NCBI GenBank assembly: GCA_022447065.1
Contig: JAKUUM010000009.1
Span: forward strand, 1-64,000
Source: SAR86 cluster bacterium
GTDB taxonomy: Bacteria; Pseudomonadota; Gammaproteobacteria; Magnimaribacterales; Magnimaribacteraceae
DNA: 64,000 bases
Reading direction: 5' to 3'
The notes under the pieces were generated by a model, which searched no databases, was not told where the DNA came from, and saw only the letters and a list, made by a program, of their open reading frames with translations. Positions 1 through 64,000 of this stretch are shown piece by piece (the stretch's first letter is position 1; every line of letters starts with the position of its first letter). A program made the translations under genes and the position numbers.

Positions 1-495
1 TGATCTCTCGCCCATAACATAATATCTAACTGCGGTATGGCCAACCATCCCAGCCACATTAATTCCAAGGTCTAGTTTTTCTATGGAATTTAGATAACCA
101 CCATAATCCTCCCAGTCCCAAGGAAGGCCTCCAAGGATCGCTTCCTTAGGAATATCTTCCACTGTTTGCATCATATGGGCTATAAGCTCTCTATCCTCGG
201 GTTTGCATGGAGCAAAAGTGACACCACAATTACCCATAAGCACAGAAGTTACTCCATGAAGACTAACGGGTTTCAGTTCATGATCCCAGCCAATTTGGGC
301 ATCAAGATGCGTATGCATATCTACAAATCCAGGAGTAACGGTCTGCCCAGCTGCATCAATTTCCTGCTTTGCACTTCCGTCTATAGCACCTATTTCTGTT
401 ATTAGACCACCAGTAATTGCTACATCTGCGTATCTAGCTGCAGAACCAGTACCGTCTACTACCTGACCTCCTTTAATCAATATGTCATGTGTCAT
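1..495 (-). CDS. N-acyl-D-amino-acid deacylase (amidohydrolase 3 family), 3' part outside window
   Basis: The reading frame is open from an ATG at 495 to the window edge, giving the first 165 residues of a metal-dependent amidohydrolase. A beta-sandwich start (residues 4-50, with VVDGTG) is followed by the metal-binding HTHLD at 61-65 and by GNCG around 88-91, whose Cys is a metal ligand in D-aminoacylases. The family hydrolyses N-acyl-D-amino acids or related cyclic amides; the exact substrate cannot be read here. An AGGGAG-type ribosome site lies just upstream of the start. The family is usually near 480-580 residues, so about two thirds is missing beyond the left edge. D-aminoacylase, dihydropyrimidinase-like or D-glutamate deacylase activity all remain possible. 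Confidence 0.8.
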   Translation of the reverse strand, partial: MTHDILIKGGQVVDGTGSAARYADVAITGGLITEIGAIDGSAKQEIDAAGQTVTPGFVDMHTHLDAQIGWDHELKPVSLHGVTSVLMGNCGVTFAPCKPEDRELIAHMMQTVEDIPKEAILGGLPWDWEDYGGYLNSIEKLDLGINVAGMVGHTAVRYYVMGERS

Positions 496-582
496 CTTGT
501 CTCCCTGTGTGTTGTAAGGACATTCATAATAAATAAAGTTAAAAAACTGTCAAATATTAAGAGAATCTTGATTTATAGCCCA

Positions 583-1149
583 CTAATTAATTTTTTTTAC
601 TCTAAATCTCCCTTTGGAGTTTTCCAAAAAGTACGACCGCATAGTACCGGGGACGATTCTAATCTTGTCACCCTCCTTGAGTCTGGCCCTTATTCCCGTA
701 TCAGTAAACTGCCAAGTTTCATCGTTATCAAGTTTAAATCTAAATTTATAACTTTTATAACTTACAGAGACTATTGTGGCAGAAAAGGGCAAACCCTTAG
801 ATTCCCTTTTTTGCTTTTCAAGGTCTCTTTGTTTTGTTATTTTTTGAATACTGCTTTTTAAAGAAACGATTACTTCCTTTTGATCTTTTATTATTTCTTT
901 TGAAGATTTAGTTTCTAATTTCTTGTCTACTATTTTTTCTTCGATTACAGCTTTATGAATTTTTTTTTCAAGAATCAAATCTTCAGGCTTTTCCTCATTA
1001 TTTTCCTTTAAACTGGCAACAAGTGCATCGAAACACTTAAGCCTTACTTGTTGATCATCAATAACACTGCATTTAATAATTTCTTCATTTTGCTGTGCAT
1101 TCAAAACAACAACGAAGAAGAAAAGAAAAAGAAAAGTTGTAACTTTCAT
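583..1149 (-). CDS. Secreted protein of unknown function, coiled-coil middle
   Basis: I do not recognise a named family. From the ATG at 1149 (an in-frame TTG at 1167 is the longer alternative, without a clear ribosome site) the protein has a hydrophobic signal peptide ending near NAQQ. It then carries a CSVIDDQQVRLKCFD segment, a pattern seen at the N terminus of many small proteobacterial periplasmic proteins. A Lys/Glu-rich probable coiled coil follows, then a C-terminal domain of about 70 residues with W-Q-F-T-D and EGDKIRI, resembling a small beta-barrel. The two Cys of the CSV...KC segment could form a disulfide. It stands alone between the amidohydrolase and a tRNA. Envelope location is inferred from the signal peptide. 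Confidence 0.7.
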   Translation of the reverse strand: MKVTTFLFLFFFVVVLNAQQNEEIIKCSVIDDQQVRLKCFDALVASLKENNEEKPEDLILEKKIHKAVIEEKIVDKKLETKSSKEIIKDQKEVIVSLKSSIQKITKQRDLEKQKRESKGLPFSATIVSVSYKSYKFRFKLDNDETWQFTDTGIRARLKEGDKIRIVPGTMRSYFLENSKGRFRVKKIN

Positions 1150-1191
1150 GTTTTTATAATATTTCAACTAAAAGATCTAAACAAATTTAAT

Positions 1192-1268
1192 TGGTGGGCT
1201 AGGCAGGACTTGAACCTGCAACCTTCTGCTCCGGAGGCAAACGTTCTATCCAGTTGAACTACTAGCCC
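1192..1268 (-). tRNA. tRNA-Arg (CCG anticodon)
   Basis: The minus strand folds as a 77-nt cloverleaf. A 7-bp acceptor stem GGGCTAG/CTAGCCC is followed by discriminator A and an encoded CCA at 1192-1194. The D arm contains AGTTCAACTGGATAGAAC, the anticodon loop is CTCCGGA (anticodon CCG), and the T arm carries GGTTCAAGTCC. The CCG anticodon reads the CGG arginine codon. The encoded CCA is normal for gammaproteobacteria. Confidence 0.95.
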
Positions 1269-1324
1269 TTAGATGGATTATAGTTGCATTCGAAGAACGC
1301 TGTCTCTTTCTCTTCCTCTTCCTA

Positions 1325-1330
1325 TATAAT
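1325..1330 (+). promoter_or_regulatory. -10 box upstream of cytochrome c5 gene
   Basis: A perfect TATAAT lies 33 bases before the cytochrome c5 start. No convincing -35 hexamer sits at 16-18 bases upstream, where the sequence is CT-rich. The site is plausible but unproven. Confidence 0.4.
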
Positions 1331-1362
1331 GGCGGCGCTTCAAAACTCACACAATTATTTTA

Positions 1363-1779
1363 ATGAACAAACCGAAACTTTTTTTAATTCTAGGATTGGT
1401 TTTACTTGCAACGGGTATCGAAGCCTCAGAAGCAAAAAAGGCTATTGAAGAGAGGATAACTCCGGTAGGTCAAGTGTGCGTTGAGGGTCAAGAATGTGCA
1501 GAAACCAGCTCTGTCGCCGAATCTATTCTAAGTGGAAGTAGAACCGGTGAGGAAATTTATAATAGTGCTTGCTATACTTGTCATGCGATTGGCCTAGCTG
1601 GAGCTCCCAAGTTCGGTGATAAGGTTAGCTGGGGAGAAAGGGCAAACGAAGACTTAGGCCGCTTAGTAGAAACGGTGACTAATGGTCTTAATGGCATGCC
1701 GCAGATGGGCCTATGCATGGACTGTTCTCAAGAGGAGCTAGCTAGCTCAGTACAATACATGCTTGACGCCCTTAATTAA
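1363..1779 (+). CDS. Cytochrome c5-type monoheme periplasmic cytochrome
   Basis: A 138-residue protein with a signal peptide (residues 1 to about 22) and one CYTCH heme-binding motif near residue 70. A distal Met in GLNGMPQMGLC probably supplies the sixth heme ligand. The extra Cys pair in GLCMDCS is a mark of the cytochrome c5 family, where it forms a disulfide. Role: electron carrier in the periplasm towards terminal oxidases or similar acceptors. It sits alone behind a -10 box. It converges with yigB, and the last 8 bases of the two genes overlap. Confidence 0.9.
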   Translation: MNKPKLFLILGLVLLATGIEASEAKKAIEERITPVGQVCVEGQECAETSSVAESILSGSRTGEEIYNSACYTCHAIGLAGAPKFGDKVSWGERANEDLGRLVETVTNGLNGMPQMGLCMDCSQEELASSVQYMLDALN

Positions 1780-2473
1780 TATTTTCCAGGGTTTCTTCTA
1801 ACTTCATCCATGAATTAATTTCTTTGAAATCTGGCCTTTCATCTAAAGGCCAGTCTATTTTTTTTTCATTAAACCAAATGGCTTTCATTCCAATGCTCAA
1901 GCTTCCCAGTATGTCATTAATTGGATGATCTCCTACATGGCAGATTTCTTCTGCTTGAAGACCTGTTTCTTTAACTGCTGCCTCAAAGATTTTAGGATCA
2001 GGTTTGCTGGTATTCATATCTTCAGCCGAGAGGTTGAACTTAAAATAATGATTTATCCCTATTTTTTCTAGATTTGCATTCCCATTTGTAATTACACCGA
2101 GTGTGTATTTATCCTTTAATTTATCTAGACTTTCTTCAGCTCCATCGTAAAGTTTCACATCATTTCGACCTGAAAAAAAAATTTTAAAAGATTCTCGTGC
2201 CATAATTTCTGCTTCCTCCCTTTCATAACCAGACCTAATGCCTAGCTCTACCAAGGACAGCTCTCTGAGTTTAGAAAGTTGATTAATTAGGTCACTCTTT
2301 TGAGAAATAAGATTATCTCTAATGTCCATCATTTCTTTACTGTTAAGGAGTTTTTCAACTCCAGGGTAGTTTTCTATTAGCCACTCATTTGTACCTTTCT
2401 CAGCCTTAAGTATTACCGGAAGAATAGGCCAAAGTGTGTCATCCAAATCAAAAGATACAGCCTTAATAGTCAT
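1772..2473 (-). CDS. yigB: HAD-superfamily phosphatase, YigB-like
   Basis: A 233-residue haloacid-dehalogenase hydrolase. Motif I DLDDT is at residues 9-13 with the nucleophile Asp and the acid/base Asp. The motif II TNGN lies near 132, the motif III Lys is in SKPDP, and the motif IV acidic pair is in GDHPINDILG. In enterobacteria YigB dephosphorylates FMN and 5-amino-6-ribitylamino-uracil phosphate, and its gene directly follows xerC. Here the start codon overlaps the xerC stop as ATGA. Gene order, more than sequence alone, supports the name, and its true substrate may be another small phosphate ester. It is the last gene of the long minus-strand operon. Confidence 0.8.
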   Translation of the reverse strand: MTIKAVSFDLDDTLWPILPVILKAEKGTNEWLIENYPGVEKLLNSKEMMDIRDNLISQKSDLINQLSKLRELSLVELGIRSGYEREEAEIMARESFKIFFSGRNDVKLYDGAEESLDKLKDKYTLGVITNGNANLEKIGINHYFKFNLSAEDMNTSKPDPKIFEAAVKETGLQAEEICHVGDHPINDILGSLSIGMKAIWFNEKKIDWPLDERPDFKEINSWMKLEETLENIN

Positions 2474-3363
2474 TTGTGTTTTTCACTTTTAGCTCTTGGG
2501 TGAGCTTCATCATAGACCTTAGAGAGATGTTGGAAATCAAGTTTGGTATATATTTGAGTAGTTCCTATATCTGCATGCCCTAACATTTCCTGGACAGCTC
2601 TTAAGTCACCGCTGGATTCCAGTATATGGCTAGCAAAAGAATGTCTTAACATATGAGGGCTAATCATTGGTATGCCTCTTTTTTTCCCCAGTCTCTCTAC
2701 TCTAAGCTGAACTGATCTTGAGGACAGTCTTTTACCATTTTTATTTAAAAATAGAGCTTTAGTACCTTCAATACTTATCTTTTCTCTAATTAAGATCCAA
2801 TCTCTTAATGCCTGAATAGCTTTTTCTCCTATCGGTAAATCTCTTACTTTATTGCCCTTTCCCACTACCCTGCAGGATCTTTCTTTGATTGAAATAGTTT
2901 CCAGGTTTAATCCACACAATTCAGAAAGCCTTAACCCTGATGAGTAAAGTAGTTCAACCATGGCCTTGTCCCTTATTTCCAGATCTCCTTGAGGTTTAAA
3001 GTCTAAAAGTTTTTTTACCAAATCAACATCCAGCGCCTTAGGAAGAAGTTGAGTAGACTTTGGAGTACTGATGCCCAATGCCGGGTTAGAGCTAACTATT
3101 TCCTCGTCTGTAAGATAGTTAAAAAAGCTGCGGATAGAGGAAAGTACCCTTTTTAAACTTCTGGGACTTAAACCTCTTCTTCTTTCTCTATTAATGAATT
3201 CTCGAACTTGATGATCACGAATCTCATCCCAAGAATTATTTTCCTTTTTGAGGAAGGAAAAAAATCCAGTTAGGTCTCTTTTATAGCTGTTTACTGTATG
3301 AGGAGAGAGTTGTCTGACTATCTTTAGGTTAGACAGAAAGGCATCAAGATGTCTATCTAACAT
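2470..3363 (-). CDS. xerC: Tyrosine recombinase XerC
   Basis: A 297-residue site-specific recombinase that, with XerD and FtsK, resolves chromosome dimers at dif. An N-terminal SAM-like core-binding domain spans residues 3-90 and a catalytic domain roughly 110-290. The catalytic set is complete: R145 (SSGLRLSE), a Lys in GKGNK near 169-172, H237 and R240 in HMLRHS, H263 in LGHAD, and nucleophile Y272 in IYT. It starts one base after the DUF484 stop and overlaps yigB by 4 bases. This dapF-DUF484-xerC-yigB order is the classic gammaproteobacterial arrangement and separates XerC from XerD. No nearby att site or phage genes suggest an integrase instead. Confidence 0.95.
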   Translation of the reverse strand: MLDRHLDAFLSNLKIVRQLSPHTVNSYKRDLTGFFSFLKKENNSWDEIRDHQVREFINRERRRGLSPRSLKRVLSSIRSFFNYLTDEEIVSSNPALGISTPKSTQLLPKALDVDLVKKLLDFKPQGDLEIRDKAMVELLYSSGLRLSELCGLNLETISIKERSCRVVGKGNKVRDLPIGEKAIQALRDWILIREKISIEGTKALFLNKNGKRLSSRSVQLRVERLGKKRGIPMISPHMLRHSFASHILESSGDLRAVQEMLGHADIGTTQIYTKLDFQHLSKVYDEAHPRAKSEKHK

Positions 3364-4038
3364 TTAAATACCATAATTATCTAAAATTTTGCTGACCACC
3401 TCAGCAATAAAATCTAGAAAAATAGTGTCTTTATTTTTATTGTACCTACCTGGCTCTTCAGTGCCTAAAGCAATTACCCCACTTAAAGAATTACAGTTTA
3501 AGGGCACTAGGGCTATTTCAGTGATCCCAGATCCCTTTTCAAAAATAAAATTAGATACTTCCTTATCTATTGTTCCACAAAATATCTCACCTGGATTTAA
3601 AAGGTTTGCCAAAGTACTAGTAGCTTCTAAGGGACTTTTTATTCTGCCCTTAGGAAGGTTCTTTGTAGATTCGGTAAAAAAAAGGACTCTACTGGTTTTA
3701 GCTCCAAAATCAGATTCAAAGCTATTCTCTAATAAGGAAACCACTTCTTCTATATTAGAAGCATCAATAAGTTCAATTATTAATTTCTTAGTTAGAGAGA
3801 AGATGTTCTCATTGGCTTTCGCTATTCCCAACAGCTCCATTAATTTATCAGTAGTAGAATTGTAGTTTGATCTTAAAAGCTCAACTTGCTTCTGTATCAA
3901 AGATACAGCAGCCCCAGATTCATGGACTATCTCAATAGCATTTAATACTTCAGGATTTTCTTTGAAAAAATCGGGATTGAGAATCAGATATTCTACTATT
4001 TCCTTATTCGATACTTGATTTTTTTTTGCTGCATTCAT
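3364..4038 (-). CDS. DUF484 (YigA-like) GAF-fold protein
   Basis: A 224-residue DUF484 protein. The N-terminal signature is clear: a helix with LNPDFFKENPEVL followed by HESGAAVSLIQKQVELLR, which matches the family's dimerising helical start. The remainder (about 85-220) is a GAF-like domain that ends with a pattern like SGVIALGT. The function is unknown; the family is nearly always located between dapF and xerC, as here. Its start overlaps the dapF stop as ATGA, and xerC follows without a gap, so it is translationally coupled to both. No ligand-binding residue can be assigned. Confidence 0.9.
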   Translation of the reverse strand: MNAAKKNQVSNKEIVEYLILNPDFFKENPEVLNAIEIVHESGAAVSLIQKQVELLRSNYNSTTDKLMELLGIAKANENIFSLTKKLIIELIDASNIEEVVSLLENSFESDFGAKTSRVLFFTESTKNLPKGRIKSPLEATSTLANLLNPGEIFCGTIDKEVSNFIFEKGSGITEIALVPLNCNSLSGVIALGTEEPGRYNKNKDTIFLDFIAEVVSKILDNYGI

Positions 4039-4874
4039 AGAGAAATGTTGATCTCTTTCAAAAAGTTGGCTGTTCCACGAGCAGTCAATTTTCTGCTTTC
4101 TTCGTTATATTTTACAAAGAGGCTCCCTTTTTTAAAAATTACTTCCACTTCTTCCTGCAAAAGACCCAACTGAATTCCAAGGATTACTGTTGCACAAGCC
4201 CCACTGCCACAAGACAAGGTTTCTCCTACGCCTCTTTCATAAACTCTTAAGTTCACTTTTGAAGGAGAATTTATTTCTGCCAATCCGAAATTGACACCAT
4301 CAGGGAACCAACTCGAGGTTTGAAGGCTTTCACCCCAAGCTTCAAGCGGTAAGTCATTAATTCCAGAAGTAAAAAATATACCATGGGGATTGCCTAAGTT
4401 TATATAACCTATTTCTATTGTGTCTTCTACTACAGCTAGCTCATATAAATTATTAATATTAGGTTCTGGTAATAAATCTTTACCTATAAAAATGTCAGAA
4501 ATTTCTTGCTCTACAGAGTAATCTCCCCTTTGGTGGGCAAGTATTCTCCATCTGATCTCTCCCACTCCTACCAATAATTCTTCTTTATTAAGCAAGTCAG
4601 AGTCTATTACATACTTAGCAAAGCACCTTGCTCCATTTATACAATTTTCAGCTTGACTGCCGTCTTTATTAAAAATTCTGGCACTGAAATCTAAATCCGG
4701 AAAAATAGGCGCTTCTATAGAAATAAGTTGGTCAAACTCAACTTGATTTTCCTCAACTACTTTCTTGACTGAAACAGAATTTATGTTGCCTGATTGTCTT
4801 ATAAGGTCTATTAAGAGTATTTTATTACCTAGCCCTGAAAACTTGCTTGCCTTTAGTACAATTTTATTAGACAT
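4035..4874 (-). CDS. dapF: Diaminopimelate epimerase
   Basis: A 279-residue two-domain PLP-independent epimerase converting LL-DAP to meso-DAP for lysine and peptidoglycan. The two catalytic Cys are present: C78 in ENCINGARC and C222 in SCGSGACA. E213 and R214 sit in the conserved ERG stretch. The first active-site loop is normally CGNGAR; here Gly is Ile. The N-terminal GLGN is followed by Lys-Ile where Asp-Phe is usual. Both are seen directly in the DNA. Length and the second motif are typical, so the enzyme is probably active, with a remodelled substrate pocket. It overlaps lysA by 8 bases and DUF484 by 4, so the three are likely co-translated. Confidence 0.93.
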   Translation of the reverse strand: MSNKIVLKASKFSGLGNKILLIDLIRQSGNINSVSVKKVVEENQVEFDQLISIEAPIFPDLDFSARIFNKDGSQAENCINGARCFAKYVIDSDLLNKEELLVGVGEIRWRILAHQRGDYSVEQEISDIFIGKDLLPEPNINNLYELAVVEDTIEIGYINLGNPHGIFFTSGINDLPLEAWGESLQTSSWFPDGVNFGLAEINSPSKVNLRVYERGVGETLSCGSGACATVILGIQLGLLQEEVEVIFKKGSLFVKYNEESRKLTARGTANFLKEINISL

Positions 4875-6105
4875 CTTTTTCCTGAATCAATAAATCATCA
4901 AAGGTTTCTCTTCTCCTGATAATTTTTATCTCAGATTCTTCAACTAATATTTCTGGAGGCCTCAATCTACTGTTGTAGTTAGAAGACATAACCTGACCAT
5001 AGGCACCCGTATCATGAATAGCCAATATAGAATTTTCATTAATATTTAACATTCTACCTTCACCAAAAGTATCTCCACTTTCACATACAGGACCCACCAC
5101 TTTGTAGGGTAGCTTGTCCTCAGTATTATCTTCGACTACAGAAATGTGATGCCAAGCGTGATAAAGGGAAGGTCTCAAAAGATCGTTCATTCCCGAGTCA
5201 ATAATCGCAAAATTTAATTCAGATGTTTTTTTAAGATATTCAACCTTACAGATAAGAACTCCTGTATTGCCTGAAATTGTCCTGCCTGGCTCAAGAATAA
5301 GATTCAGTTTTAGAGGCCTTAATATCGAAAGAACTTGTTTTATTATTTGGTTTGGTAAAATCTCTTCTTCTTCTTTGTATCTTATTCCTAAACCTCCTCC
5401 CAGGTCTAAGTAGGATATCTGGTGTCCTAGGTCTGTTAATTGATTTGTTAGTTCGATTAGAAGATTTAGATTTTCAAGAATTAAGTTTTTATCGAAAATC
5501 TGAGATCCTATATGAGACGCAATGCCAATTATGTTAACTACTCCAGCTTGAGAAGCTTTCTTTGCCAAAGGCTCTACAGCTTCCTTTAAAACACCAAATT
5601 TGGAAGTTCTTAAACCCGTTTGAATGTACGGATGAGATTTAGCTGAGATATCAGGATTAACACGGATAATACAGTTAGCTTTTATACCTAATTCCTTTGT
5701 AATCCCAATAATCCGATCAAGTTCTTCTCCTGATTCTATGTTGATAGAAAAAATATTTTCTTTAAGCGCAAGGTTAATTTCCTCTTTTGTTTTACCAACC
5801 CCTGAAAAAACTATATTTTCTGGTTTTGCCCCTGCTTTTAAACATTTTTTTAACTCATTTCCTGATACAACATCAAAGCCACTACCTAATTCAGATAGCA
5901 TACTGAGAATGTGAATATTTGAGTTAGATTTAACTGAATAACAAATTTTGTCATTCTCTCCTACAGCAGAAAGATAGTTGTTTAGATTCTCCTTAAATTT
6001 TGAAGCTGAATATACATAGGCAGGAGTACCAAATTTTTTAGCAATTTCTTCGAGTGAAACATTATCGATAAAAAGATTTCCCTCTTGCCTATTAAGACCT
6101 TTCAT
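4867..6105 (-). CDS. lysA: Diaminopimelate decarboxylase
   Basis: Decarboxylates meso-DAP to L-lysine with PLP. The frame is open further upstream, but the ATG at 6105 is chosen because AAGGGG lies 7-8 bases before it and the resulting 412-residue protein starts as the family does. PLP Lys is K59 (CYSVKSNSN). The HIGSQI motif, the LGGGLG phosphate-binding loop, the EPGR box and GPVCESGD with the active-site Cys are all present. The upstream extension is the coding sequence of lptM in another frame. lysA starts 14 bases before the lptM stop and ends inside dapF, so translation of lptM, lysA and dapF is probably coupled. Confidence 0.95.
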   Translation of the reverse strand: MKGLNRQEGNLFIDNVSLEEIAKKFGTPAYVYSASKFKENLNNYLSAVGENDKICYSVKSNSNIHILSMLSELGSGFDVVSGNELKKCLKAGAKPENIVFSGVGKTKEEINLALKENIFSINIESGEELDRIIGITKELGIKANCIIRVNPDISAKSHPYIQTGLRTSKFGVLKEAVEPLAKKASQAGVVNIIGIASHIGSQIFDKNLILENLNLLIELTNQLTDLGHQISYLDLGGGLGIRYKEEEEILPNQIIKQVLSILRPLKLNLILEPGRTISGNTGVLICKVEYLKKTSELNFAIIDSGMNDLLRPSLYHAWHHISVVEDNTEDKLPYKVVGPVCESGDTFGEGRMLNINENSILAIHDTGAYGQVMSSNYNSRLRPPEILVEESEIKIIRRRETFDDLLIQEKDV

Positions 6106-6232
6106 CAAAAGACCCCTTACAAAAAATGTCGGCTTCAGGAAGTTTGAGTGGTCCCTTATGTCCACATCCAGTTATTAAAATTAAAGATAAAACTGGAGCT
6201 AAGAGGAATAGCTTTTTTAATTTTTCTGTCAA
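6092..6232 (-). CDS. lptM: LptM (YifL) small lipoprotein, TTG start
   Basis: A 46-residue lipoprotein gene. The start is a TTG at 6232 preceded by a near-perfect AAAGGAGG ribosome site that lies directly after the metF stop; no ATG exists in this frame. The product has a Lys-rich start, a hydrophobic stretch and the lipobox ITGC with lipidated Cys at 23, followed by the hallmark GHKGPLKLPE (family CGxKGPLxLP). LptM assists the LptD/LptE lipopolysaccharide translocon in enterobacteria by promoting correct LptD disulfides. Position immediately upstream of lysA-dapF is as in other gammaproteobacteria. It is too short for standard gene callers, and the tail overlaps lysA by 14 bases. Confidence 0.9.
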   Translation of the reverse strand: MTEKLKKLFLLAPVLSLILITGCGHKGPLKLPEADIFCKGSFDERS

Positions 6233-6243
6233 ATCTACCTCCT

Positions 6244-7062
6244 TTAGTTCAAATCTAAATTTTTAATTATTAAACTTGTGGGCTCTTCTCTGTTTACAGT
6301 GTAAAAGTGAATTCCAGGAGCTCCACACTTAAGGAGCTTCTCACAAAGGTCAATAACGACTTCAATGCCATACTTTACCTGATCGTTACTATTTGAATAT
6401 TGTTCCATACCTTCCTTTAACCATTGAGGAACATTTGCAGAACAATTAGTAGCCATTCGAATTAATGCTTCAAAGTCGTGAATGGGCATGATTCCTGGGG
6501 TTATTGGGATGGAAACCTTCTCTTTTTCACATTTCTCCATAAAATCATAGTAAGCGCTTTCCTCGAAGAAGAATTGAGTTATGGCTCCATCAGCACCTGC
6601 ATTAACCTTATCTAAGAAATTTTTAAAATCAGAATTCTCTGATTCAGCATCAGGGTGAATTTCTGGGTATGCAGCTATTTCTATAGAAAAATCCTCTTCT
6701 ATTGTTTTGACAAATTTTATTAAATCAAGTGCATAAGGGAAATCACCAAAACCACCAATACCTGAAGGCAAGTCTCCTCTAAGGGCAACAATTTTTTTGA
6801 AACCATTCACTCTATATTGACTTAATATTTCTTTTATAAGTTCCTTAGATGCCCCTATACCAGATAAATGAGGGCAAGCTTGTGCTCCTGTATCTTTGAT
6901 TAAAATACAAGTTTCAAGAGTTCCTTCCCTGGTTGACCCCCCGGCACCAAAAGTAACTGAAAAGTACTCAGGGGAGAAGCTGCTCAATTTTTTAGTAATT
7001 TTGAGAAGTTTCTCTTTACCCAGGTCAGTTTTTGGAGGGAAAAATTCAAAACTCGTATTCAT
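6244..7062 (-). CDS. metF: Methylenetetrahydrofolate reductase
   Basis: A 272-residue flavoprotein reducing 5,10-methylene-THF to 5-methyl-THF, the methyl donor for methionine synthesis. It begins with SFEFFPPKT, the family's N-terminal strand with catalytic Glu. VTFGAGGS and ALRGD (residues about 90-110) follow, then the FAD-binding segment ending QFFFE near 165. The C-terminal GIHFYTVNRE matches the folate-binding closing strand. Length is slightly below the E. coli protein (296). It lies 26 bases downstream of ahcY, and the lptM ribosome site starts right after its stop, so methyl-cycle and lysine genes probably share a transcript. Confidence 0.95.
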   Translation of the reverse strand: MNTSFEFFPPKTDLGKEKLLKITKKLSSFSPEYFSVTFGAGGSTREGTLETCILIKDTGAQACPHLSGIGASKELIKEILSQYRVNGFKKIVALRGDLPSGIGGFGDFPYALDLIKFVKTIEEDFSIEIAAYPEIHPDAESENSDFKNFLDKVNAGADGAITQFFFEESAYYDFMEKCEKEKVSIPITPGIMPIHDFEALIRMATNCSANVPQWLKEGMEQYSNSNDQVKYGIEVVIDLCEKLLKCGAPGIHFYTVNREEPTSLIIKNLDLN

Positions 7063-7088
7063 AGAGTCTTTCCATAACTTATTCCAGA

Positions 7089-8492
7089 TTAGTATTTGTA
7101 GATATCAGACTTAAATGGTCCTTCTGTTGAAACATTTATATAGTCGGCCTGTTCTTTCGACAATTTTGTTATGATTCCACCAAAACCTTCAACCATATAG
7201 CTCGCCACTTGTTCATCCAACTTTTTGGGGAGAACTTTGACTTTTATGAGATCCTTTTTAGCCTCATCATCATTTAAGGTTGCAAATTTTTTCTCGTATA
7301 AATACATCTGAGCCAATACTTGGTTAGAAAAAGACCCATCCATAATACGTGAAGGGTGTCCGGTGGCATTTCCCAGATTAACGAGCCTTCCTTCAGATAA
7401 CAAAATTAAATAATCATCACTTTCTAAATTTGGTTGCGCTCCCGACCTAGTGTCTCTAAAGACTTTATGGACTTGTGGCTTCACTTCTTCCCAAGCCCAC
7501 TCGTCACGCATATATTGCGTATCTATTTCAGTATCGAAATGACCAATATTACAAACTATGGCTCCTTTCTTAAGAGCTTTTAGCATGTGTCTATCGCATA
7601 CCTTATAGTTTCCTGTAGCAGTAACCAATAAATCTATGTCTTCTAGAAGATCTGTATTTACCGAGTCAGGGTTGTCTGTATTTTCTCCATTTTTATATGG
7701 CGAGACTACTTCATATCCATCCATACAGGCTTGCATTGCACATATTGGGTCAATTTCACTTACCTTAACAATCATGGCTTCTTGTTTTAAGCTTTGAGCA
7801 GATCCTTTCCCGACATCACCATAACCTATTACAAGTGCTTTTCTCCCACCCAAAAACATATCTGTGCCTCTTTTTATCCCATCATTAAGGCTATGGCGTG
7901 TTCCATATTTGTTGTCATTCTTAGATTTAGTTACTGAATCATTCACATTAATCGCGGGAACCTTTAATTTATTCTGTTTAATCAATTCGTGAAGTCTAAC
8001 TATACCCGTAGTTGTTTCTTCAGTAATTCCATGAATTTTTTCTAGGATTTCTGGATACTTATCATGGGTCATGGCAGTTAAATCTCCACCGTCATCTAAA
8101 ATCATATTCGCATCCCAAGGTTCACCTTCTTTCAGAATTGTTTGTTCTATACACCAATTAAACTCTTCTTCTGTCTGGTCTTTCCATGCAAACACAGGAA
8201 TTCCAGATTTTGCTATGGCAGCTGCAGCATGATCTTGCGTTGAAAAGACGTTGCAACCTGACCATCTAACTTCAGCACCCAGACTAGTAAGAGTTTCAAT
8301 CAAAACCGCCGTTTGTATAGTCATGTGTATGCATCCTAATATTTTTGCACCTTTTAAAGGCTTTTCTACGGCATATCTTTCTCTTAATTTCATTAAAGCA
8401 GGCATTTCTGATTGAGCTATTAAAATTTCATTTCTTCCCCACTCCGCCAGAGAAATGTCTGCAATTTTGAAGTCTTGTTTTTCGTTTGTCAT
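7089..8492 (-). CDS. ahcY: Adenosylhomocysteinase (SAH hydrolase)
   Basis: A 467-residue NAD-dependent enzyme splitting S-adenosylhomocysteine into adenosine and homocysteine. Visible marks are [16 protein letters not shown] at the substrate site, [20 protein letters not shown] with the catalytic Lys/Asp, GYGDVGKG as the NAD-binding Gly-rich loop near residue 258, and the C-terminal KSDIYKY tail that reaches into the partner subunit's cofactor site. The length includes the insertion typical of bacterial long forms. It lies 16 bases downstream of metK. Adenosine released here can be phosphorylated by the adenosine kinase encoded at 55573-56574. Confidence 0.97.
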
Positions 8493-8508
8493 TCTCTTAT
8501 CTTAGTAG

Positions 8509-9669
8509 TTAAAAAGCTTTTAAAGATTCTACTTTATCAGTCTTTTCCCATGAAAAAGTTTCCTCCTCTCTACCAAAATGACCGTAGGCCGCAGTTAATT
8601 GATAGATAGGTCTTTTTAAATCTAACATTTCTATCAATTGCTTAGGTCTAAGGTTAAAATTTTCTCTTATTAAATCAGCTATTTTTTCTTCTCTCAGTGT
8701 TGCAGTCCCAAAAGTATTTATGCTTATTGAAGTTGGTTCTGCTACCCCAATAGCATAAGAGATTTGTATTTCACATTTTTCAGCAAGACCCGCAGCTACA
8801 ATATTTTTTGCAACATAACGAGCAGCGTATGCTGCAGAGCGGTCAACCTTCGAAGGATCTTTCCCTGAAAAGGCACCTCCTCCATGTCTAGCCATACCCC
8901 CATAAGTGTCAACAACAATTTTTCTTCCAGTAAGTCCGCAATCTCCCACAGGACCGCCAATCTCAAATTTTCCAGTAGGATTTATAAAAAATTTTGTCTC
9001 TTTGTTTAGCCAGTTTTGAGGAAGAATAGGCTGTATTATTTCTTCCATAACAGCTTCCTTAAGGTCTTTCTGAGAAATTTCAGGGTCGTGCTGGGTAGAA
9101 AGTACAACCGCAGAAATGGATTCTGGTTTGCCGTTTTTTCCGTAAACAAAACTTACTTGGCTTTTTGCATCTGGTCTTAACCAGTTTAGTTTTCCCGATT
9201 TTCTAATGAAGGCTTGCTGCTCAACAAGTCTATGAGAATAAGTTATTGGAGCTGGCATTAAAACTTCGGTCTCGTTAGTAGCATAACCAAACATAAGACC
9301 CTGATCTCCTGCCCCTTGTTCTTTGTCTTCCCCTTCTCCTTCATTCACTCCTTGTGCAATATTGGTTGATTGTTCCCCAATAATATTAATTATTTCGCAA
9401 GTATTACCATCACATCCAACAGATATATCATCATATCCGATATCACAAATTACTTTTCTGATAACAGCTTCTAGATCAGGATTAGACTTACTTGTAATTT
9501 CTCCAGCAAGAATCACTAGGTTGTCCTTGATCAAAGTCTCACAAGCAACTCTTGATTCAGGATCATCTTTCAACATTGAATCAAGAACGGCATCAGAAAT
9601 TTGATCTGCCATTTTATCAGGATGGCCTTCAGAAACTGATTCTGAAGTAAAAATCTTATATTCAGACAT
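8509..9669 (-). CDS. metK: S-adenosylmethionine synthetase
   Basis: A 386-residue enzyme making SAM from methionine and ATP. Motifs are [13 protein letters not shown] near residue 15 (ATP site), [12 protein letters not shown] near 120 (signature 1) and [16 protein letters not shown] near 265 (phosphate-binding signature 2). Length matches the family (about 384). It is the first gene of the long minus-strand operon. The 134 bases separating it from divergent tkt hold a possible -10 (TAGAAT, 9711-9706) but no SAM or SAH riboswitch fold I could recognise. The next gene, ahcY, completes the SAM-SAH loop. Confidence 0.97.
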
Positions 9670-9803
9670 AATATTAAATTGTCTCAGAATTAAAAAAGGA
9701 TCGGCATTCTACCCTTAATTTACAGTTTTTATCCAATTTTAGAACATGAAATGTGTACACTTTTTTTATAATCAGAGAAAATAGTAATCCTAAGAGGTTT
9801 CAA
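9670..9803. promoter_or_regulatory. Divergent promoter region between metK and tkt
   Basis: These 134 bases serve two diverging operons. On the plus strand TATAAT at 9767-9772 lies 32 bases before the tkt ATG. On the minus strand TAGAAT (9711-9706) with a possible TTGGAT (9736-9731) at a 19-base spacing faces metK. Neither -35 is strong. No riboswitch was recognised. Confidence 0.4.
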
Positions 9804-11792
9804 ATGATTAAAAGTATAGAATTAGCAAATGCAATCAGGGTCCTATCCATGGACGCCGTTGAGAAGGCTAAATCTGGCCATCCTGGTATGCCTATGGGTA
9901 TGGCAGATATAGCTGAAGTCCTTTGGAGGGGTCATCTACGACACAATCCTAATAATCCAGGCTGGCCAAATAGAGATAGATTTGTTCTGTCTAACGGGCA
10001 TGGCAGCATGCTGCTCTATTCTCTTCTCCATTTAACTGGTTATGACCTTTCAATCGAAGAAATCAAAAATTTTAGACAGTTTGGATCAAAGACCCCAGGT
10101 CACCCTGAATTTGGCGTGACCCCTGGAGTAGAAGCAACAACTGGACCTCTTGGTCAGGGTTTGGCCAATGCAGTTGGAATGGCAATTGCTGAGAAAATCC
10201 TAGCAGAAAGATTTAATGAAGATGATTTTCCAGTTATGGACCACATGACTTACGTTTTTTCTGGGGACGGATGTTTAATGGAAGGGATATCTCATGAAGC
10301 CTGTTCGCTTGCTGGAACCTTGAAGCTAGGAAAACTTATGGTCTTTTATGACGATAATGATATATCTATAGACGGTGAAGTTTCAGGGTGGTTTACAGAA
10401 GATATACCTAAAAGATTTGAATCTTATGGTTGGCACGTTATTCCAAATGTAGATGGTCATAAATCAAATCAAATTGAGAAAGCCATTAGAAAGGCTAAAG
10501 AAAATCTTGATAAACCCACAATAATTTGTTGTAAAACTAAGATAGGTAAAGGATCGCCTAATAAAGCAGGAACAGCTGCTGCTCACGGGTTGGCGTTGGG
10601 AGAAGAAGAGATAAACTTAACTAGAAAAGAATTAAATTGGAGTCACCCACCCTTTACTATCCCAGAAGAAATTTACGTGGGCTGGGATTCAAAAGAATCA
10701 GGAAAAGCGTATGAGGAAAAGTGGAACCTATTGTTAGAGAGATATGAAAAAGAATATCCGGAGCCTGCCAAAGAACTGAACAGAGTGTTATCTAATGCTC
10801 TACCACAAAATTTTGAAAATGAAATTGATCAATACATTACTTCCTTACAGTCAGAGCAAGCTGACATTGCCACGAGGAAATCTTCGGAAATAGTTCTTAA
10901 TTTTTTAGGACCTTTACTACCAGAACTTCTAGGAGGCTCAGCGGATCTAAGCGGCTCAAACAATACTAGGTGGGTAGGAACGAAGCCAATTACTGGAAGC
11001 ATGCCAGGGGGTAACTATCTTTATTACGGAGTGAGAGAGTTTGCAATGACCGCCATAGTTAACGGACTAGTTTTACATGGCGGCATCAAACCTTATGCAG
11101 GCACTTTTCTCACTTTCTTAGATTATGCAAGAAATGCAGTGAGAATGTCTGCTTTAATGCGATTGCCTTCAATATTTATTTACTCTCATGACTCCATTGG
11201 TTTGGGAGAAGATGGTCCAACTCATCAACCTATAGAGCACCTAGCCAGTCTTAGATCAACTCCTAATCTAGAGACTTGGAGACCTTGCGATACAGTAGAA
11301 ACTGCGGTTTCTTGGAAATCAGCCCTATTCAACCAGAATTCTCCTACTGCCATCATTCTTTCTAGACAGGATCTTAAGTCACAAGAAAGAAAAGAAAACC
11401 AGATAAGCTTGATTGAAAGAGGAGGCTACATTCTTCATGAGCCTAAAAAAGAACCAGATTTAGTTATTATTTCGACAGGATCTGAAATCGGGGCAGTAAT
11501 GGATGCCGTAAAAGAAATAAATTCAAAAAGAAATATCAGAGTAGTTTCCATGCCCTGTACAGAGAGATTTGATAATCAGGACGAATCTTATAAAGAAGAT
11601 GTTTTAGGCAAAACCATTCCACGAATGGCAGTAGAAGCCTCTCACGAAGATTGGTGGAAAAAATATGTAGGTAAAAAAGGAAGAGTAGTTGGAATGAAGA
11701 CATTTGGGGAATCAGCCCCAGGGGGCGTTCTTCAAAAACATTTTGGGTTTGATAAAGAAAGCATTATAAAAGTTATAGATTCAATAATTTAA
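9804..11792 (+). CDS. tkt: Transketolase
   Basis: A 662-residue thiamine-diphosphate enzyme of the pentose phosphate and Calvin-type carbon shuffles. The ATG at 9804 is chosen over an upstream in-frame ATG at 9753 because AAGAGG precedes it and the product then starts like other transketolases. Marks are GHPGMPMG, SNGHGSMLLY, the ThDP/metal motif GDGCLMEG running to DDNDISIDG, and the central-domain YGVREFAM with SHDSIGLGEDGPTHQP. It is followed by pgk 5 bases later. It needs thiamine diphosphate, which is relevant because a thiamine-synthesis remnant occurs at 59.4-59.6 kb. Confidence 0.97.
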   Translation: MIKSIELANAIRVLSMDAVEKAKSGHPGMPMGMADIAEVLWRGHLRHNPNNPGWPNRDRFVLSNGHGSMLLYSLLHLTGYDLSIEEIKNFRQFGSKTPGHPEFGVTPGVEATTGPLGQGLANAVGMAIAEKILAERFNEDDFPVMDHMTYVFSGDGCLMEGISHEACSLAGTLKLGKLMVFYDDNDISIDGEVSGWFTEDIPKRFESYGWHVIPNVDGHKSNQIEKAIRKAKENLDKPTIICCKTKIGKGSPNKAGTAAAHGLALGEEEINLTRKELNWSHPPFTIPEEIYVGWDSKESGKAYEEKWNLLLERYEKEYPEPAKELNRVLSNALPQNFENEIDQYITSLQSEQADIATRKSSEIVLNFLGPLLPELLGGSADLSGSNNTRWVGTKPITGSMPGGNYLYYGVREFAMTAIVNGLVLHGGIKPYAGTFLTFLDYARNAVRMSALMRLPSIFIYSHDSIGLGEDGPTHQPIEHLASLRSTPNLETWRPCDTVETAVSWKSALFNQNSPTAIILSRQDLKSQERKENQISLIERGGYILHEPKKEPDLVIISTGSEIGAVMDAVKEINSKRNIRVVSMPCTERFDNQDESYKEDVLGKTIPRMAVEASHEDWWKKYVGKKGRVVGMKTFGESAPGGVLQKHFGFDKESIIKVIDSII

Positions 11793-11797
11793 GGATT

Positions 11798-12970
11798 ATG
11801 CAACTCAAATATTTAACAGATTATAAGCTTTCTGGTAGAAAGGTTATGTTGAGGGTTGACTTCAACGTACCCCTTAAAGATGGACACATAGTTAATGAGG
11901 AGAGAATTGATAGATCTCTTCCAACTATTCAACACATCCTAAACGAAGGAGCAAGCTTAATTATAGTTAGTCATCTGGGTAGACCAGAGGAGACAAATGA
12001 AGTCCAGAAAGAATTTAGCTTAAAGCCGATAGCACTATCTTTAGAAAAAAAATTAAAAATGCCAGTGGACTTAAAACGTGATCTTTCTAGCATTAAACAA
12101 AGCTCTGAAGATTTATTGATGTTGGAAAATATACGTTTTTTTAAAGGTGAAAAGAGTAATGATTCCAATTTGGCCAAAGATCTTGCAGGTCTTTGTGATA
12201 TTTTTGTAATGGATGCTTTTGCTACTGCACATAGAGCACATGCTTCGACCACCGCGATATTAGACTTCGTAGATCAGGCTTGTGCAGGGCTCTTAATCAA
12301 ACAAGAATTGCAAGCTCTTGATAGGATTGACAATGCAGAAAAGCCGATCGTCATAGTTCTGGGCGGTGCAAAAATTTCAACTAAATTACCTTTAATTAAT
12401 GCCCTGTTAGACAAAGTCGATCATTTGATACTTGGAGGAGGTATAGCAAATACATGTATTGCAGCTCAGGGTCTAGAAATAGGTAAATCTTTAATTGAAT
12501 CCTCGTTGGTAAGCGAAGTTAAAAGTTTAATTAACGAAGATAATGTGATTCTTCCATCAAGAGTGTTGGTAGCTGAGAACAAAGAAGCTGAAGCCAGAGA
12601 AGTAGATATAGACTCCTTGACAAAAAATGATGCAATATTTGATGTTTCGCCTACTTTTATCCATTCTTTACAAAAGATTTTTAACGAAGCAGCAACCATT
12701 GTCTGGAACGGCCCTATGGGATTATTTGAGCAAGATCAGTTCTCATTGGGTACCCAGGCTGTTGCAAACTTAATAGCTCGATCGGAAGCTTATTCTATAA
12801 TCGGAGGTGGAGATACCATATCAGCAGCTTCTATGTCAGGTGTGTTGGATTCTATAAATTATATTTCAACGGCTGGTGGAGCCTTGTTGGAGTATCTAGC
12901 AGGAAAGTCTTTACCTGCTCTTGCAGCATTGCAGAAGAAAGCTCTTGAAAGGGTAGATAATGGCGCTTAG
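11798..12970 (+). CDS. pgk: Phosphoglycerate kinase
   Basis: A 390-residue glycolytic/gluconeogenic kinase interconverting 1,3-bisphosphoglycerate and 3-phosphoglycerate. Visible motifs are RVDFNVPL at residues 19-26, SHLGRP for substrate binding near 60, AHRAHAST near 145, KISTKL as nucleotide-binding lysines, and the C-terminal GGGDTISA phosphate-binding loop. Length is normal. It sits between tkt and a class I aldolase. A glyceraldehyde-3-phosphate dehydrogenase gene, often in this cluster, is absent from the stretch. Confidence 0.97.
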   Translation: MQLKYLTDYKLSGRKVMLRVDFNVPLKDGHIVNEERIDRSLPTIQHILNEGASLIIVSHLGRPEETNEVQKEFSLKPIALSLEKKLKMPVDLKRDLSSIKQSSEDLLMLENIRFFKGEKSNDSNLAKDLAGLCDIFVMDAFATAHRAHASTTAILDFVDQACAGLLIKQELQALDRIDNAEKPIVIVLGGAKISTKLPLINALLDKVDHLILGGGIANTCIAAQGLEIGKSLIESSLVSEVKSLINEDNVILPSRVLVAENKEAEAREVDIDSLTKNDAIFDVSPTFIHSLQKIFNEAATIVWNGPMGLFEQDQFSLGTQAVANLIARSEAYSIIGGGDTISAASMSGVLDSINYISTAGGALLEYLAGKSLPALAALQKKALERVDNGA

Positions 12971-12999
12971 GATAAATTAAGAACTTGTGGGAGATTTAA

Positions 13000-14022
13000 A
13001 TGGCATTAAATAATTTAGAAGATATAGCTGCTTTTATAGTATCTAATGGGAAAGGAATTCTTGCCGCTGATGAGAGTAATGGCACGATGGGTAAAAGGCT
13101 TCAGGCCATAGACACTCAATCAACACAAACTATTAGAAGGGACTATCGAGAAATGCTTTTTAGAGCTGATGGCATTAAGAATAACATTGGCGGGGTGATT
13201 TTATTTGATGAAACCATTAGACAAAAAGCAAAAGATGGCACGCCTCTTATTGATGTCATAACTAGTCAAGGTGCATTGCCCGGCATAAAAGTAGACAAAG
13301 GATTGAAACCCCTCGAAGGCTCCCCTGAAGAAAGTATTACTCAGGGCCTTGATGATCTTGATGATCGATGTAATGAATATCAAAGAATAGGAGCGAAATT
13401 TGCTAAATGGCGAGCAGTTATAAAGATAGGCGAAAAAATTCCTACGGATCAATGCATTAATGAAAATATGCAGGCCTTGGCCGAATACGCAAAAATAGTT
13501 CAAAACAATGATATGGTGCCTATAGTAGAACCCGAAGTCTTAATAGAGGGTAATCATTCCATTGAGAGATGTTTTGAGGTAAGTGAAACAACTCTAAGCA
13601 CTCTATTCAATTGCTTAAATAGCAATAGAGTTAATATACAGGCTACCATTCTTAAGCCGAGCATGGTTACTTCTGGGTCTGAAGCCGAAAGTCAAGCTAG
13701 TGTTAATGAAGTTGCGGAGCAGACATTAAGATGTTGTTTGGCCAATATTCCTCCAGAACTACCGGGCATTACTTTCTTATCGGGTGGACAGTCTGACATC
13801 GATGCTACCGCACATCTAGATGCCATGAATAAAATAGGTGGGTTTAATTGGAAGCTAAGTTTTTCATATGGTCGTGCTTTGCAACAACCGGCTTTAAAAG
13901 CCTGGCTTGGGAAAAATGAAAATGTAGTAGCAGCACAACAAGCTCTGTCGCATAGGGCCCTTATGAACAAAAAGGCAGCTCTTGGGGAATGGAATTCGAG
14001 TCTGGAAGAATCATCTGCTTAA
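13000..14022 (+). CDS. Class I fructose-bisphosphate aldolase
   Basis: A 340-residue Schiff-base (class I) aldolase splitting fructose 1,6-bisphosphate. Family marks are GKGILAADES near residue 18, KWRAVIKIG near 135, PIVEPEVL near 168 and the Schiff-base Lys in ILKPSMVTSG near 220, with SFSYGRALQ near the C terminus. A GGGAG ribosome site precedes the ATG. Most gammaproteobacteria use the zinc class II enzyme (FbaA), so a eukaryote-like class I form in the tkt-pgk operon is a lineage trait. It frees the step from a zinc need. The four genes here run in the same direction with short gaps and are likely one operon. Confidence 0.93.
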   Translation: MALNNLEDIAAFIVSNGKGILAADESNGTMGKRLQAIDTQSTQTIRRDYREMLFRADGIKNNIGGVILFDETIRQKAKDGTPLIDVITSQGALPGIKVDKGLKPLEGSPEESITQGLDDLDDRCNEYQRIGAKFAKWRAVIKIGEKIPTDQCINENMQALAEYAKIVQNNDMVPIVEPEVLIEGNHSIERCFEVSETTLSTLFNCLNSNRVNIQATILKPSMVTSGSEAESQASVNEVAEQTLRCCLANIPPELPGITFLSGGQSDIDATAHLDAMNKIGGFNWKLSFSYGRALQQPALKAWLGKNENVVAAQQALSHRALMNKKAALGEWNSSLEESSA

Positions 14023-14026
14023 CTCA

Positions 14027-14467
14027 TTGAAGTTACTAGCCCAAAGAGTCCTAAACTCTTCTTTGAAGGTAAATCAGGAAGAAGTTGCTTCCATAGGCAG
14101 AGGTATTCTTGCTTTAGTGGGGTTTGAAAAAAATGATACTTCTTCAGATTGCCGACGTATTGTTAAAAAGCTTCTCAGCTACAGAATGTTTCCAGACAAA
14201 ACAGGCAAGATGGAAAGAAGTGTTTTGGATATCAACGGAGATATTTTACTAGTGCCACAAGTGACACTTGCTTTGGAAACAAGAAAAGGAGCAAGGCCAA
14301 GTTTTTCTGAAGCCGCTAATGCTGATCTAGGAAAAAAACTTTTTGATGTCTTATCTCAAGAAATTTCAAAGCACCAAGGTAAATTGAAACTCGGTATTTT
14401 CGGAGCAGATATGCAAATAAGCTTAGTTAATGATGGTCCAGTAACCTTTTATTTCCAGAGTAAGTGA
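14027..14467 (+). CDS. dtd: D-aminoacyl-tRNA deacylase
   Basis: Removes D-amino acids (and glycine mischarged on tRNA-Ala) from tRNA. The frame extends to an ATG at 13982 inside the aldolase gene, but the TTG at 14027 gives 146 residues, the family's length, starting with KLLAQRV like other DTDs. No strong ribosome site supports either start; coupling to the aldolase stop 4 bases upstream is likely. The Gly-cisPro motif NDGPVTF and RFGADMQ-like FGADMQISL are intact. The usual SQxxT motif reads PQVTL, so the conserved Ser is Pro. KGARPSFS is conserved. Probably functional, but this substitution in the active-site motif is unusual. Confidence 0.88.
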   Translation: MKLLAQRVLNSSLKVNQEEVASIGRGILALVGFEKNDTSSDCRRIVKKLLSYRMFPDKTGKMERSVLDINGDILLVPQVTLALETRKGARPSFSEAANADLGKKLFDVLSQEISKHQGKLKLGIFGADMQISLVNDGPVTFYFQSK

Positions 14468-14468
14468 A

Positions 14469-15215
14469 TTATTCTGAAACTTCTTTTTTTGTTCGTGACT
14501 CTCTTTTTTGAGAAATCCGGCTAAACAAAAGGCCTATCTCAAATAAAAACCATGCTGGAATAGCTAAAAGAGTTTGGGATATAACATCGGGAGGTGTAAG
14601 AAGCATACCAAGAACAAAACAACTCACTATTACATAAGGTCGTTTCTCAGCTAAACTTTCGGGAGTAGTAATCCCAGCCCAAATGAGTAAAAAAATTAAA
14701 ACAGGTATTTCAAAAACAATAGCAAAAGCTAGGAAAATAGCGAGAATAAAATCAAGATAACTAGCAATATCCGTCATTACCTTTACTCCTTCTGGAGTGA
14801 CTGAGGTAAAAAATCCAAAAACAAGAGGAAATACTAAGAAATAGGCAAAAAGAATGCCCAGATAAAAAAGGAGAATGCTGGAAAGAATTAATCCTAAAGC
14901 GAATTTTTTTTCATTTTTATACATACCTGGAGCTATAAATCCCCATATTTCTGAAAAGAAATAAGGAATAGAAATCATCAAAGATAAGTAAAAAGAAAGT
15001 TTTAAAGGCGACAGAAAAGGGGAGGCAACCTGCGTAGCTATCATTGAGCTATTTTCCGGCATCAAAGCTTGTAAGGGGGTAGAAGCCAATTCATATATTT
15101 CATTAGAGAAAAAAATCAAAGGTAAAAAAATAACTAATACGGCAAAAAAGGATCTGATTAATCTTAATCTTAGCTCTTTAAGATGATCTAAGAATGTCAA
15201 TTTACTTTCTTTCAC
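14469..15215 (-). CDS. tatC: Sec-independent translocase subunit TatC
   Basis: A 248-residue inner-membrane protein with six predicted membrane segments. It binds twin-arginine signal peptides and with TatA/TatB exports folded proteins. The N terminus FLDHLKELRLRL is the conserved cytoplasmic signal-recognition region. The FYLGILFAYFLVFP and TPPDVISQ segments are family hallmarks. It ends 1 base from the convergent dtd gene and starts 16 bases downstream of tatB. Order tatA-tatB-tatC downstream of ubiB is standard for gammaproteobacteria; tatD does not follow here. Confidence 0.96.
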   Translation of the reverse strand: MKESKLTFLDHLKELRLRLIRSFFAVLVIFLPLIFFSNEIYELASTPLQALMPENSSMIATQVASPFLSPLKLSFYLSLMISIPYFFSEIWGFIAPGMYKNEKKFALGLILSSILLFYLGILFAYFLVFPLVFGFFTSVTPEGVKVMTDIASYLDFILAIFLAFAIVFEIPVLIFLLIWAGITTPESLAEKRPYVIVSCFVLGMLLTPPDVISQTLLAIPAWFLFEIGLLFSRISQKRESRTKKEVSE

Positions 15216-15231
15216 TCTTTATAGATTGTTT

Positions 15232-15486
15232 CTATTTCTTTGAAGGCTTTTTAGGTTTTTGTGTTTCTTTTAAGTTTTCCATAATTTTCTCATTATGAAG
15301 ATCCTGCCTTATTTCATCCATACCAACGCTCCTTTCAAGCTGAGATCTGGTTTGATTGAGATAAGATCTAATGGTCCTAAAGCCTTTAGTTAAACTTTTT
15401 AGTAACTGGGGCAGTTTGTCAGGACCGACTACCACGAGCCCCACAAATAAAATTACAAGTAGTTCTGGAAAACCAATATCAAACAT
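15232..15486 (-). CDS. tatB: Sec-independent translocase subunit TatB
   Basis: An 84-residue protein beginning MFDIGFPELLVI, the TatB signature with Glu at position 8 in the membrane helix. The GPDKLP hinge and an amphipathic helix follow, and the protein ends in a short Lys-rich tail. TatB partners TatC in signal-peptide recognition. It is shorter than the E. coli protein (171 residues) because the non-essential C-terminal tail is reduced. It lies between tatA (11 bases upstream) and tatC. Confidence 0.93.
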   Translation of the reverse strand: MFDIGFPELLVILFVGLVVVGPDKLPQLLKSLTKGFRTIRSYLNQTRSQLERSVGMDEIRQDLHNEKIMENLKETQKPKKPSKK

Positions 15487-15497
15487 GCAGGTTAATT

Positions 15498-15671
15498 TTA
15501 CTTATCCGCTTGGTTCTGATCTTCTTCTTTATCGTCTACAGCCTTTCTGAAACTCTTTAAAAAATTACCCATTTCAGAACCTAAATTCTTAAGTCGCTTC
15601 GGTCCTAATAATAATAAAATTATTGCGAGAACAATTAGTAACTGCCATAAACTTATTCCACCTAAACCCAT
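15498..15671 (-). CDS. tatA: Sec-independent translocase subunit TatA
   Basis: A 57-residue gene. It starts with GLGGISLWQLLIVL, has a single membrane helix, the GPKRL hinge and an amphipathic helix with GSEMGNFLKSFRKA, then an acidic tail. These are TatA's pore-forming elements. A GGAGAGTGAA ribosome region precedes the ATG. It is the first tat gene after ubiB, followed by tatB and tatC. Confidence 0.95.
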   Translation of the reverse strand: MGLGGISLWQLLIVLAIILLLLGPKRLKNLGSEMGNFLKSFRKAVDDKEEDQNQADK

Positions 15672-15672
15672 T

Positions 15673-15741
15673 TCACTCTCCTACTAAATCGTTTATCTCT
15701 ACTAGAACTTTGTCTAGCCTGTTGAATGCTTTGTTATTCAT
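15673..15741 (-). other. 22-codon micro-ORF between ubiB and tatA
   Basis: An ATG-started frame of 22 codons lies exactly in the ubiB-tatA gap and ends one base before the tatA ATG. Its product (NNKAFNRLDKVLVEINDLVGE after Met) matches nothing I know. Other gammaproteobacteria carry hisI/hisE at this spot, so it could be a decayed remnant, a leader peptide coupling tatA translation, or chance. Confidence 0.25.
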
Positions 15742-15750
15742 ATTTAATTA

Positions 15751-17313
15751 CTATTTTATAGTCCAGGATAAGAAAAAAGAAAAAAACACGACTAAAGATA
15801 TAAATATAAGAATTTTTATACCCCTCCTCTCTCTGTTCAGAGTAGATATAAGTTCTTTGTGCCTCTTCTCACTTTCTTTCTGGTAATCTTCAATTTTATT
15901 AATCTGATCTAGAACATTTTCAGCAACTTCAGGAAGTTTTCTTGCCTTTTCAATCCAATGCCCAGCATTCTTTCTAGCCCAAGCTTCTAATTTTTTGGGA
16001 TTGTATCTATCTGCTATCCACTCTTGTAAAAAGGGTTTAGCAATAGACCAAAAATCTAATTTAGGATAGAGCTGTTTGCCGAGACCTTCAATATTGATTA
16101 GAGTTTTTTGAAGCAGCATTAAGGAAGGCTGCATATGCAAATTAAATCTCCTGGCTGAGTCGAATATATGCAACAGTAATTGACCAAATTGAATTTTTTC
16201 CAACGGTTGTTCAAACATCGGCTCACAAGCTGATCTGATGGTTCTTTCTAGATCGTTTGGTCTTGTTTTGGGGTCTACCCAGCCTGAATCAATCAGAATA
16301 TTGGAAACCTCCAAGAAGTTTCGACCAATTACAGACAATAACATTTTGCCAATCTGAAATTGTTCTTCTTCACTTAGCGAACCTACGATTGCGTAGTCAA
16401 CAGCTACATAAGATGGGTTTGAAGGATCATCTGCGTTGACAAAAATATTTCCTGGGTGCATATCAGCGTGAAAGAAGTTATCGATAAAAACTTGTTTCAA
16501 AAATATTTCCACTCCTCTCTCTGAAAGCAATCTTAAATTTACGCCCTTTTTCTGTAGAGAGCTCAAGTCGTCTACTGGAACCCCTGAAACTCTTTCCATA
16601 ACTAAGACATTTTTAGTCGAGTGTTCTAAATACACTTCAGGAACATAAAGTAACTGGTTATCTTTGAAGTTCCTCTTAGTTTGCCTCATGTTAGAAGCTT
16701 CTACGCGCATATCTAATTCTGTTTTAATAACAGCTTCATACTCTTCTACTAACTCCAGGAGCCTTAATCTTTTGGCATCAGTAAAATGTTTTTCAGCTTT
16801 TCTAGCCAATCTTTTCATTAAGGATATATCTCTTTCTATTGCTTTAAGAATGCCTGGTCTCACTACTTTTACGGCAACTTTGTGACCACCCTGTTTTAGA
16901 GTTGCTGGGTAAACTTGTGCAATCGAAGCAGCTGCTATTAATGTGCGATCAAAGTCTGAGAATATCTCGTCTACTTTAGACTGTAATTCTTCCTCAATAA
17001 TACTAACTGCGAGATCAGTAGAAAAAGGAGGTAAATCGTCTTGAAGTCTCTGTAAGCTAGTTGCAATATCAGCGGAAATTAAATCGGGTCTAGTAGACAG
17101 AAGTTGTCCAAATTTAATAAAAATAGTTCCGGCTTCTTCTAGTGCTCTTCTTATTCTCTCTCCATTAGGTTTACTTGGTGAGTATAGCTTCCAAGGTGAG
17201 ACATAAAGTAAGAAAGAAATCCATTTGCCCCTAAACCTATCTACTACTAGAACGTCAAGCCTAGCCTTTAAAAAAATATGCAGTATCTTTATAAGTCTTA
17301 AAAAATCACTCAT
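15751..17313 (-). CDS. ubiB: UbiB, ubiquinone biosynthesis ATPase/kinase-like protein
   Basis: A 520-residue atypical kinase-like protein needed for ubiquinone synthesis. The N-terminal KxGQ motif is seen as FIKFGQLLSTRPDL near residue 66, the A-rich nucleotide loop as AAASIAQVYPA near 127, an ADMHPGNI catalytic loop near 288, and a DYAIVG (DFG-like) near 308. Two hydrophobic segments at the C terminus anchor it in the inner membrane. It overlaps the ubiE stop by 4 bases. UbiJ, encoded between ubiE and ubiB in enterobacteria, is missing from this junction and must be elsewhere or absent. Confidence 0.96.
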   Translation of the reverse strand: MSDFLRLIKILHIFLKARLDVLVVDRFRGKWISFLLYVSPWKLYSPSKPNGERIRRALEEAGTIFIKFGQLLSTRPDLISADIATSLQRLQDDLPPFSTDLAVSIIEEELQSKVDEIFSDFDRTLIAAASIAQVYPATLKQGGHKVAVKVVRPGILKAIERDISLMKRLARKAEKHFTDAKRLRLLELVEEYEAVIKTELDMRVEASNMRQTKRNFKDNQLLYVPEVYLEHSTKNVLVMERVSGVPVDDLSSLQKKGVNLRLLSERGVEIFLKQVFIDNFFHADMHPGNIFVNADDPSNPSYVAVDYAIVGSLSEEEQFQIGKMLLSVIGRNFLEVSNILIDSGWVDPKTRPNDLERTIRSACEPMFEQPLEKIQFGQLLLHIFDSARRFNLHMQPSLMLLQKTLINIEGLGKQLYPKLDFWSIAKPFLQEWIADRYNPKKLEAWARKNAGHWIEKARKLPEVAENVLDQINKIEDYQKESEKRHKELISTLNRERRGIKILIFISLVVFFSFFLSWTIK

Positions 17314-18074
17314 AGTTTCTTGGGCTTGTCCCCAGTATGTATAGCTACCACTCCATTAGTTAAATTTTCATAGTTACATTCTTCAAAACCACACTCTTCA
17401 AACAGCTCTTTTAATTCATCCTGATTAGGGTGCATTCTTATTGATTCAGCAAGATATCGGTAGCTCTCTTCAGAACTTAATACTATTTCTCCTAACTTAG
17501 GTATGATTTCAAAGGAATATAAATCGTAAAATTCCCTGATTATTTCATTTGTTGGTTTTGAGAATTCAAGAACTATTAATCTTCCTCCTGGCTTTAAGCA
17601 TTGCAAAATAGAACGTAAAGTTTTTTTCTTGTCAGTAACATTTCGCAAGCCAAATGCAATCGAAATCAAGTCAAAAGTATCTTTTTTAAATGGAAGAAGC
17701 TGAGCGTCGATTTGTGCAGAATTAAAATTAGTAACACCAGAATCTATGAGCTTATCTCTTCCTGAAACAAGCATATTTTCATTAATGTCCGAAAGAATAA
17801 CCAGACCCTCTTTGCTTATCTTTGGAACCATCAACCTTACCATGTCCCCAGTTCCTCCTGCCAAATCTAATATGTATGAGTTAGGTCTAATTTCAGACAT
17901 CTCCACCGCTATTCTTTTCCAAATCCTATGGATCCCAAACGACATCAAGTCATTCATCAAATCGTAGCCTTCAACCACACTGTCAAAGACTTCCCTAACT
18001 TTCTTAGATTTCAAATCAGAGTCAATTTGCTCAAATCCAAAGTGGGTCTTTATTTTTGGGCTCTTAATGTTCAT
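17310..18074 (-). CDS. ubiE: UbiE, demethylmenaquinone/DDMQ C-methyltransferase
   Basis: A 254-residue class I SAM-dependent methyltransferase adding the C-methyl group in ubiquinone (and menaquinone) synthesis. Family marks are VFDSVVEGYDLMNDLMSFGIHR near residues 29-50, the SAM-binding LDLAGGTGD near 70, and FGLRNVTD near 142 with KPGGRLIVLEFS. It is first in the ubiE-ubiB-tatABC cluster. Its SAM comes from MetK, also encoded in this window. Confidence 0.96.
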   Translation of the reverse strand: MNIKSPKIKTHFGFEQIDSDLKSKKVREVFDSVVEGYDLMNDLMSFGIHRIWKRIAVEMSEIRPNSYILDLAGGTGDMVRLMVPKISKEGLVILSDINENMLVSGRDKLIDSGVTNFNSAQIDAQLLPFKKDTFDLISIAFGLRNVTDKKKTLRSILQCLKPGGRLIVLEFSKPTNEIIREFYDLYSFEIIPKLGEIVLSSEESYRYLAESIRMHPNQDELKELFEECGFEECNYENLTNGVVAIHTGDKPKKL

Positions 18075-18293
18075 TCAATACATACTTCTTGTTTGTTACA
18101 GCATTCAGCTTATTTAAAAAATAATTTGCTTTATAAATCCCAAAACGATCATACCACCACCTTCATGAGACAGAAAAAGAGCTGATAGTGATAGCTATAT
18201 AACTAAGAATTAAGAGGTTTTGGTATCTTTGCTTATTCTTCTTCGCCCCCATGATGAGTTATTATACTTTTCACTTAAAATTGAAAACAGTTT
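18075..18293. other. Intergenic region between ubiE and orn, nothing recognised
   Basis: These 219 bases separate the divergent ubiE and orn genes. They contain AT-rich stretches suited to promoters and a few short open frames of about 30 codons on the minus strand without homology I recognise. In many gammaproteobacteria rsgA lies divergently beside orn; I could not identify a remnant of it here. Confidence 0.5.
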
Positions 18294-18845
18294 ATGACTG
18301 ATACCAAACCACATCCTCCCCTTATTTGGCTTGACCTAGAAATGAGTGGTTTAGACCCTGATTCTGAGAGAATAATTGAAATTGCGACTATAGTAACTAG
18401 TGCGGATCTAGAAGAAATTAAAGAAGGGCCAAACCTTGTAATTAAACAACCTCAAGAATTCATTATTGGAATGGACGAATGGAACACAAATCAACATACC
18501 AAATCTGGACTTATAGATTGTCTTAAAGTTACCCAAATTTCTGAAGCTGAAGCAGAAAAACAAACTTTAGTTTTTTTAGCTAAACATACACAAAAAGGCA
18601 AATCCCCTCTTTGCGGAAATACAATTTCTCATGATAGAAGGTTTCTAGTTAGATATATGCCTGAATTGGCAAGCTTTTTTCATTATAGAAATGTAGACGT
18701 AAGTTCAATTAAAGAGCTTGTTAAAAGATGGAAACCTGAATTAGCTAAAGGCTTAGAAAAAAACGGTACACACAGAGCAATGGCAGATGTTTATGAATCT
18801 ATAAAGGAATTAAAATTTTATAAAGAAAATTTTTTTCAGTTATAA
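18294..18845 (+). CDS. orn: Oligoribonuclease
   Basis: A 183-residue DEDDh 3'-5' exonuclease that degrades very short RNAs, including the dinucleotides left from c-di-GMP turnover. DLEMSGLD gives the first Asp/Glu pair, SHDRRF the next conserved Asp, and HRAMADV the catalytic His and last Asp. Length matches E. coli Orn (181). Orn is essential in many gammaproteobacteria. It stands alone, with no strong ribosome site before the ATG. Confidence 0.95.
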   Translation: MTDTKPHPPLIWLDLEMSGLDPDSERIIEIATIVTSADLEEIKEGPNLVIKQPQEFIIGMDEWNTNQHTKSGLIDCLKVTQISEAEAEKQTLVFLAKHTQKGKSPLCGNTISHDRRFLVRYMPELASFFHYRNVDVSSIKELVKRWKPELAKGLEKNGTHRAMADVYESIKELKFYKENFFQL

Positions 18846-18853
18846 AGATATTA

Positions 18854-19189
18854 TTAGGAATCTTTCTTTGATCCCCCGTCAATAATTGGAGTAGGAAGAG
18901 GCATAACATTACTCATTTTACTTTTAGTTATTTTTGCACTACCCTTTTTATCTACTTCGTCTATTCTCAAGATCGAGTTAATTGGAATGTAGCTTCTATT
19001 CACACCTTTAAACTCAGTTTTAAGCTTTTCTTCACTTGTATCGACGACAATTAGTGATTTTTGATCAAATATATAATCTTCAACTTCTATAAAGCCATAC
19101 ATATCACTCTGATAGATAGATTTAGCATAAACCTCATATATCTCACCACTCTGTAAAAATACTATTTTGTAGATTCCCTTTTTAGACAT
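18854..19189 (-). CDS. DUF1820 family protein
   Basis: A 111-residue cytosolic protein matching the DUF1820 pattern: GIYKIVF near the start, YEVYAKSIYQSDMYGFIEVE at residues 18-37, then VNRSYIPINSILRIDEV and a short Ser/Lys-rich tail. The family is widespread in Pseudomonas and relatives and frequently sits beside miaB, as here (divergent, 41 bases apart). Its function is unknown. It probably folds as a compact beta-rich unit. Confidence 0.85.
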   Translation of the reverse strand: MSKKGIYKIVFLQSGEIYEVYAKSIYQSDMYGFIEVEDYIFDQKSLIVVDTSEEKLKTEFKGVNRSYIPINSILRIDEVDKKGSAKITKSKMSNVMPLPTPIIDGGSKKDS

Positions 19190-19230
19190 TACAATCTCGT
19201 CCTCCTTATAATATATATATATAAGATTGT

Positions 19231-20556
19231 ATGGGCAAAAATTTATACATCAAGACCCAAGGTTGCCAAATGAATGAATACGATTCTAATCGTATGAAGG
19301 ATTTATTGGTTGAAAGCCATGGATTTTCTGTTGTAAATAATCCAGAAGAAGCAGATCTAATTTTGCTTAACACGTGCTCAATTAGAGAAAAAGCTCAAGA
19401 AAAAGTTTTTCATCAGCTTGGAAGGTGGAAAGATTTAAAAAAAAGAAATCCAAAATTAAAGATAGGAGTTGGAGGTTGTGTAGCAAGTCAAGAAGGTGAA
19501 AATATTGTTAAAAGAGCTCCATTCGTCGATTTGGTATTTGGACCCCAAACAATACATCGGGTACCTTCTCTGTATGATGCAGTAACTTCCACTGATAAAT
19601 CACAGGTTGATATATCTTTTCCTAAAACTGAAAAGTTTGATGTTTTACCAAATCCATCCAGCGATGGACCATCCTCTTATGTTTCCATCATGGAAGGATG
19701 CAATAAATACTGTTCCTTTTGTGTGGTTCCACATACCAGGGGGCATGAGATAAGTAGACCTTTAGAAGATGTACTTAATGAAGTAAAAGGATTAGCTAAG
19801 GGTGGAGTGAGGGAGGTAATTTTTCTAGGGCAAAACGTAAATGCTTATAGAGACAGTAAGGATAAAACCAAAGGTTTGGGTCTCGCTAATCTGATCAAAA
19901 GTACGGCTTTAATAAAAGGAATTGATCGTATTAGGTTCACGACTTCTCATCCTTTTGAATTCGGAGAAGATTTAATTAATGTATACAGAGAAATTCCTGA
20001 GCTTGTAAGCCATGTTCATCTTCCTGTACAGAGCGGTTCAAACCAAATACTTCAAGCCATGAGAAGAAGGCATAGTATTGAGGAGTATTTAGAAATTATT
20101 AACAATTTAAGACAGATAAGACCGGATGTAAGTATTTCTTCTGATTTTATTGTTGGATTTCCTGGAGAAACAGATGAAGACTTCCAAAAGACACTTGCGT
20201 TGGTTAATCAGGTTGGTTTTGATGAGTCTTACAGCTTTATTTATAGCCCCAGACCTAATACCACTGCTAAAGATTTAGAAGATAATGTAAGTATAGATGA
20301 GAAGAAAAATAGGTTGGAACTCTTACAAAGTTCCCTCAAGAAAAGCGCTTTTAGAATAAGTAGAAGAATGGTTGGGAAATTAGAGAAATGTCTGGTAACA
20401 GGAGTTTCAAAAAAAGATCCTGGAGAGCTACAAGCCAGGACTGAAAATAATAAAGTTGTTAACTTTAATTCAGAAGGAAACAACCTGGTAGGAGAATTTC
20501 ATATTTTAAAGATAGTTGAGGCTATGCCAAATTCCTTGAGGGGAGTTATATGTTAA
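19231..20556 (+). CDS. miaB: tRNA-2-methylthio-N6-dimethylallyladenosine synthase
   Basis: A 441-residue radical-SAM methylthiotransferase modifying A37 of tRNAs that read U-starting codons. An N-terminal domain with three Cys ([21 protein letters not shown]) binds one Fe-S cluster. The radical SAM motif CNKYCSFC lies near residue 157, and the C-terminal TRAM domain runs from about 375. It is first in the conserved miaB-ybeZ-ybeY-corC-lnt cluster, with ybeZ starting right after its stop. Confidence 0.96.
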
Positions 20557-21528
20557 ATGGATAAAAGTTTAAAGTTTCAATTAGTTCCAGATGACCAGGA
20601 AAGAATTAATAGGCTTTGTGGTCCTACAAACTCAACCTTAAGACAGATTGAGGAATCTCTTAAAATTAAGATAAGCAACAGGGGTTCTCAATTTAAAGTC
20701 AAAGGTGACAACCAAGGAACAATAGCTGCAGAAATCGTTCTCAAAGGTATTTACAAGAGGTTAGAAAAAAAAAATATTGATATTCCTCCGGAAGAAATAC
20801 ATTTATATTTAAGGGAGGTTATGAATAACAACTCTTCAACTAAAGATGGAAACCATTCAAGTGAAGAAAACATTACTTTAAAAACCCCTAAATCATTAGT
20901 ATCGACAAAAGGAGATAACCAAAAAAAATATCTAGATGTCATTAGTAAAAAAGAACTTATTTTTGGAATTGGGCCAGCAGGAACTGGAAAAACTTACTTG
21001 GCAGTAGCAGCTGCTGTAAATGAACTGGTTACTGGAAGAGTAGAAAAGGTTGTAGTTACTCGGCCTGCAGTAGAGGCAGGAGAAAAGCTTGGTTTTCTCC
21101 CTGGCGACGTAAGTCAAAAAGTGGATCCTTATTTAAGACCTTTATACGACGCCCTATTTCAGACCCTAGGCTTTAAAGAAACATATAAGCTAATTGAAGA
21201 TAATGTGATAGAAATTGCCCCATTGGCTTTTATGCGAGGCCGTACTTTAAACAAATCTTTCATAATTCTTGATGAAGCACAAAATACCACTCAAGCACAA
21301 ATGAAGATGTTTTTAACAAGATTTGGATATGGATCGAAAGTTGTAGTTACAGGAGACTTAACTCAGATAGACCTGCCAAAGGATTTAAGCTCTGGTTTAA
21401 TACACGCCTTAGATATTTTGGGTGAAATTGAAGATGTTGGTCTGGTTAGATTTACCTCTAAGGATGTAGCAAGACATTCACTAGTTGAGAAGATAGTAGA
21501 AGCGTACGAGAAATTTGAAGTACGATGA
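20557..21528 (+). CDS. ybeZ: PhoH-like ATPase YbeZ
   Basis: A 323-residue PhoH-family ATPase. After an N-terminal KH-like segment the P-loop GPAGTGKT is near residue 140. TRPAVEAGEKLGFLPGD follows and the Walker B is ILDEAQNTT near 235. YbeZ works with the rRNA endonuclease YbeY in ribosome maturation and quality control. It starts at the miaB stop and overlaps ybeY by 4 bases (ATGA), so tight coupling is likely. Confidence 0.95.
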   Translation: MDKSLKFQLVPDDQERINRLCGPTNSTLRQIEESLKIKISNRGSQFKVKGDNQGTIAAEIVLKGIYKRLEKKNIDIPPEEIHLYLREVMNNNSSTKDGNHSSEENITLKTPKSLVSTKGDNQKKYLDVISKKELIFGIGPAGTGKTYLAVAAAVNELVTGRVEKVVVTRPAVEAGEKLGFLPGDVSQKVDPYLRPLYDALFQTLGFKETYKLIEDNVIEIAPLAFMRGRTLNKSFIILDEAQNTTQAQMKMFLTRFGYGSKVVVTGDLTQIDLPKDLSSGLIHALDILGEIEDVGLVRFTSKDVARHSLVEKIVEAYEKFEVR

Positions 21529-22013
21529 AGTTTCATCTTAACGATATTCTTATCAGTAAAGATGAAGGCATTGACCTTAAAATTAAAAAGTCTGATTTTT
21601 TTAAATGCATTAATTACATTAATGAAGAAACTGAGACCTGTAAAGCCAAAAATTCAAATTTAACAGTTTCAGTTAAATTTATTACTTCTCAAAATATGAA
21701 AAAACTTAATTCTTCTTATTCTGGGATCAACAAAGCAACTAATGTTTTATCTTTTTTACCTGACTTAAATGAAACAGATGAAAATAATAATTTAGTAGGA
21801 GATGTTGCTCTTTGTTTAGATGTCCTCAAAAACGAAGCTATTGAGCAGAATAAAAAAAGCCACGATCATCTCCTTCATCTATTTACTCATGGAGTGCTAC
21901 ATCTTTTAGGGTATCAGCATGACTCAAAAAAAAAAGCTGCTTTAATGGAATCTATTGAAAAAAGGGTTCTAAATAAATTAGGTATTGATGATCCATATCA
22001 AATAGAACTATGA
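21525..22013 (+). CDS. ybeY: Endoribonuclease YbeY (rRNA maturation)
   Basis: A 162-residue metal-dependent RNase involved in 16S rRNA 3'-end processing and 70S quality control. The zinc site HGVLHLLGYQHD (HxxxHxxxxxH) is near residue 128, and TNVLSFLP is the conserved upstream strand. A conserved GDVALC segment is also visible. Start overlaps ybeZ. Length is typical. Confidence 0.95.
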   Translation: MKFHLNDILISKDEGIDLKIKKSDFFKCINYINEETETCKAKNSNLTVSVKFITSQNMKKLNSSYSGINKATNVLSFLPDLNETDENNNLVGDVALCLDVLKNEAIEQNKKSHDHLLHLFTHGVLHLLGYQHDSKKKAALMESIEKRVLNKLGIDDPYQIEL

Positions 22014-22043
22014 TTAGTACGTGTTTATAAATATAAGGCTTTA

Positions 22044-22910
22044 ATGAACGAAGAGCCCCCTAGCGCATCAGTCGAACTCCAAAGGATTGGCCTAACAAAA
22101 AAAATTCAAGAAAAGATTAGAAAAATATATCAAAACCTTTCTTATAAGCCCAAAAACAAACAAGAGGTAGCTGGATCTATACGTGATTCAAGCGATAGAG
22201 GAGTGCTGGAAAAAGCAACTTTAAGAATGATGGAAGGTGCTCTAAAAGTTTCTACTTCTCGGGTTAGAGATATTATGATCCCTAGACCTCAAATAATATC
22301 TGTTGGTTCCAATGAGTCTTCGGAAGATTTTCTTCCAAGAATAATAAAGTCAAGACATTCTAGATTTCCTGTAATTGACAAAAAAACTGATGAAATTGAA
22401 GGGATTTTACTTGCAAAAGATTTACTACCCCCCCTCTCATCTAAAAATAAACACAATCTAGATCTGAATAATTTACTTAGACCTGCCGTTTTAATTCCTG
22501 AAAGTAAAAAATTAAATACACTTTTAGATGAATTCAGATCTGGCAGGAACCATATGGCTATAGTAATGGACGAATATGGGGGTATCACGGGTTTAGTAAC
22601 AATTGAAGATGTACTTGAAGAAATTGTTGGAGAAATCGAGGACGAACATGACGATATGCAAGATCAACTAGTCAAACAATTATCAGATAATGAATTTTTA
22701 GTTTCTGCTCTTATACCAATTGAAGAGTTTAACGAAGAATTTGAGTCCACTTTGAGTGATAAAGATTTTGATACCTTAGGTGGGATTGTTACGCATCATT
22801 TTGCAAGATTCCCTAAGATCAATGATGCAATATCCATTGATAATCTGAGGTTCATTATTACTTCAACTGAGAAAAGAAGACTAAAGAAAATAAAAGTAAT
22901 TAAATCTTAA
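22044..22910 (+). CDS. corC: CorC/HlyC-type CBS-domain protein
   Basis: A 288-residue cytosolic protein with paired CBS domains (about 70-195; VRDIMIPRPQI opens the first and MDEYGGITGLVTIEDVLEEIVGEI closes the second). A C-terminal CorC/HlyC domain follows (about 205-285, with DFDTLGGIV). In enterobacteria CorC (YbeX) has been linked to Mg/Co homeostasis and to ribosome metabolism. No membrane domain is present. It sits between ybeY and lnt as usual. Confidence 0.93.
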   Translation: MNEEPPSASVELQRIGLTKKIQEKIRKIYQNLSYKPKNKQEVAGSIRDSSDRGVLEKATLRMMEGALKVSTSRVRDIMIPRPQIISVGSNESSEDFLPRIIKSRHSRFPVIDKKTDEIEGILLAKDLLPPLSSKNKHNLDLNNLLRPAVLIPESKKLNTLLDEFRSGRNHMAIVMDEYGGITGLVTIEDVLEEIVGEIEDEHDDMQDQLVKQLSDNEFLVSALIPIEEFNEEFESTLSDKDFDTLGGIVTHHFARFPKINDAISIDNLRFIITSTEKRRLKKIKVIKS

Positions 22911-22955
22911 TAAACTCTTTGCTATAAGGAATCTCACATTTAAGATTATTAGTAA

Positions 22956-24440
22956 ATGAAAAAGTATTTCTTGGCTCTTATTTGCGGATTGCTCTTTCCT
23001 TTTGGCTTTGCCCCTTTTGAGGCGTGGCCTGTAACAATTATTTCATTGTCCCTTTTGCTCTACCTGTTAAAACACGAAGAGTCTAAAGGATCTTTTTTAA
23101 CTGGGTTAATTTACGGTATGGGGTTATGGGGCGTTGGTATTTCTTGGGTGTATGTGAGTATTCACTATCATGGAAATCAAGGAATAATAAGCTCTTTGTT
23201 TATTACTTTTGCTTTTGTAATCTTTCTTTCACTTTACATAGGTTTTACTACCTACTTATTTGCAATCTTTAAGACAAAGATAAATAGCTTAAATTATTTA
23301 TTAATTTTTCCAGTAATTTGGGTATCTATAGAAGTTCTAAGGAGCAATTTTTTAACAGGCTTCCCTTGGTTAATAATTGGCACCTCCCTAGCAGGAACAC
23401 CAATTGGTGGTTGGACACCTATTTTAGGTACTTATGGCAGTTCACTTGTTGTATTAATGATCTCAGGTTGCTTGCTATTAATTTATGAAAAGAGGAATAA
23501 ACTTGATTTATACCCTACCCTATTAATTTTAATAATTTTAATTTCATCATTTACTCTTAATAAAATTAATTGGACCAATGAAATAACAAAAGTTACAACT
23601 TCAATATATCAACCTAACCTTACCTTACAAAAAAAATGGAGTTCTCAGGGCATCAAACATACTATGAGTTTAATTGGGGAAGCTATAACAAATGCAGAAG
23701 AAAATGAATTTATTTTCTTCCCTGAAACTGCTCTTATCTTAGAAAAAGAAGAGCTGGAACCGTGGCTAACTAATATTGAAAAACAGCTAAATGAAAAAAA
23801 TATATCCCTGCTAAGTGGAATTATTGCTAAAGACCCTAATGAAATGGATTTAATAGAAAGGTTTAACCGAGTACGTGGCTTTGGACCCTTAAAAGGCCAC
23901 TATGATAAGGTTCATCTTGTTCCCTTTGGAGAATATATTCCTTTCAAGAGCTATATAGGGAACATTTTGGACTTCATGGGAATAAACTTGATAAATACCC
24001 TTCCTGGGAAGGCTTTTACTACCTTAAGTAATGGTAATATAATTATTTCTCCCAGTATTTGCTATGAAATTGCTTTTAGTGATCTCGTCAGAAAGACTGC
24101 TAAAATAAGTAACTTACTGGTTACTATAAGCAACGATACATGGTTTGGTACTTCAATAGGTCCTGAACAACACCTGGAAATTGCTCAATCTAGGGCTTTA
24201 GAACACCAAAAAAGTTTAATAAGGGCAACTAACAGTGGAATAAGTGCAATAATTACAAGAAATGGAGAAATTGCTGAAAAGCAAGGTTATTTTGAAGATA
24301 AAGAGTTAAAAGCTGAGATTAAAATATATGAAGGTAGAACACCATTCTCAGTTGTTGGAAATTTTCTTATTTATGGTTATATAATTATTATATATATGTA
24401 CCTTTTATATTTTAAAAGAACAATTGTTCGAAAATATTAA
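22956..24440 (+). CDS. lnt: Apolipoprotein N-acyltransferase
   Basis: A 494-residue inner-membrane enzyme adding the third acyl chain to lipoproteins. About six hydrophobic segments fill residues 1-190, and a nitrilase-like domain follows with the catalytic triad visible as Glu in FFPETAL, Lys in GHYDKVHLVPFGEY and Cys in SPSICYE. A C-terminal membrane helix closes it. It serves the lipoproteins encoded nearby (LptM, the L,D-transpeptidase and the mrcB-linked lipoprotein). Length and cluster position are standard. Confidence 0.95.
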   Translation: MKKYFLALICGLLFPFGFAPFEAWPVTIISLSLLLYLLKHEESKGSFLTGLIYGMGLWGVGISWVYVSIHYHGNQGIISSLFITFAFVIFLSLYIGFTTYLFAIFKTKINSLNYLLIFPVIWVSIEVLRSNFLTGFPWLIIGTSLAGTPIGGWTPILGTYGSSLVVLMISGCLLLIYEKRNKLDLYPTLLILIILISSFTLNKINWTNEITKVTTSIYQPNLTLQKKWSSQGIKHTMSLIGEAITNAEENEFIFFPETALILEKEELEPWLTNIEKQLNEKNISLLSGIIAKDPNEMDLIERFNRVRGFGPLKGHYDKVHLVPFGEYIPFKSYIGNILDFMGINLINTLPGKAFTTLSNGNIIISPSICYEIAFSDLVRKTAKISNLLVTISNDTWFGTSIGPEQHLEIAQSRALEHQKSLIRATNSGISAIITRNGEIAEKQGYFEDKELKAEIKIYEGRTPFSVVGNFLIYGYIIIIYMYLLYFKRTIVRKY

Positions 24441-24453
24441 TATAAAATATAAA

Positions 24454-25068
24454 ATGAAACATAAATTTATAAAATTTTCAGCTTTATTAATGAGTCTCTT
24501 TCTATTCTCATGCACAGTGAGCTATGAAAAACCCAATTATAAGCTGATGTTTGATAATTTAGAAGATATTTCCAAGGATTACGTAAATCTAGATAAATTA
24601 ATAGTAGTAAAGGTCAATACTCAGGAGTTATATTTTCTAAACAAAGGTGTTATTAAAGAAAAATTCTCCATATCTACTTCGTTGTATGGTACAGGTTCTG
24701 AAGTAAATAGCTATAAAACACCTCTAGGTAGGCATGTTATAGCAGAAAAGATAGGTAAAAACCTACCTTTTGGAGCTATTTTAAAGGGTAGAGAGTGGAC
24801 AGGATCCATAGCAAATATAATAAAAGAACCTATAGATACAGAGTTTGATATCGTTACATCGAGGATTCTTTGGCTAAAGGGTTTAGAAGAAGGACTAAAT
24901 TTAGGACCGGGTGTAGATTCCATGTCTAGATATATTTATATACATGGAACGGCTGAAGAGGGTCTAATAGGAAAACCTGCTTCTGATGGCTGCGTCAGAA
25001 TGTATAATAGCGATGTGATTTATCTATTCAAAAAAGTTGACACCAACACACAAGTTTGGATTCTTTAG
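24454..25068 (+). CDS. L,D-transpeptidase (YkuD) lipoprotein
   Basis: A 204-residue envelope enzyme. The start is set at the ATG at 24454, because an upstream TTG frame only runs back into lnt. A lipobox LFSC places the lipidated Cys at residue 20. The YkuD domain covers about 45-203. The catalytic His is in IHGTAEE (H163) and the catalytic Cys is in SDGCVRM (C179). Such enzymes make 3-3 peptidoglycan cross-links or anchor lipoproteins to meso-DAP. The gene sits just after lnt, whose product would acylate this lipoprotein. Which of the L,D-transpeptidase subtypes it belongs to is not clear. Confidence 0.9.
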   Translation: MKHKFIKFSALLMSLFLFSCTVSYEKPNYKLMFDNLEDISKDYVNLDKLIVVKVNTQELYFLNKGVIKEKFSISTSLYGTGSEVNSYKTPLGRHVIAEKIGKNLPFGAILKGREWTGSIANIIKEPIDTEFDIVTSRILWLKGLEEGLNLGPGVDSMSRYIYIHGTAEEGLIGKPASDGCVRMYNSDVIYLFKKVDTNTQVWIL

Positions 25069-25078
25069 GAAGGAGACT

Positions 25079-25606
25079 ATGAAAACTATAATACTTATTC
25101 TAAGCATTTTCTTATTTAACACTTTATTAGCAACTTGCCCTGAAGTTCTTAATCATGAAGTAAGGGTTTTAGATTCAAAAGAGGTTAAAAATCTCTGTGA
25201 GTACCAAGATAAAGTTGTTTTAGCAGTAAATGTTGCAAGCAGGTGTGGTTACACACCTCAATACAAAGGTTTGCAGAACTTATATAAAGATTTACAAGAT
25301 AAAGATTTCGTTATACTTGGCTTTCCTTCAAGAGATTTTATGCGGCAAGAATTTAGTGATGAATCTAAAGTCAAAGAGTTTTGCAGCACTGTATATGGAG
25401 TTACTTTTCCAATGTTTGCAACTTCCCCAGTAAAAGGTAATAAAGCCAATGATTTTTTTAAGGGGCTGATTAAAAGAACTGGCGTAGAACCAGGTTGGAA
25501 CTTTCATAAATACCTTATAGATAAACAGGGATTAGTTAAAAGTTTTAACACCAAAGTAGAGCCTGGTAGCCGAGAGCTTTTGGATTCTATAGAATCTCTT
25601 TTATAA
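25079..25606 (+). CDS. Glutathione peroxidase family protein, secreted
   Basis: A 175-residue thioredoxin-fold peroxidase. The ATG at 25079 follows GGAAGGAG and begins a clean signal peptide (residues 1-18), so it likely acts in the periplasm. The peroxidatic Cys is C56 in ASRCGYTPQY. The usual NQF, which carries the triad Gln, reads SRDF, a variant form. The triad Trp is in WNFHKYL. Reduction by thioredoxin-like partners is more probable than by glutathione. It follows the L,D-transpeptidase by 10 bases and ends at a weak hairpin. Confidence 0.88.
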   Translation: MKTIILILSIFLFNTLLATCPEVLNHEVRVLDSKEVKNLCEYQDKVVLAVNVASRCGYTPQYKGLQNLYKDLQDKDFVILGFPSRDFMRQEFSDESKVKEFCSTVYGVTFPMFATSPVKGNKANDFFKGLIKRTGVEPGWNFHKYLIDKQGLVKSFNTKVEPGSRELLDSIESLL

Positions 25607-25612
25607 GATTAT

Positions 25613-25634
25613 AGTAAGTGCTTGCTTACTTTTA
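25613..25634. terminator. Weak bidirectional hairpin between GPx and rpiA
   Basis: AGTAAG and CTTACT pair around a 6-base loop, followed by a short T-run, between two convergent genes. A 6-bp AT-rich stem is weak, so this is only a candidate. Confidence 0.35.
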
Positions 25635-25641
25635 TAAGCTT

Positions 25642-26313
25642 TTAAATAGATATTTCTTCAACAGATTGATCAGTTGCTTTTAATATAATATCGGCTGTCC
25701 TAAGAGCGAAAATTCCATTCTCAACAACACCAGGAATATTATTGATTAATTGTTCCATTTCATAAGGAACTTTTATATCTAAGTGATGAACATCAATTAT
25801 TTGATTTCCATTATCTGTTACAAAGTTGTTTCTCAGGACAGGTCTACCACCCATTTTTAATATTTCTCTTGAAATAGCACTTCTAGCGAATTCAATTACT
25901 TCAATAGGTAGTGGGAAGCTTCCAAGGACTTCAGAGTATTTTGTATCATCAACAATACATATAAATTTCTTTGACGAGTTGGCTAGTATTTTTTCTCTTG
26001 TAAGAGCACCTCCTCCACCTTTAATGAGCTCCTTTCTACTATTGAATTCATCCGCCCCATCAATATAGTAGTCAATTTGGTGTACTTCATTTAATTCAAG
26101 TATATCTATGCCCGAATCAGTTAAATTCTTTTTTGAAGCTTCAGAACTACAAATAGCCCCTTTGATGTCTAATTTTTTATTGTTTAATATCTCAATGAAA
26201 TAATTTGTTGTTGAACCTGTTCCAATACCAATTACAGAGTCTTTATGTAAACCAGTTTTAATAATTTCGTATGCTTTTTCTGCTGACAGCCTCTTTTTAT
26301 CTTCTTGTTCCAT
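25642..26313 (-). CDS. rpiA: Ribose-5-phosphate isomerase A
   Basis: A 223-residue isomerase interconverting ribose 5-phosphate and ribulose 5-phosphate, partner of transketolase in the pentose phosphate pathway. The ATG at 26313 is chosen: upstream in-frame sequence is AT-rich, membrane-like and overlaps the ilvA promoter. Motifs are IGIGTGSTT near residue 26, DGADE near 82, KGGGGALTREK near 95 with the catalytic Glu region, and DNGNQIIDV near 162. Length matches RpiA (219 in E. coli). It is divergent from ilvA, the classic gammaproteobacterial pairing. Confidence 0.96.
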   Translation of the reverse strand: MEQEDKKRLSAEKAYEIIKTGLHKDSVIGIGTGSTTNYFIEILNNKKLDIKGAICSSEASKKNLTDSGIDILELNEVHQIDYYIDGADEFNSRKELIKGGGGALTREKILANSSKKFICIVDDTKYSEVLGSFPLPIEVIEFARSAISREILKMGGRPVLRNNFVTDNGNQIIDVHHLDIKVPYEMEQLINNIPGVVENGIFALRTADIILKATDQSVEEISI

Positions 26314-26392
26314 TAAATTAGATATTTTCCGTGCCAATAAATACTTGCTAAGTATAATAGCGCTCCCTTTAATTAGGGAGATAATTAAAATA

Positions 26393-27928
26393 ATGAAATT
26401 AGTCAAATCAAAAAAATATTTAAAGAAAGTAATAGAGAGCAATGTTTATGATGTAGCTATTTCTACACCTTTATCTCATGTTCGTTTTCTTTCAAAAGAA
26501 ATAGAGAATAATGTTTTACTGAAAAGGGAAGATCTCCAGCCCATATTTTCATTTAAATTAAGAGGAGCTTATAACAAAATTTCATTACTTAAGAAAAAAG
26601 GAGGAATTGAAAGAGTCGTCACAGCTTCTGCAGGTAATCATGCCCAAGGAGTTGCTTTTGCTTCAAAAAAATTGAAGCTAAAAGCAACTATAGTTATGCC
26701 GGTTACGACACCAACCATAAAAGTAAGAGCTGTAAAAAACTTAGGGGCTAAAGTAGTTCTTATTGGTGACACTTATGATGAGGCTTTTGACCACGCGATT
26801 TCATTGTCAAAAAAACCAAAAGTAGCTTTTGTTCACCCTTATGATGATCCTGATGTTATAGCTGGCCAAGGGACCATTGGAAAAGAGATTCTAGATGAAT
26901 GCTCAGGAAATTTAGAAGCTATATTTGTTCCAGTTGGAGGGGGAGGGCTTTTAGCTGGAATAGGAGCTTATGTTAAATGCCTGAGGCCAGAGATCAAAAT
27001 AGTTGGAGTAGAGCCTGAAGATGCTGCAGGACTAAGTGGGGCTATTAAAGCCAATAGAAGGGTTTCATTAAAAGAAGTAGGGCTCTTCGTAGATGGCGTT
27101 GCAGTAAAACAAATAGGAAAAATAACTTTTCCGATAATTAAAGAGTGGGTGGATGAAGTAGTTACTGTTTCTATAGATGAAATTTGTGCCGCAGTTGAAG
27201 ATATTTTTCAAGAAACAAGAACAATTGCTGAACCAGCTGGAGCTTTATCTTTAGCAGGGTTGAAGAAGTTAACTAAAACTAAGGGCTGGAAAGGTAAGAA
27301 CTTAATCGCTATTAATTCTGGTGCTAATCTTAATTTTGATCGTCTTTCTCATATTGTTGAAAGGGTCCAACTTGGAGAAAAGAAAGAAGCGCTTTTAAGT
27401 GTTTGCATACCAGAAGCAAAAGGTAGCTTTAGAAGATTCTGTAAGGATTTAGGTAAACGAATGATAACTGAGTTTAACTACCGCATTGATGATGAAGAAG
27501 AAGCTAATATCTTTGTAGCTTGCAGAGTAAATCAAGGGCCTAAAGAAAAAAATAAATTTATAAAAGACTTAAGAAAGAAAGGTTATTCTCCAAAAGACCT
27601 GTCAGATAATGAAATGGCTAAATTACATGTGAAACACATGGTGGGAGGAAGAGCTCCAAAAAGTATCAGATCTTACGGGGAACAAATATTTAGAGTTGAA
27701 TTCCCAGAAAGACCAGGAGCTTTAATGGACTTTTTAAACTCATTGGGCGATAAGTGGAATATCACATTATTTCATTATAGAAACCAAGGCTCAGATTATG
27801 GAAGGGTTCTAGTGGGTTTTCAAGCCAATGCAAAAGAAACAGCAAAGTTAACAAAACATATTTCTAAAACAGGCTTCCCTTTTTGGGATGAATCTAAAAA
27901 CTCAGCTTACATGTCCTTCTTAGAATAA
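26393..27928 (+). CDS. ilvA: Threonine ammonia-lyase (biosynthetic threonine deaminase)
   Basis: A 511-residue PLP enzyme converting threonine to 2-oxobutyrate, the first step to isoleucine. The ATG at 26393 is preferred to one at 26345 because it gives a start like E. coli IlvA (514 residues). The PLP Lys is in FKLRGAYNK near residue 57, the Gly-rich PLP phosphate loop is GGGGLLAG near 184, and two ACT-like regulatory segments follow from about 325 onward (the second ending near RVLVGFQ). The two regulatory segments predict isoleucine feedback control. It is divergent from rpiA. Confidence 0.95.
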   Translation: MKLVKSKKYLKKVIESNVYDVAISTPLSHVRFLSKEIENNVLLKREDLQPIFSFKLRGAYNKISLLKKKGGIERVVTASAGNHAQGVAFASKKLKLKATIVMPVTTPTIKVRAVKNLGAKVVLIGDTYDEAFDHAISLSKKPKVAFVHPYDDPDVIAGQGTIGKEILDECSGNLEAIFVPVGGGGLLAGIGAYVKCLRPEIKIVGVEPEDAAGLSGAIKANRRVSLKEVGLFVDGVAVKQIGKITFPIIKEWVDEVVTVSIDEICAAVEDIFQETRTIAEPAGALSLAGLKKLTKTKGWKGKNLIAINSGANLNFDRLSHIVERVQLGEKKEALLSVCIPEAKGSFRRFCKDLGKRMITEFNYRIDDEEEANIFVACRVNQGPKEKNKFIKDLRKKGYSPKDLSDNEMAKLHVKHMVGGRAPKSIRSYGEQIFRVEFPERPGALMDFLNSLGDKWNITLFHYRNQGSDYGRVLVGFQANAKETAKLTKHISKTGFPFWDESKNSAYMSFLE

Positions 27929-27929
27929 C

Positions 27930-28505
27930 TTAGAATTTTTGAATACCTGAAGGAGTGATAACAGTGTTCATTATTAAATCATGATCTTCAGGGCAACAGC
28001 TTTCTGTTTTTTGAAAATCGTAAGAAAGACCCCATAACAGCGGGCAGTTTTTCATTTCTTTTATAGGAAAAGTTGAATCGTAATAACCGTTTCCCATGCC
28101 CAGCCTATAACCTTTATCATCAAAAGCTACTAAAGGTAAAATAACTAAATCTATTTCAGAATAATTAACAAAGATCTTATTTTTGGGTTCAAAAATGTTA
28201 AATTTATTTTTAGTTAAAGAAGAATCCGAGTGAAATTCAGCAAATCTCAATTTTCTTAAGTTTAAATCTGGATTAATTACTGGCACATAACATTGGATCA
28301 GGGATTTTAAAAGGTACTGAATAATTCCTTTGGTTGGAATCTCATTTCCTACAGAAATATAAAGGCCCACTTTATTTACATTGAGTGAACCAATAGCTTG
28401 AATAAAGAGAGAAGTAATTTTTTCTTCAGCTAGTTCAATGTCTTCTAAGGTGATTAAATCCCTTTCTTTAAGCTTTTCTTGTCTGAGGGAAGTTTTATAA
28501 GTCAT
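27930..28505 (-). CDS. fau: 5-formyltetrahydrofolate cyclo-ligase
   Basis: A 191-residue enzyme converting 5-formyl-THF to methenyl-THF with ATP. The ATG at 28505 is chosen: the frame remains open further upstream, but that extension is 6S RNA sequence. SLRQEKLKER is the family N terminus and GMGNGYYDSTF (canonical GMGGGYYDR) is the nucleotide-binding motif near residue 145. Position immediately after the 6S RNA is the conserved gammaproteobacterial arrangement (ssrS-fau). It ends 1 base from convergent ilvA. Confidence 0.92.
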   Translation of the reverse strand: MTYKTSLRQEKLKERDLITLEDIELAEEKITSLFIQAIGSLNVNKVGLYISVGNEIPTKGIIQYLLKSLIQCYVPVINPDLNLRKLRFAEFHSDSSLTKNKFNIFEPKNKIFVNYSEIDLVILPLVAFDDKGYRLGMGNGYYDSTFPIKEMKNCPLLWGLSYDFQKTESCCPEDHDLIMNTVITPSGIQKF

Positions 28506-28508
28506 GAA

Positions 28509-28689
28509 AAGGGAGCTTCCCGGAGTACCGTTGCCGATGTAGCCCTGAACCGTGAAGTTCAAGGCGGTGATTTTGTTGGCCTATCAGGCTTCCTCAAGAA
28601 GGCTTGCTCAACAAGACTTTCCAAAATCTCCTGATTATTCAATAACGGCTCGAGGGTCTCATCAGCTATCAAATAGACCAGGAAGCAAA
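28509..28689 (-). ncRNA. ssrS: 6S RNA
   Basis: About 181 nt on the minus strand between zapA and fau, the standard site for 6S RNA. The ends pair (GCTTCC near 28686 with GGGAAGC near 28513). CCTCGAGCCG near the 5' side and CCTTGAACTTCACGGTTCAGGGCTACA near the 3' side (28542-28568) match the conserved 6S elements, and a long interrupted central stem lies between. A -10-like TATACT sits at about 28699-28694, six bases before the inferred start. 6S RNA mimics an open promoter and sequesters sigma-70 RNA polymerase. Ends are approximate to a few bases. Confidence 0.9.
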
Positions 28690-28704
28690 ATCAAGTATAA
28701 CTTA

Positions 28705-29007
28705 TTAGTTGTCTATTTTAGATAGACTTTCAAGGTGTTTTTCTATCTCCAAAGCTAACTTTTTTAAACCAGATTTCTCTGCTGTAGCTTTATTAGATGA
28801 AGAAAGATTCTTTAAGTAATCATTGGTTATGTTTAAACCAGTAATAATTGCTGCTTTTCCTTCATCCAATTTAGAGTCTTTTTTGATATCTTTTAGTTTT
28901 TTATCAAAAAATTTAGCTGCATCCTTAACCTGATCACTCTCTTCTGGAGGACAAGAAATTTTATATTCCAAACCTAAAATTTTTACTTTTGTAATATTTA
29001 TTTCCAT
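28705..29007 (-). CDS. zapA: Cell division protein ZapA
   Basis: A 100-residue Z-ring associated protein. The N-terminal domain has the family's VKILGLEYKISCPPEE start, followed by DAAKFFDKKLKDIK and then ALNITN-like GLNITNDYL, with a C-terminal coiled coil. ZapA bundles FtsZ filaments. It lies between a ZapB-like coiled-coil gene (5 bases upstream) and 6S RNA, a conserved trio. Confidence 0.92.
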   Translation of the reverse strand: MEINITKVKILGLEYKISCPPEESDQVKDAAKFFDKKLKDIKKDSKLDEGKAAIITGLNITNDYLKNLSSSNKATAEKSGLKKLALEIEKHLESLSKIDN

Positions 29008-29012
29008 CCGTC

Positions 29013-29216
29013 TTACTCACTTTCTTCTTTAAGACTGTTAATAAGTTTCTTAATTCTTTTTGCTGAAGAATCAAGGGTCTCAGAAAGTTTTTGCTCCCTT
29101 ATTGCTAACTCAGTATTTTTTTTCAATAGATGCATATTAGATTCTTTTAGCTGTTGACTAAGCTTAATAAGATTTTTAACTTGAATTTCTAAATCCAAAA
29201 ATTCTTTATCTGACAT
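29013..29216 (-). CDS. ZapB-like coiled-coil protein (TIGR02449 type)
   Basis: A 67-residue, nearly all-helical coiled-coil protein with heptads from about residue 6 to 62. Proteins of this size directly upstream of zapA are the TIGR02449 family. A role with ZapA at the Z ring is inferred from location and coiled-coil character, not from any motif. Confidence 0.8.
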   Translation of the reverse strand: MSDKEFLDLEIQVKNLIKLSQQLKESNMHLLKKNTELAIREQKLSETLDSSAKRIKKLINSLKEESE

Positions 29217-29302
29217 TTCACTCTCGATCTAAATTAAGTTTACCGTTGAAGGGTTTTCCTTGCCAGCAGGATTTCACTTGGTAGGATAAAAAAAGGAAAG
29301 TT

Positions 29303-30613
29303 ATGTCAGAAAAAAGAATAGACTTTTTTGAGCGTAGAAAAAGGTTGTCCAGTCAACTTTTAGAAGACTCTATTGTTGTCGTTGCTTCTTCTTCTATAAA
29401 GTCTAGAAACTCAGATTCAGATTATCCTTTCAGACAAGATAGTAACTTCTATTATCTTTCTGGATTTAATGAACCTGAATCAATAATTGTTATAAGACCT
29501 TTTGCGGAGAACAAGAAGTTTGTTATTTTTTGTCGAGAAAGAGATTCATTAAGGGAGCAATGGGATGGATTTAGATCGGGGCAGGAAGGAGCAACTCAAA
29601 ACTTTGGAGCAGACGAGGCGTATGGCATATCTCTTGTGGATCAAATAATGCCAGATCTTCTAGAAGGTGCTAGAAATATTTACTACTCTATGAGTTCACC
29701 TAATGGAATAAACATAAGATTACATAAATGGTTAGATCAAATCAGAGTTAATAAGCGTCAAGGTTCAGAGGTTCCAGAAAATTTACTGTCTCTTGATTCC
29801 ATCTTAGATGAATTAAGACTTGTGAAAACAGAAGAGGAGCTTTTTTTCATGAAAAAGGCGGGAGAGATTACCTGTGGAGCCCACATCAGGGCTATGAAAA
29901 GTGTTAGTCCAGGGATGTATGAGTACCAGCTGGAGGCTGAATACCTTCATGCTTTTATAAATGAAGGAGCAAGATTTCCTGCTTATAATTCTATTGTAGG
30001 CGGAGGAAATAACGCCTGTATTCTTCACTACAATGAGAATAACTCAGAGTTAATAGACGGAGATCTTGTATTAGTTGATGCAGGATGTGAATACCATCAC
30101 TACGCATCAGATGTAACAAGAACATTTCCTGTAGGGAAAAGATTTTCTGAAGAACAAAAAAAGATTTACGAGATAGTACTTGAAGCTCACAAACAGGCAT
30201 CAGCGGAAATTAAGCCAGGAAATCCTTGGAATAAAGCCCATAACACTGCAATAAAGGTTATAACAGAAGGTCTAATCAATCTAGGAATACTAAAAGGAAA
30301 TCCTGATGATTTGATAGAGAGAGGGGAGTACTTAAAATTTTACATGCATAGAATAGGACATTGGCTTGGAATGGATGTTCATGATGTGGGAAATTATAAG
30401 AAAAACGGTAAATGGAGAAATCTTGAGCCAGGCATGGTTCTTACTGTAGAACCTGGAATTTATATTTTAGATACTCTGGAAGATGTTGAAGAAAAATGGC
30501 TTGGAATAGGCATTAGGATAGAAGATGATTTGCTAGTTACTGGCAGTGGGAATGAAGTCATTACCGCTAATGCACCGCGGGAAATTCAGGATATTGAAAA
30601 TTTAAAATCATAA
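29303..30613 (+). CDS. pepP: Xaa-Pro aminopeptidase
   Basis: A 436-residue M24 metallopeptidase removing N-terminal residues before proline. An N-terminal AMP_N domain (about 1-135) is followed by the pita-bread catalytic domain. Metal ligands are visible: Asp in VDAGCEYHHYASD (two Asp), His in HRIGHWLGMDVHD, Glu in TVEPGIYI and Glu in RIEDDLLV. It is followed by ubiH 2 bases later, as in E. coli pepP-ubiH. Confidence 0.95.
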   Translation: MSEKRIDFFERRKRLSSQLLEDSIVVVASSSIKSRNSDSDYPFRQDSNFYYLSGFNEPESIIVIRPFAENKKFVIFCRERDSLREQWDGFRSGQEGATQNFGADEAYGISLVDQIMPDLLEGARNIYYSMSSPNGINIRLHKWLDQIRVNKRQGSEVPENLLSLDSILDELRLVKTEEELFFMKKAGEITCGAHIRAMKSVSPGMYEYQLEAEYLHAFINEGARFPAYNSIVGGGNNACILHYNENNSELIDGDLVLVDAGCEYHHYASDVTRTFPVGKRFSEEQKKIYEIVLEAHKQASAEIKPGNPWNKAHNTAIKVITEGLINLGILKGNPDDLIERGEYLKFYMHRIGHWLGMDVHDVGNYKKNGKWRNLEPGMVLTVEPGIYILDTLEDVEEKWLGIGIRIEDDLLVTGSGNEVITANAPREIQDIENLKS

Positions 30614-30615
30614 AA

Positions 30616-31797
30616 GTGGATTTTGAAGTAACTATAGTTGGAGCTGGAGTAGTAGGCTCTTCTTTAGCTAGTTTACTTGCTCAACAAGGAATCAATGTTT
30701 GTGTACTTGATAGAAATGATCCTTTCAGAGGAAATAAGGTTACTAGATTTCAAGGCAGGACAGTGGCATTGAATTTATCTTCTGTCGAACTGATTAAAGA
30801 ACTTAATTTATGGAGTGAACTTGAGAAAGAAACTACCTCATTTGAACGTATCTGTGTTTGGGATACCAAAGGAAGCTCACCACTAGAATTTTTAGCAACT
30901 GACATAGATCAGAAAAAATTAGGTTATGTAGCTTCAATTAATTCAATTCTTGAATACCTTTTTAAACTGATGCAAGATTCTGAAAATGTATCTTTGCAAC
31001 TAAATACCGAACTTAAAGGTGTTGAGGTCAATGGAAATAGTGTCACAATCTCTTGCTCTAATGGAAACAAGATATCCTCAAAACTATTGGTAGGTGCTGA
31101 TGGTGTCAACTCCACTTTAAGACAACTTTCAAACATTAATACCAGAACTTGGAATTATGATCAAAAGGCCTTTGTAACCTCATTAAAAACAGAGAAATTC
31201 CATGAAAATACTGCTTGGCAGATTTTCACGCCCACTGGCCCAATAGCTTTTCTTCCATTTGATGTTAATAAAGAATCAAATATATCCTTAGTTTGGTCCG
31301 CAGAAAAAAAATATGCAGAAGAGCTTAATGCTGTAGAAGAAGAGAAATTTATAAGTGAATTGGAAAATAAGACTGAATACATTCTAGGAAGAATTGAACT
31401 GAAAGGTGCCATAAGTTCCTTCCCTCTTAACCAGCTGCATTCTAAAAGTTACTTTTCAAATAGAGTTGTTCTAGTTGGTGATGCTGCTCATTCCTTTCAC
31501 CCCCTAGCCGGACAAGGTTTAAATTTAGGATTTTCAGATGTCGTTAGCCTTACTGATAAGTTAACAAAAGCGAGAAGGAGAGGAAAAGATTTGGGGTCTA
31601 ATGAGATTCTTCAGGACTATGAGAAATCAAGGAAGATACCTAACTTAACCATGACGGCTATGATGGAACTTTTTAAACAAGGATTTGAACACTCTGATCC
31701 TTGGATAAAATTAAGCAGGAACCTAGTTTTTTCAACAGTCAACCAGAGTAGCTGGTTGAAAAAAAAGTTTATAAAAGAAGCAGCGGGATTTATTTAA
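30616..31797 (+). CDS. ubiH: UbiH/UbiF-family FAD-dependent ubiquinone hydroxylase
   Basis: A 393-residue flavoprotein monooxygenase of ubiquinone synthesis, starting with GTG 2 bases after the pepP stop. The FAD Rossmann loop is [17 protein letters not shown] near residue 7, [12 protein letters not shown] near 157 and [19 protein letters not shown] near 287 are the family's second and third fingerprints. Only one such gene is present here where E. coli has ubiH followed by ubiI, so this copy may hydroxylate more than one ring position. The exact position cannot be assigned by sequence alone. Confidence 0.9.
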
Positions 31798-31945
31798 TCT
31801 TTTCCTCTTTATAAATAACATGTTTCCTTGCAACAGGATCAAATTTCTTTATTTCCATCTTATCAGGCATAGTTGTTTTATTTTTATCTGTGGTATAAAA
31901 ATGACCTGTTCCAGCAGAAGACACTAATTTAATTAACTCTCTCAT
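31790..31945 (-). CDS. rpmG: Ribosomal protein bL33
   Basis: A 51-residue ribosomal protein. It begins [21 protein letters not shown], matching the bL33 N terminus, and ends with [14 protein letters not shown]. It lacks the Cys pairs of the zinc-binding form, so it is the Cys-minus type. It overlaps rpmB at ATGA and overlaps the convergent ubiH tail by 8 bases. rpmB-rpmG is the standard order. Confidence 0.95.
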
Positions 31946-32178
31946 ATTTTTTCACCTCTTGCCCTTATTTCGGATAAAACTTGTTCAATACCTTTTTTAT
32001 CAATAATTTTCATACCTTTAGCAGAAACATTTAATCTGACATATCTCTTTTCTGACTCGATCCAAAATTTATGTTTATGCAAATTAGGTTCAAATGTCCT
32101 TTTAGTTCTATTCTTAGCGTGAGATACCTTATTACCGCTTAAGGGCTTCTTCCCTGTTACTTGACAAATTTTAGACAT
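31942..32178 (-). CDS. rpmB: Ribosomal protein bL28
   Basis: A 78-residue large-subunit protein with the usual start [20 protein letters not shown] and the conserved [17 protein letters not shown]. Length equals E. coli L28 (78). The stop overlaps the rpmG start. The promoter must lie in 32179-32230, just after the remnant described at 32208-32345. Confidence 0.96.
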
Positions 32179-32207
32179 TTTTACTTAAAACCTTAAAGAA
32201 ACGCGCG

Positions 32208-32345
32208 TTTTATACCAGAAGGATTAACCTCAAGCAACTTGTAGTTGTTGCAAATAATGTTTCGGAAGAAGATTATTTAATTCCAAGAGACAGCAAAAAG
32301 GCCATATCAAGGAAAATAGTTAATTTTTTAGCTAAATCTATTTAG
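32208..32345 (+). pseudogene. Probable 3' remnant of coaBC (dfp)
   Basis: On the plus strand, divergent to rpmB, a frame without a start codon is open for about 46 codons to a TAG at 32345. Its translation resembles the end of CoaB: KQLVVVANNVS resembles the K-x-L-D-x-I-V-A-N-x-V strand and IPRDSKKAISRKIVNFLA the closing L-P-x-x-SK-x-x-x-A helix. The stretch between them, which normally holds GFGSDxNxVT, is missing. In enterobacteria coaBC lies divergently near radC-rpmBG, so the location fits a deletion of radC and most of coaBC. The match is by eye only and short. Confidence 0.4.
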
Positions 32346-32357
32346 TTGATTTATGAA

Positions 32358-32789
32358 TTATTTATTAGAATCTTTTTTCTTTACTTTAGTTATTGCTTTC
32401 TTGTCAGTAGCTTTTTTTGTAGTAGCCTCTTTAGGAGTATCTTCTTTTGTTATCTCGTTAGATTCTACTTCTTCTACAGCCTCTACTTTCTTTTGAGCTT
32501 TTTCTTTAGCCACCTCCTTGACTGCATCTGCATCTTCAGCTTCTGGTTGTGCTAAAAGTTCTTCTTTCTCCTTTACCTTTGGTTTATCCTTTTTTCCAAA
32601 ACGTTTTTCAAATCTTTCTACCCTTCCAGCAGTATCAACAAGCTTTTGCTTACCAGTATAAAAAGGGTGACAGGCAGAACATACATCTAAACTGATGTCT
32701 TCTTTTAAAGTAGATTTAATAAGAATTACATTGCCACAACTACAAGTTGCTTTAATTTCTAAGTATTCAGGATGTATGTCTTGTCTCAT
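32358..32789 (-). CDS. rpmE: Ribosomal protein bL31 with long charged C-terminal tail
   Basis: A 143-residue protein, about twice the usual 66-70. Residues 1-66 are a normal zinc-type bL31: RQDIHPEY, Cys at 16, 18, 37 and 40 (CSCG and [10 protein letters not shown]) and the closing [10 protein letters not shown]. Residues 67-143 are a low-complexity Lys/Glu/Ala/Thr tail without domain signs. The tail is in frame and has no stop, so it is translated with the core. Extended bL31 tails occur in some marine bacteria; their purpose is not established. Confidence 0.9.
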
Positions 32790-32888
32790 ATCTAATTTGT
32801 ATTCCTAAAATTAGAGCGCGCACTATACCAGACCAAACCTACAAGGCAAATTCAAAAAAACGTAAGGAAAACAGACTAAAATAACTAT

Positions 32889-35099
32889 ATGTCAGGAGAA
32901 TTAATTGATGTTCTAGTTCCGGTTCCATTATTGGAGAAGTTCACTTATAAACTACCTAAAGAATTTCAAAAAAAGAATTTAGAAAGAGGAATACGAATCA
33001 AAGTTCCGTTCAGAAATAGGATATTGGTAGGTATTTTTTGGGATTATTCAGATACATCAAAGAACAATATAAGAAGTTATAAATTCATTAAAGAAATCAT
33101 TGATGAAAGTTCTCTTCTAGATAAGAAGTTGTTAGATCTAGCAGACTGGTCTTCTCGTTATTATCACTACCCTCTTGGGGAAGTTATAACTTATTTTTTC
33201 CCTCCATCTTTGAGGAAAGGAAAAGAAGCTAAATTTAAAGAATCTATAGTTTGGCAAGTCACTGAGAAGGGAGATTTTGTTGATCTTTTAAATTTAAGTA
33301 GGGCTCCTAACCAAAGAAAAGGACTAGAACTTTTAAGGGAAAAAGGTGACTTATCTCAACATTCTCTTAAAGCTTACGGAGTATCCACAATAACTTTAAA
33401 GAATCTTCATAAAAAAGGCTTAGTAAAAAAGCTAAGCCTTGAACAGCTACCTTTAAGTTCCCATCAAAAACAAAATGTAAAAGAAAAAAAACTTACTTCC
33501 GAACAAAAAGTATCGGTTAAGAGGATTTCTGAATCTGAAGGAGATAATAAAATCTTCTTACTGGATGGAGTGACGGGAAGTGGCAAAACTGAAGTATATT
33601 TAAGATGTATAAAAGAATTGGTTCAGAAAGGGAAACAAGCTTTAGTCTTAATACCTGAGATTGGTTTAGCTCCTCAAGCTGAAAGCAGATTTAAAGAGTT
33701 ATTTGGACTTAGAGTTGCTTCTTTCCACTCAGCTAAAAGTGATAGAGAAAGACTTGACGTTTGGTTAGGGGCTGAGAAGGGCTTGTATGATATTGTCATT
33801 GGAACAAGATCTAGCGTTTTTATTCCCATGAAAAACCTTGGGATGATTGTTGTTGATGAAGAGCATGATACCTCTTTTAAACAAGTTGAAAGGTTTAGGT
33901 ATTCAGCAAGAGATATAGCTCTTTATAGAGCTAAGCTCTATAAGGTTCCTATACTACTTGCTTCAGCCACTCCTTCAGTTGAAAGTATGCATAATGCTAT
34001 CAAAGGTAAATATCAGTTACTTACCTTAAAAGAAAGGGCAACAGGAGCTGATTTACCAACTTTTTTTCCACTTAATCTAAAAGGGAAGGTTCTAAAGGAA
34101 GGCTTCTCAGAAGAATTATTAGAAGAAATTGAGGTTGAGCTACAAAAGAAAAACCAAGTGTTAATTTTCCTTAACAGAAGAGGTTATGCTTCTTCTTTAA
34201 TTTGTAAGTCTTGTGGTTGGGTTTCTTATTGTGACAGATGCGATGCTCACATGACTGTACATTCAAACCCCTCTCAACTTCACTGTCACCACTGTGAAAA
34301 TAAAAAACAACTCCCTACAGCTTGTCCTTCTTGCCTTGAGAGAGAGTTTGAATCATTTGGTTTAGGAACAGAAAGAGTAGAAAGTTATTTAAGAAAAAAG
34401 TTTGAAAATTATCCTGTTTACCGAATAGATAGTGATACAACAAGGAAAAAAGAATCTTTTGAAGACTACTTAAAAATTATAGAAAAAGGAGATCCATTAA
34501 TATTAGTAGGCACCCAAATGCTTGCAAAGGGACACCATTTTCCAAATGTAACATTAGTGGGAATTCTAGATGCTGATTCAGGGATTTTTAGTGCTGATTT
34601 TAGGGGTAGTGAGAGAGTGGCCCAGTTAATTACTCAAGTTTCAGGAAGAGCAGGTCGAGAAAAAAAACCCGGAAAGGTTGTTTTGCAAACCTACTGTCAA
34701 GAACATCCACAAATGGAGGAATTACTAAAAGGAAACTACAGAACTTTTATCAAGAAGATAATCGAAGATAGGGCTTCTTCTAATACCCCTCCCTTCAGCT
34801 ACCAGGTTAAATTACAAGCTGAATCTATTAATGGATTGCTCTCAAGAGATTTTTTAAGCTCATGTTTAGACTATATAAATAACTCTAATCTAATTACTAA
34901 AGAAATCAGGTCAGTTGGGCCTATGCCGTCTTTAATGGAAAAGAAAGCTGGTGTGTATAGGTGGGAAGTAAATTTATTTTCTTCGAGTCGAAAACCATTG
35001 CATCAATTAATTGACCACCTGCAAGCATTTCTATATCAACCTAAGCAAACCAGACGAGTAAGGTGGTCAATTGATGTAGATCCTATTTCAATTATTTAA
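32889..35099 (+). CDS. priA: Primosomal helicase PriA
   Basis: A 736-residue DEAH-type helicase that restarts stalled replication forks. The N-terminal 3' DNA-binding domain spans about 1-105. Walker A is GVTGSGKTEVY near residue 228, DEEH is VVDEEHD near 325, and the zinc region follows with Cys in CKSCGWVSYCDRC, CHHC and CPSC (about 440-485). The helicase C-terminal motif VSGRAGREKKPG is near 590. All expected elements are present and the length is as in E. coli (732). Confidence 0.96.
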   Translation: MSGELIDVLVPVPLLEKFTYKLPKEFQKKNLERGIRIKVPFRNRILVGIFWDYSDTSKNNIRSYKFIKEIIDESSLLDKKLLDLADWSSRYYHYPLGEVITYFFPPSLRKGKEAKFKESIVWQVTEKGDFVDLLNLSRAPNQRKGLELLREKGDLSQHSLKAYGVSTITLKNLHKKGLVKKLSLEQLPLSSHQKQNVKEKKLTSEQKVSVKRISESEGDNKIFLLDGVTGSGKTEVYLRCIKELVQKGKQALVLIPEIGLAPQAESRFKELFGLRVASFHSAKSDRERLDVWLGAEKGLYDIVIGTRSSVFIPMKNLGMIVVDEEHDTSFKQVERFRYSARDIALYRAKLYKVPILLASATPSVESMHNAIKGKYQLLTLKERATGADLPTFFPLNLKGKVLKEGFSEELLEEIEVELQKKNQVLIFLNRRGYASSLICKSCGWVSYCDRCDAHMTVHSNPSQLHCHHCENKKQLPTACPSCLEREFESFGLGTERVESYLRKKFENYPVYRIDSDTTRKKESFEDYLKIIEKGDPLILVGTQMLAKGHHFPNVTLVGILDADSGIFSADFRGSERVAQLITQVSGRAGREKKPGKVVLQTYCQEHPQMEELLKGNYRTFIKKIIEDRASSNTPPFSYQVKLQAESINGLLSRDFLSSCLDYINNSNLITKEIRSVGPMPSLMEKKAGVYRWEVNLFSSSRKPLHQLIDHLQAFLYQPKQTRRVRWSIDVDPISII

Positions 35100-35100
35100 A

Positions 35101-35958
35101 TTAAGGGTAACTAATACCTGTGAGTTCAGAACTAACTTCCCAGAGCTTGTCGGCGTCAGATAAATTTTGTGCACCCTCACTAGTTTTTTTGATCTTGCAA
35201 TCAAAGAAGTATTCCCCAGAGATGGCAGATACTTCAGGAGATGAACAAAGGTATACTGGTGTTTCAGCCCCTTTTTCACTAGTTCTTGCGAAAGGCCTGG
35301 CCAAGTTAAAAAGAAGATTTCCTATAATGGATTTATTTTGGGTGCCTAATGAAGTAGATACAAATCCTGGGTGGAGACAATTCACTGTAACACCCTTGCT
35401 TTTGATGAGATTTGATAATTTTTTGGTAAACAAGATATTAGCAAGCTTAGATTGTCCGTAAACCTGCATGGTTTTAAAAGAGTTCTCTGAATTTAAGTCA
35501 TCAAAATTCATTCTTTCAATAAAAGAATGTGCACCCGAAGCTACGTTAACTATCCTGGCAGGTGAGCTTTCCAATATTCTATCTAATAGTCTTAGGGTAA
35601 GACTGTAATAGGCAAGATGGTTTACAGCGAATACTTCTTCGAAGCCATCAACTGTAACATTTCTCTTTAAGCTCATGATGCCAGCATTGTTTAAAAGAAC
35701 ATCAATGGGTTTATTGGACTGGATGAACTCTTCAGCAGCCCTTCTAATTCCTTCTTGAGAAGAAAGATCGGCTATTATTGATAAGGGTTCTTTTCCTGAT
35801 ATCTTAAAAATCTTTTCACCTAATTTCTTAGCTTTTTCATGGCTCCTGGCAATGAAACAAATATCAGCTCCCATATCGCTTAGCTTTAGGGCAGCAGAAC
35901 TCCCTATTCCACTGGTAGCACCCGTTATCAAACAAGTTTTTCCTTCCATTTCTTTCAT
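35101..35958 (-). CDS. Short-chain dehydrogenase/reductase, retinol dehydrogenase-like
   Basis: A 285-residue SDR. The cofactor loop TGATSGIG is near residue 13, NNAG near 90, and the catalytic Ser, Tyr and Lys are in NVASGAHS and YGQSKLAN. ARSHEKAK after the second strand suggests NADP(H) preference. The overall pattern (HLAYYSLTLRLLDRI, HPGFVSTSLG) resembles retinol dehydrogenase/WWOX-like SDRs acting on lipids or aromatic alcohols. Substrate unknown. It converges with priA with a 1-base gap and is followed by no clear operon partner other than the metallophosphatase 19 bases upstream. Confidence 0.88.
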   Translation of the reverse strand: MKEMEGKTCLITGATSGIGSSAALKLSDMGADICFIARSHEKAKKLGEKIFKISGKEPLSIIADLSSQEGIRRAAEEFIQSNKPIDVLLNNAGIMSLKRNVTVDGFEEVFAVNHLAYYSLTLRLLDRILESSPARIVNVASGAHSFIERMNFDDLNSENSFKTMQVYGQSKLANILFTKKLSNLIKSKGVTVNCLHPGFVSTSLGTQNKSIIGNLLFNLARPFARTSEKGAETPVYLCSSPEVSAISGEYFFDCKIKKTSEGAQNLSDADKLWEVSSELTGISYP

Positions 35959-35977
35959 GAACTTTTCCTTATCTTTA

Positions 35978-36949
35978 TTACTTAATTTTTTTTCTAATCC
36001 CTTCGCCTTTTTTTGAATTTGACCAAAGTATTCGTTGATCTTTAGCAGCTATAAACTGATATTGGGAAGTTATTTCCTGATCATTACTATTAAAGCTCAT
36101 TCTTAGATATCCTGGAATCTCTTTATTAAATTTACCTTGTAGGACTTCCTTAGGTGAGCCTCCAGGAAAACTTCCTGTACCAGAAATTAATTGAACCGTT
36201 CCATCTCTTTCCCCTTCATCTGCTAGGACGTGGTTATGACCTGAAATATATAAATCTACAACACCAAATACGTATTTATTTAAGAATTTTGATAGTTGAG
36301 GCGTACCTTTCTTTCTGTCTCCAGAACTAAACAAAGGATGGTGAGCCACCACAATAGAAAGTTTGCATTCTTTTTTTAATGAGTCCATTTCAGTAATCAA
36401 CCAACTTATCTGCTCTTTCCTTTTGTAAAAAAGATATATCTTGTCATAAACAGTGGTATCAAGAGCAAAAAAACAAACACTGCCATAGCTTTTAGTGAAG
36501 TAGTGGTTTGGATAAATAATTAGAGGGTTGTATTGAGCTATTTCCAAGTAAGCAGAGGGATTTTGTTCGTAGTCATGGTTTCCTAAAGTGAGAATGAACG
36601 GTATTTTTTTATCAAGGACTTCCTTGAAAGGATCTAAAAAATTAGTTTTAAATCTTGGATCTTCAGAAGAAGTAATTCCACTTGGGTAAATTATATCTCC
36701 GGTGTGCCAAATAAAACTACAATCTGAATTTGCTAAAGCTCTAGCAACTATTGACTGAACTTCTGTAACTTCTCCCGTGTCACCTACAAAACACAATATT
36801 AAATTCTGATTTTGTTGATTAATTCCTTGAGAAGATAGGGGGTTTAAAAAAATAGCTAGGATCAAGCATATAAAAAGTCTAAATCTTGAAATGCTGTTTA
36901 TTTTTTTATTTCTTTTCAATGCTCTATCCGAGTAAGATCCCAATGTCAT
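35978..36949 (-). CDS. Secreted calcineurin-like metallophosphatase (purple acid phosphatase type)
   Basis: A 323-residue protein with a hydrophobic signal/anchor segment at about residues 23-40 and a calcineurin-like phosphoesterase domain. Metal-binding motifs in order: GDTGE, HTGDIIYP, GNHDYEQ, AHHPLF and GHNHVL. The ALDTT strand is also typical of acid phosphatases. It likely acts in the periplasm to release phosphate from organic esters. Its start lies 26 bases inside the tsaE gene, which suggests translational coupling; a later start is possible but would clip the signal segment. Confidence 0.85.
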   Translation of the reverse strand: MTLGSYSDRALKRNKKINSISRFRLFICLILAIFLNPLSSQGINQQNQNLILCFVGDTGEVTEVQSIVARALANSDCSFIWHTGDIIYPSGITSSEDPRFKTNFLDPFKEVLDKKIPFILTLGNHDYEQNPSAYLEIAQYNPLIIYPNHYFTKSYGSVCFFALDTTVYDKIYLFYKRKEQISWLITEMDSLKKECKLSIVVAHHPLFSSGDRKKGTPQLSKFLNKYVFGVVDLYISGHNHVLADEGERDGTVQLISGTGSFPGGSPKEVLQGKFNKEIPGYLRMSFNSNDQEITSQYQFIAAKDQRILWSNSKKGEGIRKKIK

Positions 36950-37400
36950 GGTCTGAGTTTATCGTGAACTTCCTAACATCTTCATTTAAATCACTGGAGT
37001 GACCAATATGAATTTTTAGATCAGGTTTTGGCAAGATAGAACTGGCTCTTTCTGGCCATTCTATTATGGATATGCCACTTTTATCTGTTAAGTACTCTTG
37101 GATTCCAATTTCACTTAATTCTCTGGAATGGACTATCCTAAAGAAATCAAAATGAAAAACTGAGTGGTCAGAAATCTCATATATTTCAACTATGTTAAAC
37201 GTTGGACTTTTAACCAAGCCTTTGTAACCCATTCCTTTCAAGATGCCTTTAGTTAGGGTTGTTTTACCTGTACCTAATTCACCAGTTAAAAAAACAATTT
37301 TTGGACTTCCAAAATTAAATTCTAGGATTTGTTGAGATAACTTTTCCCCCAAGAATCTAGTTTCAAACTCATTTTCAGAAGTTAGCTGAAATGAATTCAT
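36924..37400 (-). CDS. tsaE: TsaE, tRNA threonylcarbamoyladenosine ATPase
   Basis: A 158-residue P-loop ATPase supporting synthesis of t6A37 on tRNAs that read ANN codons, with TsaB and TsaD. Walker A is GELGTGKTTLTKG near residue 42. SPTFNIVEIY near 70, HFDFFRI near 87 and the Trp/Glu in IIEWPERA near 117 are family marks. It overlaps the nnr stop by 4 bases and the metallophosphatase start by 26. nnr-tsaE is a conserved pair. Confidence 0.94.
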   Translation of the reverse strand: MNSFQLTSENEFETRFLGEKLSQQILEFNFGSPKIVFLTGELGTGKTTLTKGILKGMGYKGLVKSPTFNIVEIYEISDHSVFHFDFFRIVHSRELSEIGIQEYLTDKSGISIIEWPERASSILPKPDLKIHIGHSSDLNEDVRKFTINSDHDIGILLG

Positions 37401-38908
37401 CTACTTTTGAGAAGATACCTAATGTTGTTAATTACATCTGAAGGCAATAATCCAAGTTCACCCAATTCCAATTCTGCTATATCTGCAGCTTTAGAGTGAA
37501 TATCTACAGCTGCTTCTGTTGCAGCAGTCAAACTCAAGCCTTGAGATATAAAACTACCAATTAGTCCTGACAAGATATCCCCCATTCCACCTTTGGCCAT
37601 TCCAGGATTTCCTGCACTACATACACCTATTTTTTGGATGCCATTGATTCGTGAACAAACCAGAGAGCCAGAGCCTTTAAGAACACTTATGGCGCCCAAT
37701 TTCTTCTCCAGATCCATAACAGACTTAAATCTATCTTGCTGGATAGCTTCTATAGATCTCTTTAAAAGTTTTGCTGCTTCTCCTGGATGAGGAGTGATGA
37801 CTAACTTTTTTGGGGTACCAGAAGCTAGCTTTAATGTAGATAGTAGGTTAAGTGCATCTGCATCCATCACAACTGGTAGATTTCTTTTTTTTGCTTCTAT
37901 AAAAGTCTTTTGTAACATCTGTTCTGACCAAGCCGATTGACCTAAACCAGGACCAATTACGATACTATTTGGTTTTGCAAGCAGATCTTCAAGATCCTGT
38001 CCTGAATTCACTCCATTAACCATTAATTCGGGGCATGATGATAAGGCTGCCGATATGTGCTCCTTTTGGGTAGCCAAACTCACCAGACCTGAACCCGACA
38101 TAATTGCAGCTTTGGAAGCAAGAATTGCTGCTCCTCCGTAACCACTATCTCCTCCTATTACCAAAGTGTGTCCGAAGTCTCCTTTGTGAGAATTTTTTGG
38201 TCTATTTAAGATTTTGGCTAGGGATTTTTCCATATCCAAAATGTGATAATTACTAGTTACTTTGTTTAATGTAGTTTTCTTAATTCCTAAATTACTAAAT
38301 TCTATTGTTCCAGAATTAGACCTTCCTGCTGAAGTGTAACAACCCCTTTTCCTGCCTATGAAGGTAGTTGTAAGGTTAGCCATAACGGCAGTTCCCAATT
38401 CTTTCCCTGTATCTGCGCATATACCCGAAGGGATGTCTATTGAAAGCACAGGATGGTAAGTTGATTTTTGGTTAATAATTTGAATAGCATTTGCCACATT
38501 TTTTCTTACATTACCTTTGATTCCAGTACCCAAAAGAGCATCTACCAGAACAGCCTTATTTAAAGACATTTTTGTAAAAGATTTTAAAGTTATGAACTTA
38601 ACGTCTAAAGAACGAGATACCTTTAAAGCTTTGATTGATGGCTGAGACAAATTCTTTTGGTTAGAAATTTGAATCACAAAGGACTCTAAACCTACTTCTT
38701 TGGCGAGGCTTGCTACGAGATATCCATCTCCTGCATTGTTGCCCTTTCCACAGAAAGTAAAAACCTGTTTGGTGTCAGGCCAATAACTTAACAATGTATT
38801 AAAGGAAAAATTAGCAGCTTCTTGCATAAGAGAAAAAGCAGTAAATCTTTGCTCTTTTATGGCTAATCTTTCTAAGATCTTAGTTTGTTTAGATGTGTAA
38901 AGGTTCAT
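37397..38908 (-). CDS. nnr: Bifunctional NAD(P)H-hydrate epimerase/dehydratase
   Basis: A 503-residue metabolite-repair enzyme restoring damaged NAD(P)H. The N-terminal YjeF_N epimerase half covers about 1-215 (FCGKGNNAGDGY near 54, DALLGTGIKG near 125, SIDIPSGICADTG near 155). The C-terminal ADP-dependent dehydratase half covers about 230-500 (GHTLVIGGDSGYGGAA, VIGPGLGQ, VMDADALN, TPHPGEAA, and GNPGMAKGGMGDILSG). All motifs are intact. First gene of nnr-tsaE-phosphatase. Confidence 0.95.
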   Translation of the reverse strand: MNLYTSKQTKILERLAIKEQRFTAFSLMQEAANFSFNTLLSYWPDTKQVFTFCGKGNNAGDGYLVASLAKEVGLESFVIQISNQKNLSQPSIKALKVSRSLDVKFITLKSFTKMSLNKAVLVDALLGTGIKGNVRKNVANAIQIINQKSTYHPVLSIDIPSGICADTGKELGTAVMANLTTTFIGRKRGCYTSAGRSNSGTIEFSNLGIKKTTLNKVTSNYHILDMEKSLAKILNRPKNSHKGDFGHTLVIGGDSGYGGAAILASKAAIMSGSGLVSLATQKEHISAALSSCPELMVNGVNSGQDLEDLLAKPNSIVIGPGLGQSAWSEQMLQKTFIEAKKRNLPVVMDADALNLLSTLKLASGTPKKLVITPHPGEAAKLLKRSIEAIQQDRFKSVMDLEKKLGAISVLKGSGSLVCSRINGIQKIGVCSAGNPGMAKGGMGDILSGLIGSFISQGLSLTAATEAAVDIHSKAADIAELELGELGLLPSDVINNIRYLLKSR

Positions 38909-39004
38909 ATATCACTAATATTTGTTCTAATTATAGCTCCTAGCTAGTTTCTCTAATAAACTGCTTACAGATTAATAACTATTTTTTTAGACTGATTTTT
39001 ATTT

Positions 39005-40018
39005 ATGAGTGAATTTACTGTCAAATTAGAGCCAGAGGATGAGTTTAACCATACTCCTGATTCTTCAAGCAACTACAACGAAAGTATGTATTTCAATGTT
39101 TTTGATCATAACTCCAAAATGGGAGGATGGTTCAGGTTAGGCAATAGACCCAATGAAGGTTATGCAGAAATGACATGTTGTCTTTATCTGCCAGATGGAA
39201 GAATAGGCTTTATGTTTGGCAGACCGAGGATTGAGAACAATGATGAATTTAATGCTGGCGGAATGGTTTTTAAGGTCATAGAACCCTTTAAAAGGTTAAG
39301 CATTTCATACACAGGGAAGATCTTGATTTTAGATGAACCTAAGCAAATGATGGATCCAGGGCAGGCTTTTAAATCAAATCCATCCTTTGATTGCCAAGTA
39401 AAGATAGACATAAAGGGAATCTCCCCAATGTTTGGTGGAGAAACAGTAAAAAAAGATGGAGCTCCTCTAGATATAGATCCTGAGAAGAGCTTTTCTAAAG
39501 CGCATTACGAGCAGCACACCTTCGGAAAAGGTTCGATCAAAGTAGGGAAAGAAAAATGGAAGATTGAAGGATATGGCTTAAGAGATAAAAGCTGGGGCCC
39601 CAGGTACTGGCAAGCTATAGAATGGTATAGATGGCTTACTATAAACATTAGTAAAGAAATTGGTTTTATGTTTAGCATCGTTCATCAAGGTGAAGGAAAG
39701 GAACGCAAAGGTGGTCTAGTCCTCAAGAATGGAGTCTATGAGATCATGAAAGATTGTTCTATAGAAAGTGAGTATGACGGGGACTTTTGCCAAAAGCACC
39801 TGAAAGCCTGGGCCAAAACAGACACAGAAGAATATGAAGTGGAAGGAAGGGTCCTTTCTCTCATACCGCTGAGGAACAAAAGAGAAAATCCGAAAGGAGA
39901 AATATTAACAACTAGGATTACAGAAGGCATGACAGAGTATAAATACAAAGGACAGACTGGTTATGGCATGTCTGAATATTTAGATCAGATTGTTAACGGT
40001 AAACCATTAGGACCTTGA
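39005..40018 (+). CDS. CrtC/lipocalin-like beta protein (DUF7064-type)
   Basis: A 337-residue cytosolic protein lacking a signal peptide. The N-terminal half has repeated short strands (SMYFNVFD, GGWFRLGNRPNEGYAEMT, LPDGRIGFMF) and the C-terminal half has YGLRDKSWGPR, a motif of the carotenoid 1,2-hydratase-like beta-barrel fold. Proteins of this kind are frequent in marine and actinobacterial lipid or steroid catabolism loci, but no reaction is established. It is followed 3 bases later by a luciferase-like oxidoreductase, so they may act on the same hydrophobic compound. Confidence 0.65.
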   Translation: MSEFTVKLEPEDEFNHTPDSSSNYNESMYFNVFDHNSKMGGWFRLGNRPNEGYAEMTCCLYLPDGRIGFMFGRPRIENNDEFNAGGMVFKVIEPFKRLSISYTGKILILDEPKQMMDPGQAFKSNPSFDCQVKIDIKGISPMFGGETVKKDGAPLDIDPEKSFSKAHYEQHTFGKGSIKVGKEKWKIEGYGLRDKSWGPRYWQAIEWYRWLTINISKEIGFMFSIVHQGEGKERKGGLVLKNGVYEIMKDCSIESEYDGDFCQKHLKAWAKTDTEEYEVEGRVLSLIPLRNKRENPKGEILTTRITEGMTEYKYKGQTGYGMSEYLDQIVNGKPLGP

Positions 40019-40021
40019 TAA

Positions 40022-41002
40022 GTGAAGATAAGTGTTGTCGATCAATCTCCCATATTTACAAATACAAACGCAAATCTAGCTCTTAAGGAAACTTTGGAGT
40101 TAGCTAAATTCTGTGATTCCATGAATTTAAATCGTTTCTGGGTAGCGGAACACCATGGTTCAGATGCATTTGCAGGATGTTCTCCTGAAATATTTATTCC
40201 TGCCTTAGCCAATGCAACTAATTCAATTCGGATAGGATCTGGAGGAGTCATGTTGATGCATTACAGTCCTTACAAAGTTGCTGAAAATTTTAGACTCTTG
40301 GAGTCTTTGTACCCCGGAAGGATAGACTTAGGATTAGGACGCGCTCCTGGAAGTAACCCTATCCAAGCTGGGGCTTTGGCGTATGGTTCGAAAACAACCG
40401 GACCAGAATTTTTTACTACTAAAATGAATGATCTGAAATCTTTTTTGTTAGGAGAAAAACCCGAAACAGAGGCTTTTGAATCCGTTAATGTGACCCCTGG
40501 TTTAGGAAATATACCTGAAACTTGGCTTCTAGTTTCTTCACAAAATGGAGCTGAACTTGCAGCTTTGTTTGGCTTGCCCATGTCGTTGGCTTATTTTATT
40601 GATCAAGATTGTCTTCACCTAGCTGATTACTATAGAAAAAACTTCAAACCTTCTGTTTTTTCTAAGGATCCAAAAGTTAGTGTTGGTATTTTTGCAATAT
40701 GTGCCGATACAGATGAAGAGGCTCTGAGACTTTCTGCAAGTGCTTCGCTCTGGAGAAGGAGAGTTCAAGGAGGGAAATCTTCTTCTTTTCCCCTGGTGGA
40801 AGAAGCTCTTAAAGAGATAGGTATAAAATCTTTAGGAAAAGGAGAAAGAAAGCCCTTTGTGGGGGCTCAGGAGACGGTTTACGATCGTCTACAACCCTTA
40901 ATAAACGAAGTTAAACCTGATGAGCTAAAGATTGTAACTATCTGTGAGCCCTTTAATGCAAAAACTAGGTCTTATAAGTTAATGAAAGATTTATTTGATT
41001 AG
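40022..41002 (+). CDS. LLM-class flavin-dependent oxidoreductase
   Basis: A 326-residue luciferase-like monooxygenase, GTG start 3 bases after the preceding stop. It opens with SVVDQSPIF, then FWVAEHHGSDAFAGCSPEIF (flavin-binding barrel strand) and RIGSGGVMLMHYSPYKVAENFRLL-type pattern, followed by RIDLGLGRAPGS. It matches the MsnO8 branch of LLM oxidoreductases. FMNH2 would be supplied by a separate reductase. Substrate unknown. Confidence 0.88.
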   Translation: MKISVVDQSPIFTNTNANLALKETLELAKFCDSMNLNRFWVAEHHGSDAFAGCSPEIFIPALANATNSIRIGSGGVMLMHYSPYKVAENFRLLESLYPGRIDLGLGRAPGSNPIQAGALAYGSKTTGPEFFTTKMNDLKSFLLGEKPETEAFESVNVTPGLGNIPETWLLVSSQNGAELAALFGLPMSLAYFIDQDCLHLADYYRKNFKPSVFSKDPKVSVGIFAICADTDEEALRLSASASLWRRRVQGGKSSSFPLVEEALKEIGIKSLGKGERKPFVGAQETVYDRLQPLINEVKPDELKIVTICEPFNAKTRSYKLMKDLFD

Positions 41003-41037
41003 TTATCTAAAGAAACTAACTAAGTTAAAAAAATCCA

Positions 41038-42303
41038 ATGTTAAATCTTCTCACTGATAATAGGACTCTTAGTTCAGGTACTCCTTGGCATCTATTTTGT
41101 CTTTCCAGCTTGTATTTTGCTCAAGGTCTACCTGTTGGTTTCTTGTTTCTTGCACTTAACACTTATTTTGCTTCAAAAGGAGCTTCAATTACTGAACTGG
41201 CTGTCTTTTCTTCTCTTTTACTTATTCCTTGGACAATAAAAATATTTCTAGCTCCTTTTGTGGATACTTTTACGATCCGGAGATTTGGAAGAAGAAGATT
41301 TTGGATTCTTTCTAGTCAACTGGGGATGGTGTGTGCCCTTTTACCTTTAACAATAATAGGCTCTGAGTTGTCTATTTATGCCATAGGGTTAATCGGCATG
41401 TTAGTCAATTTGTTCATAGCTTTTCAAGATCTGTCTACTGATGCTTTAGCTGCAGACAGTTTAGAGGAGATAACTTTAAGCAAAGCAAATGGCTTAATGT
41501 GGGGAAGTCAAATAGCTGGAAAAGGAATAGGAATGTTATTAGGAACTTCACTTTACTTTTCTTTTGGGATTCCTTTTGGCATAAGCGTATTAATTGCACT
41601 AATAATGTTGCTTTTTCTCGTTCCCTTACTTTCCAAAGAACTCGATTTTAAGATAGGCTATAAACTTGTCTTAAATCAAAAAAATATACTAGCACCAAAA
41701 AATTTACTAAAAGAGGTTGCTAAGGTTTTCTCAGATAACAGAGCTTGGTGGGCTATTTTATTTTTAATATTTATAAATCTTGGTTCAGGAGTTTACGAGG
41801 TAATTTACAACAAATTTTTTCTAGAGGAGCTTAATTGGACTGGCGAAATGATTGGAAAATTGAGACCTTGGGGGCTATTATCTGGCGGCTTAATGGGATT
41901 GACAGTAGGGATTTTAGGAACTTACTACCAAAGACACCTGCTTCTTTTCTTTTTCATATTTACTCAGATATTAATTTATTTTTTCTTAGGAATATTTTCT
42001 GATGGCATCTCAAACTCTTTTGCTTACACGATCATAATTGGAATAGATATGGCGGGTGCAGCCATCTCTGTTTGCATGTTTGCCATTCTAATGGCCTTTT
42101 GCTTTTCACAGACAAGTGCTACTAATTTTGGGATTTTTATGGGTCTAGCAAATGTTTCGACTTTAATAGGAAATAATTTGGCCCCATATTTAGTGGAGGC
42201 TTTCAGTTATTCAGGTTCCTTTATATTCTGTTCTCTTTCCTTAATCCCTGCAGCTTTACTAACTTTTAAACTAGTTAAAAAAAATTTAATCAAGACTGCT
42301 TAA
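41038..42303 (+). CDS. MFS transporter, AmpG-like
   Basis: A 421-residue membrane protein with about 12 hydrophobic segments. SLYFAQGLPVGFLFLALNTYFASKG at residues 20-44 and the loop DTFTIRRFGRRRFWI resemble AmpG permeases that import muropeptides, and QDLSTDALAADSL is close to AmpG's conserved charged segment. A muropeptide role fits the presence of anmK, but AmpG-like families are broad and other substrates are possible. The C-terminal 18 bases overlap the convergent dehalogenase gene. Confidence 0.8.
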   Translation: MLNLLTDNRTLSSGTPWHLFCLSSLYFAQGLPVGFLFLALNTYFASKGASITELAVFSSLLLIPWTIKIFLAPFVDTFTIRRFGRRRFWILSSQLGMVCALLPLTIIGSELSIYAIGLIGMLVNLFIAFQDLSTDALAADSLEEITLSKANGLMWGSQIAGKGIGMLLGTSLYFSFGIPFGISVLIALIMLLFLVPLLSKELDFKIGYKLVLNQKNILAPKNLLKEVAKVFSDNRAWWAILFLIFINLGSGVYEVIYNKFFLEELNWTGEMIGKLRPWGLLSGGLMGLTVGILGTYYQRHLLLFFFIFTQILIYFFLGIFSDGISNSFAYTIIIGIDMAGAAISVCMFAILMAFCFSQTSATNFGIFMGLANVSTLIGNNLAPYLVEAFSYSGSFIFCSLSLIPAALLTFKLVKKNLIKTA

Positions 42304-43170
42304 AAATTCTTTAATGTGTTCTCCTATTTCATTGGGAGAAATTTCTTGAATGAAATGACCGCCTTTTACTGTCACTTCCTTTTGATTGGGCCATAACCTC
42401 GCTTTTTCTCTTTGTTTACCAACTAAAATTGATCCGGGATCTGCATTGATAAAAAGCTTTGGAATGTTACTGCTACTCAAAAATTTTTCATAATCAGAAG
42501 CAATTTTTACTACGTCTTCAGGTTCACCCGCTATAGGAATTTGTCTTGGCCAGGTAAGAGTTGGTCTTCTGTCCTCACCAGGATTTTTAAATGGCTTTAG
42601 ATAAACCTTCATTTCTTCTTCTGATAGAGCCCCATCTCCAGCCAATATTCTCTCAACAAACATATTTTTTTCGAGCACCAATTCCTCTCCTGCATCTGAC
42701 CGGAAGGCTTGAAAAATGTTTCTTGCATTTTCTGGCCAATCTTCCCAGCTTTCAATGGGACTGGTTATGGCTTCCATATAAATAATACTTTTTACTTTAG
42801 AAGGATTGAGTCGGGTCCAATTAAACCCCAGAGCAGACCCCCAATCGTGAACAACAAGATTTACGTTATTTAAATCTAATTTTTCAAAAAGTTTATAAAG
42901 ATATTTTGCATGTTCTTGAAATGTGTAGCTATTAGTGCCTGGATTATCTAATTTTTCTGAATCTCCCATGCCTATTAGATCTGGAGCTATTACTCTTCCT
43001 GATCCTTCTGCATAAGGCATAATATTTCTCCACAAATACGATGAAGTCGGGTTGCCATGTAGGAATACTGTTGGATCTCCTTCTCCTTCATTGACAAAAG
43101 CCATTCTTTTGCCATAAACCTCTAGGTATTTTTTAATATATTTAAATTCACTAGAAAAGTTTGCATTCAT
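42286..43170 (-). CDS. Haloalkane dehalogenase (alpha/beta hydrolase)
   Basis: A 294-residue alpha/beta hydrolase with all dehalogenase marks of the DhaA/DmbA-type subfamily. Halide-stabilising Asn is in LHGNPTSSYLWRN (near 40), and Trp follows the nucleophile Asp in VVHDWGSALGF (near 106). The catalytic Glu is in YMEAI near 132 and His in GGHFIQE near 273. The reaction is hydrolysis of carbon-halogen bonds to alcohol plus halide. In marine bacteria natural substrates are probably brominated or chlorinated algal compounds, though this is inference. Alone on its strand. Confidence 0.9.
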   Translation of the reverse strand: MNANFSSEFKYIKKYLEVYGKRMAFVNEGEGDPTVFLHGNPTSSYLWRNIMPYAEGSGRVIAPDLIGMGDSEKLDNPGTNSYTFQEHAKYLYKLFEKLDLNNVNLVVHDWGSALGFNWTRLNPSKVKSIIYMEAITSPIESWEDWPENARNIFQAFRSDAGEELVLEKNMFVERILAGDGALSEEEMKVYLKPFKNPGEDRRPTLTWPRQIPIAGEPEDVVKIASDYEKFLSSSNIPKLFINADPGSILVGKQREKARLWPNQKEVTVKGGHFIQEISPNEIGEHIKEFLSSLD

Positions 43171-43191
43171 AATTTATTCCTCGTTGTTTTA

Positions 43192-45495
43192 CTAAGTATG
43201 TCTTTTATCCCAAGTTATTAATAAGGCAGGAAACAGAAGAAGATCTATTATTAACGCTGAGATAAAAGCTATTGATGAAAAAAGTACAAAGCCATGCAGG
43301 GGTATAAAGAAAGCTAGCAATAGAACCAAAAAACCTGCACATAAACTAAGAGCTGTAACGATTAAAGCAAATCCGACAGTTTCGAAAGCATACATCACAG
43401 CCTCTTCAGCTTGAAGATTTTTTTCTCTTTTCGCATGCAGGTATTTGCTCAGAAAGTGTACCGTGAAATCTACAATAATTCCCAAGGTAGTACCCATTCC
43501 TAGGCCTACTAGCATACTAACCTCACCACTTACTAGAGCCCAAATACCGAAACCTACTCCTATGGGCAGGAGATTGGTTACCACAGTTAACATTCCATAT
43601 CGAAGAGACCTAAAGAATAGGATGATAGTTGCAGTTATTAAAACTATGCCTATGGCAAGGGCATAGTAAAACTGTGAGATTAAGTGATTCGTCATAAAGG
43701 CGAATATAGGCCTTATTCCTGTGCCCATAGAAACCATACCTTGGGGCATATTTTCTAACACATACTCATTTACCTTTTGATCGAACTTCCTGTATTCCAA
43801 AGATCCCATTTCTTTTAATGAAGCAACCAATTTAATTGACTTTTTATCTTGGCTAATAGAGTTATTTAAATCTAGACCAAAGGGTAGGGACATCTCGTAG
43901 AAAAAGAGATATTGCGCACTGAGATCAGATTCTTCTGGTATGACATTCCATTGTTCCTCTTTGCCATGAAGAGTTTTGTTAAGATTCTTCATAATCTTTG
44001 AAAGTGAGTTAATGTGCAATACCTCTTCATTTGAAGCCAACCATTCTGAAAACTTGTCTACTTCGAAGAGAAATTTAGGGTCAGACACCAAACTAGTTCT
44101 GTTGGTCAGTTCATAACTTACTGGAAAAGTACCTCCCAACCTTTCACTCAACCATTCAGAGTCGGCAGCCATACTAGTATATCTTTCAGAGTAAAATTTT
44201 AAGGGATTATCATTTGTTTTATTCAATGGTATAAAGGCTATTAAGAAACAGGAAATAACAGGAATGATCACTAATAATTTCTTGTGATTCCTGATACTGA
44301 ATTGTCCTAATTTTCTTGCGATTTGTTTTTGAAAATCTACATTTTTAGATTTTTTAACATTGAAATAACTTACAAGTGGAGCCAATAAAAGAATTGTAAA
44401 AATAAATGCTAAAAATACTCCTACAGCTACTCCATTACCGATACCTCTCAAGGGCTCCAGGGGAGCTAAGTTAAGAGATAAGAATCCTATTGCTGTTGTT
44501 AAAGAAGTAAGAAAAAGGGGCTGTAAATTTAAAGTAAGGCTCTCGATCATGGCTTCTTTACTTTTCCTAGAAGAGCTTAAATTTTGGAAATATAAAGTAA
44601 ATAAATGCACGCAATCAGCAACTGCCAAAGTCGCAATCAAAATAGGGACCATAATGTATGGCTGGGCAATCTCTCCAGTAATAAAACCTATAGAGCCCAT
44701 TGCGCTAACTACACTGATTGAGATAACTAAGAAAGAGCCGATAACAGCAACTAAGCTTCTTAAAAGTAAAAAAAGTGTTAATAAAATTACTAAAATAGCA
44801 GAAAGCATTAACTGGGGCATTTGTGCTTTAAGCAATTTCGGACTGAGGTATTCCATATAGACAATTCCTGAAACTATGAAATCAAGTTCAGGATGGTTTT
44901 TTTCTGCCTCTTCTACGAAACCTAGCAAGTAATTAATAGATTCTTGATATTCGCTTTCTATATCTTTCCTTGGAGGGTCAAAGACTATATTGATTAAAGT
45001 GGTCTTTTTATCTTTAGAAATAATTGCACCATAGGCAAGTTCTTCCTTCTCAATAACCGCCTCTTTTTCTTTGATAGTCTCAAGGTCATAAGAAATAGAC
45101 TCTTCAATAAAAGGCTCAATATATAAATCGTCTTTATCCGCGGTGACATAAGAGTAATTTGACAGAGAATCAACTCTCAATGAATGGGGAGTCTTCCAAG
45201 CTTTTTCTGTTAAACCTTCGATTAAGGACAATACTTTGTGAGTAAAAACGGTTCCTTCTTTTACCCCAATAGCAATTACTACATTATCCATGGAAGAATA
45301 GGTATCTTCTATTCTTAAGTGGGAAGTTGTTAAATCATCATTCTCTGGGAAAAAACTATTTATATCAGGATTAAAATGAATTTTTGAAAGTCCAGGAACT
45401 AATCCTGCAAGAATCAGGAGAGAAAATATAATTGATAGAAACCTAAAGCGGATAATAGTTTCAGCTAAGTGTCTAACTTTCAGGTACTTCTTCAT
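43192..45495 (-). CDS. MMPL/RND-family exporter
   Basis: A 767-residue inner-membrane transporter of the hydrophobe/amphiphile (HAE3, MMPL) type. A membrane helix near residue 20 is followed by a large periplasmic loop (about 40-220, with DINSFFPENDD). Five or six helices to about 390 come next, then a second periplasmic loop and a second helix block to the end. ADCVHLF and GIIVDFTVHFLSKY carry the paired Asp relay of each half. It is third in an operon behind a LolA-like protein and a beta-barrel protein, pointing to lipid or hydrophobic-molecule export across the envelope. Confidence 0.88.
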   Translation of the reverse strand: MKKYLKVRHLAETIIRFRFLSIIFSLLILAGLVPGLSKIHFNPDINSFFPENDDLTTSHLRIEDTYSSMDNVVIAIGVKEGTVFTHKVLSLIEGLTEKAWKTPHSLRVDSLSNYSYVTADKDDLYIEPFIEESISYDLETIKEKEAVIEKEELAYGAIISKDKKTTLINIVFDPPRKDIESEYQESINYLLGFVEEAEKNHPELDFIVSGIVYMEYLSPKLLKAQMPQLMLSAILVILLTLFLLLRSLVAVIGSFLVISISVVSAMGSIGFITGEIAQPYIMVPILIATLAVADCVHLFTLYFQNLSSSRKSKEAMIESLTLNLQPLFLTSLTTAIGFLSLNLAPLEPLRGIGNGVAVGVFLAFIFTILLLAPLVSYFNVKKSKNVDFQKQIARKLGQFSIRNHKKLLVIIPVISCFLIAFIPLNKTNDNPLKFYSERYTSMAADSEWLSERLGGTFPVSYELTNRTSLVSDPKFLFEVDKFSEWLASNEEVLHINSLSKIMKNLNKTLHGKEEQWNVIPEESDLSAQYLFFYEMSLPFGLDLNNSISQDKKSIKLVASLKEMGSLEYRKFDQKVNEYVLENMPQGMVSMGTGIRPIFAFMTNHLISQFYYALAIGIVLITATIILFFRSLRYGMLTVVTNLLPIGVGFGIWALVSGEVSMLVGLGMGTTLGIIVDFTVHFLSKYLHAKREKNLQAEEAVMYAFETVGFALIVTALSLCAGFLVLLLAFFIPLHGFVLFSSIAFISALIIDLLLFPALLITWDKRHT

Positions 45496-45499
45496 ATAT

Positions 45500-46705
45500 C
45501 TAATTACCTAAATAGTAGATAAATTCAAATCTAGCAAAATCATCTTGTTTTAAGTATTCAAACGTTTTTTGAACACTGTTTGAATTAGTCCCCTCATTAA
45601 AATAAACAGATTCAAAGGAGAGCCTGCAACAATTTCTGACTCTTCTTGAAGCTTCCACAAAAACATTAGTTTCTCCAGTTTCTTCATTCCGTATAACCCC
45701 AGAAAGGATTTGGGAATCATACAGGTCGTTAAACGTTAATCTTGCCCCTAAGGCTATAGGCGAATCTTTATACCTATCGTCATGATTGAATTCAAAGAGC
45801 CACCCTAAGTCGAGACTTGAACTCAATATTCCAACTTGTGTGTATTCAAAACCGGCTGTAGCTGCTGAAAATCTATCGCCTTGTCCCGATCTACTAATTG
45901 CTTCAAGCTTAAAAGCTAATCCACCTACGATGTACAAGACTTCTAGGCCTGTTTGGTCAATAACTTCATAATAAGGAATTATCAGATTCGTATTGTTCTT
46001 TAATGCAGCTTTAAATTCAGGTTCTCTGGAGGTTCCAGAAAAATGGGAAAGAGCCAACTCTAGATCCTGATAGTATTGACTCCATCTAATTGCAAAATCA
46101 GTTCTCAAGTTTTCTGCACTAGACTCATATTGTGCTGAATTTCGATCTATGGGAAAAGGGAGCCTTAGCCTTCCTTTTTCACCAGCAAAAGTTCTTTCTC
46201 TGAAGCCTATAAGGACGTAGAGATCGAGAGTACCCCATTCTCTTTCTAAAGAGAGATTAATCATTGGTTGGCCCAACTTATCTTCACCATCAAAACTCTC
46301 AACTTGATCGGTTTGATTAATTATATCCACCCGATGCACAGTTTCTGTTACTCCCCAAAAGTCTCTTCTTATTCCTATCCTTGTTTCATAAGAATCTTGT
46401 ACTTTGACTAAACTAAAATCTTGAATATCAAAAAGATTTCTCTCATTATCGACAGAGTCTCTTCTAATTTTTGGTTTAAAGGTAAAAGAAGTTTTTTGGT
46501 CTTCCGATTCAAAATAAAATTCTGGCGATAGTGTAAATGAAGAATGACTTTTATCTTGTCCAAACAAACCTTCTTCTACAAAGTATCTATTTTCATAGGA
46601 AGCTTCTCCATATATTTCAACTTCGGCTAAAACTGCATTACAAAAAGAAATAAATAGAATTATTCGAACAACACGTGAACCTCTCCTTAAAAGGTAGGAA
46701 ATCAT
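45500..46705 (-). CDS. Outer-membrane beta-barrel protein (DUF1302-like context)
   Basis: A 401-residue exported protein. A signal peptide at about 8-27 precedes alternating strands rich in aromatic residues: YGEASYENRYFVEEG, SFTLSPEFYFES, TRIGIRRDFWGVTE, FEFIYYLGN as the last strand. This pattern indicates a beta-barrel. It lies between a LolA-like gene and the MMPL exporter, the position DUF1302 barrels usually hold in such operons; I am not sure it belongs to that family. No enzymatic residues are visible. Confidence 0.7.
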   Translation of the reverse strand: MISYLLRRGSRVVRIILFISFCNAVLAEVEIYGEASYENRYFVEEGLFGQDKSHSSFTLSPEFYFESEDQKTSFTFKPKIRRDSVDNERNLFDIQDFSLVKVQDSYETRIGIRRDFWGVTETVHRVDIINQTDQVESFDGEDKLGQPMINLSLEREWGTLDLYVLIGFRERTFAGEKGRLRLPFPIDRNSAQYESSAENLRTDFAIRWSQYYQDLELALSHFSGTSREPEFKAALKNNTNLIIPYYEVIDQTGLEVLYIVGGLAFKLEAISRSGQGDRFSAATAGFEYTQVGILSSSLDLGWLFEFNHDDRYKDSPIALGARLTFNDLYDSQILSGVIRNEETGETNVFVEASRRVRNCCRLSFESVYFNEGTNSNSVQKTFEYLKQDDFARFEFIYYLGN

Positions 46706-47491
46706 TTATTTTGATCTTTTTAGACTATTCTGAGTAAAGTCTTTTTCTGATAATCCAGTATTAAAAGTCATTTCTTCAAAAAATAAGGTAGTTGTTTTAT
46801 TTGTTTGATGGTTAATCATATGAATTTCATTGGGTCGCCAAAATTTATTAAGATATTTTTTATACCCCTTAAAAATCTGAGTTTTCAGATGGAAAGATTT
46901 CCTATCATAGTGATGAATCTGGAGAATCACAGAATCTGTCTTGTCTATCCAAACAATTTGTTTGGTATAACCAGAATAAGGATCAAGGGGGATTCTTTTA
47001 ATAACATAGCATCCCTTTCCCTCAAGGTCTTCATCTCTTAGGTACTTATAAGTGTATTTTTCGATTTCTTGAAAAGACAAATCTTCTAGTGAAAATTCAC
47101 TGCCTAAGAAAGGTCCTGTTCTGTTTTTAGACGCAACTCTTTTGACTCTTTTAAGAGCCGGAAGATAAAGCCATTGTTCATCAGATCCTACTTTGTGAGC
47201 ATAGCTTAAAACCGCTACTCCACGAACGTCTCTAGGACTATCAAAAACAATCAGACTTTTATCTCCATCATTTGGAACTTCAAGTAGTTTCATTTTCATC
47301 TTTCTTTCGGTAACAAAGCCTTTTCTGTTTTTTAAAAGCATTTTAAGGTTTGTTTGACTATCTCCAAACCCAGAAAAATTCTTATCTGTTGCTAAAGCAA
47401 TCTCTAGACCTCGATCAAAATCATCAGCATTAGTGAAATTCAGAAAAATAAATAGAGAGACAAAAAGGAAGTGCTTAAAAAGTTTTCGCAT
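46706..47491 (-). CDS. Outer membrane lipoprotein-sorting (LolA-like) protein
   Basis: A 261-residue periplasmic protein with a signal peptide (1 to about 22). MKMKLLEVPNDGDKSLIVFDSPRDVRGVAVLSY and DEQWLYLPALKRVKRVAS, with FLGSEFSLEDL, are hallmarks of the LolA-like protein partnering MMPL exporters (outer membrane lipoprotein-sorting protein). It likely shuttles lipid between the MMPL protein and the outer membrane. First gene of a three-gene operon, with the barrel gene starting 1 base after its stop. Confidence 0.88.
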   Translation of the reverse strand: MRKLFKHFLFVSLFIFLNFTNADDFDRGLEIALATDKNFSGFGDSQTNLKMLLKNRKGFVTERKMKMKLLEVPNDGDKSLIVFDSPRDVRGVAVLSYAHKVGSDEQWLYLPALKRVKRVASKNRTGPFLGSEFSLEDLSFQEIEKYTYKYLRDEDLEGKGCYVIKRIPLDPYSGYTKQIVWIDKTDSVILQIHHYDRKSFHLKTQIFKGYKKYLNKFWRPNEIHMINHQTNKTTTLFFEEMTFNTGLSEKDFTQNSLKRSK

Positions 47492-47605
47492 CTTACATAT
47501 ATTCTATCTTTTTTTTAGATTTATGAATGCAAGTATTAAACTGAGTTGCATCATAATCAACACACGTTATAGTTATTCTCTTTTCTAAATATTCGAGGAG
47601 AGAAA

Positions 47606-48583
47606 ATGCTTAAGACACGAATCACAAAATTATTTGGGATTAAACATCCAATCATACAAGGTGGAATGCAATGGGTAGGGACAGGAGAACTGGTTTCTGC
47701 TGTGGCAAATGCCGGGGCTTTGGGAATCCTAACAGCTTTGACCCAACCTACTCCAGAAGCTTTAGGAAAAGAGATTGAGAGAACTCGTGAGATGACGGAT
47801 CAACCTTTTGGAGTTAACTTAACTATATTGCCTGCTATTACACCTCCTCCATATGAGGAATATGCTCAAGCTATAGTTGGGTCAGGTATAAAAATAGTGG
47901 AGACAGCAGGTAGAAGCCCAGAGCCTTTTATGGAACTCTTCAAAGCATACGATGTTAAGGTGATTCATAAATGTACTTCAGTTAGGCATTCCTTGAAGGC
48001 TCAATCCGTTGGTTGTGATGCCGTCACTATTGATGGATTTGAGTGTGCTGGTCATCCAGGAGAAGATGATATTCCTTCCTTAGTTTTACTTCCTCAAGCA
48101 GCTGAAGCTTTAGATATCCCTGTTGTTGGCTGCGGAGGTTTTAGTGATGCAAAAAGTCTGGTTGCTGCTCTAGCGTTGGGAGCAGAAGGTATAGCAATGG
48201 GTACAAGGTTTATGGCTACTAAGGAATCTTTGATTCATCAGAATGTTAAAGACAAGATGACGGAAGCGGATGAACGCTCTACGAACTTAATGTTTAGGAC
48301 CATGCGTAATACTGCAAGGGTTTTCAAAAATACGATTTCTGACCAGGTAGTTGAGATAGAATCAACTGGGACTTCAACTTTTGAAGATGTTAAAGATTTA
48401 GTAGCAGGACAAAGGGGAAGGGGAGTTTTTGAGGTAGGCGATCTTGAAGCGGGTATATGGTCGGCGGGTATCTCGGTGGCAAGAGTTAAAGACGTACCTA
48501 CATGCGAGGAACTGGTATCCAGATTGGTTTCAGATGCTGAAGCTATTATGGATGGGAGATTAAAAGAAGTTAGAGCCTCATAA
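47606..48583 (+). CDS. Nitronate monooxygenase family FMN protein
   Basis: A 325-residue TIM-barrel flavoprotein. It begins RITKLFGIKHPIIQGGMQWVGTGELVSAVANAGALG, the family's FMN-binding start; DAVTIDGFECAGHPGED carries the catalytic His, and VVGCGGFSDA with GAEGIAMGTRFMAT form the phosphate site. The reaction is oxidation of alkyl nitronates such as propionate-3-nitronate, though the wider 2-nitropropane-dioxygenase-like family has other roles. A GAGGAGAG ribosome site precedes the ATG. DUF1330 protein follows 10 bases later. Confidence 0.9.
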   Translation: MLKTRITKLFGIKHPIIQGGMQWVGTGELVSAVANAGALGILTALTQPTPEALGKEIERTREMTDQPFGVNLTILPAITPPPYEEYAQAIVGSGIKIVETAGRSPEPFMELFKAYDVKVIHKCTSVRHSLKAQSVGCDAVTIDGFECAGHPGEDDIPSLVLLPQAAEALDIPVVGCGGFSDAKSLVAALALGAEGIAMGTRFMATKESLIHQNVKDKMTEADERSTNLMFRTMRNTARVFKNTISDQVVEIESTGTSTFEDVKDLVAGQRGRGVFEVGDLEAGIWSAGISVARVKDVPTCEELVSRLVSDAEAIMDGRLKEVRAS

Positions 48584-48593
48584 AGAGAATTTT

Positions 48594-48908
48594 ATGGAAG
48601 AGGTGGAAGTATTTTTCATAGCCAACTTAAACATTGTTGATAAGGAAGCATATCGAAAATACGAACAAGGTTTCTTTCCCATCCTAAAAAAACACGGTGG
48701 AGAATTCATTACTTACGATGATTCAATTGAGCATCTTGAAGGGGACAGTCCTTTAAGCGGAAGAGTGGTGATATTTAAATTTCCTTCAGAAACAGCAGCA
48801 AAAACTTGGTATAACGATCCCGAGTATCAAGCGTTATCCGAGTTTAGAAAAAAGGGTGCTCCATTGGTTTCCCTAACAATGGTAAAGGGTTTGCCTCCAA
48901 GGAATTAA
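48594..48908 (+). CDS. DUF1330 family protein
   Basis: A 104-residue ferredoxin-like-fold (dimeric alpha/beta barrel) protein. VDKEAYRKYEQGFFPILKKHGGEFITYDD at residues 17-45 and GRVVIFKFPSETAAKTWYNDPEYQAL at 60-85 are diagnostic of DUF1330. The function is unknown; it is probably co-transcribed with the nitronate monooxygenase and may act on or bind small molecules. It converges with the hydrolase gene with a 3-base gap. Confidence 0.87.
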   Translation: MEEVEVFFIANLNIVDKEAYRKYEQGFFPILKKHGGEFITYDDSIEHLEGDSPLSGRVVIFKFPSETAAKTWYNDPEYQALSEFRKKGAPLVSLTMVKGLPPRN

Positions 48909-48911
48909 GAA

Positions 48912-49790
48912 TTACCAGCCTTTAATAATTTTCTTTATTGATTGAGCCAATTCAATAGGCTTGTCTAATAAAACATGGTGATGAGCTCCCTTAATTTCTA
49001 TCATTGGAGCGTCTTTTTTAAGCTTAGATTTAGTGTAGTCAAGAATGGGTTCAGTAACCAGACGACTGTGTTCTCCGTATATATATCCTAAAGCACAAGA
49101 GAGATCTAAGGCATGATTTTTGGGCATGGTAGTAAAACCTAGCTTCTTGAATAAAGTATCATCAAACTTCCACTCATAACCTGCTTTAACTTTCTCTACC
49201 GAATGATTTGCAATGTAATCAAGAACAAAAGAAAAGGTTGTAGGTTGGTCTGGGGTTAGCCTAAATCTTTCTAAGATGGTGTCCATATCAGGATAGGTCT
49301 TTTTTTTCCTAATGGGTCCACTGCTTTGGTGATGGGAATAATCAAAATTTGGTGGTCGGAGAGGGGAATCGATCATTATTACTCCTTTTACTGATCCTGA
49401 TGAAAGGTTAGCTGCATGGATACTCATATAACCTCCTAAGCTATGCCCACACACAATAGGCGATGAAGATCTTTGGTTAAAAAAACCTGAATCTTCTGCT
49501 ACAGCAAGGATTTCCTTACCAAAAACTTCTGGACTATAATTTTCACGATGATCGCTATCGCCCATCCCCGAAAGGTCAATCGCACTAACTTCAAACTGGT
49601 CCATTAGAAGGGGAGCTATAAAATCCCACCAGTGAGAATGAGCTCCACTACCGTGAACCAACACAATTCCTGGGTTAGTAGATTCTCCCCATTTTTGATA
49701 ATAAATGTTGGCATCTAAAACTTCTATTGTGTGTTCTGACTTTGGTTCAGAAATTAGTTTTTTAAACAAATTTTCAGTTAAATGATCCAT
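48912..49790 (-). CDS. Alpha/beta hydrolase
   Basis: A 292-residue alpha/beta-fold hydrolase. The oxyanion/cap start is VLVHGSGAHSHWWDF near 45 and the nucleophile elbow CGHSLGGYMS has Ser near 120. The catalytic His lies in GAHHHVLLDKP near the C terminus, with an Asp probably earlier. Ser nucleophile distinguishes it from the dehalogenase at 42.3 kb. Likely an esterase or C-C hydrolase; substrate unknown. Confidence 0.88.
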   Translation of the reverse strand: MDHLTENLFKKLISEPKSEHTIEVLDANIYYQKWGESTNPGIVLVHGSGAHSHWWDFIAPLLMDQFEVSAIDLSGMGDSDHRENYSPEVFGKEILAVAEDSGFFNQRSSSPIVCGHSLGGYMSIHAANLSSGSVKGVIMIDSPLRPPNFDYSHHQSSGPIRKKKTYPDMDTILERFRLTPDQPTTFSFVLDYIANHSVEKVKAGYEWKFDDTLFKKLGFTTMPKNHALDLSCALGYIYGEHSRLVTEPILDYTKSKLKKDAPMIEIKGAHHHVLLDKPIELAQSIKKIIKGW

Positions 49791-49868
49791 ATTTGCTCTC
49801 CTTTAGCAAAAATTTTAGTCATCGTATTTTTTTCAATTCGGTAGTCTATACCAATCGCTTAAAGCATA

Positions 49869-50726
49869 ATGAAAATTATGAATGATCGTTTAAAACAAAT
49901 TAATCATCGATTGGCTGATCCAAACGATGAGCCAGCTGTACCAAAACCTGCAGCAACTGTTTTATTGGTTAGGGATGTTGAAGAAAGGGGTATAGAGGTC
50001 TTCCTAATAGAGAGGGCTGCAAAAACTAACTTTGGCGGAGCATACGTTTTCCCAGGAGGTAAAGTTGATCTAGAAGATGCTTCAGGCCATTTAAGTGAAA
50101 TTTGTAAAGGTACTAGCGATAAACAAGCTTCAGCAGCATTGGGTATTAAAGAAGGAGGATTGTCCTATTGGGTGGCTTGTATAAGGGAGTGTTTTGAGGA
50201 AGCAGGAATTTTACTCGCTTACAGGAGTGACAGCAGAAACTTTGATCCAGAGGATCAAGAAGAAAATCTAAGATTTGTAAGCTACAGGAATAGGTTGAAT
50301 GAAGGCGAACCTGTTTTAGCAGAGATGTGTAAAAAGGAAGAATTGTTTTTGGCCACTGATAGGTTGGCTTATCTCTCTCATTGGATTACACCTAAAGTTG
50401 AGAAAAGAAGGTACAACACTCGGTTTTTTGTTGCTCAAGCGCCAGCAGGTCAGGATGCCATACACGACGGGTCAGAAAGTGTTAACAGTGTTTGGATTAA
50501 GCCCGAGGAAGCTTTGAAACAACAAAAGAAAGGAAAATTATTAATGATCATGCCGACCATGAAAAATTTAGAAAGTATTTGTGGATATGACAACAGCAAA
50601 GAGCTTTTAGAGGATAAGAATTCAATAAATCCTTATGATATTGCCACTATAGAACCTAAATTCTTTATGAAGGATGGAAAATATGTAGGTCTGTTGCCTG
50701 GAGAGAAGGGTTACGAAGACCATTAA
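49869..50726 (+). CDS. NUDIX hydrolase
   Basis: A 285-residue NUDIX protein with the Nudix box spread out by an insertion: VFPGGKVD near residue 58 and IRECFEEAGILLA near 107. This gap and the length resemble NUDT19-like acyl-CoA diphosphatases. The first ATG is used, but a second ATG four codons on (49878) is possible since no ribosome site decides. The MBL-fold gene follows 6 bases later, so the two are probably co-transcribed. Confidence 0.87.
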   Translation: MKIMNDRLKQINHRLADPNDEPAVPKPAATVLLVRDVEERGIEVFLIERAAKTNFGGAYVFPGGKVDLEDASGHLSEICKGTSDKQASAALGIKEGGLSYWVACIRECFEEAGILLAYRSDSRNFDPEDQEENLRFVSYRNRLNEGEPVLAEMCKKEELFLATDRLAYLSHWITPKVEKRRYNTRFFVAQAPAGQDAIHDGSESVNSVWIKPEEALKQQKKGKLLMIMPTMKNLESICGYDNSKELLEDKNSINPYDIATIEPKFFMKDGKYVGLLPGEKGYEDH

Positions 50727-50732
50727 TCTCAA

Positions 50733-51560
50733 ATGCAACAAGAAGTAATACAACAAGTAACTCCTCTAGTAAGAAGAATCACCGCAGCAAACCCAAGTGT
50801 TTTTACTGGACCAGGAACCAACACTTATTTGGTTGGTAATAAAGAAGATGTAACTGTAATAGACCCGGGGCCTGCATTAGCTAAGCACATTGATGCTATC
50901 ACTGAGTCTTCGGAAAACTTAGCTCGAATACTCGTAACTCACACTCATCCAGATCACTCACCGGGAGTTAAACTTCTGCAAGATAAAATCGATATTCCCG
51001 CTTATGGTTTTATAACTAAAACAACTGAGAACCAAGATCCTTCCTTCAAACCTGAAAAAATTCTTTCTCATGGTGAAGTTATTAAGAGAGATGGTTACAG
51101 TTTGGAGGTTATTCATACCCCGGGACACGCTTCTAATCATCTCTGTTATTTACTCCTGGAGGAGAAACTTTTATTTACCGGTGATCATATTATGAATGGT
51201 TCAACAGTTGTTATTTCTCCACCTGATGGGAATATGCAAGATTATTTAGATTCTTTAGAAAAACTAAAAAACTATGATCTCAAAAATATTGCTCCTGGTC
51301 ATGGAGAACTATTACCTAATCCACATTCAGTTGCTGATTGGATTATTGATCATAGACTGGAAAGAGAAAATAAGGTATTAAATGCAATTAAAGAAGCAGG
51401 GTCAGGTAATCCAGATTCTTTGGTTAAAGCTGTTTATGATGATGTAGATGCTTCCTTATTTCCTATAGCAAAATGGTCTCTTGAAGCTCACTTAATTAAA
51501 TTAGAGACTGAAGAAAGAATCTACAAAGAAGGAAATAAGTTTTTCTGGAAAGAAAGTTAA
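50733..51560 (+). CDS. MBL-fold metallohydrolase (LACTB2-like)
   Basis: A 275-residue metallo-beta-lactamase-fold protein. The zinc motif is [10 protein letters not shown] near residue 70; [12 protein letters not shown] and FTGDHIM give further ligands, and APGHGEL near the end of the core domain is the last His. A C-terminal winged-helix-like segment (about 205-270) makes it resemble LACTB2-type RNases or MBL thioesterases. Its 3' end overlaps convergent msrA by 4 bases. Confidence 0.88.
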
Positions 51561-52198
51561 CTTAACTTGATACCGGTGCCATCCACACCACAATAGCCAT
51601 CAGGATTTTTAGCTAAGTATTGTTGGTGATTATGTTCCGCGTAATAAAACCTACCAGCTTCAATTATTTCTGTGGTGATAGATCCAAATCCGTTTTTATT
51701 AAGTTCTTTCTGATATAAATTTCTGGTTTTAAGAGATGAGTCCTTTTGTTCTTCTGTTAAATAGTAGATCCCAGACCTATATTGTGTTCCCACATCTCCT
51801 CCTTGTCTCATTCCTTGTGTAGGATCATGCTGTTCCCAAAAGGTTATTAATAATTCGTCATAGGAAATCTTCTTTGGATCATAGATAACTAGTACAGCTT
51901 CATTATGACCAGTGAAACCCGTGCAAACCTCTCGATAGGTTGGATTCATTGTCATTCCTCCCGAATAACCCACTGCGGTTGTATAAACGCCTTCTGTCTC
52001 CCAGAATTTTCTTTCTACTCCCCAGAAACAACCCATTCCAAAAATTGCGTCTTCATATCCCTCTGGGAAAGGTCCCTTTAAGGGAGTGCCTTTTACAAAA
52101 TGTTCTTCAGGAACTTCCATCTCTTCACTTCTACCCGGCAGGGCCTCGGAACTAGAAGGGAGAATGGATTTTTTATTTATAAGGTCTATCAAGGACAT
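51557..52198 (-). CDS. msrA: Peptide methionine sulfoxide reductase MsrA
   Basis: A 213-residue reductase repairing methionine-S-sulfoxide. The catalytic motif [10 protein letters not shown] is near residue 56, followed by [23 protein letters not shown], and [27 protein letters not shown], the full MsrA signature. The recycling Cys is near the C terminus in GYCG. Length resembles the E. coli enzyme (212). It starts at the last base of the acs stop codon. Confidence 0.96.
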
Positions 52199-54135
52199 TA
52201 TCTATTTTCTCTATTTTCAATAAGTTCTTCTACCACACTTGGCTCAGCTAGGGTAGAGGTATCTCCAAGATCAGTGATCTCATTAGCTGCAATCTTTCTT
52301 AAAATTCTGCGCATAATTTTACCTGATCTGGTTTTTGGGAGACTGGGAGCCCACTGAATGATATCAGGCTTAGCTATGGCACCAATTTCTTTGGCAACAA
52401 GACCAATAAGTTCGCTTTTAAGTTCTTCGTTTGGTTTTATGCCTGTCATCAAAGTCACGTAGCAATATATTCCTTGGCCTTTAATGCTATGTTCGTAACC
52501 CACAACAGCTGCTTCAGCGACTGTCTCGTGGAGTACAAGAGCACTTTCTACTTCTGCTGTGCCTAGTCTGTGCCCAGCGACATTAAGGACATCGTCAACT
52601 CTTCCTGTAATCCAGTAATAACCATCTTTATCTCTCCTAGCACCATCTCCTGTAGTGTAATATCCAGGATAAGGAGCGTAATAAGTATCTAGACACCTCT
52701 GATGATCACCAAATACTGTTCTTATCTGAGAAGGCCAACTACTTTTAATAACTAAGTTGCCTGATCCCTCTCCTTTGATTTCGTTTCCATTCTCATCTAA
52801 TAAGGCGGGTTCAATTCCAAAAAAAGGTTTCGTTGCGCTCCCTGGTTTCTGAGGAGTAGATCCAGCTAACGGGCTAATCATGATTGCGCCGGTTTCTGTT
52901 TGCCACCAAGTGTCAACTATAGGGCATCTTTTGTTTCCTACTACCCGGTAGTACCACTCCCAAGCCTCAGGGTTAATAGGTTCACCTACAGTTCCCAGAA
53001 CTCTTATAGATTCTCTCGAAGTTGACTCTAAAGGTTGATCACCTTGAGCCATAAGCGCTCTCAAAGCCGTAGGTGCTGTATAAAATATATTTACCTTATG
53101 TTTATCAACTACTTCCCAGAACCTTGCAGGGTTTGGATATGTAGGGATTCCTTCAAACATTAAGGTCGTGGCACCATTTAATAAAGGTCCATACACGATG
53201 TAGGAATGTCCCGTTACCCACCCAACATCAGCCGTGCACCAAAAGATATCTCCTTCGTGATAATCAAAAATCAGTTTATGAGTCATCGCAGCTTGTAGAA
53301 GATAACCACCAGTAGTATGTAATACCCCTTTGGGTTTACCTGTGGAACCAGAGGTATACAGAATAAACAGAGGATCTTCAGCATCCATAATTTCTGGTGG
53401 ACATTCTGAAGAAACAGAGTTGGTTATTTGCTCATAAGAAACATCCCTATCATCGACCCACTTTATATCCGCACCTGTTCTTTTAACAATCAAAACTGTA
53501 TGAACATTTGGACAGTCTTGCAAAGCTTGATCAACATTTTGTTTGAGTGGAATCTTTTTTGCACCTCTTAGTCCTTCATCAGCGGTAATCACTGTCTGGC
53601 AATCAGAATCTAGAATTCTATCTTTTAAAGACTCAGGAGAGAATCCACCAAATACCACTGAATGAATAGCTCCTATCCTTGCACAAGCAAGCATGGCGTA
53701 GGCTGCTTCTGGGATCATAGGCATATAAATGCAGACCCTATCCCCTTTTTTTACACCTCTCTCTTTGAGTACATTTGATAATCTGCAAACAGATTCATGT
53801 AATTGCTGATAAGTTATTTCTTTGGATAAAGAAGGATCGTCACCCTCCCATATGATCGCAATTTGATTGGCTCTATTCTCTAAATGCCTATCAATGCAAT
53901 TGACAGCGGCATTAATTTTTCCACCCTTAAACCAACTAACTTCTCCCTTGTTAAAATCAGACTCATAAACAGTTTCCCAAGGAGAAATCCATTCTAGATA
54001 AGAGCTTGCTTGTTTGGACCAAAATTCTTTTGGGTTATTTAAAGATTCTTCATAAAGTTCTTCATATTCTTGTTCGCTTAATAAAGCATCTTGCTTTACG
54101 AACTCTGGAACTTCATATACTACTTCTTTTGGCAT
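52198..54135 (-). CDS. acs: Acetyl-CoA synthetase
   Basis: A 645-residue adenylate-forming enzyme making acetyl-CoA from acetate, ATP and CoA. Motifs are the AMP-binding [12 protein letters not shown] near residue 263, [10 protein letters not shown] near 410, YYTTGD near 495, [16 protein letters not shown] near 515, and [11 protein letters not shown] near the end, with the Lys that is the acetylation site. Length matches E. coli Acs (652). msrA follows directly. Confidence 0.97.
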
Positions 54136-54146
54136 GCTTCTCCTTT

Positions 54147-54836
54147 TTAAGCCAAGGAGGGTGAAGGATTAAAATACATCATTCTTCCTTGAGGGTTATT
54201 AAAGTAGTCTAATAATTTTTCTAAAAGAAGAATATAGTCATTTTTACTATGAGCTAAATCTAAAAATTCTGAATTTACTATCAAAATTGGGGATCTTTCG
54301 TAATTAAGAAAGAATTCTTTATAGGACTCATTTAGAAGGTCTAAGTAATCAAAAGAAAGATTTTTTTCTATCTCTATTCCTCTTTGCACCACACGTCTAA
54401 AGAGAGTTTTTGTTTCTGCTTGAAGATAAATAACTAAATCAGGGGTAGGAAGATCTAAAGACAGGTAATCATAAATTTGTTCATAGAGAGATAACTCATG
54501 TTCAGACAGGGTAACTTTAGCGAAGAGTTTATCTTTATCTAGAAGAAAATCTGATACATGGATAGGACTAAAGATATCTCCCTGTTTGAGCTCTTGAATT
54601 TGTTTTACCCTCTGAAAGAGGAAAAAGAGTTGAGTAGCTAACGCCGATTGAGAAGGGTTTCTGTAGAAATCACTTAAGAAGGGATTTTCAGAAGGCTTCT
54701 CCAAAAAGGTTTGATAACCAAATGATTCTGCCAAAAGCTCTGCTAAGGTTGTTTTTCCTACTCCGATAGGCCCCTCTACAGCTATAAATTTGGGAACTTT
54801 CTTGTATCTAGATAGGTCTAAGATTTTTGTTCCCAT
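54147..54836 (-). CDS. Deoxynucleoside kinase
   Basis: A 229-residue P-loop kinase. Walker A is [13 protein letters not shown] near residue 19. EKPSENPFL near 41 holds the substrate Glu, and the [12 protein letters not shown] segment near 117 is like the D-R-S motif region with changes. [12 protein letters not shown] near 150 forms the lid. It belongs to the deoxyadenosine/deoxyguanosine kinase family. It is 11 bases upstream of acs, likely co-transcribed though functionally unrelated. Confidence 0.85.
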
Positions 54837-54925
54837 ATCAGCACTTTTTTACTTAAGGCTGATTATACTACTGAGTTTTTTATTAAATCCTTATTTTTCT
54901 TAAGCTAACAAGGTCGAAAAAAAAG

Positions 54926-55498
54926 TTAACCGTATTGTTGCCTTTCTGTAATTTCTTCTAGAGTCTTGCAATCAATACAAAGACTTGCTGTTGGTCTTGC
55001 CTCTAGTCTTCTTATTCCTATTTCAACTCCGCAATGAGGGTTTAAGCAAAACCCATAATCTCCACTGTCTAAGTCTTCAACAGATTGGTCTATCTTAGAT
55101 AATAGCCTCCTCTCCCTTTCTCTTGTTCTTATTTCCAAAGTAAAACCTTCTTCGTGTGTAGCTCTATCAGCTTCGTCAGCAAAATGATTACCATTGTTTT
55201 GAATGTTATCTGCAGTCCTATCTTGTTCGAGTTGCAACATTTGCTTCCATGTTTCTAAGATTTTACTAAAGTGACGCTTTTGCTTGGCACTCATGTATTT
55301 CTCTTTTTTGCTAAGTTTATAAGGTTTAATTGATGCTAAGAAAGCTTCCTCTCCCTGATATTTTGACTTAATTACTTTCTTAGTAATTGCTTTCCTGTTG
55401 GTAACTGTTTTTTTTGGACTAGATTCTTTTCTAACAATTTTGTTGATCATTTTTTTCTTAGAATTGACTCGAGGAGTCTTTTTCTTTTTTTCCGCCAT
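54926..55498 (-). CDS. dksA: DksA, RNA polymerase secondary-channel regulator, extended
   Basis: A 190-residue DksA, versus 151 in E. coli. An extra N-terminal Lys-rich stretch (residues 1-50) precedes the core. The coiled-coil tip retains both Asp in FADEADRATHE (about 107-115). The zinc knuckle has Cys at 151, 156, 174 and 177; the first pair is C-x4-C (FCLNPHCG) in place of the canonical C-x2-C, while the second CIDCK is normal. It works with ppGpp to control rRNA and amino acid gene promoters. The GIRRLEARPT block is intact, so DksA identity is safe. Confidence 0.93.
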   Translation of the reverse strand: MAEKKKKTPRVNSKKKMINKIVRKESSPKKTVTNRKAITKKVIKSKYQGEEAFLASIKPYKLSKKEKYMSAKQKRHFSKILETWKQMLQLEQDRTADNIQNNGNHFADEADRATHEEGFTLEIRTRERERRLLSKIDQSVEDLDSGDYGFCLNPHCGVEIGIRRLEARPTASLCIDCKTLEEITERQQYG

Positions 55499-55572
55499 TA
55501 GCTTTAAATTATGTATTACGCTTCAAAGAAGGCGGCGCAATTTATCAGATTTATGTATTGATTTCTAGAAGA

Positions 55573-56574
55573 TTATGAAAAATCTTCATAAATAGTTTTG
55601 TATTCTTCTTGAGAAAGCCTTGGTCCAAACTTTTCCACTTTTTTGGAAGCTGCGAAGCAGCCAAACTTTGCTGAAGAAGTTAGATCGTGTCCTTCACAAA
55701 TTTTATGTAAAACTGAACCGGCAAAAATATCTCCAGCACCATTTGTATCAACTGCTTTAACCTTAAATCCTTCAATATTTTCAAGTTTACTTCCATCCCA
55801 AATCATACTTCCATTTTTTCCTAATGTTATTAGATTTTGAGATGAGACACTTCTTAAAAAATCCTCAGCTTCAAGCAGATCATCATGCTGAGAAAAAGCG
55901 CAAGCTTCACTTTCATTGCAAAACAACATGTCACAGCCAAGCTTGATTAAAGAATTCAATTGCTCCCTAAAGGCATTCACAATGGTAGCATCAGATAATG
56001 ATATCGCTACTTTGGTATCGGCTGCTTTGGCCACCTCAATTGCTTCAAAGCAAGCTTGTAAACCTGATTCTGAAGCTACTAGATACCCTTCTAGAAAAAG
56101 GTAATTAGAATTTCTTATAGCTGATTTATCCAGATCACTGCTACTCAAAAAACTACTTATGCCTAAGCAGGTACACATTGTTCTTTCGGCATCAGGTGTA
56201 ACCATTATCACACTTTGTCCAGTTGATAAGTCAGATTCTGAAGCTTTTTGAGAGTGAAGAACATTATTTTTACTAAGATTTTCCAAGTAAAAAATACCAA
56301 GATCATCGTTTCTTACTTTACAACTTAAATGACATGCTGATCCAAAATTTGAAGCTGCAACTATGGAATTAGTTACCGCTCCTCCACAACTTAGTATGGG
56401 CTCCCCATAATCTTTTTTTAATAAACCAATTAGATTCGATTGTTCTTCGGCTTCTATTAATGTCATAGAGCCCTTTGGAATTGACATCTTTTCTAACTTA
56501 GAAACAAAATTCTCTTCTATGCTAAATTGAACATCAACTATAGCGTTTCCAAGAGAAGAGATGTCTAATTTCAT
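55573..56574 (-). CDS. Adenosine kinase-like PfkB sugar kinase
   Basis: A 333-residue PfkB-family kinase. The N-terminal strand SSLGNAIVDVQ, the CGGAVTNSIVAASNFG substrate region near 60-75 and the anion-hole/catalytic motif VDTNGAGDIFAGS near 280 are visible. The pattern fits the adenosine kinase branch common in gammaproteobacteria. It would phosphorylate adenosine from the SAH hydrolase reaction to AMP. A 2-keto-3-deoxygluconate or other sugar kinase activity cannot be excluded. It is divergent from mrcB. Confidence 0.8.
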   Translation of the reverse strand: MKLDISSLGNAIVDVQFSIEENFVSKLEKMSIPKGSMTLIEAEEQSNLIGLLKKDYGEPILSCGGAVTNSIVAASNFGSACHLSCKVRNDDLGIFYLENLSKNNVLHSQKASESDLSTGQSVIMVTPDAERTMCTCLGISSFLSSSDLDKSAIRNSNYLFLEGYLVASESGLQACFEAIEVAKAADTKVAISLSDATIVNAFREQLNSLIKLGCDMLFCNESEACAFSQHDDLLEAEDFLRSVSSQNLITLGKNGSMIWDGSKLENIEGFKVKAVDTNGAGDIFAGSVLHKICEGHDLTSSAKFGCFAASKKVEKFGPRLSQEEYKTIYEDFS

Positions 56575-56619
56575 GTTAATAGTCCTAAAAAATTACATTT
56601 ACTCAATTTTAAAAAATAA

Positions 56620-58914
56620 ATGAGATTTTCTTTAAAGATATTTATTTATTTAGCTCTTCTTATTTTACTAGTTATTTGCACTGCTTATGTATCAATACTT
56701 GATTCAAAAGTTACAAATAAACTGGATGGAGCTTTATGGACGGTTCCAGCAAAAGTATATGCAAGGCCTCTAGAGTTAGCTGAAGGAGGGAGAATACACT
56801 TAGATATCCTAAAAAAAGAATTAGATATACTTTCTTATGAGAAAACAAAAGAAAGTCCAGAACTTCCAGGTGAATATTCTTTTACAGGTAATAGCATCAG
56901 TATTTATGTCAGGGGTTTTGAGAAACAGAAACCGAGTCTCTTTAGTTTAAAGTTCAAAGAAGGGAAGATTGAATCCATAAAAAGGAAAGATGGGATTCTT
57001 ATAGACCTTATACAGCTTGAACCACTTTCAATCGGTGGGATGTATCCCATACATCTACAGGACAGAATACTGCTTAATTTTTCCCAGGTCCCAGAAGATT
57101 TAAAGGAAATGATTCTTGTTGTAGAAGATAGAGACTTCTTTGATCATCGAGGCATCTCTTTAAAGTCCATAGCTAGGGCTTTCATAAAAAACACTAAATC
57201 TATGGGTATACAAGAAGGTGGTAGCACTATAACTCAGCAATTAGCTAAAAGTTTATTCTTCTCTCCAGAACAAACAATTAGAAGAAAAATTAAAGAAGCC
57301 TTAGCAGCAATATTGATAGAAATCCATTACTCCAAGGAAGAGATACTTTTAGCTTATATAAATGATGTTTTTATAGCCCAGTCTGGTAAAAGAGCTATTC
57401 ATGGCTTCGGTTTAGCTTCTCAATTTTTTTTTGGAACTACTTTAAAGAATCTAGAAATAGACCAAAAGGCTCTATTAGTAGGCATGTTGAAAGGACCTTC
57501 ATTATACAGTCCAGTAAAGAATCCTAAAAAGGCTAAAGAAAGAAGAAATCTAGTTTTAACATTACTGAGGAATGATTTTCTTTTAACTCAGGAAGAATAT
57601 GTAAAGTTTATTAATAAACCTATAAAAGCTATTTCTCCAACTTACAAAAGTTTATCTAAATATCCTTCTTTTAATGATTTAGTAACCATGGATCTAAAGA
57701 AAAATTTTAAGGATAGAGACTTAAGAACCAAAGGGTTAAAGATAATCACAAATCTTGATCCAGTTATCCAAAATTTATTGGAAGATAGTGTTAAGGAAAC
57801 CGTCCTAGTACTACAAAAAAAGTACGGAGATAAGCTTCAAGATTTAGAAGGAGCTGCGATAGTAATTGATTCATTTAGTGGTGAGATAAAAGCTGTAGTT
57901 GGTAGTACAGATCCTAAAACTTATGGTTTCAATAGATCAATTAATGCTTTGAGGCCTATAGGATCTTTGATTAAACCTTTTATATATTTATCGGCTTTAC
58001 AACAGTTTGGGAAATATAACCTTTCTTCACTATTGGATGATTCCAAGTTATCTGTTCCTTTATCAGGGGGACAATTGTGGGAACCTAATAACTTTGACAA
58101 AAAATTCCATGGAATGATACCCCTACATGTAGCTTTATCTGAATCTTATAATGTTGCTACTACAAGGTTAGGTCTAGATCTTGGATACTCTTCAGTACAA
58201 AAAACTTTTACAGAATTGGGAATAGAAAAAGAAATTTCTGAATACCCTTCAGTGTTCTTGGGTGCTTTTGAAATGACACCCATTGAAGTTATACAGGCTT
58301 ATCAAACGATTGCTTCGGGAGGGTTTTATTCTCCGCTAAAGGCTATTCGTAAAGTTAATAGTAGTGATAACAAGCTTTTTTTCTCATATCCCTCTAAACC
58401 CGAACAGAGATTTAGGTCTGAACCAATTTTCCTTTTAAAATTTATTTTGAAACAGACTTTTCTAAGGGGAACGGCAAGAGGGTTTCCGTTGAAGGTAATT
58501 GAAAGGTGGAATACTGGAGGAAAGACTGGAACTTCTGATGATCAAAGAGATAGCTGGTTTGTAGGCTATGCAGGTGATTATCTGATGTTAGTATGGTTAG
58601 GATTTGACGATAATAGAAAATCCCTTCTAACTGGAAGGTCTGGAGCTTTACAGGTTTGGAAAAAATTTATGAGTACATTAGACCCTCAAGCATCAGAAGT
58701 AAGAAAACCCTCCAGAATAAAATATGAATGGGTGGACCATGGTGATGGACTCTTAAGTGGCGAAAAATGTAAAGGATCTCTTTTAATACCTTTTATATCT
58801 GGGACTGAGCCCACATTTTTACCAGATAATAGAAAGAAGTGTAGAATTAATGAAGAGTCTTATGCTTCAAAAGTTGTTAAGAAAATTAAAGAAGCGGTAC
58901 AAGAAAGGCAATGA
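56620..58914 (+). CDS. mrcB: Penicillin-binding protein 1B
   Basis: A 764-residue bifunctional peptidoglycan synthase. A single N-terminal membrane helix (about 6-28) is followed by a UB2H-like regulatory domain (about 50-130). The transglycosylase has EDRDFFDHRGIS near 168 (catalytic Glu) and GGSTITQQLAK near 203. The transpeptidase has the Ser in RPIGSLIKPF (SxxK) near 449, SxN in SESYNVATT near 504 and KTGT in GGKTGTSDD near 643. It is followed by an overlapping lipoprotein gene that could be an activator akin to LpoB in role, though not in sequence. Confidence 0.95.
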   Translation: MRFSLKIFIYLALLILLVICTAYVSILDSKVTNKLDGALWTVPAKVYARPLELAEGGRIHLDILKKELDILSYEKTKESPELPGEYSFTGNSISIYVRGFEKQKPSLFSLKFKEGKIESIKRKDGILIDLIQLEPLSIGGMYPIHLQDRILLNFSQVPEDLKEMILVVEDRDFFDHRGISLKSIARAFIKNTKSMGIQEGGSTITQQLAKSLFFSPEQTIRRKIKEALAAILIEIHYSKEEILLAYINDVFIAQSGKRAIHGFGLASQFFFGTTLKNLEIDQKALLVGMLKGPSLYSPVKNPKKAKERRNLVLTLLRNDFLLTQEEYVKFINKPIKAISPTYKSLSKYPSFNDLVTMDLKKNFKDRDLRTKGLKIITNLDPVIQNLLEDSVKETVLVLQKKYGDKLQDLEGAAIVIDSFSGEIKAVVGSTDPKTYGFNRSINALRPIGSLIKPFIYLSALQQFGKYNLSSLLDDSKLSVPLSGGQLWEPNNFDKKFHGMIPLHVALSESYNVATTRLGLDLGYSSVQKTFTELGIEKEISEYPSVFLGAFEMTPIEVIQAYQTIASGGFYSPLKAIRKVNSSDNKLFFSYPSKPEQRFRSEPIFLLKFILKQTFLRGTARGFPLKVIERWNTGGKTGTSDDQRDSWFVGYAGDYLMLVWLGFDDNRKSLLTGRSGALQVWKKFMSTLDPQASEVRKPSRIKYEWVDHGDGLLSGEKCKGSLLIPFISGTEPTFLPDNRKKCRINEESYASKVVKKIKEAVQERQ

Positions 58915-59354
58915 AAATATCTAAGACGCATTTCATTTTCCTGGTATTTGTATGTTTTTTTGTAAGTTGTGCTTCTGTTTCTAAGAAACAAACTAGTTTT
59001 TATGATATTGAGATTCAGAAGTTTTCTTCTGAGATTAAATTACTCTTGAATGACTTAGATTTTTTAAAGAGCGAAGTTCTCAAAGTGAATGCTAAAAGGC
59101 CATCTATTCAAAGAATCTTATTAGAAGCAGATGATTATTGGAGGAAAGGAAATCTTAATCAGACTAATTCCGTATTAGAGAGAGGGCTTAGAATAGCAAA
59201 GGACGAGAGCGCTTTATATCTTAGATTGGCTCATTTAAGGATAGAACAAGGTTTAGATAAGGAAGCTTCTGCATTTGCTTCCAGAGGTTTATTTAATAAA
59301 GATGCTTCTGCATGGGAGCTTTTACTCTTAAAAATCTACTCAGAAGAGAACTAG
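58911..59354 (+). CDS. TPR-like lipoprotein coupled to mrcB
   Basis: A 147-residue protein whose start overlaps the mrcB stop (ATGA). A lipobox VSC places a lipidated Cys at residue 20, followed by Ala-Ser. Helical TPR-like repeats follow, visible as DDYWRKGNLNQTNSVLERGLRIAKDES and ALYLRLAHLRIEQGLDKEASAFASRGL, with a closing helix. The tight link to PBP1B suggests a role as an outer-membrane cofactor for peptidoglycan synthesis; this is inference. No sequence likeness to LpoB is claimed. Confidence 0.85.
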   Translation: MKISKTHFIFLVFVCFFVSCASVSKKQTSFYDIEIQKFSSEIKLLLNDLDFLKSEVLKVNAKRPSIQRILLEADDYWRKGNLNQTNSVLERGLRIAKDESALYLRLAHLRIEQGLDKEASAFASRGLFNKDASAWELLLLKIYSEEN

Positions 59355-59369
59355 AAAATCTTTCTAGTT
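59349..59369. terminator. Perfect inverted repeat after the mrcB-lipoprotein operon
   Basis: AACTAGAAA and TTTCTAGTT form a perfect 9-bp stem with a 3-base loop (ATC), spanning the lipoprotein stop codon on the plus strand and the stop codon of the thiD/thiE remnant on the minus. No strong T-run follows, so it may be a processing or bidirectional termination site. Confidence 0.5.
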
Positions 59370-59647
59370 ATCTATTTAATACACGAATCATTTTAGAAGT
59401 ATTTTCTTCAAAGAATATTCCGGAAGAAAGGGCGAACATATCTGCACCTGAATTTCTTACTTCCAGAAAATTACTTAAATTTATTCCCCCTATAGCGACC
59501 CAAGGTATTTTGAATGGTTAAACAACTTATAAGACTGATTGCAAGGCAACTTAAGGAGCTGATAGTTTCTACATCTGCAGTAATACCGGCACCTCCAGAA
59601 GGATCATGCCCTCCAATTGTTAAAACTACCGGAAAATTAGGAGACAT
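59368..59647 (-). pseudogene. Collapsed thiD/thiE remnant (thiamine synthesis)
   Basis: On the minus strand an ATG at 59647 begins 48 codons identical in pattern to the start of hydroxymethylpyrimidine phosphate kinase ThiD: VVLTIGGHDPSGGAGITAD, then CLTIQNT. At about 59505 the reading shifts frame and the text becomes the end of thiamine phosphate synthase ThiE: PWVAIGGINLSNFLEV, then SGADMFALSSGIF, to a TAA at 59368. About 200 codons of ThiD and 160 of ThiE that should lie between are gone, so neither enzyme can be made. The ancestor was either adjacent thiD-thiE genes or a fusion. A deletion joined the two ends. Confidence 0.85.
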
Positions 59648-59656
59648 ATAAATATA

Positions 59657-59686
59657 TTGAGTAAAGGCGATTCATAGTTTTATAAT
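59657..59686 (+). promoter_or_regulatory. Promoter for erpA, ahead of the argC remnant
   Basis: TTGAGT (59657-59662) and a perfect TATAAT (59681-59686) are separated by 18 bases, a good sigma-70 promoter. It lies immediately before the argC remnant, and presumably once drove argC and now drives erpA with the remnant as an untranslated leader. Confidence 0.6.
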
Positions 59687-59720
59687 GCGCGACCCTATTT
59701 ATACTTGTGTAGGAAAGAAG

Positions 59721-59831
59721 TTGATTAAAGAAAGGAACAAAATAAGAGTAGGAATTATTGGAGCTTCTGTTCAGGCCAAGAATGTTTTAATTTGATGTTT
59801 ATTTTTGAACAAAACATAGGATTGCACTAAA
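59721..59831 (+). pseudogene. Collapsed argC remnant
   Basis: A short frame beginning at a TTG (with AGGAAAG upstream) reads MIKERNKIRVGIIGAS, the start of N-acetyl-gamma-glutamyl-phosphate reductase (family I-x-V-G-I-x-G-A-S/T). It then passes straight into sequence like the ArgC end, QA-K-NV, and after a frame slip NLMFIFEQNIGLH with TAA at 59829-59831 (family SGQA-QN-NLMF...GL). About 300 codons are missing. GAS occurs near both ends of typical ArgC, so a deletion between short repeats is plausible. argC upstream of erpA is the usual order in Pseudomonas-type genomes. Confidence 0.7.
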
Positions 59832-59839
59832 ATTTGATC

Positions 59840-60187
59840 ATGCTAGATTCTTTTAATCCAACAACGCTAAATCTTACCGAAGGTGCAGTAAGGAAAATTC
59901 ATTCTCTTTCAGATACCAAACTTGATAGAGAGATTAATTTAAGAGTCTATGTTACGGGAGGCGGTTGTTCTGGATTCCAGTATGGTTTTTCTTTTGATCA
60001 AGAGATTGATGAAGAGGATACACGTGTTTCTAAGGATGGCGCCACCTTGATTGTTGACCCTCTCAGCCTTCAATACCTTGCAGGATCTACTATTGATTAC
60101 ACAGAAGACCTTGCAGGTTCAAAGTTTATTGTAAAAAACCCTAATGCCATAACTACTTGCGGTTGTGGCGAATCCTTTTCTATCTAA
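59840..60187 (+). CDS. erpA: Iron-sulfur carrier ErpA
   Basis: A 115-residue A-type Fe-S carrier delivering clusters to apoproteins, including isoprenoid synthesis enzymes. The three cluster Cys are in GGGCSGFQYGF and TTCGCGESFSI. DPLSLQYLAGSTIDY is the family's central block. The ATG at 59840 is used in place of a TTG two codons upstream. It follows the argC remnant by 8 bases and converges with anmK, sharing the last 4 bases. Confidence 0.95.
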   Translation: MLDSFNPTTLNLTEGAVRKIHSLSDTKLDREINLRVYVTGGGCSGFQYGFSFDQEIDEEDTRVSKDGATLIVDPLSLQYLAGSTIDYTEDLAGSKFIVKNPNAITTCGCGESFSI

Positions 60188-61296
60188 GCTGTTTTCCAGA
60201 CCTTTCCTAGTAAAACTTTTTTATTACTTCCTGTAATTTTTGATAGATCAAAGCTTCTTTTATTTAGACGTTCTTTTGCCAACCATGCAAAACAACTAGC
60301 TTCTACATAATCTGGATCTATACCTAAAGATAAAGTTGAGAAAGTTTTATTTTTTATCATTTTTTCTAATCTCTTAATTAAAAAAGTGTTGTAAATCCCA
60401 CCTCCACAAATATATACATTCTTTTCTATGACATTTAACCTTTTAAGTTCTGCATAGATAGTTTTTACAGTAAGTTCGGCTAACGTTGCTTGCACATCTT
60501 GGGGGAGGAATTCTTCTTTAAATAAAAGAAGATTTTTTTCAATCCACCTTAGATTAAAGTAGTCAGCTCCCGTACTCTTTGGAGGGCTGCTTTTAAAGAA
60601 AGGATCATTAATCATTGTTTGTAATAGTTGAGGTATACATTTACCTGAAGAAGCCCAAGAACCATCTTCATCAAAATCCCCTTTTTTATGATTCTTATTC
60701 CAAACATCTATAAGGCAATTTCCTGGACCGCTGTCATATGCAATTATTTCTTCAGAAGAGTTTTTTAAACTTGTTAGGTTACTAATTCCTCCAATATTTA
60801 TTACTGTTCCCTCAGAAATAGAACTAATTTTAAAAATGAATTGATGAAAAAGAGGTGAAAGAGGAGCTCCTTGACCTCCAGCCTGTATATCAGCTTTTCT
60901 AAAATCAGCAACAGTTCTTATGTTTGTAATTCTAATAATTTCTTTCGGATTTCCAATTTGAAGGGAATAAGGATTGGGCAGATTAGGTTCATGTTTGATG
61001 GTTTGGCCATGACTACCAATGGCTACAATATTAGACTTATCTATTGAAGCTTTATCTAGTAAATGTAAAGTTGCTTTTCCAAATACTTTTCCCAGTTCAA
61101 TATCTAAATCATTAATATTATTTTTAGATGTATGGCTATCATTGACAGCTTCAAATATTCTGTTTTTTAAATCGTTTTGAATAGGAGTAGATTCCTCTTC
61201 TACAAGTTCAAATCTGTCTTTGGATAAATTTACTATTACCGCGTCAATAGAATCAACACTTGTTCCGGACATTAATCCAACAAAGAGCCCTTCCAT
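60184..61296 (-). CDS. anmK: Anhydro-N-acetylmuramic acid kinase
   Basis: A 370-residue sugar kinase of peptidoglycan recycling, converting anhydro-MurNAc to MurNAc-6-phosphate. GLMSGTSVDSIDAVIV near residue 6 is the hallmark ATP/substrate motif; IGSHGQTIKHEP near 92, ADFRKADIQAGGQGAPLSP near 130, and CGGGIYN near 300 follow. It is paired with the M23 peptidase gene and erpA as in Pseudomonas. Confidence 0.95.
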   Translation of the reverse strand: MEGLFVGLMSGTSVDSIDAVIVNLSKDRFELVEEESTPIQNDLKNRIFEAVNDSHTSKNNINDLDIELGKVFGKATLHLLDKASIDKSNIVAIGSHGQTIKHEPNLPNPYSLQIGNPKEIIRITNIRTVADFRKADIQAGGQGAPLSPLFHQFIFKISSISEGTVINIGGISNLTSLKNSSEEIIAYDSGPGNCLIDVWNKNHKKGDFDEDGSWASSGKCIPQLLQTMINDPFFKSSPPKSTGADYFNLRWIEKNLLLFKEEFLPQDVQATLAELTVKTIYAELKRLNVIEKNVYICGGGIYNTFLIKRLEKMIKNKTFSTLSLGIDPDYVEASCFAWLAKERLNKRSFDLSKITGSNKKVLLGKVWKTA

Positions 61297-61303
61297 AAGT
61301 TAG

Positions 61304-62623
61304 TTATATATTAAAGCTAAGATGTTGATAATTCTTTAAATCAGAAAGGATTTTCTTGGCATGTAGATCATAGCTTTTTTTATCAGAAGCATTAATCGGT
61401 CTTGCATTAGGGAGTCTAACCGTTAGGGGATTTGCATGTTTTCCATTTACTCTAAATTCGTAATGGAGGTGGTCTCCAGTAGCAGTTCCAGTTTTGCCAA
61501 CGAAGCCAATTGTGTCTGACTGTTTTATTTTTTTGCCAATTTTAGTTTTTGGATGAAATCTATCTAAATGAGCATATCTAGTTGAATAATCTTCAGTATG
61601 TTTTATTTCAATTAAATTTCCATAACCACCTTTTTTATCTGCATAGACTACGGTGCCATCTCCAGTAGCTCTGACCGGAGTTCCTTTAGAAGCCACATAA
61701 TCCACTCCCGTATGGGCTCTTATTTGGTGCAATATGGGATGCCGTCTATTAAGATTATATTTTGAACTGATATAACTAAATTTCACGGGAGATCTAAGAA
61801 ATGTTTTTTTAACATTCCTGCCTTCAGGAGAAAAGTATTCAGAAATCCCATTTTTTAATTTATATCTGATAGCAACATATTCTGTTTGTTGATTTATAAA
61901 TTCAGCTATAAGAATATCGCCATTCAATTTTTTTTCTCCATTAACAAATACTTCTTCGTAAATAAGACTGTATGAATCACCCGGCCTAATATCATGAACA
62001 AAATCTATGTCCCAACCAAAAATATAAACCAGATCCATTATCACACTATCTGGTAATCCTCGTTTGAGTCCATCTATATACAAAGAATTAGTTATGGTTA
62101 TTTTCTTAAAGACTTTAAATTTCTCTGTTTGAAGCTCGTACTCTTCTATTTTATAGCCATCTACTTGCTTTTTAGCCCTAACTCCAGATTTGAAATCTTT
62201 GATATAGTTGAGAGAGACAACTTCATTTAATTCATTTATTTCAACTTCTAATTTCTTTCCAATCTTAATTTGGGCTAATAAATTACTATTGTTTGAGTTA
62301 ACCAAACTAACTATGTTCTCTTCTTCTACGCCCAGTCTTTTTAAGATCGAAAAGAGAGAATCATTACGTTTTATTTCAGATTGCTTAACTTGAGTAAAAT
62401 TTCTTTCTATGAAATTTTCATCTTTTGGCAGTAGCTTGTCTATAGATATCTCAGTTAATAGATCTTCTTTAGACACAGTAGAATCTAATTCTTGATTAGA
62501 GAAAAGACTTAAGAAGACTATGAATAATATACCAACAGTCAGGTAGTAAAAATGCCTCTTAGGATAGTTAGAGAAAGTAAGTTTTATCTGTTTTAAGATC
62601 TTTCTTAGCATAGGCTTAAGCAA
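61304..62623 (-). CDS. M23 (LytM) murein endopeptidase
   Basis: A 439-residue membrane-anchored peptidase. A single N-terminal membrane helix (about 26-43) is followed by a long periplasmic region with LysM/OapA-like character (SLFSILKRLG near 92, then another domain). The zinc site is HTGVDYVASKGTPV near 307 (HxxxD), with RYAHLDRFH and HLHYEF (HxH) near 385. It resembles MepM-type D,D-endopeptidases that open peptidoglycan cross-links for growth. A second in-frame ATG four codons later is an alternative start. It lies 8 bases upstream of anmK. Confidence 0.9.
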   Translation of the reverse strand: MLKPMLRKILKQIKLTFSNYPKRHFYYLTVGILFIVFLSLFSNQELDSTVSKEDLLTEISIDKLLPKDENFIERNFTQVKQSEIKRNDSLFSILKRLGVEEENIVSLVNSNNSNLLAQIKIGKKLEVEINELNEVVSLNYIKDFKSGVRAKKQVDGYKIEEYELQTEKFKVFKKITITNSLYIDGLKRGLPDSVIMDLVYIFGWDIDFVHDIRPGDSYSLIYEEVFVNGEKKLNGDILIAEFINQQTEYVAIRYKLKNGISEYFSPEGRNVKKTFLRSPVKFSYISSKYNLNRRHPILHQIRAHTGVDYVASKGTPVRATGDGTVVYADKKGGYGNLIEIKHTEDYSTRYAHLDRFHPKTKIGKKIKQSDTIGFVGKTGTATGDHLHYEFRVNGKHANPLTVRLPNARPINASDKKSYDLHAKKILSDLKNYQHLSFNI

Positions 62624-62704
62624 AAAAACACAGAATAGTACCTATTATCAGATGCATTCGTCCAAGATTAATTTCTTAAACTACCCTTATAATATACATC
62701 ATAG

Positions 62705-63904
62705 ATGAAAGATACTGAATTAGAGCTATTATTAAGAGGGGTAGAAGAAATTATCCCAAAAAAGGAGTTTCATAAAAAACTTAACAAAAATAGACCTTTA
62801 AGGATAAAACTGGGTTTTGATCCAACAGCCCCTGATCTTCATCTTGGACATACTGTTATCTTAAATAAACTTAAGCTATTCCAAGACCTAGGTCATGAAG
62901 TAATTTTCTTAATAGGGGATTTCACTGGGATGGTTGGAGATCCGTCTGGAGTTGATGAAACAAGACCAGTTTTATCTGAAGAAGAAATTAAGAAAAATGC
63001 CAAGACTTATGAAAGACAAGTGTTCAAGATTCTGGATAAGAAAAAAACTGAGATAAGATTTAATTCTGAATGGATGGACAATTTCTCCCCTAAAGAATTT
63101 ATTAAACTTTCTTCTGCTCAGACAGTAGCAAGAATGCTTGAAAGAGATGATTTTCATAAAAGATACAGTTCTCAAAAGCCAATTTCAATACATGAGTTTC
63201 TTTACCCCCTTCTTCAAGGATATGATTCTGTTGCTTTGAATGCTGATGTTGAGCTTGGAGGTACTGACCAGAAATTTAATTTACTTTTAGGTAGAGAAGT
63301 GCAGAAATTCTATGGTATGGAACCTCAAATAGCATTCACTTTACCTTTATTGGAAGGTCTGGACGGGATAAAAAAAATGTCTAAGTCTTTAGAAAATTAT
63401 ATTGCTATTGAAGATGAAGAAAATGACATGTTCGGCAAGGTAATGTCTGTTTCTGATGAATTAATGTGGAGATACTTTGAGCTACTTAGCTTTAAATCTG
63501 ATAAAGAGATTAATAAATTAAAGAGAGCTCAAACAAATGGTGAAAACCCCAGAGATATTAAATTTATGTTAGCAGAAGAAATAGTTGATAGGTTTCATGG
63601 GGAGGGGTCAGGCAGAAAAGCAAGAGAAGAATTTAAGTCGATATTTCAGAGAGGAAAAAATCCTTCTAATGTAGTAGAAATAGAAATCCAGCTAAAAGAA
63701 CAAGATATAACCTTACCTAGAGTCCTAAAGGAAGCAGGGTTGGTTGCAAGTACTTCTGAGGCATTACGCCTAATAAAACAAGGTGCAGTTAAGGTTGAAG
63801 GAGAAAAAATAATTGATTCAAAACATAAAATAAGTCCAAATTCTTCCCTTTTATACCAAATTGGTAAAAGGAAATTTTCTAAGATCAAAATTCCCAAAAA
63901 ATAG
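62705..63904 (+). CDS. tyrS: Tyrosyl-tRNA synthetase
   Basis: A 399-residue class I synthetase. The HIGH-type motif is HLGHT at residues 40-46, KMSKS is in [12 protein letters not shown] near 228, and [29 protein letters not shown]-type binding strands lie around 165-195. The C-terminal S4 RNA-binding domain starts near 335 ([22 protein letters not shown]). It closes the erpA-anmK-M23-tyrS group. A terminator-like hairpin lies downstream. Confidence 0.96.
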
Positions 63905-63937
63905 CTTTAAATAAGCTTCTTTTGATGTATACTTCGG

Positions 63938-63968
63938 CTCCCTTCAGGTAACTGGAGGGGAGTTTTTT
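63938..63968 (+). terminator. Rho-independent terminator after tyrS
   Basis: CTCCCTTCAG pairs with CTGGAGGGGAG across a GTAA loop, with one G bulge and one G-T pair, then T6. The strong GC-rich stem and U-run are typical. It could also be part of the leader of a following rRNA operon. Confidence 0.75.
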
Positions 63969-64000
63969 AAAATTAATAAAGCAAGTAATTCGTGTGGGCG
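63969..64000 (+). other. Possible start of an rRNA operon leader
   Basis: The final bases AAGTAATTCGTGTGGGCG resemble the CAATCTGTGTGGGCAC part of the gammaproteobacterial 16S rRNA leader. The 16S gene often follows tyrS in Pseudomonas-type genomes. The upstream TATACT (63928-63933) with its GC-rich following bases could be an rRNA promoter. All of this lies at the window edge and is inference. Confidence 0.35.

Follow-up and report, generated by a model that had tools for sequence, protein, structure and literature searches.

The 64,000-nucleotide stretch of a SAR86 genome (G000) that was analysed, hereafter the window, contains a locus that very likely preserves, in fossil form, the loss of pathways in a streamlined lineage. 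Two deletions would have left this bacterium auxotrophic for thiamine (B1) and arginine and reliant on riboswitch-controlled uptake, with the erpA promoter between the deletions spared and with a separate loss in the congener G003 (isolate UWMA-0063). Auxotrophy in ocean bacteria is usually read from absent genes, and incomplete draft genomes can mimic such absence. Remnants that are still in place, combined with intact copies in a congener, represent real loss and date it to within one genus; here, a single locus shows the loss of B1 and arginine synthesis in parallel lineages.

The thiamine remnant consists of the beginning of thiD and the end of thiE, both on the minus strand. The first 48 codons of thiD, with the start codon retained, are found at 59504-59647 (translation MSPNFPVVLTIGGHDPSGGAGITADVETISSLSCLAISLISCLTIQNT), and they showed 75% identity to residues 1-48 of the intact ThiD of the congener SAR86 REDSEA-S09_B4 (G001) and a 43-bit match to Pfam Phos_pyr_kin (PF08543) over profile positions 1-37 only. 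The final ~45 codons and the stop codon of thiE follow in a different frame at 59368-59503, ending in IPWVAIGGINLSNFLEVRNSGADMFALSSGIFFEENTSKMIRVLNR; this stub aligns from about residue 157 to the ThiE C-terminus and matches positions 130-180 of PF02581 with 31.4 bits. The ThiD and ThiE stubs aligned with scores of 183 and 112, whereas the highest scores reached when the bases of the region were shuffled 200 times were 57 and 53. A preliminary description of the sequence had already recognized that the first 48 ThiD codons run out of frame into the final ~45 codons of ThiE, and its coordinates and frames were right. The junction is located at ~59500-59504, where ~1.1 kb is missing relative to G001. 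A suggested search for short repeats at 59504 was unrewarding, as the thiE/thiD junction showed no convincing direct repeat; the ~25-30% DNA divergence from G001 could mask former repeat words at this gap.

When the thiD stub was compared with G001, substitutions at codon positions 1, 2 and 3 amounted to 0.17, 0.13 and 0.56, and the intact PBP1B gene gave 0.20, 0.12 and 0.51. Because the pattern in the stub resembles that of the intact gene, most of the divergence probably accrued while thiD still worked. Thus, the deletion, which had been described as both large and recent, is recent only in a relative sense, since the stub still carries coding-type substitutions.

The neighbouring argC gene, divergent from the thiamine remnant and 40 bp away from it, has likewise collapsed (59685-59830), which the earlier work had missed. 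About 30 initial codons, in the frame as compared with G001, remain on the plus strand at 59685-59774; the leader codons coincide in part with a -10-like box, and the true argC probably begins ~14 codons later. The last ~16-20 codons and the stop codon (ECFNLMFIFEQNIGLH) are found in another frame at 59768-59830 on the same strand. Relative to G001, ~0.91 kb of argC is missing and the junction falls inside similar 8-bp GGAGCyyC words. In G001 the gap is bounded by the similar words GGAGCCTC and GGAGCTGC, which suggests slippage or a short-homology deletion. Substitutions in the argC stub at codon positions 1, 2 and 3 were 0.10, 0.23 and 0.40 over 30 codons, too short a stretch to judge. The catalytic core is absent from all three remnants, as only ThiD 1-48, ThiE from residue ~157, and ArgC 1-30 and 332-353 are left, in differing frames.

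The remnants are embedded among intact genes in the order PBP1B, lipoprotein, thiE end/thiD start, argC ends, erpA, anmK, M23 peptidase and tyrS. The left flank is an intact transglycosylase/transpeptidase gene (56620-58914, plus strand), which we take to be of the PBP1B type from sequence features and general knowledge. It is followed by an intact small lipoprotein-like gene (58911-59354, plus strand) that forms the left boundary of the locus and showed 68% identity to the gene at the same place in G001. On the right, the intact erpA, an Fe-S cluster gene, is found straight after the argC stub (59834-60187, plus strand; NF010147, 165 bits), and synteny supports the assignment since erpA comes after argC in relatives. 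The intact anmK gene (60184-61296, minus strand; NF007139, 424 bits) completes the right flank. The block spared between the deletions contains a promoter-like TTGAGT-18-TATAAT at 59657-59686 on the plus strand, directed towards argC/erpA. The number of promoter-like sites did not exceed that in shuffled sequences, and the argument for this promoter is positional conservation in few genomes: the TATAAT is at the same position in G001 and G003. In relatives, erpA starts within ~10 bp of the argC end and is therefore probably transcribed from the spared-block promoter. The consensus match and the conservation in these few genomes suggest that the block was probably spared for its erpA promoter.

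The ancestral state can be seen in relatives. In G001 the gene order is the same, with a full thiE (206 aa; L059, 7741-8361, minus strand) overlapping a full thiD (256 aa; 8358-9128, minus strand), a divergent argC (353 aa; 9166-10227, plus strand), and erpA. A DNA alignment to G001 showed two gaps in the window, one of ~1.1 kb across thiE/thiD and one of ~0.91 kb within argC. Intact thiE-thiD and argC were also found at the same place in G009, a member of the same family, and the argC order there is shared with G001. The comparison with relatives that had been proposed thus bore out the large deletion, as the congener has thiE and thiD intact and overlapping at precisely this position.

The congener G003 showed a different outcome. 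Between its lipoprotein gene and argC no trace of thiE-thiD was detectable, and argC was cut to approximately the first 36-42 and the last 13 codons, with a left junction that differs from that in G000. In addition, a 34-codon 3′ stub of thiG is located directly behind rpoH (L241 14000-14101, G003:C122), where G001 has a full thiG. A tree of 54 genes (16,709 sites) gave the topology (G000,((G001,G002),G003)) with 100% support and superseded an earlier six-gene tree with 67% support at the key node. Since G003 groups with the intact G001 and G002, the losses in G000 and G003 are separate events. In 17 further SAR86 loci (L113-L128 and L130) thiE-thiD was missing at this place and argC was kept, so thiE-thiD was lost in other branches too. 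A ThiE-like fragment in G003 (L061 3591-3788, G003:C21), covering about the C-terminal 66 residues of a ThiE/TenI-like domain, was rejected as the thiDE locus because it sits between yacG and secA; it is probably what is left of a second domain, also TMP-synthase-like, that belongs to a different locus.

All absences in the window genome hold within a completeness of 93% (50 contigs). The recommended genome search revealed no thiD or thiE besides the stubs and no thiC or thiG in this 93%-complete genome. Likewise, argB, argH and a true argC were not found there; a weak ArgC-like match at C49:47194-48180 was rejected, as it is flanked by leuB and truA and reads as Asd. AA_kinase proteins (PF00696) in the window genome were LysC- and ProB-sized only, and relatives showed ArgB-sized proteins of ~290 aa. 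The same PF00696 search across 12 genomes listed LysC-, ProB- and ArgB-sized proteins and no PyrH-sized one (~240 aa) in any of them, which probably reflects the limited sensitivity of this first-look search and calls for caution about absences. Single absences could be gaps in the draft. However, with several genes missing and stubs still in place, assembly gaps are unlikely as a general explanation. The earlier suggestion that the cell cannot make the pyrimidine is supported, although it follows from the absence of thiC and not from the loss of thiD, which encodes a kinase. The proposed dependence on outside thiamine is well supported too; precursors alone would not suffice, because no enzyme is left to join the halves and intact thiamine or its phosphates are needed. 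Judged by gene content, auxotrophy for B1, which would be imported, is very probable in this bacterium, and auxotrophy for arginine is probable.

An assembly artefact, in which intact thiE-thiD and argC collapsed in the draft, is very improbable. Although the sequence comes from a draft of 50 contigs, two separate junctions flank a correctly ordered and divergently conserved block that is collinear with G001, and no long repeat that would cause such a collapse was seen. The remaining steps of both pathways are missing as well, and G003 has equivalent but different junctions. Even less credible is the proposal that the remnants now encode small, expressed proteins with a novel function, such as the product of the 58-codon open reading frame that begins at the ThiD start. 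This frame is open and its thiD part shows coding-type substitutions, but such substitutions would be no less expected had the divergence mostly arisen before the deletion. Moreover, of the ~256 residues of the kinase, the 58-aa product would contain just the first 48, followed by an out-of-frame end, and the thiD part is wholly lost in G003.

It was also considered whether the argC deletion is ancestral to G000 and G003 rather than parallel, with argC restored in G001 by recombination. In both genomes argC retains ~30-40 codons at its N-terminal end and 13-20 at its C-terminal end, and the right-hand ends are at almost the same position. However, the left-hand junctions are several codons apart, G001 and G003 group together at 100% and no other pair was closer in 45 of 54 genes, and argC in G001 is in the ancestral order common to G009. 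A single shared deletion is thus unlikely. A broader proposal builds on the separate losses, namely that the divergent thiDE/argC-erpA locus underwent two or more independent collapses within one SAR86 genus, and that these always ended at the erpA promoter and at the end of argC next to erpA. We put this forward tentatively, as a possibility that falls slightly short of being favoured. If true, the deletions would follow a repeatable pattern with limits set by selection, and the capacity to make B1 and arginine would disappear together.

Importers had been named as something to look for, and a candidate system was found in G000. A TPP riboswitch (RF00059, 60 bits, over the cut-off) overlaps with its 3′ end the start of a TonB receptor gene, and a PnuC-type transporter gene (PF04973) overlaps and follows the receptor gene. 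By sequence, the PnuT-type protein scores as a PnuC/NMN transporter, and a specificity for thiamine is suggested by the riboswitch. The same riboswitch-receptor-transporter arrangement was found in G004, G005, G006 and G008, and no TPP riboswitch match was obtained in the thiC-bearing G001, G002 and G009. An intact ThiL is present in the window genome and was kept in 10 of 10 genomes searched, and thiamine pyrophosphokinase (TPK, PF04263) was found in none of 10, the window genome included. The examined stretches of G000, which cover part of the genome, yielded no ThiK relative. In G004, the third gene behind pnuT (L066 6620-7480, G004:C8) is ThiK/choline-kinase-like with 68 bits, below the curated cut-off. 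This gene is a candidate thiamine kinase, and such an activity would account for the retention of ThiL in the absence of TPK.

We propose that an ancestor carried thiE-thiD divergent from argC-erpA. As the comparison with G001 shows, one deletion of ~1.1 kb removed most of thiE and thiD and another of ~0.91 kb the middle of argC. Deletions that left the promoter and the erpA ribosome-binding site intact would be tolerated. Thiamine would be taken up by the TPP-riboswitch-controlled TonB receptor and the PnuT-type transporter and converted to TMP by a putative kinase, unless TMP itself is imported, and the retained ThiL would then make thiamine diphosphate. G003 underwent these two losses separately.

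Bacteroidetes, such as Bacteroides thetaiotaomicron, reportedly take up thiamine through a TonB receptor and PnuT under TPP control, as proposed for G000. In contrast to that system, thiamine pyrophosphokinase (PF04263) was not found here and ThiL is kept, and G004 has the ThiK-like gene behind pnuT. For SAR86, B1 auxotrophy and omr1, encoding a TonB receptor, near a TDP riboswitch are described in PMC10881298, and auxotrophy for B vitamins and arginine is attributed to Dupont et al. 2012 in PMC7609354. The window genome resembles these accounts in its lost B1 synthesis genes, in omr1 by a TPP riboswitch and in the auxotrophy for B1 and arginine that it is predicted to have. Both auxotrophies and the pairing of omr1 with a riboswitch have thus been published for SAR86 before, and the locus is a clear fossil of known streamlining. 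As excerpted, PMC10881298 and PMC7609354 deal with presence and absence, whereas here deletion remnants are visible in a genus with some intact species. No report of the thiD/thiE/argC remnants themselves was found in the literature searched. SAR11, according to PMC10881298, retains thiE and thiG and imports pyrimidine precursors. Like the window bacterium, thiC-deficient SAR11 (Pelagibacterales) are streamlined marine bacteria relying on outside B1-related compounds, but in the window genome nothing remains to join the two thiamine halves.

Two further features of the window lie far from the locus. The transketolase gene, at 9753-11792, had been called nearby, which is a loose term for a distance of ~48 kb from the remnant. 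A 6S RNA was matched on the minus strand at 28513-28687 of the window with 75.4 bits.
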